Shown here in pieces: positions 1 to 24,379 of a stretch of DNA of 24,379 nucleotides (position 1 is its first letter; each line of letters opens with the position of its first letter). The translations under genes and the position numbers were made by a program. Source of the DNA: a virus; the IMG/VR virus record IMGVR_UViG_3300049893_000630, positions 1-24,379 of that record; one strand, given 5' to 3'. A model generated the notes under the pieces. That model searched no databases and was not told where the DNA came from. It worked only from the letters and a program-made list of their open reading frames with translations.

Positions 1-1117
1 CACCCCCAGTTAAACCTGCGCCAGCGACTGAAGTAGTTAGTTTATTTTCATCAACAGAAGCAGAAGCTAGTTTAGCTAGAGTAACGTTACCGTCGGCAAT
101 TTTAGTAGTAGTAACTGCGTTGGCTGCGATAGTAGCAGCTTTTGATTGGGAGCCTGAAGCCGCACTAGTGGTAACATCGCCAGTTAATTCATTAATAGCG
201 TTTACAGTTACAACGCCGGTAGCACCGTTAACAGAGGCTACTGCGTCAGTAGTGTCCGACTTTTCCCAAGTAGAACCATTATAGATTACGTAATCGCCTA
301 CGTCGAAGGTAATGTTGCCAGAGCCTAGGTTTTGAGTGCCAGCAGTACCGACACGATAAACTGCTCCTGTATCGCCTACTCCGTCAGCTAAGCTAGGAGA
401 GTTAGTACTAGCATTCCATACACCTTCATAAGTCATAATAGCTGAAGGTAATTGAGCTGCTGCAATCTTACCAGCGCCGTCTAATTTAACAGGAGCGCCA
501 GCAGTGGACGTAGTTACGAACTCAGACTTCTGGTAGTAACGAGCGTCACCACGAGCATCGTTGTGGTATTGAGTATGATCGTCGTCAGCTAGCCCGGCCA
601 TTGCGCCGTGGTCGATGGCTGAGTTATCAACCGTTAGTTGTAAGTCTTCGTCTGCAGCATCATTTACAACAGAAATAGTAAGCAGAGAGTTTGCGGAGGT
701 AATCTTACCTTCTAAATAACCGGCTGTAGTATCGTTAAAACTAACTCGGACTTGATTACTGCCTGCCGTAGCAAGAGCCGTATCAATTCCTGCTAGAGCG
801 CCTTTAACAGTAGCTGCACTAGGAGTAAAGTTAGAATAAGTGTTATCGTCGCCGATTAAATCTGAACCACTAGAGGCCGTGCTACTGCCTAGTTCTGATT
901 CAGTAAAATAACGACCATCGTGAGTGTGGGCGTTAGTGCCTACAGAAAAGTCTGTACCATTTTGTAAAGCAATTAAATTGTCTAGAATTGCTTGAGTTAA
1001 GAAGGTGCCTGTGGCTCCTCCAACTCGTAGACTACCAACGGCTAAGTCGTTGCCTGCTAGGTCAACGTTTTGCACTAGACCATTTAATACGTAGGCTAAC
1101 TTATTATACTGCGCCAT
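1..1117 (-). CDS. Tail fibre/adhesin protein, 3' end beyond window
   Basis: Open frame of 372 codons from an ATG at 1117 to the window edge with no stop, so the C-terminus is missing. The start (MAQYNKLAYVLNG) has a GAAGGAAAG ribosome-binding site a few bases upstream, inside the end of the 63-residue gene. The protein is rich in Ser/Thr/Gly/Ala/Asn and shows phrases typical of phage tail fibres: AHTHDGRYFTESEL near the N-terminus, HTQYHNDARGDARYYQKSEF in the middle, then VVTVNAINELTGDV and a segment with TTTKIADGNVTLAKL and SVAGAGLTGG. The last phrases recur in the 642-residue fibre upstream, so the fibre genes share modules. Likely role (from family knowledge): trimeric receptor-binding or fibre-shaft protein at the baseplate rim. 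The receptor cannot be predicted. Confident that it is a fibre-type protein; the exact type is unknown. Confidence 0.8.
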   Translation of the reverse strand, partial: MAQYNKLAYVLNGLVQNVDLAGNDLAVGSLRVGGATGTFLTQAILDNLIALQNGTDFSVGTNAHTHDGRYFTESELGSSTASSGSDLIGDDNTYSNFTPSAATVKGALAGIDTALATAGSNQVRVSFNDTTAGYLEGKITSANSLLTISVVNDAADEDLQLTVDNSAIDHGAMAGLADDDHTQYHNDARGDARYYQKSEFVTTSTAGAPVKLDGAGKIAAAQLPSAIMTYEGVWNASTNSPSLADGVGDTGAVYRVGTAGTQNLGSGNITFDVGDYVIYNGSTWEKSDTTDAVASVNGATGVVTVNAINELTGDVTTSAASGSQSKAATIAANAVTTTKIADGNVTLAKLASASVDENKLTTSVAGAGLTGG

Positions 1118-1295
1118 TTACTCTTTCCTTCTTTTTAAATTGAGTATAAATCTTTACTTCTAAATCAACTGGCTCTATAAGCTTATTTATTTTCTTTCTA
1201 AACTTTAAAATATAAGCATCATAAGCCTTGGTTAATTTTAAAATCTCTTCTGCTTTCTCTTGTCCTAAATGTTTTTCTAGAACTTCCTTTTCCAT
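1104..1295 (-). CDS. Small charged protein of 63 residues, function unknown
   Basis: I do not recognise this gene. It starts at an ATG preceded by AGGAG about 9 bases upstream, and its TAA overlaps the start of the downstream fibre gene by 14 bases. Its last codons carry the fibre gene's ribosome-binding site, which argues for coupled translation and for the frame being real. The product is Lys/Glu-rich and probably mostly helical (MEKEVLEKHLGQEKAEEILK at the N-terminus, then a basic stretch FRKKINKLIEP). It has no signal peptide, membrane segment or cysteines. Its position between two fibre genes would suit a small fibre-assembly chaperone or adaptor, but nothing in the sequence proves this. 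Confidence 0.6.
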   Translation of the reverse strand: MEKEVLEKHLGQEKAEEILKLTKAYDAYILKFRKKINKLIEPVDLEVKIYTQFKKKERVNGAV

Positions 1296-1313
1296 AAAAA
1301 ACTATTCTCCTAT

Positions 1314-3242
1314 TTAAACTAGAGTTCCTACGTGTTGAATCTGGAGTAATACGGAATCATCATCAACCACTCCTAAACGCACGACGTTAAAACCTGAAGG
1401 AGAGTTAGGAGGAGTATCAACAATGTCTCCCGGAGTATTTCCTAAATAAGCATAAGAGTTATGAGTTAAACCAGAAATGCCTGTTACTATTCCACTAATA
1501 GCTACAGCTCCTGAAGCGCCATCAGCAATAGCTGCTACAGTTATTCCTATAGCCCTAAACTTATTAACATTGCCGCCATCAGCTACGTCAATTTCTCCTG
1601 CTAAGTTAGTATAAACTACAGTGTAAGCAGGAATGGTACTGCCTGTGTTATTTATATAAGTCTTAGCTATATAAGTTAAAGCTGTACCATTTTCTACAGA
1701 AGTTAATATAGAACTTACGTTAGTAGGAGCTACTCCATTTTCATAAACTAAATCTCCGCTCATGTTAGCCCAGATACCTTTGTCGCCGGGATTCATTGGG
1801 TTAGTGGCTTGCGGAGTTAGTTGTAAGGCGGTAGGATCTATGACGTCTGATACGGTTATACTTCCGTTAATTACAAGTAGTTTTTCACTAACAGGGCCGT
1901 TAATAGTTAAAGGTACACCTGAAGCAATAGTTATAGTTGGGCCTGCTTCGTAAGCGTCTTGTAAGCTTCCGCCTCCTCCACCGCCAGTTAAAGTACCAGA
2001 AGCAGGAGGAATAATTCTAAATACAACTCTAGAGTTATTAGCTAAAGCTATAGGGAATTCTACTTGAGTACTACTAGTAGAAGTCCAATCAGTACCTTGG
2101 AATTTCATAATTCCATTAACGAATACTTGTAATTCGTGCGATATTTGATTATAGACTTTACCGCCAGGAAGAGTAATAGGAGTATTAGCAGCTAGACCTG
2201 AAGCGTAGTAAATTTCTTCATCATATAACTCAGCCGGGACTACAGCTTTTAGATAAGCGTCACCTAACCAAATAGAAGTAGTTGATTTTACAGTGCCAAT
2301 TTTATATTGAGCATCACCTTCGGTAGTAGAAGGAACTAAAGTAAAACTACCTGTACCGTCTGTTCTTAAGAATAAATCTTTACCTACATCAGAAGGACCA
2401 AAAGGTAGATCTGAACTACCTAGAGCTAATTCTCCTGACATAACTAAAGTAGTTGTGTCGCCAGCAGATAAAGCTACTGTAGGAGCAATACCGCCAATAA
2501 CTATGTATTTTCCGTCACTTGCGTCTAGAGCTGTAGCTTTGTAAACTCTACCAGCTACTTCTCCATCAAGCGCCCAACGTACTAAAGTAATCATGTTGGC
2601 AGTCATACTTTGTCCAACAGTTACAGTTACTTTCGTACTAGGAGCGTGTAATACTTCAATATCATTAGAATTTACTTGTACGCCGTTACCAGCGCCAACA
2701 GCTAAAGGAGAGCCTGCGCCTCCGGTCAAACCGTTCCCAGCCACTGAGGCATTAAGCTTGTCTTCATCTACCGCACCATCAGCTAACTGAGCAGTATTAA
2801 TACCTAAAGCTTTTACGTTTAAAGTATCAGCGGTTATCTCTAAAGTAGTATTATCAACGTTAACAGATAACGGGCTACCACTTCCACCGGCTAAACCATC
2901 GCCTGCAATACTAGAATTTATTTTATCTTCGTCTACAGCTCCGTCGTCTATTTTAACCGTAGTGATTCCTAAATCTTTAACTCGTAAAGTATCTACATCT
3001 ATTTCGATAGTAGAATCGTCAACATTTACAAATATATCATTACCTGTTTTTGTTAAACCAACTCCAGCAGTAATTGGTAAACTTGCGCCAGATTCTAGAT
3101 CATCTAATCGTTGAGAAATGTTTTCACTAGTAGTACCATTTTCATAGATTAATTCTCCAGCATTATTAGTCCATATACCGCAATCCGTAGGATTAGGTAA
3201 AGGATTAGAAGTTTGTTTTTGGAATCTTATACCTTTTGCCAT
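1314..3242 (-). CDS. Modular tail fibre/adhesin protein (642 residues)
   Basis: Tail fibre-type protein assembled from repeated modules. Residues about 12-45 (CGIWTNNAGELIYENG) and 480-512 (KGIWANMSGDLVYENG) are two copies of one module. Residues 57-111 and 112-166 are tandem 55-residue repeats built on GAVDEDKxN followed by (I/V)AGxGLxGGxGSPL, with a third partial copy to about 197. Residues about 345-470 contain a module with LQVFVNGIMKFQGTDW, a run of six glycines (420-425) and SLQDAYEAG. This module is shared with the C-terminus of the upstream 663-residue protein. The C-terminus (about 530-642) is Gly/Ala/Val-rich. The start is set by AGGAG seven bases upstream, and the ATG overlaps the endonuclease TAA as TAATG. 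It probably sits at the baseplate periphery and contributes to host recognition. Family-level assignment only. Confidence 0.78.
   Translation of the reverse strand: MAKGIRFQKQTSNPLPNPTDCGIWTNNAGELIYENGTTSENISQRLDDLESGASLPITAGVGLTKTGNDIFVNVDDSTIEIDVDTLRVKDLGITTVKIDDGAVDEDKINSSIAGDGLAGGSGSPLSVNVDNTTLEITADTLNVKALGINTAQLADGAVDEDKLNASVAGNGLTGGAGSPLAVGAGNGVQVNSNDIEVLHAPSTKVTVTVGQSMTANMITLVRWALDGEVAGRVYKATALDASDGKYIVIGGIAPTVALSAGDTTTLVMSGELALGSSDLPFGPSDVGKDLFLRTDGTGSFTLVPSTTEGDAQYKIGTVKSTTSIWLGDAYLKAVVPAELYDEEIYYASGLAANTPITLPGGKVYNQISHELQVFVNGIMKFQGTDWTSTSSTQVEFPIALANNSRVVFRIIPPASGTLTGGGGGGSLQDAYEAGPTITIASGVPLTINGPVSEKLLVINGSITVSDVIDPTALQLTPQATNPMNPGDKGIWANMSGDLVYENGVAPTNVSSILTSVENGTALTYIAKTYINNTGSTIPAYTVVYTNLAGEIDVADGGNVNKFRAIGITVAAIADGASGAVAISGIVTGISGLTHNSYAYLGNTPGDIVDTPPNSPSGFNVVRLGVVDDDSVLLQIQHVGTLV
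1968..1985 (-). repeat. Six-glycine codon run in fibre gene
   Basis: Residues 420-425 of the 642-residue fibre are consecutive glycines, directly before SLQDAYEAG. It matches a ten-glycine run in the same context in the neighbouring 663-residue protein and looks like a flexible hinge before the last part of the shared module. Confidence 0.85.
2652..3074 (-). repeat. Tandem 55-codon repeats (two full, one partial) in fibre gene
   Basis: Within the 642-residue fibre, residues 57-111 (3074-2910) and 112-166 (2909-2745) align over their length. The shared pattern is GVGLT/GDGLA, then FVNVDD/LSVNVDN, TLRVKDLGI/TLNVKALGI and GAVDEDKIN/GAVDEDKLN. A third copy begins VAGNGLTGGAGSPL and fades out near residue 197 (2652). 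The DNA has diverged, so this is an old protein-level duplication rather than a fresh DNA repeat. Confidence 0.8.
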
Positions 3243-3952
3243 TAGAGAACTCCTAAATTCTTTAAGGAAGTTTGATCTAATAAAATAAAAGTATATTTAT
3301 CAGAATATAGTTCCTTTGCTCTCAAAAACTTGGAATCGTCATTCCAATAATAACCTTTAATTTCATAAATTATATTATCTACAATAAAATCGGGAGTATA
3401 TCCTCCTAGAGAACCTAATGGAAGAGTAACTTCTTCGTAGGTCCAAGGAGTTTTTAACTCATCTAAATATTTTGCAAAATTAAGTTCCCAACTAGATCTA
3501 AAACAAATATCTTTATATTTAAGTTTAGAGCGTTTGGGCTTTGCAGGAGGTTTTCCAAACATTCCGTTTTTACTACCAGAAAGATCTCTTTTCTTGAGGC
3601 CTTCTAAAAAATTTTTACGATAATCAGGATTATTCTGTCTTGAAAGAACCATCTTTTTTTTAGATTCTTCTGAATGTTTTCTTCCAAAAAAAGGATTATT
3701 TTCTCCTTTTAATCTTTCTATTGCTTCTTTACTTTTTTTAAAACCTTTCCCTTTTCTACTTAAACTTATTTTTTTCTTAGTCTCTTCAGACATTCCTTTA
3801 TAAGAAAAACTTCGAGTACAAAGTTTACAAAATTTTTCATTCTTATATCTTCTTAAATTTGCGACACTAATGTTTTGCTCTTTGCCACACTTGTCGCAAA
3901 TTTTAGTGACTCTATCCTGTTTTTTTAAAATTTTCCAATCTTGAACTACCAT
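3242..3952 (-). CDS. Free-standing homing-type endonuclease, NUMOD3 + PD-(D/E)XK
   Basis: Probable site-specific DNA endonuclease that promotes its own spread between phages. In order: a CxxC pair at residues 19-22 and another at 42-45 (CDKC, CKLC; likely a zinc knuckle). Then come NUMOD3-like DNA-binding repeats at about 53-70 (GMSEETKKKISLSRKGKG), 83-104 (ENNPFFGRKHSEESKKKM) and 126-133 (GSKNGMFG). A C-terminal nuclease core follows with FRSSWE (Glu156), PDF (Asp188) and EIK (Glu197, Lys199), the usual PD-(D/E)XK layout. The protein is Lys-rich and its DNA is more AT-rich than the adjacent fibre genes, suggesting transfer. It lies with almost no spacer between two related fibre genes: its ATG follows the upstream TAA by zero bases and its TAA overlaps the downstream ATG. 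No HNH or GIY-YIG motif is seen. The cleavage site is unknown and is predicted to lie in a cognate fibre junction lacking the gene. Confidence 0.82.
   Translation of the reverse strand: MVVQDWKILKKQDRVTKICDKCGKEQNISVANLRRYKNEKFCKLCTRSFSYKGMSEETKKKISLSRKGKGFKKSKEAIERLKGENNPFFGRKHSEESKKKMVLSRQNNPDYRKNFLEGLKKRDLSGSKNGMFGKPPAKPKRSKLKYKDICFRSSWELNFAKYLDELKTPWTYEEVTLPLGSLGGYTPDFIVDNIIYEIKGYYWNDDSKFLRAKELYSDKYTFILLDQTSLKNLGVL
3250..3254 (-). promoter_or_regulatory. Ribosome-binding site of 642-residue fibre inside endonuclease gene
   Basis: AGGAG lies seven bases upstream of the fibre ATG and is part of the endonuclease codons for its final residues LGVL. Fibre translation therefore starts from inside the endonuclease reading frame. 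Confidence 0.75.
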
Positions 3953-5944
3953 TTACAAAATTACTCCATCAATTTCAATATCTGCTTGAACGTGTATTAC
4001 TGTTCCTGTGCCAGTCAAAGTAACAGGAATACCAGCGGTAACAGCAATAGTGTTACCTCCGTCATAAGCGTCTTGTAAGGTTCCTCCACCGCCGCCTCCT
4101 CCACCTCCACCAAGAGAACCGGCAGGAAGAGAATCTATTCTAAAATGAATTTCTGAATTTAGAGGAAGATCATATGTAAATTGAATAGTTTGTTCATCTA
4201 CTGCTGTCCAATCTATTCCTTGATACTTTAATAATTGATTTACGTATACTTCTAAATTACGGCGGATAGCAGAGTAATATTGAGGCCTACTAGTTCTTGG
4301 GTTATCTGGCAAGATAACATCATCCCCTGCGGTCAAAGGGAGCAGGTATCCTGGAGTAGTGCCGATTAAAATTCTAGTATCGTAAGTAGCATTACTTTCG
4401 CCTGCACTAAGTTCTAGATAATTTCCTACTCGTACTTTGCTATCTTCTTTAACAGCTAAGATAAAAGTGTTTTCGTTTAGTTTAACTGCGCCAGGGCCAA
4501 AAGAGTCACGATAAATAAAACCTGCACCTGTGCCCACAATGGCAGGAGTTACCGTGATAATATCGTTTGAATTATCTATAGCAGTAATCTCTGCTGTTTC
4601 TGAACCGATTTTCACCACATTTCCGACTCGAATTGTGGTTAAATCTATAGCTACCAGGGTAACATCGTTTCCTGATACTGAGGAGGCAGTTACAGAAAGA
4701 GCGCCTAAAGGAGCAGTACCGATCTCGTAAGCTAGCGATCCGCCTTCTACAAGTACAGCCGTGTCAGCAGGTACAGTAAAACTAGCTCCACCAGGATTAA
4801 CTAGAGTAAAGTCTCCGTCCCAGTGTAAAGTCTCACCGTCAGTCTCAAGGTCGATAATTCCGCCACCAGTTAGTTGAAGATTTAGCTTCTCATTTATGGC
4901 AGTTTCATAATCAACTTCTGAGACGATTCTTTCACGTAAATCTACAACTTTTGAAGGGTGCTGGTAAAACTGTCCAATGCTGTCCCAAGTAGCCTCGCCA
5001 ATAGTCCAATAAATCTTGCCTACCGGGCTGCCTGAGCCAGAACTATCAGTAACGTAAATTTCACGCTTATATATTCTATAAGCAGAACCTATATTAAAAG
5101 TAGGATTAGGTTGATCTACTGCTACGTCAACTCGAATAACAGTTAAGTCAGAGTTAGATGGATCAGTAAACATTGCAGTAATATAATAGTCTTGGCCAAC
5201 AGTATCCGTTAGAATACCGTTAACAAACATATCTCTATCAGAAGGAGCAATAGGTAGAGGGTTTGAGCCTGAAATATTTTTAAAGCTTAATTCTAAATTA
5301 GAACCATCAATATTCTCAGGAATAGAACTAGCTGCTGAGCCTTGGTAGCTACCAGCAGAACTAGCCGTATTGATTACTTCTACATAGTTAGATAGATTTC
5401 TATCTAAAGCTTCATTTTTAAATACAGCCGCAGTAGGGTCTTGCTCAGAGGCAGGAACTACGTGTACTTTATATTTTAATTTAACTTTCTGAGCTGTTGC
5501 CTCAGGAATATTTGCATTCTTAATAAAGGGATCTTGAATATCAGTAACGATAGATTCTTCAGCAGAAATAATAATTCTATATTCATCAGAAGGAGTAGTA
5601 TTACTAAAAGTTAGAACTACGCCTGTATTTGCAATCTTATCAAAGTCTACGTCAGTAGGAAGATAACCTTCCGTTAACATCTCATCCGTAGCTGAGCGAA
5701 AATCAAAAGGTAAACCTTCGTACCAAGCTGTACCCGGCTTAATTAGAACTTTATCAACGTCATAATAGGAGACTTCCCAAGCAGTTCCTACTGCTACGTT
5801 GCCTACAGAAACTTTTATTGATTTTCTAAAGTGGTCTAACAATTCTAACTGAACGTCTACAAGTTCAGTAGCTAATAAATATCTACCCTCTAAAAACTTA
5901 GAGCGTAAATATCTATCGGGACGAAATGTATTAGTTTTTAACAT
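3953..5944 (-). CDS. Tail fibre / baseplate-attached adhesin (663 residues)
   Basis: Large structural protein directly downstream of the gpI-type gene, the usual place for a fibre that attaches to the baseplate. The N-terminus (about 1-60; FRPDRYLRSKFLEGR, then a Gln-rich helical stretch) looks like an attachment domain. The middle is beta-rich with several small modules. Residues about 425-482 (IRVGNVVKIGSE, then FIYRD) resemble a segment near residues 1450-1525 of the gpJ-type protein. Residues about 553-663 (LEVYVNQLLKYQGIDW, ten glycines at 612-621, TLQDAYDGG) are homologous to residues 345-470 of the next fibre. The start is supported by AGAAGGA about 8 bases upstream. Its TAA abuts the endonuclease ATG, and the endonuclease ribosome-binding site (GGAG) lies in its last codons. 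The protein ends where its paralogue continues into a further module. Confidence 0.75.
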   Translation of the reverse strand: MLKTNTFRPDRYLRSKFLEGRYLLATELVDVQLELLDHFRKSIKVSVGNVAVGTAWEVSYYDVDKVLIKPGTAWYEGLPFDFRSATDEMLTEGYLPTDVDFDKIANTGVVLTFSNTTPSDEYRIIISAEESIVTDIQDPFIKNANIPEATAQKVKLKYKVHVVPASEQDPTAAVFKNEALDRNLSNYVEVINTASSAGSYQGSAASSIPENIDGSNLELSFKNISGSNPLPIAPSDRDMFVNGILTDTVGQDYYITAMFTDPSNSDLTVIRVDVAVDQPNPTFNIGSAYRIYKREIYVTDSSGSGSPVGKIYWTIGEATWDSIGQFYQHPSKVVDLRERIVSEVDYETAINEKLNLQLTGGGIIDLETDGETLHWDGDFTLVNPGGASFTVPADTAVLVEGGSLAYEIGTAPLGALSVTASSVSGNDVTLVAIDLTTIRVGNVVKIGSETAEITAIDNSNDIITVTPAIVGTGAGFIYRDSFGPGAVKLNENTFILAVKEDSKVRVGNYLELSAGESNATYDTRILIGTTPGYLLPLTAGDDVILPDNPRTSRPQYYSAIRRNLEVYVNQLLKYQGIDWTAVDEQTIQFTYDLPLNSEIHFRIDSLPAGSLGGGGGGGGGGTLQDAYDGGNTIAVTAGIPVTLTGTGTVIHVQADIEIDGVIL
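4082..4111 (-). repeat. Ten-glycine codon run in fibre gene
   Basis: Residues 612-621 of the 663-residue protein are ten consecutive glycines written with mixed GGA/GGT/GGC codons, so the run is not a simple triplet repeat. It lies just before TLQDAYDGG and probably acts as a flexible hinge. Confidence 0.9.
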
Positions 5945-5972
5945 GTATAATCCTTCTACACATTACTGTAGT

Positions 5973-7721
5973 TTACAAGAAATTAAATCCGGCTTTAGTT
6001 CCAAAAGGTTGATAAGTAGGTAAAAGCTTATTTAAAATAATAAATCTATTTGTATTTAAAGGAGACAGTACTACGTAATTACCGCCAATAGTTAAATTAT
6101 TTACTATACCTCTGACTGTAATAGTGGTCGCAGTGTTGGCTATGATTTCGTATACGTCATTTATTTCTTCTTGATTAGGAAGTAAGAAATTACCTACTAA
6201 GCTATTTGTAGCTCCGAAATTATTAGAGGTATCGGTCATGGTGGTATTATTACCGCTGACGTTGTATTGTTTACTTGTTCCTAAATATAAAGCTACGTTA
6301 GGTAAGTTTATAACGAACTCCCTAAACGTAAAGAACCCTGGAATAACTACTCCTGGTAAACTCTTAACGAATCTGCCACCGGACACGAAAGGGTTAGACT
6401 GAGTAATTCTAGAGTTTGTAATACCGAGAGCTGTATCGAAGAACCTAAGTGCCTCTACGTTGGGCAGAAAGTCGATTATAGCGCCTGCAAAGTCTCCGGT
6501 GCCATTAGTTATGTCCCACGTAGTTATAATCTTTATAAACAAAGCTATGCCCTCTTTACTGCCTTTTAGTTTCCAGGCATAGAGCATCTCTCCAGCTATC
6601 CTACGTAAGGTATCAGCTCCAATAGTAAAATTAACAGGCGGCAAGCCGGTCTGTTCGCTAAAAGGAACCATGGCGCTAGCAAAAGTAGTATGAGGGTCTT
6701 GTAGTTTATAAGTATTGATTAAAGAATATAATTGAGAAAACTGAAAACCAAAGACTTCCATTAAATATTGTAAATCTTCGTTAGTATCTAATTCTCTAAA
6801 TACTCCTGGCCAATAATTATATAATATTTCTCCAAAGTTATTATCTTTAACGCTAATAGCAGAAGTCTGAGTAGAAGTGCCGCTATCTACTGTAGAAAAT
6901 ACTGCTTGAGCTACGTTAGCTCCTACAGGCTTAGCAAAGGCTGTGTAGTAGTAGAATTGGTCGTCTAATAGTCCTGAGCCGTCTCTAGCAGCAGCCTCGT
7001 AGTCTGTTTTAAACGTATCTACATAAGTAACAAGTACATTATTAGCAGAACTGGATAGTAAAGAAGTTATTCCTAGTACCGGAATAGTAGTAGTTTCGTA
7101 GAAGTATAAAGCGGTGTCAGTGTTGCTTTTGATGATGAACTTGTTTCCTGCTCCGTCGCTAAATATTAAATTAGCTAGTTCGTCAGGTTCAAACGTAGCA
7201 GTAATTAAAGTATTGTCTACGCTTCTAACTAAGTTTTCAATATAGCCTGGCCCTGCTACGGTAGCTAAGTCATTTTGAAATACTTGGCTAGCTCTAATAG
7301 TAGTAGGGAAGTCCGCTAGAATAACATATTTACCATTTGTAGGAGTATCATCTAAAGTTAATACTGTGGCAGTATTATCTAATATAGTATAGATCTTACC
7401 TAGGCTGTCTCTAAGTAGTCGGCCTGTGAGCTTAGGGCTAGTAGGGAAAGTAGCCGCTGTGTCCGTTAAGGTATTAGTAGCTACTGAAATAGTGCCGGTG
7501 TCTAAACCTACAATACTCTTACCTCTAAATATTTCTACGGGACGAGAATCTGTAGCTTTAGTAGGAAAAGAAGAGTTATATAATTCAGAAGGATAATGAG
7601 TTATAGATTTAGTTATAATGATCTCAGAGTTAGCGTTATTGAAGCCCAAAGGCTGTTTCCAACTTAAGGAAATAGCGTTTGGAACGTCAGTATCGGCTGT
7701 AAAATCTCTAACTAGAGACAT
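5973..7721 (-). CDS. P2 gpI-type tail/baseplate protein with added FN3-like and small beta modules
   Basis: Residues about 295-420 match the gpI-type phage tail protein pattern: YWPGVFRELD, a helical LQYLMEVFGFQFSQLYSLI, QDPHTTF, then TLRRIAGEMLYAWKLKGSKE. The place directly after the gpJ-type gene (ATG overlapping its TAA as TAATG, with GGAG just upstream) is the classical J-I order of P2-like baseplates. The product would link the wedge to the fibres. It is far longer than P2 gpI. The N-terminus has an FN3-like start (about 5-70, ISLSWKQP) whose other half seems to resume near 250-285 (FYYYTAFAKP), with small beta modules between. One of these (about 78-137; TLTDTAATF, LTGRLL, YTILDNTATVLTL) recurs at 486-552. 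The additions may carry surface-binding functions. Confidence 0.75.
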   Translation of the reverse strand: MSLVRDFTADTDVPNAISLSWKQPLGFNNANSEIIITKSITHYPSELYNSSFPTKATDSRPVEIFRGKSIVGLDTGTISVATNTLTDTAATFPTSPKLTGRLLRDSLGKIYTILDNTATVLTLDDTPTNGKYVILADFPTTIRASQVFQNDLATVAGPGYIENLVRSVDNTLITATFEPDELANLIFSDGAGNKFIIKSNTDTALYFYETTTIPVLGITSLLSSSANNVLVTYVDTFKTDYEAAARDGSGLLDDQFYYYTAFAKPVGANVAQAVFSTVDSGTSTQTSAISVKDNNFGEILYNYWPGVFRELDTNEDLQYLMEVFGFQFSQLYSLINTYKLQDPHTTFASAMVPFSEQTGLPPVNFTIGADTLRRIAGEMLYAWKLKGSKEGIALFIKIITTWDITNGTGDFAGAIIDFLPNVEALRFFDTALGITNSRITQSNPFVSGGRFVKSLPGVVIPGFFTFREFVINLPNVALYLGTSKQYNVSGNNTTMTDTSNNFGATNSLVGNFLLPNQEEINDVYEIIANTATTITVRGIVNNLTIGGNYVVLSPLNTNRFIILNKLLPTYQPFGTKAGFNFL

Positions 7722-10700
7722 TAACTAACTCCACCGAAAATCGTTAAGTTTAAATCTTCTTCACTAAACTGAGGGATCTCATTATTTCTTAAATTAGTTA
7801 TGTCATTAGAATACGCAGAAGTTCTAAATACAAAATTATCTACTCGCTTATTAGGTACAGAATTTATAGTTCCAGTACCGTTAGCATTTACATCAGCAGC
7901 AGAAGTAATTAGACCTTCAGATATACCTAAGATAAAAGATACTTCTTGATTGTCGTCGTAATAACGCTCTGCGATAGTAGCTAATGGACCAAGTACAGGA
8001 GTAAGGTTACTATTTACTCTTAGAGACTTAGGCCCTTCTACTGAGAAGATAGCGTCAGAATTAGGAGTTAGGTCTGACCAAAGAGTACCGTTATAAGACG
8101 TTACTTTGCCATCTGTGTAAGTAGGAGCATTATTATCTATACCAAGATAGATATTATCTTTACGATAAATAGAACCTGAATCTGCTCCAGTAGCGTCGTC
8201 TATGTTAATATTAGACATAACAGTTACTGTGTTTAGGTCATCGTCTACTGCAGTAATTAAATATAAAGCTTCGCTAAAGTCTCTAAAGTAATGGCCAGGC
8301 TCTACGTTAGACAAATCTACGTCGTTAGTAAAAGCTACAATTACTTCAGTGTCAGAGATTATAGAAGAAACATAAGGTTCTGCAGAAGTGTTGTCGAAAG
8401 TCTTAGCTCCGTTAGCTTGAGAGCTATTGTATGAGGTGTCGCCTCTTAAAGCTAAGTGGTATTGAGTACCTGCAATTAGCGTAGGAGGAGTTTCAAAGAT
8501 AAACGCTACTTTGTCAAAGTTAGAACCTGCGTCAGGCATAAAGGAGCTATCGTCGTAACTATCATAATACCCTAAACGAGATATACTCGTAAGGTTTAGA
8601 GAGTTAGATACAGCTACAGGAGGAACTGTTAAGTCTGGCTTGCCGGTCCCATCGTCCTGAAGAATACTAACGCTTAAATTTCCTACGATATTACCTGAAC
8701 GTTTTAAATTGAAACTAACTAGAGAGTAAGTCGTAGTGGTATCAACTTTAAAACCTTGAGCATAACGTTGACCTGCACCAATACCTTTAAGAATTATACT
8801 AGCCTCTAATTGAGTACTAGGATAAGACACAGCAGGTAAAGCTCTATTATCAATTCCTACTAGATTGAATATTTGACCTGTAGAGTCAATTAATTCATAG
8901 GTAGGAGATACGCCTAATAGATTAGGAGAACCATTTAATAATACAGTTGAAGTACTTTCGTCGTACTTAATTAAGTCTACAGCTACTCCTAGATTACCTT
9001 CATTAACTTGGGTCTTACATATTTGGAAACTATCTCCGATAGTGCCGATGTTAATAAACTGAGAGCCTGTAGAGAATAAAGTCTTATCGTTGTTATATTG
9101 AATTCCGAAAATAGAGCCGTTAAATAATATTTGGTGGCTGGTCATTTTCTGAATTATTTTATAGTCTCCACTAGCTACAGCAGTTACTGAAGCATCATTT
9201 ACTGCTGTAATAGAAGTAGTGATAGTATTGCTAGTATTCGCTAATATCTCCCACAGATTGCTTGCGCTATCCATAAGGTAATAATTACCACTAGCATACT
9301 GAGAAGTGATAAAGATATTAGTATTGTCTAATAGTAAAGTAGAGCTTAAAGCTGTGGCAGTGCCATTAAAAACAGATAAGTCTAAGTTATTATCAGTGAT
9401 ACTGTCTACTGAAAGGTTAGTAGCCGTAGCTAGAATCTTTTTAAATACTTTAAAAGACTCATAAGTAGTGGCCGTGCTCTTAATAGCTCCGCCTAGGTTA
9501 ATAGTAGGAGAGTTGTTGCTTACTAATAAATCAGTGTTTAGATAGACTTTCTTATTTAAATTATCTACTCCTAGAATAACGAAGGTGTCGTTATCTTCCA
9601 TACCTTCAGTAAGGGTAGAAACCGTAAAGCCAGAAGTACCGGCTGAAGCATTAGTTCTTAATCCAAGATTCGCATCAGTAATAGTTACTTCATTAGTTGA
9701 TACTGTAGCATTTAAATAAGGATCAGCATGTACTACGGTTTGTAGTTTCGTTGCAATAGTATTAGCGGAATCTGCAACAAGCATAGCTACTTCTAGTAAC
9801 CTGCCGTTATTGGGTAGAGTTGGAGGAGTACTTGCTCCTGAATTAAACCAAACTCTAGTGTCAGAGTTTCTACCTTGTTGAGTAACGAGGATAGTAAAAC
9901 CTGAAGTTTGAGCTGTAGCGTCAGTACAATGTCCTACTTCAGAAGTCTCAACTAGAACAGTAGGGCCGCCTACTGAGGCTGAGAAACTGATAGTATCATC
10001 TAGAACTTGTTGCGTAGCAGCGGCTACGGCAGCTGCTGTATCAGTTGAAGCTACTTCTACTTTTAGTCCTACTTTACCTGAGACTTCAGGGTCAGTCCCT
10101 GAGCCACTTACTTCGTACCAAACGTAATACTGAATTTCGTCGTTTGAAGAATTAATATAGAAATATTTACCTGTTAAACTGGCTGCAGAAACACAAGTAA
10201 TGCTTGTTACTTCCGTAATTCCAATATCATGAATATCGAAATAAGTTCCACCAAGAGGATCAGCAGCAGCTCCTTCTAGTAATACTGAAACAGTAAAACC
10301 TGAAGTACCTGCACTTATATTAGTACGAGTTCCTACTACCGTTTCAGTAATAGTTACTTCGTTAGTAGAAAGACTGGCAGTTAACGCTCCGTCTAAATCT
10401 ATTGCTGCTTCAGTAGCTACGGCTACAGCAGTCGCAGAAGCATTAGGAGAAATGCTTATAGGAAGTAATCTGCCGCCCATAGGAACAGCAGGAGGAGTAG
10501 AGGAACCTATATTATACCAACAACGTACCGGGCCAGAAGAATCATATATATCAAAATACTTACTGGCTAAAGAATTAGGAGATTCGCCATTCTGGCTAAC
10601 GCTAAAGGTAAAACCTGTAGCTGCTACGCCGTCAAAAGCGTCAGGAACATCATAAGGATCAATTAAAGTAACAGTTACATCACTAGCTAATACTGTGGCG

Positions 10701-12721
10701 CTAAACTCAGAATCGCCATCTAGGGCAGTTTGTAGTTTAGTAGCTACTAGAGCCGTGGTGTTATCTGAGACAGCTAGGTTTACTTCTATAGCTCTTAGAG
10801 CGCCGTGGCTAGGCTCGCTAGAGGTATTGTTATAATCAAACCAAACGGCTACAGTGCCGCTAGTATCGTAGATAGTAAAATATTTGCCGCCTAAATTAGC
10901 AGCTACGTCACTAACTGTAATTTCAGTGACTTCTGAAAATCCTTGTTCGTCAGCTACAGTAACTACTTTACTTTGCTCAGCTACGCCTAGAGAATCTCCT
11001 CTAGTAATAACTTTAGTTACTTCGGCTGTGCCTTCACCAGCAATAAAAGTATCACCCACAGAAACAGAACTTAAATCAACTACAGCAGGAATATCATAAG
11101 CTACTTCGCCAGTAGCAGAATCATAAGTAAACCCAGAAACTCCTTCGTTATCAAATAAGATAACATCGGCAGCTCTAGTATTCTCCGCAGCAGGAGCTAC
11201 TAACCACTCAGATTCACTTACAGAAGGATAAATCTCTACTTCGCTATGTCTATAAGAAGTAGTTAGACCTAATACATTTTCGTCAATACGAGGTCTATAT
11301 GTGTGTCGAGTAAACTCGAAACGTTCTACTCCAGGGATTTCTTTTAATAATAATTCTAGATTCTCTGATAGAATTTTCTCAGCGAAGTTAATACCTGCTG
11401 AGTCTGCTCCACCGGAGGTTAGATTAAAATAATTAGTAAATACTTCAACTATTGCAGTTTGAACAGTACTCTTACTGGCAGTATCGCTAATATATACTTT
11501 TAGACCAAATAGAGTATCAATAGAGAAAGCGTCTTCGATTTGAAAAGAAATCGTGACCATCTTTCTACGTTCGATAAAAGAAGAAATATTATTTTTTAAA
11601 GTTAGATTTTCGCTGATCTTAGGAATACCAATTCCGTTAGGAACTAAATATATATTAATGTCTATGCCGGGGTCAGATTCATTCTTCTCTGCTGCAGCGG
11701 CAAGGATCTCAGGGAAATTAGCTAGGATAATATCGGCGTAGTCTTGTTCAGCTACAGCTCGTTCTAAGGTTCTTAGATTAGCTGGAATTAGTTGACGTAA
11801 TTGGTCAATACTTTGTTCTTCTGCTCCACCTGAGAAGTCATTCTCGTTGGTAACAGCAGAAACGAAAGTTACAGTATCTAAAATAGAATTAAGAGTAGCT
11901 TTAGGAATATTACCAATAGTGCCGCCGCCTGAGCGGTAGGTTATAGAAACAGCGTCACCGGATAATAATTTTCTTCCAAAGATGCCGTCACCAAAACGAA
12001 TAAAAGGAGAACCGTTGGCTCTCTCTTCAATAGTGAATACTCGCCCACCGCCGCCAATAACGTTACCTAAAGAATCAACTACAGCGTCAGTATCTGTTCC
12101 ATTACTTAATATAAAAGAACGAACATAAGTATAATCGTTACCATTGACTGTTACTTGAGGCGTAACGTCAGCAGGATTGGAATTAGTTAAATCTCGTATT
12201 ACATTAGGTCCAATTAAAGTAAACTCTTCATTCTGTAAACCTACAGCGTTAAAAGTTTCATTTTTAATTACGCCTTGTAAAACTGTGCCGGTGTAAGTGC
12301 CAGGGACACTTGCGACAATATTACTAGTCAAATAAAACTCTGAACCATTAGCAGCACTTAGTCTAGTGCCTCTAGCTAAAGTTCCAGGGCCAGTAAAAGT
12401 AAAAGAAGCTACTCCTGAAGCACTTTGTTCAGTACTAGGAGAGAAACCGAATTGTTTAGCAATATCAGTTACAGCACTTCTAACCGTAGCTGTTTGTAAA
12501 TAAGCTTGAGTAGCTTGGTTGTCAAAATAGAAAAAGAAAATATCAGACATAAAAGCAACCAACTCTAGCCAAGTACGGCTAAAAGAAGCTTGATTAAAGT
12601 CTGTCCACAATCTATTAGCTTCTGTACCTGTGCCATAATTAATTGTTGCAAAATTAATCATAGCGTCTACAGAAGAGTCGTAATCTTTTACTACATATTC
12701 GATTGTATTAGTAGTCGCCAT
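7721..12721 (-). CDS. Giant baseplate J (gpJ/gp6/gp47-type) wedge protein with adhesin-like insertions
   Basis: Residues about 30-480 form a baseplate J-type domain: an N-terminal helical part, then FTIEERANGSPFIRFGDGIF, SITYRSGGGTIGNIPK and the helical AVAEQDYADIILANFPEI. Such proteins build the inner baseplate wedges that trigger sheath contraction. This one has 1666 residues, several times the length of P2 gpJ or Mu gp47. The extra mass comprises an acidic beta linker (500-596) and a block of about 100-residue repeats (597-1040). Small beta modules follow (1050-1300; WEILANTSNTITTS), then a jelly-roll-like domain at about 1305-1425 (YAQGFKVDTTTTYSLVSFNL, LSVSILQDDGTGKPDL, IAGTQYHLAL) and a C-terminal tail (1430-1666). 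The start has AAGGA about 9 bases upstream. The additions resemble modules of secreted and adhesin proteins, so the baseplate itself may touch the cell surface. Confidence 0.85.
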   Translation of the reverse strand: MATTNTIEYVVKDYDSSVDAMINFATINYGTGTEANRLWTDFNQASFSRTWLELVAFMSDIFFFYFDNQATQAYLQTATVRSAVTDIAKQFGFSPSTEQSASGVASFTFTGPGTLARGTRLSAANGSEFYLTSNIVASVPGTYTGTVLQGVIKNETFNAVGLQNEEFTLIGPNVIRDLTNSNPADVTPQVTVNGNDYTYVRSFILSNGTDTDAVVDSLGNVIGGGGRVFTIEERANGSPFIRFGDGIFGRKLLSGDAVSITYRSGGGTIGNIPKATLNSILDTVTFVSAVTNENDFSGGAEEQSIDQLRQLIPANLRTLERAVAEQDYADIILANFPEILAAAAEKNESDPGIDINIYLVPNGIGIPKISENLTLKNNISSFIERRKMVTISFQIEDAFSIDTLFGLKVYISDTASKSTVQTAIVEVFTNYFNLTSGGADSAGINFAEKILSENLELLLKEIPGVERFEFTRHTYRPRIDENVLGLTTSYRHSEVEIYPSVSESEWLVAPAAENTRAADVILFDNEGVSGFTYDSATGEVAYDIPAVVDLSSVSVGDTFIAGEGTAEVTKVITRGDSLGVAEQSKVVTVADEQGFSEVTEITVSDVAANLGGKYFTIYDTSGTVAVWFDYNNTSSEPSHGALRAIEVNLAVSDNTTALVATKLQTALDGDSEFSATVLASDVTVTLIDPYDVPDAFDGVAATGFTFSVSQNGESPNSLASKYFDIYDSSGPVRCWYNIGSSTPPAVPMGGRLLPISISPNASATAVAVATEAAIDLDGALTASLSTNEVTITETVVGTRTNISAGTSGFTVSVLLEGAAADPLGGTYFDIHDIGITEVTSITCVSAASLTGKYFYINSSNDEIQYYVWYEVSGSGTDPEVSGKVGLKVEVASTDTAAAVAAATQQVLDDTISFSASVGGPTVLVETSEVGHCTDATAQTSGFTILVTQQGRNSDTRVWFNSGASTPPTLPNNGRLLEVAMLVADSANTIATKLQTVVHADPYLNATVSTNEVTITDANLGLRTNASAGTSGFTVSTLTEGMEDNDTFVILGVDNLNKKVYLNTDLLVSNNSPTINLGGAIKSTATTYESFKVFKKILATATNLSVDSITDNNLDLSVFNGTATALSSTLLLDNTNIFITSQYASGNYYLMDSASNLWEILANTSNTITTSITAVNDASVTAVASGDYKIIQKMTSHQILFNGSIFGIQYNNDKTLFSTGSQFINIGTIGDSFQICKTQVNEGNLGVAVDLIKYDESTSTVLLNGSPNLLGVSPTYELIDSTGQIFNLVGIDNRALPAVSYPSTQLEASIILKGIGAGQRYAQGFKVDTTTTYSLVSFNLKRSGNIVGNLSVSILQDDGTGKPDLTVPPVAVSNSLNLTSISRLGYYDSYDDSSFMPDAGSNFDKVAFIFETPPTLIAGTQYHLALRGDTSYNSSQANGAKTFDNTSAEPYVSSIISDTEVIVAFTNDVDLSNVEPGHYFRDFSEALYLITAVDDDLNTVTVMSNINIDDATGADSGSIYRKDNIYLGIDNNAPTYTDGKVTSYNGTLWSDLTPNSDAIFSVEGPKSLRVNSNLTPVLGPLATIAERYYDDNQEVSFILGISEGLITSAADVNANGTGTINSVPNKRVDNFVFRTSAYSNDITNLRNNEIPQFSEEDLNLTIFGGVS
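9602..10933 (-). repeat. Block of ~100-residue repeats in the gpJ-type protein
   Basis: Residues 597-1040 hold four repeats with the pattern GKYFxIxD, a VWF/CWY/VWY/VWF core, G(R/A)LLxI or equivalent, a helix with SAxxVAxxTQxxLD, FSAxV, TxxVTIT and a closing GTSGFTVSxxxxG. Copy 1 is residues 597-712 (10933-10586) and copy 2 is 713-817 (10585-10271). Copy 3 is about 835-950 (10219-9872). Copy 4 is split: its head (818-834) precedes copy 3 and its tail (956-1040) follows it. From family knowledge, similar units occur in large phage and bacterial surface proteins, with binding a common but unproven role. Confidence 0.8.
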
Positions 12722-12731
12722 TTATTTTTCC

Positions 12732-13151
12732 TTAACCTGCAGAAATCTCGCCTGAAGTACGCATAGGAAAGACTAAATTAACTTTCGTGTCCGTGTCATT
12801 TACTATAAACTGTATAGAATAAACTATTAGGTCAGTATTTCTATTTAATTCCGCTATAGTTACGCTCAGGAGGTTTATTCTGCCTTCATAAGTATTTAAA
12901 GCTTGTCTAATAGAACTAGCTCCAGCAGTAGCAGCTCTATCTATATTTTCCCAAAGTTGATTTCTTAAAGTACAACCAAAGGACGGCCTAAATACTCGTT
13001 CTCCAGGAAGGGTTAATAAAGTTAGTTGGATGTCTTGTAGAAGTAAATCCATACCGCTAACTGTATTAAAATTATTTGAGATAGGAAACTGAAGATCGCT
13101 TCCTAATCTAATTTGAAGACTTTGTTGAGTATTTTTTATTTGAGCGGCCAT
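12732..13151 (-). CDS. gp25/gpW-type baseplate wedge protein
   Basis: A 139-residue protein of the T4 gp25 / P2 gpW family, which joins the hub to the gp6/J wedges and starts sheath polymerisation. Recognisable pieces are the helical GMDLLLQDIQLTLLTLPGE, the family motif region GERVFRPSFGC, a helix DRAATAGASSIRQALNTYE and beta strands LLSVTIAELNRN and LIVYSIQFIVND. Length and gene order (immediately upstream of gpJ) are typical. The start has GAAGG about 7 bases upstream. Its TAA lies 10 bases before the gpJ ATG, and the gpJ ribosome-binding site overlaps that short gap. Confidence 0.88.
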   Translation of the reverse strand: MAAQIKNTQQSLQIRLGSDLQFPISNNFNTVSGMDLLLQDIQLTLLTLPGERVFRPSFGCTLRNQLWENIDRAATAGASSIRQALNTYEGRINLLSVTIAELNRNTDLIVYSIQFIVNDTDTKVNLVFPMRTSGEISAG

Positions 13152-13186
13152 AATTACCTTCTAGTATAAGCTAAGTAAACATCTAT

Positions 13187-13765
13187 TTAAATTAAAGGAA
13201 TATCCATAAGTTGTAAAGGGCCCGGGGTAGGTGCCACGCTATTTATGCCTACAATATTTATTTTTAATTCTAAAAAAGCCTCTCTAAATTTTACAGGAAA
13301 TAAAGACTGTTTTGGGTCGGCTACAGGAGGAGCAGTAGCTAATTCTATTATTTTATTTTTACCTGCTAATATAGAAGCTGGTGTAATTACTACAGAAGTT
13401 ACTACGCTAAAGGTTTGGTCGGGAGTAAAAGGAGGGGCTGCGGCGCCAGGAAGTAAATTTATACCAATTGGGTATATACTCATTTTTATCGTATTTTCCC
13501 AAGCAGAAGCAAAACTACTAATACCGGATAAAGGATCATTAGTAGGAGTTAAACTTAATAATTCTCCTGCAAAGGTAGCGGCATTAAATAAAAAAAAGAA
13601 GCCTACCGGAACAGGACTAGCTATAACTAAGGCAGTAGGGTCAGGTTCAATATTAATAACTCTATTAGCTACGTAGGCTCCAAAGTTTAAAGCCCAAGAA
13701 TTATCCCCTACTTTTGGTAGGAGGGCTAGCATATCCTGCCATATACTGAGGCTATCTACGGCCAT
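13187..13765 (-). CDS. Unrecognised baseplate-region protein (192 residues)
   Basis: I do not recognise a family. The gene lies between the spike and the gp25-type wedge gene. Its ATG overlaps the spike TAA as TAATG, with AAGGA just upstream, so it is translated as part of the baseplate set. The product is hydrophobic and Pro-rich with no clear signal peptide. The N-terminal 60 residues are amphipathic, followed by VGFFFLFNAATFAGELLSL. The middle has a Pro-rich stretch (LLPGAAAPPFTPDQ) and VVTSVVITPASI. The C-terminal third has FREAFLELKINIVGI and ends in a Pro-rich tail. There is no PAAR repeat and no LysM motif. The position would suit a spike-tip, hub-plug or assembly-chaperone role, but that is guesswork. 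Confidence 0.6.
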   Translation of the reverse strand: MAVDSLSIWQDMLALLPKVGDNSWALNFGAYVANRVINIEPDPTALVIASPVPVGFFFLFNAATFAGELLSLTPTNDPLSGISSFASAWENTIKMSIYPIGINLLPGAAAPPFTPDQTFSVVTSVVITPASILAGKNKIIELATAPPVADPKQSLFPVKFREAFLELKINIVGINSVAPTPGPLQLMDIPLI

Positions 13766-14694
13766 TATAATGATCCTTTTATAAGTCCTAGTAACGTCTT
13801 AATCTGAGTTAAAGAAGTAACTACTACGGGACTTAGTTGAGCCGGACCTACAGAGGTTAAAGCTATAGAAGAAGCGTTATTTATTAAAGCGTCTAAATGT
13901 TGGTCACATAAGTCTAATAATTCTGCTGCTCCTGAACCTATGGCTACTTTGCCTCCAGATAAATTTACTGCGGCTGATCCAGGCTCACTTAAAAGAACAC
14001 TAGTAGAATCGAGGACTAAAGTAGAACCTGATTGATTAGTTATAGTTAAGCCTATAGCTCCAAATAGGTCTACTTGACCTCCGGTCATAGAGAGACTTGT
14101 GCCTCCTGCGGCTGGAGTAGCTACTTGAAAGCCGTTGGCTGCACTTAATTCCCAATTATCTCCAAATACTGCGGTTGCAGTAATCTTATCAGAAGTACCG
14201 TCTATTTTAAATTGAGTACCGTTAGCCGTTTCTAATAATACAGAATTATCTGTAGGTTCGTCATTTATATGAACTTTTGAACCATTAGAAGTTGTTATTC
14301 TAATTCCTGTGCCTGTACCGGCAATATCTTCGCCATCATCAAGTTCTAGTAAATGTCCACCAGGAGTATAAAAGCCTTGGTTAGACGGAGACATTCTTTG
14401 AAATACGTCAGGTAAATTTTCTAAAGATTCCTCAAAACCTTTATTTATATTGCCCCAAGCTACAGGGTGTGTCTCATATCCAGCCTCACACTCCAAGTAC
14501 ACTACGTCGCCGATTTGTGGCAGGAAATAGGCTCCTGGTAATTGAAGATAAGCTATCCAATCAGACTCTCCTAAGAGTAAGTGTTCTACTCTTATTCTGC
14601 CTTTAGATTCAGGATCAGCATTATCTAGAACTGTTGCCCTAGACCTACCTGCAAATTTTATTTTGGAGACTTCTGCGTCTCTTACTCTAAACAT
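13765..14694 (-). CDS. Tail spike / baseplate puncturing protein (gpV/gp5/VgrG-type OB fold)
   Basis: A 309-residue central spike. Residues about 15-90 are an OB-fold of the gp5/gpV type: GRSRATVLDNADPESKGRIR, WIAYLQLPGAYFLPQIGDVV, ECEAGYETHPVAWGNINKG. After a linker with YTPGGHLLELDDGED, residues about 125-255 form short repeating strands rich in Gly/Ser/Thr (RITTSNGSKVHI, LLETANGTQFKI, FQVATPAAGGTSLSM, VDLFGAIGLTI). These resemble the trimeric beta-helix of spike proteins. A helical C-terminus follows (LLDLCDQHLDALINNASS onward). No lysozyme domain of the T4 gp5 kind is present, and no PAAR tip gene lies nearby. The start has AAGG about 7 bases upstream, and the ATG follows the hub stop by 8 bases. 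Confidence 0.85.
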   Translation of the reverse strand: MFRVRDAEVSKIKFAGRSRATVLDNADPESKGRIRVEHLLLGESDWIAYLQLPGAYFLPQIGDVVYLECEAGYETHPVAWGNINKGFEESLENLPDVFQRMSPSNQGFYTPGGHLLELDDGEDIAGTGTGIRITTSNGSKVHINDEPTDNSVLLETANGTQFKIDGTSDKITATAVFGDNWELSAANGFQVATPAAGGTSLSMTGGQVDLFGAIGLTITNQSGSTLVLDSTSVLLSEPGSAAVNLSGGKVAIGSGAAELLDLCDQHLDALINNASSIALTSVGPAQLSPVVVTSLTQIKTLLGLIKGSL

Positions 14695-14702
14695 TATTTA
14701 CC

Positions 14703-16361
14703 TTAAGACAATACTAAATTTTTAAAGGTTTCTATAGAATCTGGATCTTCAGAAGAAAAAGACGTAACAGAACTTAAAGATATAAGAGGTACTGCTACTT
14801 GAGGATTACTTTCCTCTTGTCCTTTAGTAGCGTTATTTTGACTGCTACCTGTCCCTCCTAAGGTATAATTAGTGGCTGTAGCTCTACAATTATATCCGTT
14901 CTCGTCTAATACGTGAGTAACCGTTAATAGTTTATAAGTACCTGAGTACCTTACGCCTATGTTTTGTAGTTTAACTGATAAAGGAGGGGCTAGTTTAGGG
15001 TGCCCAATATAAGTAAGTTCTATAGCTACTGTTCTATTCCTTGCGCAAAAGGCGTCTCTAATAGATTTATCTTTTGCATACTGTTTGCTAGTAGCTTTTG
15101 GGTTATATTCTGCGTGTTGAGTTAATACTCCGTTGCTTAAATTATTTGCAGCTTGAGTGGCAATTTCTAAAGGATTAGGATTAGAAGCTGGGCTAGAGTT
15201 AGCTAGAAAATTATCTATTAATTGTACTTCTAGCTGCTCGCCACTTTCAGAGGTAGCTTCTACAGCCTTACCTCCACTTTTTACTGCTCCATTATAAGCT
15301 CCAAAGAAGCCTGTAAAGTCTGCCTTTACGTTTACGCTTTTTATTAAAGAGCCTGCAGCTTTATAGGTAAATAAATTAGAAGTAGTTATACCTAATTGTT
15401 TATCATACTCTTGTTTAGGCACAAAGATTAAAGAGAATTCATCTGTATGAGGATTAATAAAAGGTAGGTAGTAGCACTGAGTTTCTCTAGCTAGCTCAGT
15501 AAAATATTTATCTAGATTAGTACCTTTAGGAATAACTCTATATGAGCCTTTAGGTAGTTCCATATCTATTTTAGAACTAACGTAAGCCTTTATGCCTACC
15601 TTTTCTGCTACATACTCTATACCTTCTTTTATAGAAAGAGCTTTATATCCGTTAGATACTTTGCCTGTTTTAGGATCTACTCCAACAGTACTTATGTCAG
15701 TAGTTCTTAACATTACTGCTTTAGCGTGGCCGAGTTGGTTATAAGTGGCGCTAGCTCCTAAGCAAGTAACTACTGTTTCAGGGTGTCCATTCTCAGGAAA
15801 GACTGTTTGCCAAGCATAGATAACAGTTACCATAGTTCTAGTAAGAGCTGGATTTTCTAAGTAACCCCAAGTTATTTTTACTTTGTTGAATTCTTGAAAT
15901 AAAAATTTAGGAGACTTCTTAGGTTCTGCTATAGCTATAATAGTAGAATCAGAAACTCCTAACTGAGTAGCGGCGTTTAAAGCAGACGCTGCGTCAGCAA
16001 CAGAAACTCCAGTAATTCCGCCTTTACTATTAAAACGTAAATCAGGAATTAAACCTGTTTTATTTGTTAAGGCTCCGCCTTGTTCTCCTAAAGAATATAC
16101 GTTTGAATCTGCGGCTTCTTCCAAGGGAGAAAAAGGCTCTCTTGAACCTTCTAGAAAAGTTATTAATACTTGATGATTATAAGCACACATTTCTTGTGTT
16201 TCTGTAATCTCTACTTTTGATATAAGTTTAGCTATTTGTTCCGGCAGTTCGATATAATTACTGCTTGAGGCAGAAGCTATACTAATCTTATAAAAAGGAG
16301 TCCTAAAAGTGTCGTAACCACTTTGCTCAGGCTTGTCTAAATTTGGAAACTCAATAGCCAT
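14703..16361 (-). CDS. Baseplate hub protein (gpD/gp27-type, late control D family)
   Basis: A 552-residue protein upstream of the spike, where the gpD/gp27 hub normally lies. Features fitting the family include the N-terminal beta region with IAKLISKVEITETQEMCAYN, the strand pair FNKVKITWGYLENPALTRTM and VTVIYAWQTVFPENGHPETV. Also present are a central domain with ALSIKEGIEYVAEKVGIKAY, LARETQCYYLPFINPHTDEF, and a C-terminal strand region with IELTYIGHPKLAPPLSVKLQ and GTYKLLTVTHVLDENGYNCR. The hub trimer docks the tube above and the spike below. The stop of the preceding LysM-like gene is one base before this ATG and no strong ribosome-binding site is visible, so translation may be coupled. 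The last 55 residues are Ser/Gln-rich and probably flexible. Confidence 0.8.
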   Translation of the reverse strand: MAIEFPNLDKPEQSGYDTFRTPFYKISIASASSSNYIELPEQIAKLISKVEITETQEMCAYNHQVLITFLEGSREPFSPLEEAADSNVYSLGEQGGALTNKTGLIPDLRFNSKGGITGVSVADAASALNAATQLGVSDSTIIAIAEPKKSPKFLFQEFNKVKITWGYLENPALTRTMVTVIYAWQTVFPENGHPETVVTCLGASATYNQLGHAKAVMLRTTDISTVGVDPKTGKVSNGYKALSIKEGIEYVAEKVGIKAYVSSKIDMELPKGSYRVIPKGTNLDKYFTELARETQCYYLPFINPHTDEFSLIFVPKQEYDKQLGITTSNLFTYKAAGSLIKSVNVKADFTGFFGAYNGAVKSGGKAVEATSESGEQLEVQLIDNFLANSSPASNPNPLEIATQAANNLSNGVLTQHAEYNPKATSKQYAKDKSIRDAFCARNRTVAIELTYIGHPKLAPPLSVKLQNIGVRYSGTYKLLTVTHVLDENGYNCRATATNYTLGGTGSSQNNATKGQEESNPQVAVPLISLSSVTSFSSEDPDSIETFKNLVLS

Positions 16362-16362
16362 A

Positions 16363-16683
16363 TTACACTTTATTTAGTTTGCTTATTGCGTCTTGAACTC
16401 TAGTTAAGGAAGGTATACGTATTAGTTGTCCGATTTTCATTCCGAATAAAGGGTCTTGAATATTATTATATTCATATATGACCCACCATAGATTAGGAGT
16501 ACCATAAGCTTTAAAAGAGATTAGATCAGGTCTATTAATTAACTCTTTATTTATAGATACAAATATATCGCCATTATTTGGTTCTAATTTTAAAGCTTTT
16601 CTTAAAACTAAAAATTCTACTCCATCAGCATTTAAATCTGTATTGCCGTTAGTATATCTTGAATTCTTTTTAAAATTAGCCAT
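16363..16683 (-). CDS. Small LysM-like baseplate protein (gp53/gpX-like)
   Basis: A 106-residue protein. Residues about 50-98 follow the LysM pattern: LISFKAYGTPNLWWVIYEYN, then IQDPLFGMKIGQLIRIPSL. This matches the YGxxxxWxxIxxxNxIxDPxxxxxGxxLxIP signature of tail LysM proteins such as T4 gp53 and P2 gpX. In contractile tails this fold packs in the hub/wedge and is not expected to bind peptidoglycan here. The ATG overlaps the stop of the CIS-tube-like gene (TAATG), and the two would together equal the single CIS-tube + LysM protein of other contractile systems. The ribosome-binding site is weak (GAAAG), consistent with coupling. Confidence 0.75.
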   Translation of the reverse strand: MANFKKNSRYTNGNTDLNADGVEFLVLRKALKLEPNNGDIFVSINKELINRPDLISFKAYGTPNLWWVIYEYNNIQDPLFGMKIGQLIRIPSLTRVQDAISKLNKV

Positions 16684-17414
16684 TATACAGAACTTTCGTT
16701 TTTAGTAGAAGTAATCTTATACTCAGCGAACTGAAAAGATACCATAGCTTCCATTGGAGACAGATTAGGTAGCCATTTAGTAATTTTAATGTCTAAATTA
16801 GTTAGAGTCCATAATTGGGAATATTTGTCTATTTTATCTTGAGGAGTATTAGGTTCTTCTCCTAAAGTATCGCCGAAGTATAAAACTACCAAAGGAGGAC
16901 TAGCTTCTAGTTTACCTTCTTTATCATATCTAGGTTTTTGTAACGTTCTATAAAAGTCTAAAGTTTTAGCTATACTTAATTCTCTACCAGTGCCAGAGCC
17001 TGCATCGCCGCTTAAAAGTCCTGACAATGGAGGTAAAGCTACTCCTAATAAAGAAGAAGCTATACTTCCTATTACATTAAGAACAGCTCCTGCTAGTAGT
17101 TCTTGAGGATTTGGATCAGGAGATACGTCAAAAGGAAACTCTCTGATATCTTTAGTAACTAAAGCTTCAAAGGATACTATTCTTGGGCCGCCACTCACCC
17201 ACTGATAAACAGGAGCAGCTTGGCCAGGGACTTGATGAGCTACCCAATTACTAGGCTTAGTATCAGATAAAGTATCCGGGTTTAATAAAAATCTGTATGG
17301 ACCGGCAACAGTTCCGTCAGGCTTTACTACGCCAAGACCGGAAATCTGTAAACCTTTATTAGGTTCACCTTGAAGGGCTGGTTCATATTTCTTTTTTAAT
17401 GCTTTTCTTGCCAT
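16683..17414 (-). CDS. CIS-tube / Afp7-type tail hub adaptor protein
   Basis: A 243-residue protein resembling the tube-fold half of Afp7/PVC7-type proteins, which cap the tube beside the hub. Diagnostic phrases are YRFLLNPDTLSDTKPSNWVA near residue 40-60, then PVYQWVSGGPRIVSFEALVT. Later come TLDFYRTLQKP, ASPPLVVLYFGDTL and LTNLDIKITKWLPNLSPMEA before FQFAEYKI. Unlike Afp7 it lacks the C-terminal LysM domain, which is encoded by the next gene. A Gly/Ala/Leu-rich stretch near 108-140 is inserted between the two halves. The ATG lies directly after the tape measure TAA, with AGGA in the tape measure's last codons. Confidence 0.78.
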   Translation of the reverse strand: MARKALKKKYEPALQGEPNKGLQISGLGVVKPDGTVAGPYRFLLNPDTLSDTKPSNWVAHQVPGQAAPVYQWVSGGPRIVSFEALVTKDIREFPFDVSPDPNPQELLAGAVLNVIGSIASSLLGVALPPLSGLLSGDAGSGTGRELSIAKTLDFYRTLQKPRYDKEGKLEASPPLVVLYFGDTLGEEPNTPQDKIDKYSQLWTLTNLDIKITKWLPNLSPMEAMVSFQFAEYKITSTKNESSV

Positions 17415-20207
17415 TTAGCATCCTGTTTTATTTGCTGGAGGAGTTTTCGGAGGCTTGCTATTTTGTACTAAAGGTTTTAACGCTGCTTCGTAGACACTCT
17501 GCATTTCTCCGTAATCAATTATACCGTCTTTCAAAACCCCAGCCAAAGCTTGAGCCATGGCTTTTTCTTGTCCTGCTGTAGCATATTGTCTACTAAGATT
17601 TATCATTTCTTCATAAGTTTTAGTATTTTGTTCTTTTGTTGCCGTGATGTCGATTCCTGGTTTTGGTACGTGTGTTATACCTTTTCCTGTTTGAGAAACA
17701 CCGGGAATAGAAGTCACGGCTCCTGTGGGAGACACTACAGAAGCATCTTGAGGGTTCCAAATATTAGTACCTTGCATAGTATTATTAAGATTAGTTAAAC
17801 CTGTAATACTATCAATTAAGGACATATTACTATCTTTTAGTCCTTGTAAAGTACTGCCTAATATATTTAAACTATTTGTCATAGTCATTAAATCATTTTG
17901 CATTAAAGCTGTTTGTTGTATAGAATCTTCTACAGCTTTAGTTTGGAGTTCTACTACATTTTTATTTTCTCTAGCAGCATTTATTTGTTCTTCAATAAAA
18001 CCAGTAGCTCCTGTAGGAGTAAGAAAATTTGACAATTCTTGATCTCTTGCAGATTCTGGATCTTTTCTTTTAATTATATCAGATAAAGTATCTAGAGAAT
18101 TAATTAAACTCTCTATAGAATCTCCAGCCATATAACCTAAGGCTCCGCCAGCTACTGCGCCAACAGGTCCACCGAATAGACCGCCAGCAACTGTCCCTAA
18201 GCCTGCACCAGTCATATTATAAGCACTAGCTCCTGTTCCTAGAGCTTTGTGCATACCATAACCGCCAGCGGCTCCAGCTAGCCCTGCAGGGGCGAATCTT
18301 AAAGCAGCGGCTCCTGCTCCTTTAGCTAAGCCTCCACTTGCTAGTTTTCCTAAAGCTCCTAAAGGAAATATTTTACTTAAAGCCCAAGCACTAGCAACGC
18401 CTGCAGCCATTTTAACCATGAAATCTCTAAGACTATTTGTCTCGTCTATCCAAGCTTTAGACCATGCTCCGGGTTCATTCAAATCAAAATTAAATATTTT
18501 ACTTTTAAAGAACTCTGAATTTGCAATAGTTTTAAAACCTGCAACAATTTCTTTTATAACGTCTTGAATAAACTTAAACGTTACGATTGCCGCTTGAGAT
18601 ATTGTAGTAGCTATTATAAAAGCATCGGTCTTACCTATCTTAATTCCTTGTAGATAAGATTTAAGACTTGCGTCTATTTTCCCAATACCTTTTTCTAGAT
18701 TTCCATCTCCTAAGAAATAAGAAGATACAAGCTGATATACTCCACCTGCTATTGCTCCTACTCCTTTGATTACAGATCCTATTTCTTCAATAGTTCCTGT
18801 CATAGGTTTTAGGCTTAAAGCTATAGCTGAGATAATACCTAAGAAGCCTCCAAAACTTCCTAAGCCTGCTGCTCCTGCTAGTTTTAAAGCTAGTCTCATA
18901 GTTCCTAAAGTAGCTATTACTCCAGAAAGAGTAGAACCTACAATTAATAGATTTTTTGCCATTTCTACTAAAGGTTGATTTTTCTTAGCTCGTTCAAAGA
19001 ACTCGGTAGTTTTATCTAATAAAGCCGTGAACTTAATAACTACGTCGCCTACTGCTCGGCCTAAGAAAGAACCAAGCGTGCCGCCTAATAGTTTGAATGA
19101 AGACTTTGTTTTAGTTAGTACATCTAACAAATCTACTTCAGAGTGCATAAACTCTTTAGTTTTATTATTTAAAGCAGCTAAAATAATATTATATTTTTCT
19201 TGAGCTACTGCTGCAGGGCTCATAATTCCTGTAAACTTTTGCAGTAAGCTTAGACGTTGTTTAAGAGCAGGATCACCTGTTTTAATTAAATTTAAGTGTT
19301 CTAGGTTTGCTAAAGAGCCCGTCTTTAATGCGTCAGTTACTTGGTCAATACCATAAGATACATCAAGATTTGACATCTTACTAGCTGTTGCGGCCATAGC
19401 AATGATCTTAGCGGCTTCGTCAGAGTTCTTAGCTACGCCAAGATTTCCCATCTCTAAAGCAGCCTGCATTGCTGTTACTTCGTCTACAGCGGTAGTAGTA
19501 AACGAAGAAATCTGGGCTCCAATACCTACATGGCCAAATACTCTGCTAAATTGATTTTGTAGTCGGTCTAGCTGAGCGCCTTCTTGTAGTCTGTTTCCAA
19601 ATCCTTGAAATAGTTTAGTAAAGGTTCCTATAAAGGCAGCAGTAGTAAATAGAGTTTTATTGAATTGAGTAAAATCTGCGTCGGCCTTTTGAATAGACCT
19701 ACGTTCTTTTTCTCTGTTGTCTGCTTTTTGTTGTCTAGCTAAAGCTCTTTCTTCTCTCTCTCTTTCTTTACGTTGGGTATAAGCTTTTTTCTCGGCGTCT
19801 TGTATTTCTCTAGCTTTTTCTTTTTTCTTGTTGGCAATATCAGCTAGTAGTTGCATATCTTGAGACAACGCCATTCTTCTTCTAGACTGCTGCTCCTCGT
19901 CTAAAAATCCAAGGCGCTCTTTTTCGGATTTTCTTGCTACTCTGTCTTGCTCTTTTAGGGTTTTTTGTTTAGCTTTAAGATCGTCTCTAGCTTCTTTATC
20001 TCGTTTTTTTACTAAAGCTTTTTCGTTGGCTATAATACTTCTTTCTAAACTATCAATATTAGCTTTTCTATACTTAGTTAACTGCTGAGCAGCGCCAGTA
20101 GCTGCGTCTTGAACGCCTTTAATAGACTTCTTAAGCCCAGCTAACTTCTTAGAAGCTAGATCTCGAAGCTGAATAGTGATGTTTAAATTGTTGTTATTAT
20201 CTGCCAT
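17415..20207 (-). CDS. Tail tape measure protein
   Basis: A 930-residue protein that sets tail length and fills the tube lumen. The N-terminus (1-45) is followed by a very charged coiled coil (about 45-175, Lys/Arg/Glu/Gln-rich). Next is a tape measure-type helical domain with FGHVGIGAQISSF, EMGNLGVAKNSDEAAKIIA and LDVSYGIDQVTDALKTGSLA (about 224-300). Hydrophobic segments lie at about 417-467, 480-500 and 525-555. A Gly/Ala-rich region (601-700; GTVAGGLFGGPVGAVAGGAL) could insert in the host membrane during ejection. The C-terminal third is helical. By the common rule of about 1.5 angstrom per residue, the tail would be near 140 nm (estimate). The start lies three bases after the stop of the chaperone frameshift extension and has no good Shine-Dalgarno sequence. 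The protein ends in a lone Cys. Confidence 0.92.
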   Translation of the reverse strand: MADNNNNLNITIQLRDLASKKLAGLKKSIKGVQDAATGAAQQLTKYRKANIDSLERSIIANEKALVKKRDKEARDDLKAKQKTLKEQDRVARKSEKERLGFLDEEQQSRRRMALSQDMQLLADIANKKKEKAREIQDAEKKAYTQRKEREREERALARQQKADNREKERRSIQKADADFTQFNKTLFTTAAFIGTFTKLFQGFGNRLQEGAQLDRLQNQFSRVFGHVGIGAQISSFTTTAVDEVTAMQAALEMGNLGVAKNSDEAAKIIAMAATASKMSNLDVSYGIDQVTDALKTGSLANLEHLNLIKTGDPALKQRLSLLQKFTGIMSPAAVAQEKYNIILAALNNKTKEFMHSEVDLLDVLTKTKSSFKLLGGTLGSFLGRAVGDVVIKFTALLDKTTEFFERAKKNQPLVEMAKNLLIVGSTLSGVIATLGTMRLALKLAGAAGLGSFGGFLGIISAIALSLKPMTGTIEEIGSVIKGVGAIAGGVYQLVSSYFLGDGNLEKGIGKIDASLKSYLQGIKIGKTDAFIIATTISQAAIVTFKFIQDVIKEIVAGFKTIANSEFFKSKIFNFDLNEPGAWSKAWIDETNSLRDFMVKMAAGVASAWALSKIFPLGALGKLASGGLAKGAGAAALRFAPAGLAGAAGGYGMHKALGTGASAYNMTGAGLGTVAGGLFGGPVGAVAGGALGYMAGDSIESLINSLDTLSDIIKRKDPESARDQELSNFLTPTGATGFIEEQINAARENKNVVELQTKAVEDSIQQTALMQNDLMTMTNSLNILGSTLQGLKDSNMSLIDSITGLTNLNNTMQGTNIWNPQDASVVSPTGAVTSIPGVSQTGKGITHVPKPGIDITATKEQNTKTYEEMINLSRQYATAGQEKAMAQALAGVLKDGIIDYGEMQSVYEAALKPLVQNSKPPKTPPANKTGC

Positions 20208-20210
20208 TTT

Positions 20211-21124
20211 TTAAGAACCGTTTCTTTGATTAAGCATAAAATCTTGGTAAGATTGTTTTATTTTCTTTCTATATGACCAGCGCATATTATCTATCTCGCT
20301 AGGTTGCCATCTAAAGACTTGCCCAAAGAAGGTATAATCATCCAGAAGATCAGCTTCGTGACTTATGTACTCGAAGTTGGCGATCCCCTGGAATGGTCGA
20401 AAAAACTTGGTTCATAGCAATTCAGTTTAGACGTAAAGTCCTTCTTACATGAATTACAATTATGTTCAACCTTAGTATCAATAACGCCTTCAAGGGTTGT
20501 CTTTTCTACCATCTCTTTTAGATAGATAAGATCACTAGCAGCGATCTGTTCAATATCTTTTTCGGTAACATTATTATTATCTCCTAGCCTTTTGATAGAT
20601 ACTACAGCTAGAGAAGTAATAAGAGTGTCTTGTTTATTTGAGGTAATTTTAATAACTTCAAATAAATCTTTAAGGTATAACGGCTTTAGTTCGACTTCTT
20701 TGTTACACTTAGGAAGCAAAAAAACCTTAGGCTTAATTCTCTCTTCTAATGGAAATTCAGTCATTTCCAAAGAATTAAGATCAAGTCTAAGGTTCTTATT
20801 TATGCTATCGCAATGTGGACACTCTACTTCAAAATAGTAGCGTGGCCCGTAGGTGTTCTCCCTAATCTTGATTAGGAGAGTTTCTAAGTCTCCTGCAGGT
20901 AGTTTATAAATAGCGTCAGCTATCTTACCTTTCCAAACTAAACCTTCTTTAGTTTGTAGAGACAAAACTAGGTCTTCTAGTATTTTAGGAATATGCCCGA
21001 TATTCCCAATAACTAAATCTCTGTTTACTAGGTAATTTTGTTGCTTACCCCGTAATTCGTCAATATCGGCATAATTAAATAAATCTACGCCATCCAATAA
21101 ACCATTAGGTAACTTAATTAACAT
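20211..21124 (-). CDS. Tail assembly chaperone, -1 frameshift fusion product (304 residues)
   Basis: A -1 shift at TTTTTTC (20405-20399) joins codons 1-242 to 62 further codons ending in TAA at 20213-20211. The extension reads RPFQGIANFEYISHEADLLD, then DDYTFFGQVFRWQPSEIDNM, then RWSYRKKIKQSYQDFMLNQ. It is aromatic- and charge-rich, as expected of chaperone extensions. In the extension frame a TGA lies immediately upstream (20414-20412), so the shift must occur between there and the 0-frame TAA (20365-20363). The only slippery heptamer in that interval is the one named. Without the shift, 20208-20362 would be an odd 155-base gap in an otherwise gapless operon. The fusion would bind the tape measure and recruit tube subunits, as lambda gpGT does (family inference). 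Confidence 0.82.
20342..20405 (-). promoter_or_regulatory. Programmed -1 frameshift signal: slippery heptamer plus stem-loop
   Basis: Heptamer T TTT TTC (20405-20399) sits in the required X XXY YYZ phase of the chaperone frame. After a 7-base spacer (20398-20392), CCAGGGGATC (20391-20382) can pair with GATCTTCTGG (20351-20342). This makes a 10-bp stem with two adjacent G-U pairs. The 30-base loop contains a further CTTCG/CGAAG pairing (20376-20372 with 20358-20354). Spacer and stem lengths are in the range known for -1 frameshift stimulators. Confidence 0.8.
20363..21124 (-). CDS. Tail assembly chaperone, unshifted product (253 residues)
   Basis: Located directly upstream of the tape measure, the standard site for the chaperone pair (lambda G/GT, P2 E/E'). 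The N-terminus (KLPNGLLDGVDLFNYADIDE) and the helical core resemble T4 gp26-type baseplate-hub/chaperone proteins of the T4_baseplate family (moderate confidence). Two CxxC pairs, CPHC at 102-105 and CNSC at 223-226, look like the two halves of a split zinc ribbon. The gene starts with a strong GAGGAGA about 7 bases upstream. The last 11 codons (after FF at 241-242) are read only when ribosomes do not shift at the slippery site; that tail, DHSRGSPTSST, looks non-conserved in character. The short product would coat the nascent tape measure in excess. Confidence 0.78.
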   Translation of the reverse strand: MLIKLPNGLLDGVDLFNYADIDELRGKQQNYLVNRDLVIGNIGHIPKILEDLVLSLQTKEGLVWKGKIADAIYKLPAGDLETLLIKIRENTYGPRYYFEVECPHCDSINKNLRLDLNSLEMTEFPLEERIKPKVFLLPKCNKEVELKPLYLKDLFEVIKITSNKQDTLITSLAVVSIKRLGDNNNVTEKDIEQIAASDLIYLKEMVEKTTLEGVIDTKVEHNCNSCKKDFTSKLNCYEPSFFDHSRGSPTSST

Positions 21125-21165
21125 ATAATTTCTCCTCGGTTAAAAATTATAGTTTGAAATATGTC

Positions 21166-21774
21166 TTAGCCTATAAGAGCACTAGCTAAAGCTCCAGTTA
21201 TTCCTGGATATTTTACTTCAAAGCTCTCATAAGTTAGAGTTAACGTTTCTATACTCACTTCTCCGTCTGCACTGGCGTCAAAATCAGATCCTGGTTTGTA
21301 GCCTATAGGAAAAGCTCCATATATAAAATAAATCATCTGTACTACGCCTACTCTGTCTACTTGCTCTATTTTTACATCTCGTCTGTAAGAATACTTACCT
21401 TGAGATATATCTGTAGGAGTCTTTTTATAAGTAGGAACAGCAGAAGCAAAGTTATTTTGTACTGACTCTAAAGTAAAAATAGCACTTGGAGGAGTTTTAA
21501 AAGCCTCTTCATTTGTTACTAGATCAAACATGCCTGTAGCCCATTTATTAAAGCTAGTATCGTTTGTTAAACCTCTAGCTAATATAATAGGTTTATATTC
21601 TATGCTTTCTACAATCTGCCTAGGAGTTAAATGAGAACCTCCTTCAGCGTATTTTCTTGTAGTAACAGAATATTCAGGAGTTGAACAACTTGAAAAGCCT
21701 GCTCTAGTAAAGCCTTCAATACTTACCGTCCAACGGTATCTGTCATAAATATCAGCAGTTCCTGATCTAGCCAT
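21166..21774 (-). CDS. Tail tube paralogue 5 (gp19-type, divergent)
   Basis: A 202-residue member of the tube family and the last of five tandem copies, next to the chaperone gene. It keeps the shared N-terminal MAR plus YRWTVS, IILARGLTNDTSFNKWA, SYRRDVKIEQVDR, YGAFPIGYKPGSDFDASADG and the end strand LTLTYESFEVKYPG. It has lost the QMPK and YREG motifs of copies 1-3 and has a longer middle (about 90-130). Divergence and position suggest a specialised tube-fold part, such as the baseplate-proximal tube ring or a hub adaptor (compare T4 gp54/gp48 or Afp5), rather than the bulk tube. The ribosome-binding site AGGAATAACTT precedes the ATG. Confidence 0.75.
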   Translation of the reverse strand: MARSGTADIYDRYRWTVSIEGFTRAGFSSCSTPEYSVTTRKYAEGGSHLTPRQIVESIEYKPIILARGLTNDTSFNKWATGMFDLVTNEEAFKTPPSAIFTLESVQNNFASAVPTYKKTPTDISQGKYSYRRDVKIEQVDRVGVVQMIYFIYGAFPIGYKPGSDFDASADGEVSIETLTLTYESFEVKYPGITGALASALIG

Positions 21775-21783
21775 AAGTTATTC

Positions 21784-22422
21784 CTAAAGAATAGCCGCTA
21801 AAGCTGCCTTAGCGAATTCGCTTTCTATTTGATTGTTAATATCACTCTGAGCTTCATTTTCCGTAGGTTTGTTAGACTCTATCATAGTCTCAAAGGATAT
21901 AGTTAATTCTTCTACTAGTTTCTCGTCGCTCTTTGCGTCTAAATCACTGCCCGGTTTATAGCCAGACACAATACAGTCGTAAAAGAACCACATTTTAATA
22001 GAGTTATTTAATCTGTCTACTACTGATACTATTAGATCTCGTCTATAGTCTTTGTCTTGAGCCGGGACTACTGCTAGTTCTGAGAAGCCTTGAGCTATAG
22101 CTGCTAATGGAGAACTAATGCCAAGAATTACGTTATTAGTAGAGTTACACCATTTATATAAGTCTTGACTAGTAGTAACTCCTCTTTTTAGTACGAGGTC
22201 GTCGTAGCGAACTAGACCTGCTTGTTTTCTAAAATTAGGAGTATTTATATTTTCTCTGTAGTTAATAGTTCCGATTGTAACTTTTGGTATTACTACTTCG
22301 CTAAATCCGGCTCTTTGAAATTCAGGTTCTGAAAAATTTAAAATAGGAAAAGCTGCTGTAGTTAATACAGATACTCTAAATCTAAATTTTTCTACTGTGT
22401 CTGAACTTGATGGTCTAGCCAC
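21784..22422 (-). CDS. Tail tube paralogue 4 (gp19-type, divergent, GTG start)
   Basis: A 212-residue tube-family protein. It shares EKFRFRVS, AGFSEVVIPK, INYREN, DDLVLKRGVTTSQDLYKWCN, YRRDLIVSVVDR and YKPGSDLDAKSD with its neighbours, but the end strand is altered (LTISFETMIES). It carries an extra helical, Asn/Glu/Ala-rich C-terminus of about 25 residues. It starts at GTG (22422-22420), with AAAGG seven bases upstream. Alignment with the MAR start of all other copies supports this choice. It is the only gene here with a TAG stop. Likely a tube-fold accessory or adaptor rather than the main tube subunit. Confidence 0.75.
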   Translation of the reverse strand: MARPSSSDTVEKFRFRVSVLTTAAFPILNFSEPEFQRAGFSEVVIPKVTIGTINYRENINTPNFRKQAGLVRYDDLVLKRGVTTSQDLYKWCNSTNNVILGISSPLAAIAQGFSELAVVPAQDKDYRRDLIVSVVDRLNNSIKMWFFYDCIVSGYKPGSDLDAKSDEKLVEELTISFETMIESNKPTENEAQSDINNQIESEFAKAALAAIL

Positions 22423-22435
22423 GGCTTAACCTTTA

Positions 22436-23023
22436 TTAAAATATAGGAATACCTGTTGAGGAATTTACTGCAAGTTCTTTAAAGGACTCGTAAGCTAAAG
22501 TAAGGGAGGCTATAGACTTAGAATCGTCTGCAGAAGCATCTAGATCTGAACCGGGAGTAAACTGAACAGGAAAAGCATTGTAAATAATCCAAGCTTTAGT
22601 AGTCTTACCTGTCCTATCGGCCATGGAGATAACTAAATCTTTTCTAACATATTCCACTTCAGTTTGAGGTTTAAAAGCGTTTCCTGGGTCATTATAATTA
22701 AAGGCTGCGTCAGTAGCTTGTCCTGAATGTATAGTTTTTGCCCAAAAATAAAACCAACCCCAGGACTCTGCTACAACTCCTCTAGAAAGAATTATATCTT
22801 CTGTTGTAGATAAACCTGGAGACAAAGAGCTAACATTTAATAAATTATCGCCTTCTCTATAATTTATTTTGTTAGTAGATAATTTAGGCATTTGTACAGT
22901 ATTAAAACCTACTAAAGTGTCTAAGTTATGTATAATAGTAACATCTTGGGTTACAGTAGTAGAATATTGTTGTACTTTAAATCTAAATTTTTCTAGAGGA
23001 TCGCCGACGGATGTACGGGCCAT
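22436..23023 (-). CDS. Tail tube paralogue 3 (gp19-type)
   Basis: A 195-residue tube-family protein close in sequence to copies 1 and 2. It has DPLEKFRFKVQ, VGFNTVQMPK, NKINYREG, GLSTTEDIILSRGV, YNAFPVQFTPGSDLDASADD and KSIASLTLAYESFKELAV. An N-terminal insertion of about 10 residues after the first strand (TVTQDVTIIHN) sets it apart from copy 2. The ATG lies one base after the TAA of copy 2, and its ribosome-binding site (GAAGAGG) is inside that gene. It could be part of the inner tube, either mixed with copies 1 and 2 or as a separate ring. Confidence 0.83.
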   Translation of the reverse strand: MARTSVGDPLEKFRFKVQQYSTTVTQDVTIIHNLDTLVGFNTVQMPKLSTNKINYREGDNLLNVSSLSPGLSTTEDIILSRGVVAESWGWFYFWAKTIHSGQATDAAFNYNDPGNAFKPQTEVEYVRKDLVISMADRTGKTTKAWIIYNAFPVQFTPGSDLDASADDSKSIASLTLAYESFKELAVNSSTGIPIF

Positions 23024-23024
23024 A

Positions 23025-23567
23025 TTATTTTACCTCTTCAAAATCATCGTAAGATAGAGTGAGAGAAGCTATTGATTTAGAATCATCAGCTGCGGCGTCT
23101 AAATCAGAACCAGCAGTAAATTGAATAGGAAAAGCATTATACAATTTCCACTCTTTCAATACCTCTCCTGTTCTACTTATCATCTGAATAGTTACGTCTC
23201 GTCTATAACGCTCTCTTGAGGCTGTAGTGTTATTTGTAGCTGCTGGAGAATAGGTTTCTCCAGGCTTTCCTTTTCTATCTGAGCCGTCATGTACATTCTT
23301 TGCCCATTTATAGAAATCATTTATACCTAAAGAAAGTCCTCTAGCTAAAACAATATCTTCCATAGTAGAGATACCAGCAGAATTAAACTGTATATCAGTA
23401 TCAATTCCTTCTCTATAAGTTATTTTAGAAGTGTTTCTTTTTGGCATTTGACAGGCTTGAAACCCTGCTCTGCTTGATGCTGGAGTATTAACTCCGTCTC
23501 CTTCAGCAGGCCAGCTCACTCTAAATCTAAACTTATCTATAGGATCTTTATCCATTGTCCTAGCCAT
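23025..23567 (-). CDS. Tail tube paralogue 2 (gp19-type)
   Basis: The shortest copy, 180 residues and near the size of T4 gp19. Motifs are DPIDKFRFRVSW, AGFQACQMPKRNTSKITYRE, GISTMEDIVLARGL, YRRDVTIQMISRTGEV, KLYNAFPIQFTAGSDLDAAA and SKSIASLTLSYDDFEEVK. The start has GGGAG about 5 bases upstream. It ends straight after the conserved last strand, without the tail extension seen in the other copies, which makes it a good candidate for the bulk tube subunit. Tube proteins form stacked hexamers around the tape measure. Confidence 0.85.
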   Translation of the reverse strand: MARTMDKDPIDKFRFRVSWPAEGDGVNTPASSRAGFQACQMPKRNTSKITYREGIDTDIQFNSAGISTMEDIVLARGLSLGINDFYKWAKNVHDGSDRKGKPGETYSPAATNNTTASRERYRRDVTIQMISRTGEVLKEWKLYNAFPIQFTAGSDLDAAADDSKSIASLTLSYDDFEEVK

Positions 23568-23580
23568 AAAAACTCCCTAA

Positions 23581-24156
23581 TTATAGAGGCGTAGAAGTAG
23601 GTTCTGAACCAATAGTAGGTACTGCTAGTTCTTGGAAATCTTCATAAGCTAACGTGATTGATTCTAGAGATTTCTCCCCGTCTTCTGAACTGTTAAGGTC
23701 AGCACCAGGATTGAAAGCTACAGGAAAAGCATTATACATACGCCACGCACGAGCAATATTACCTTCACGATCGAGCATTTTAATAGTAACTTCTGCACGA
23801 TAGTTACCAGAGCCGTGAGTAGCTGTGGTGCCCGTGTTGTGAACAGAAATACCTGTAGTAGTCGGGTGGACTTTTTTAGCCCAAGCTAGGAAGTCGTTAG
23901 CAGCTGCGCCGTCAGTAGCCATTAAGCCACGACTCATAACTACATCTTCCATAGAACTTAAACCAGCGGAAACAGCACTAATATCAGGATCTCCGCCTTC
24001 ACGATAATTCATTTTGTTAGTAGTGCGCTTAGGCATTTGTACATCATGAAAACCTAAACGAACTGCTGCTTTTGAACCAGTAGGTCCATCAGGTAGTTTA
24101 AAATCTACTAGAAACCTAAATTTTTCCATTGGATCATTTGCTGCGACTCTTGCCAT
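23581..24156 (-). CDS. Tail tube paralogue 1 (gp19-type)
   Basis: A 191-residue tube-family protein, first of the five. It shows NDPMEKFRFLVDF, LGFHDVQMPKRTTNKMNYRE, GLSSMEDVVMSRGL, YRAEVTIKMLDREGN and MYNAFPVAFNPGADLNSSED, followed by SITLAYEDFQELAVP. I chose the ATG at 24156 because MAR aligns with the starts of the other four copies and GGAGAG lies 8 bases upstream. A longer in-frame start at 24258 would read through the HNH gene in the wrong frame and is rejected. The C-terminal tail is Pro/Thr/Ser-rich. Confidence 0.85.
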   Translation of the reverse strand: MARVAANDPMEKFRFLVDFKLPDGPTGSKAAVRLGFHDVQMPKRTTNKMNYREGGDPDISAVSAGLSSMEDVVMSRGLMATDGAAANDFLAWAKKVHPTTTGISVHNTGTTATHGSGNYRAEVTIKMLDREGNIARAWRMYNAFPVAFNPGADLNSSEDGEKSLESITLAYEDFQELAVPTIGSEPTSTPL

Positions 24157-24157
24157 T

Positions 24158-24379
24158 TTATATACTCTCCATGGTAATAGTTTTATTTTGTAAACGTTCA
24201 AGAAATATAAAATATTCTTCTTTAGTTTTTTTACCTTTTCTACTGTTACAAGTAGCACAAGCTAAAGTTATATTTTCTTTTGTATGTGTTCCGTTTCTTG
24301 CTAAAGGTATTATATGTTCTATAGTAAGATTTTCCGTATTATTACAATATTCACATTTATTTTTATGTTTGAATAAATA
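24158..24379 (-). CDS. HNH endonuclease, C-terminal 73 residues (5' end beyond window)
   Basis: Open frame of 73 codons entering from the right edge and ending in TAA at 24160-24158, one base before the tube gene ATG. It shows a complete HNH core: CEYC (residues 9-12), the catalytic-type EHIIPLARNG (His22), the KEN (Asn36) that follows, and CATCNSRKG (41-49). The two CxxC pairs probably bind zinc. The DNA is very AT-rich and Lys/Asn-rich compared with the tube genes. A lone HNH gene wedged between structural genes usually means a free-standing homing endonuclease. A terminase-associated HNH is less likely here, far from packaging genes. The N-terminus and any DNA-binding modules are outside the window. 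Confidence 0.82.
   Translation of the reverse strand, partial: YLFKHKNKCEYCNNTENLTIEHIIPLARNGTHTKENITLACATCNSRKGKKTKEEYFIFLERLQNKTITMESI
24165..24170 (-). promoter_or_regulatory. Ribosome-binding site of tube gene 1 inside HNH gene
   Basis: GGAGAG, 8 bases before the tube ATG, forms part of the last codons (MES) of the HNH endonuclease. It fixes the tube start at 24156. Confidence 0.75.

Follow-up and report, generated by a model that had tools for sequence, protein, structure and literature searches.

A gp26-type gene that very probably yields short and long tail chaperones through −1 frameshifting, with the same design in T4-related and jumbo phages

A single gp26-type gene on the minus strand of the window (the whole stretch of DNA analysed here, a 24,379-base IMG/VR virus record) very probably encodes a short and a long hub or tail chaperone through −1 programmed frameshifting, in the manner of the lambda tail assembly chaperones G and GT (Levin et al. 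1993 and Xu et al. 2004, as cited in PMC5009743). As read from the sequence design, most ribosomes would stop at 20363 and release a 253-aa gp26-type protein, and a minority would slip back one base on T_TTT_TTC, aided by a stem that follows a 7-nt spacer, and extend the protein by 62 residues into a long form of 304 aa. By analogy with lambda gpG and gpGT, an abundant short form and a rare long form would be expected, whose many short and few long copies would coat the tape measure during assembly, with the extension recruiting tube or hub subunits. T4 would encode the equivalents as two genes, gp26 as the short form and gp51 as an in-frame long form. The window differs from lambda in its first half, which belongs to PF12322 (the T4 gp26 family) and not to gpG, and in its heptamer, T_TTT_TTC. 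The coordinates of the features are collected in Table 1.

Table 1. Features of the gp26-type locus in the window, followed by +1-frame extensions in related loci
Feature	Position	Strand	Remark
gp26-like gene, zero frame, 253 aa, putative short chaperone form	20363..21124	−	PF12322, phrog_150
TGA closing the −1 frame just upstream	20412..20414	−	
Slippery heptamer T_TTT_TTC, in phase	20399..20405	−	sole in-phase copy in the window
Spacer GACCATT, 7 nt	20392..20398	−	
Stem-loop	20342..20391	−	outer 10 bp and inner 5 bp; MFE, z
Zero-frame stop TAA	20363..20365	−	
−1-frame extension, 62 codons, RPFQGIANFEYISHEADLLDDYTFFGQVFRWQPSEIDNMRWSYRKKIKQSYQDFMLNQRNGS	20214..20399	−	no ATG/GTG/TTG before codon 39
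Extension-frame stop TAA	20211..20213	−	3 nt before the ATG at 20207
930-aa protein, presumed tape measure	17415..20207	−	position and length
+1-frame extension, L002	4488..4754		
+1-frame extension, L003	4455..4820		
+1-frame extension, L007	3638..3946		
+1-frame extension, L009	3710..4012		
+1-frame extension, L025	2626..2931		
+1-frame extension, L027	2668..2958		

The zero-frame product matched PF12322 T4_baseplate (E 2.3e-9, 37.7 bits against a curated cut-off of 24.5) and phrog_150 (baseplate hub, 7.2e-8) and contains two CxxC pairs, confirming the gp26-like, zinc-ribbon first half claimed in an earlier note on this DNA. Its gene is preceded by the Shine-Dalgarno sequence GAGGAG. Among solved structures, no convincing sequence relative was found for the window protein or for T4 gp51.

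The codons around the heptamer read CCA AGT TTT TTC GAC, which sets the phase correctly for a −1 slip, and this in-phase T_TTT_TTC is the only one among the window's 7,552 codon positions. The spacer falls within the distance of 5–9 nt from the heptamer adopted for a downstream structure. In the stem-loop, CCAGGGGATC (20391-20382) pairs with GATCTTCTGG (20351-20342) over 10 bp including two G-U pairs, and CTTCG (20376-20372) pairs with CGAAG (20358-20354) over 5 bp inside it; the MFE is −21.3 kcal/mol with z of −3.3 to −4.4, beating 200 of 200 dinucleotide shuffles. The extension joins after F242, and its earliest ATG, GTG or TTG is codon 39, which rules out translation of the whole extension from a conventional start codon within it. 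The elements listed in the earlier note were thus all recovered: T TTT TTC in the right phase, the 7-base spacer, the 10-bp stem with an inner 5-bp stem, the 62-codon −1 frame ending three bases before the next ATG, and the TGA closing that frame upstream.

The heptamer alone is modest evidence, since any X_XXY_YYZ (the pattern used for the heptamer scan) has a probability of 0.12 in the 16-codon overlap; the weight of the case comes from the combined elements and from the relatives. A chance overlap left from an ancestor, with the short form alone being made, is very unlikely. That account could appeal to this 12% chance, to the zero-frame stop, which lies 12 codons past the heptamer in the window against 2 in most relatives, and to the poor codon usage and weak homology of the extension, yet the exact T_TTT_TTC has a chance expectation of 0.002 (0.2%) in the same overlap, a strong stem stands at the right distance, the open frame of 62 codons runs exactly up to the next ATG, and the design is present in many distant relatives. 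The codon usage of the extension scored −8 bits, above 92% of out-of-frame stretches and below 99% of in-frame ones. Against a home-made gp51-type profile the extension gave a weak match, with 106 of 4,858 shuffles scoring as high (p ~0.02). The phrog_634 profile did not match it, scans of the bare extension against Pfam and PHROG returned no significant family, and tblastn of the extension in phages returned no match. Its membership in the gp51-type family rests on position and design, and its sequence supports this weakly.

The 930-aa neighbour matched no Pfam or PHROG family, and in SP-15, LIS04 and immuto the gene at this position bears a tape measure annotation; the labels "chaperone" and "tape measure" are drawn from T4, gene order and length. 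The start of the presumed tape measure gene (20207, minus strand) has no clear Shine-Dalgarno sequence, unlike most window genes, so that coupling of its translation to the extension stop is conceivable and may, as a conjecture, occur. In SP-15, a strong Shine-Dalgarno sequence precedes the corresponding tape measure start.

Close relatives of the window were sought in IMG/VR with gp26, gp25-like and tail-tube queries, and among genome contigs with gp26; none turned up, and distant relatives were used for this reason. One candidate, L006, proved spurious. Searches by tblastn with the window protein and then its hits led to SP-15, GXN1, LIS04 (Bacillus, Streptococcus and Listeria phages, respectively), uncultured huge phages and an IMG/VR contig. 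The search went on from these hits to jumbo and T4-related phages, and the 3' end of gp26 was read in all of these relatives. T_TTT_TTC or T_TTT_TTT together with an open −1 frame was found in KVP40, Bellamy, XacN1, Atu_ph07, Phosso, RAS14, PA5oct, PBECO4, V2.275, C48C1, V1.081, F86, LR756511 and the IMG/VR contigs L010 and L017, and the same design is present in Pseudomonas phage pf16, Aeromonas phage 65 and Prochlorococcus phage P-SSM7; it is absent from Vibrio phage D506. The heptamer and the open extension frame are hence kept in distant homologues. The earlier note had presented the signal as the new point of this contig; the signal is real, but it is not peculiar to the contig and recurs across T4-related and jumbo phages.

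Two larger sets were collected with gp26 queries and not by heptamer, although one peptide pattern in the jumbo set spanned the FF site, and since the loci within each set are related, their counts are not independent events. The cyanophage-type set (query Bellamy gp26) comprises 80 IMG/VR loci with 70 distinct tails, and in all 80 T_TTT_TTC precedes the stop codon of gp26 by exactly two codons and the −1 frame is open. FF at this site is encoded TTT-TTC without exception, and the preceding codon ends in T throughout (TCT in 41, AGT in 37 and GGT in 2), compared with 61% of the Ser codons in the rest of these genes. At other xFF positions in ORFs of at least 150 codons in the cyanophage-type loci, T_TTT_TTC accounted for 12 of 355 (~3%). 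The jumbo set (80 loci, retrieved with a jumbo-phage alignment) has an open −1 frame in every locus, with T_TTT_TTC in 68 and A_AAT_TTT in 12. One canonical heptamer thus replaces another while the protein goes from FF to NF, which points to selection on slipperiness.

The A_AAT_TTT loci bear on two further explanations of the same protein pair. A frame change by polymerase slippage on the T run during transcription is suggested by the six consecutive Ts and would result in the same two proteins; it is extremely unlikely, as a T6 run is short for efficient transcriptional slippage, the 12 loci hold a tandem codon-slip heptamer without a T6 run, and the structure stands at the distance of a ribosomal stimulator. 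That a mistake in sequencing or assembling the T6 run split a single in-frame long form like T4 gp51 is hardly conceivable: the window is a 24-kb IMG/VR-type record and homopolymers are error-prone, but the same split occurs in the isolates KVP40, Bellamy, PBECO4, Atu_ph07, P-SSM7 and Aeromonas phage 65, and the A_AAT_TTT loci are split without a T6 run.

RNA folding of the 55 nt starting 5 nt after the heptamer was compared with eight other offsets in the same loci. The mean z after the heptamer was −1.74 in the cyanophage-type loci (n=52) and −1.63 in the jumbo loci (n=60), against +0.56 to −0.37 at the other offsets, showing that the structure signal is confined to the expected place of a frameshift stimulator. 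Coding constraint was visible in the pair L010 and L017, whose extensions differ at 26 positions, 20 of them third positions of the −1 frame; in that frame 16 codon changes are synonymous and 6 non-synonymous, and the other two frames give stops and mostly non-synonymous change. The homologues, the downstream RNA structure and this third-position substitution support the −1 programmed frameshift proposed in the earlier note. Most cyanophage-type loci (L033-L112) also have, ~9 nt upstream of the slippery site, a GAGGG resembling an internal Shine-Dalgarno stimulator, for which the protein motif LEGL may account; near the window heptamer there is no Shine-Dalgarno-like stimulator.

The −1 frame is annotated as a separate gene for gp51, "baseplate hub assembly catalyst", in KVP40 and cyanophages, and these small ORFs matched phrog_634 (3e-20 for KVP40 and 2e-25 for Bellamy). 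Translation of gp51 as a small gene of its own, whether ribosomes re-initiate past the gp26 stop or use a separate start codon, would render a frameshift unnecessary, and the GenBank records of KVP40, Bellamy, F86, P-SSM7 and others are annotated in this way. An ATAATG at the KVP40 junction, an ATG within the first nine −1-frame codons in 75 of 77 distinct cyanophage-type extensions, and a TTG-started ORF ~30 nt past the stop in Streptomyces phages are in keeping with it. It is nonetheless unlikely, considering that no start codon occurs in the first 38 codons of the window extension, in the first 28 codons of that of L010, anywhere in that of PA5oct (73 codons, zero ATG/GTG/TTG), or within the first 20 codons of 24 of the 68 distinct jumbo-set extensions. 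Because start codons are absent, the full extension in PA5oct and those 24 is hard to read except by frameshifting. Re-initiation would also leave unexplained the in-phase heptamer, its swap, the T-ending codon before it and the RNA structure.

The T4 proteins provide a counterpart to the frameshifted pair. T4 gp26 is PF12322 alone throughout its length, and T4 gp51 matched PF12322 over residues 1-201 (3.9e-52) and phrog_634 over residues 147-246 (1.2e-23), the two proteins aligning with each other at E 2e-6. The combination of these matches indicates that T4 gp51 consists of a gp26-type domain with an in-frame extension; PF12322 is thus common to the window gp26-like protein, T4 gp26 and T4 gp51, and the window extension is placed like the C-terminal portion of T4 gp51. 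The 3' end of T4 gene 26 (GAG TTC TTT GAG TTA CTA TAA) keeps the Phe-Phe and has neither a heptamer nor an open extension. T4 carries gp26 and gp51 on two separate, oppositely oriented genes, in contrast to the one gene of the window. Taken together, the data suggest that T4 gave up frameshifting when the short and long products each came to have a gene of their own. By this analogy, T4 gp26 and gp51 would be its G and GT. A T4 gp51 relative was found in 1,339 GenBank phage records, with similarity spanning the whole of gp51 in nearly all of them.

Sullivan et al. (2010, PMC3037559) noted that, compared with T4 gp51, the cyanophage and vibriophage proteins are missing the N-terminal ~200 aa, and the main text of that study mentions no frameshift for the short gp51. 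On the frameshift reading, the missing ~200 residues are supplied by gp26, which would explain their absence from the annotated gp51. Both T4 proteins, gp26 and gp51, are counted among the hub assembly chaperones; of the two, gp51 has been described as essential, of unknown function and absent from the particle (PMC3004832), and the same reading gives it a testable role. A search of the open-access literature found no report of a frameshift between gp26 and gp51.

It seems rather likely that the gp26-gp51 frameshift is usual, and probably ancestral, in T4-related and jumbo contractile phages, with the T4 group having substituted a duplicated gene. Atkins et al. (2016, PMC5009743) described frameshifting of the G-T kind as widespread and conserved among the other long-tailed phages, "except T4". 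If the present reading is true, the T4 group would represent a derived state and no exception to tail-chaperone frameshifting, and the annotation would be corrected in many phages; a cyanophage-type gp26 relative was found in 724 GenBank phage records, with the heptamer checked in a sample of them. In phage 0305phi8-36, a two-gene tail chaperone was proposed to reproduce the G and GT pair with no frameshift (PMC2147016), which resembles the arrangement proposed here for T4.

Phage P2 offers a further parallel, as its E/E+E' pair is annotated with a −1 frameshift at T_TTT_TTG before the tape measure gene T, an order like the one presumed for the window. P2 gpE has 91 aa, and the P2 extension contains IFHWPPSELYPM, which resembles VFRWQPSEIDNM of the window. 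The P2 extension belongs to PF06528 (2.1e-22), unlike that of the window, for which the PF06528 Phage_P2_GpE profile gave no match at E up to 10. When the window extension was compared with P2 E', 82 of 60,000 shuffles scored as high, but another window ORF scores higher.

A second class of relatives, comprising SP-15, LIS04, GXN1, LR756508, immuto and Mel-JY01 (loci L002, L003, L007, L009, L025 and L027 in Table 1), has the extension in the +1 frame, with TTT_C or TTT_TTT at or beside the conserved Phe-Phe. To judge from the sequence at the site, a +1 slip of the Phe tRNA would serve in this class, although a −2 slip may be at work instead. This placement hints that at this Phe-Phe some lineages may have switched the direction of the shift. 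In the Streptomyces phages TTT_C is present there too, but with the TTG-started ORF following after the stop.

Other window genes on the minus strand were also recorded. Five tandem gp19 tail-tube paralogues (PF06841, E 6e-20 to 3e-24) occupy 21166-24258. An NUMOD3-type endonuclease gene (3242-3952; PF07460, 2e-12) lies between two large tail genes and is likely a mobile nuclease, and an HNH endonuclease fragment (24158-24379; PF01844, 4e-14), cut by the contig end, adjoins the tail-tube cluster.
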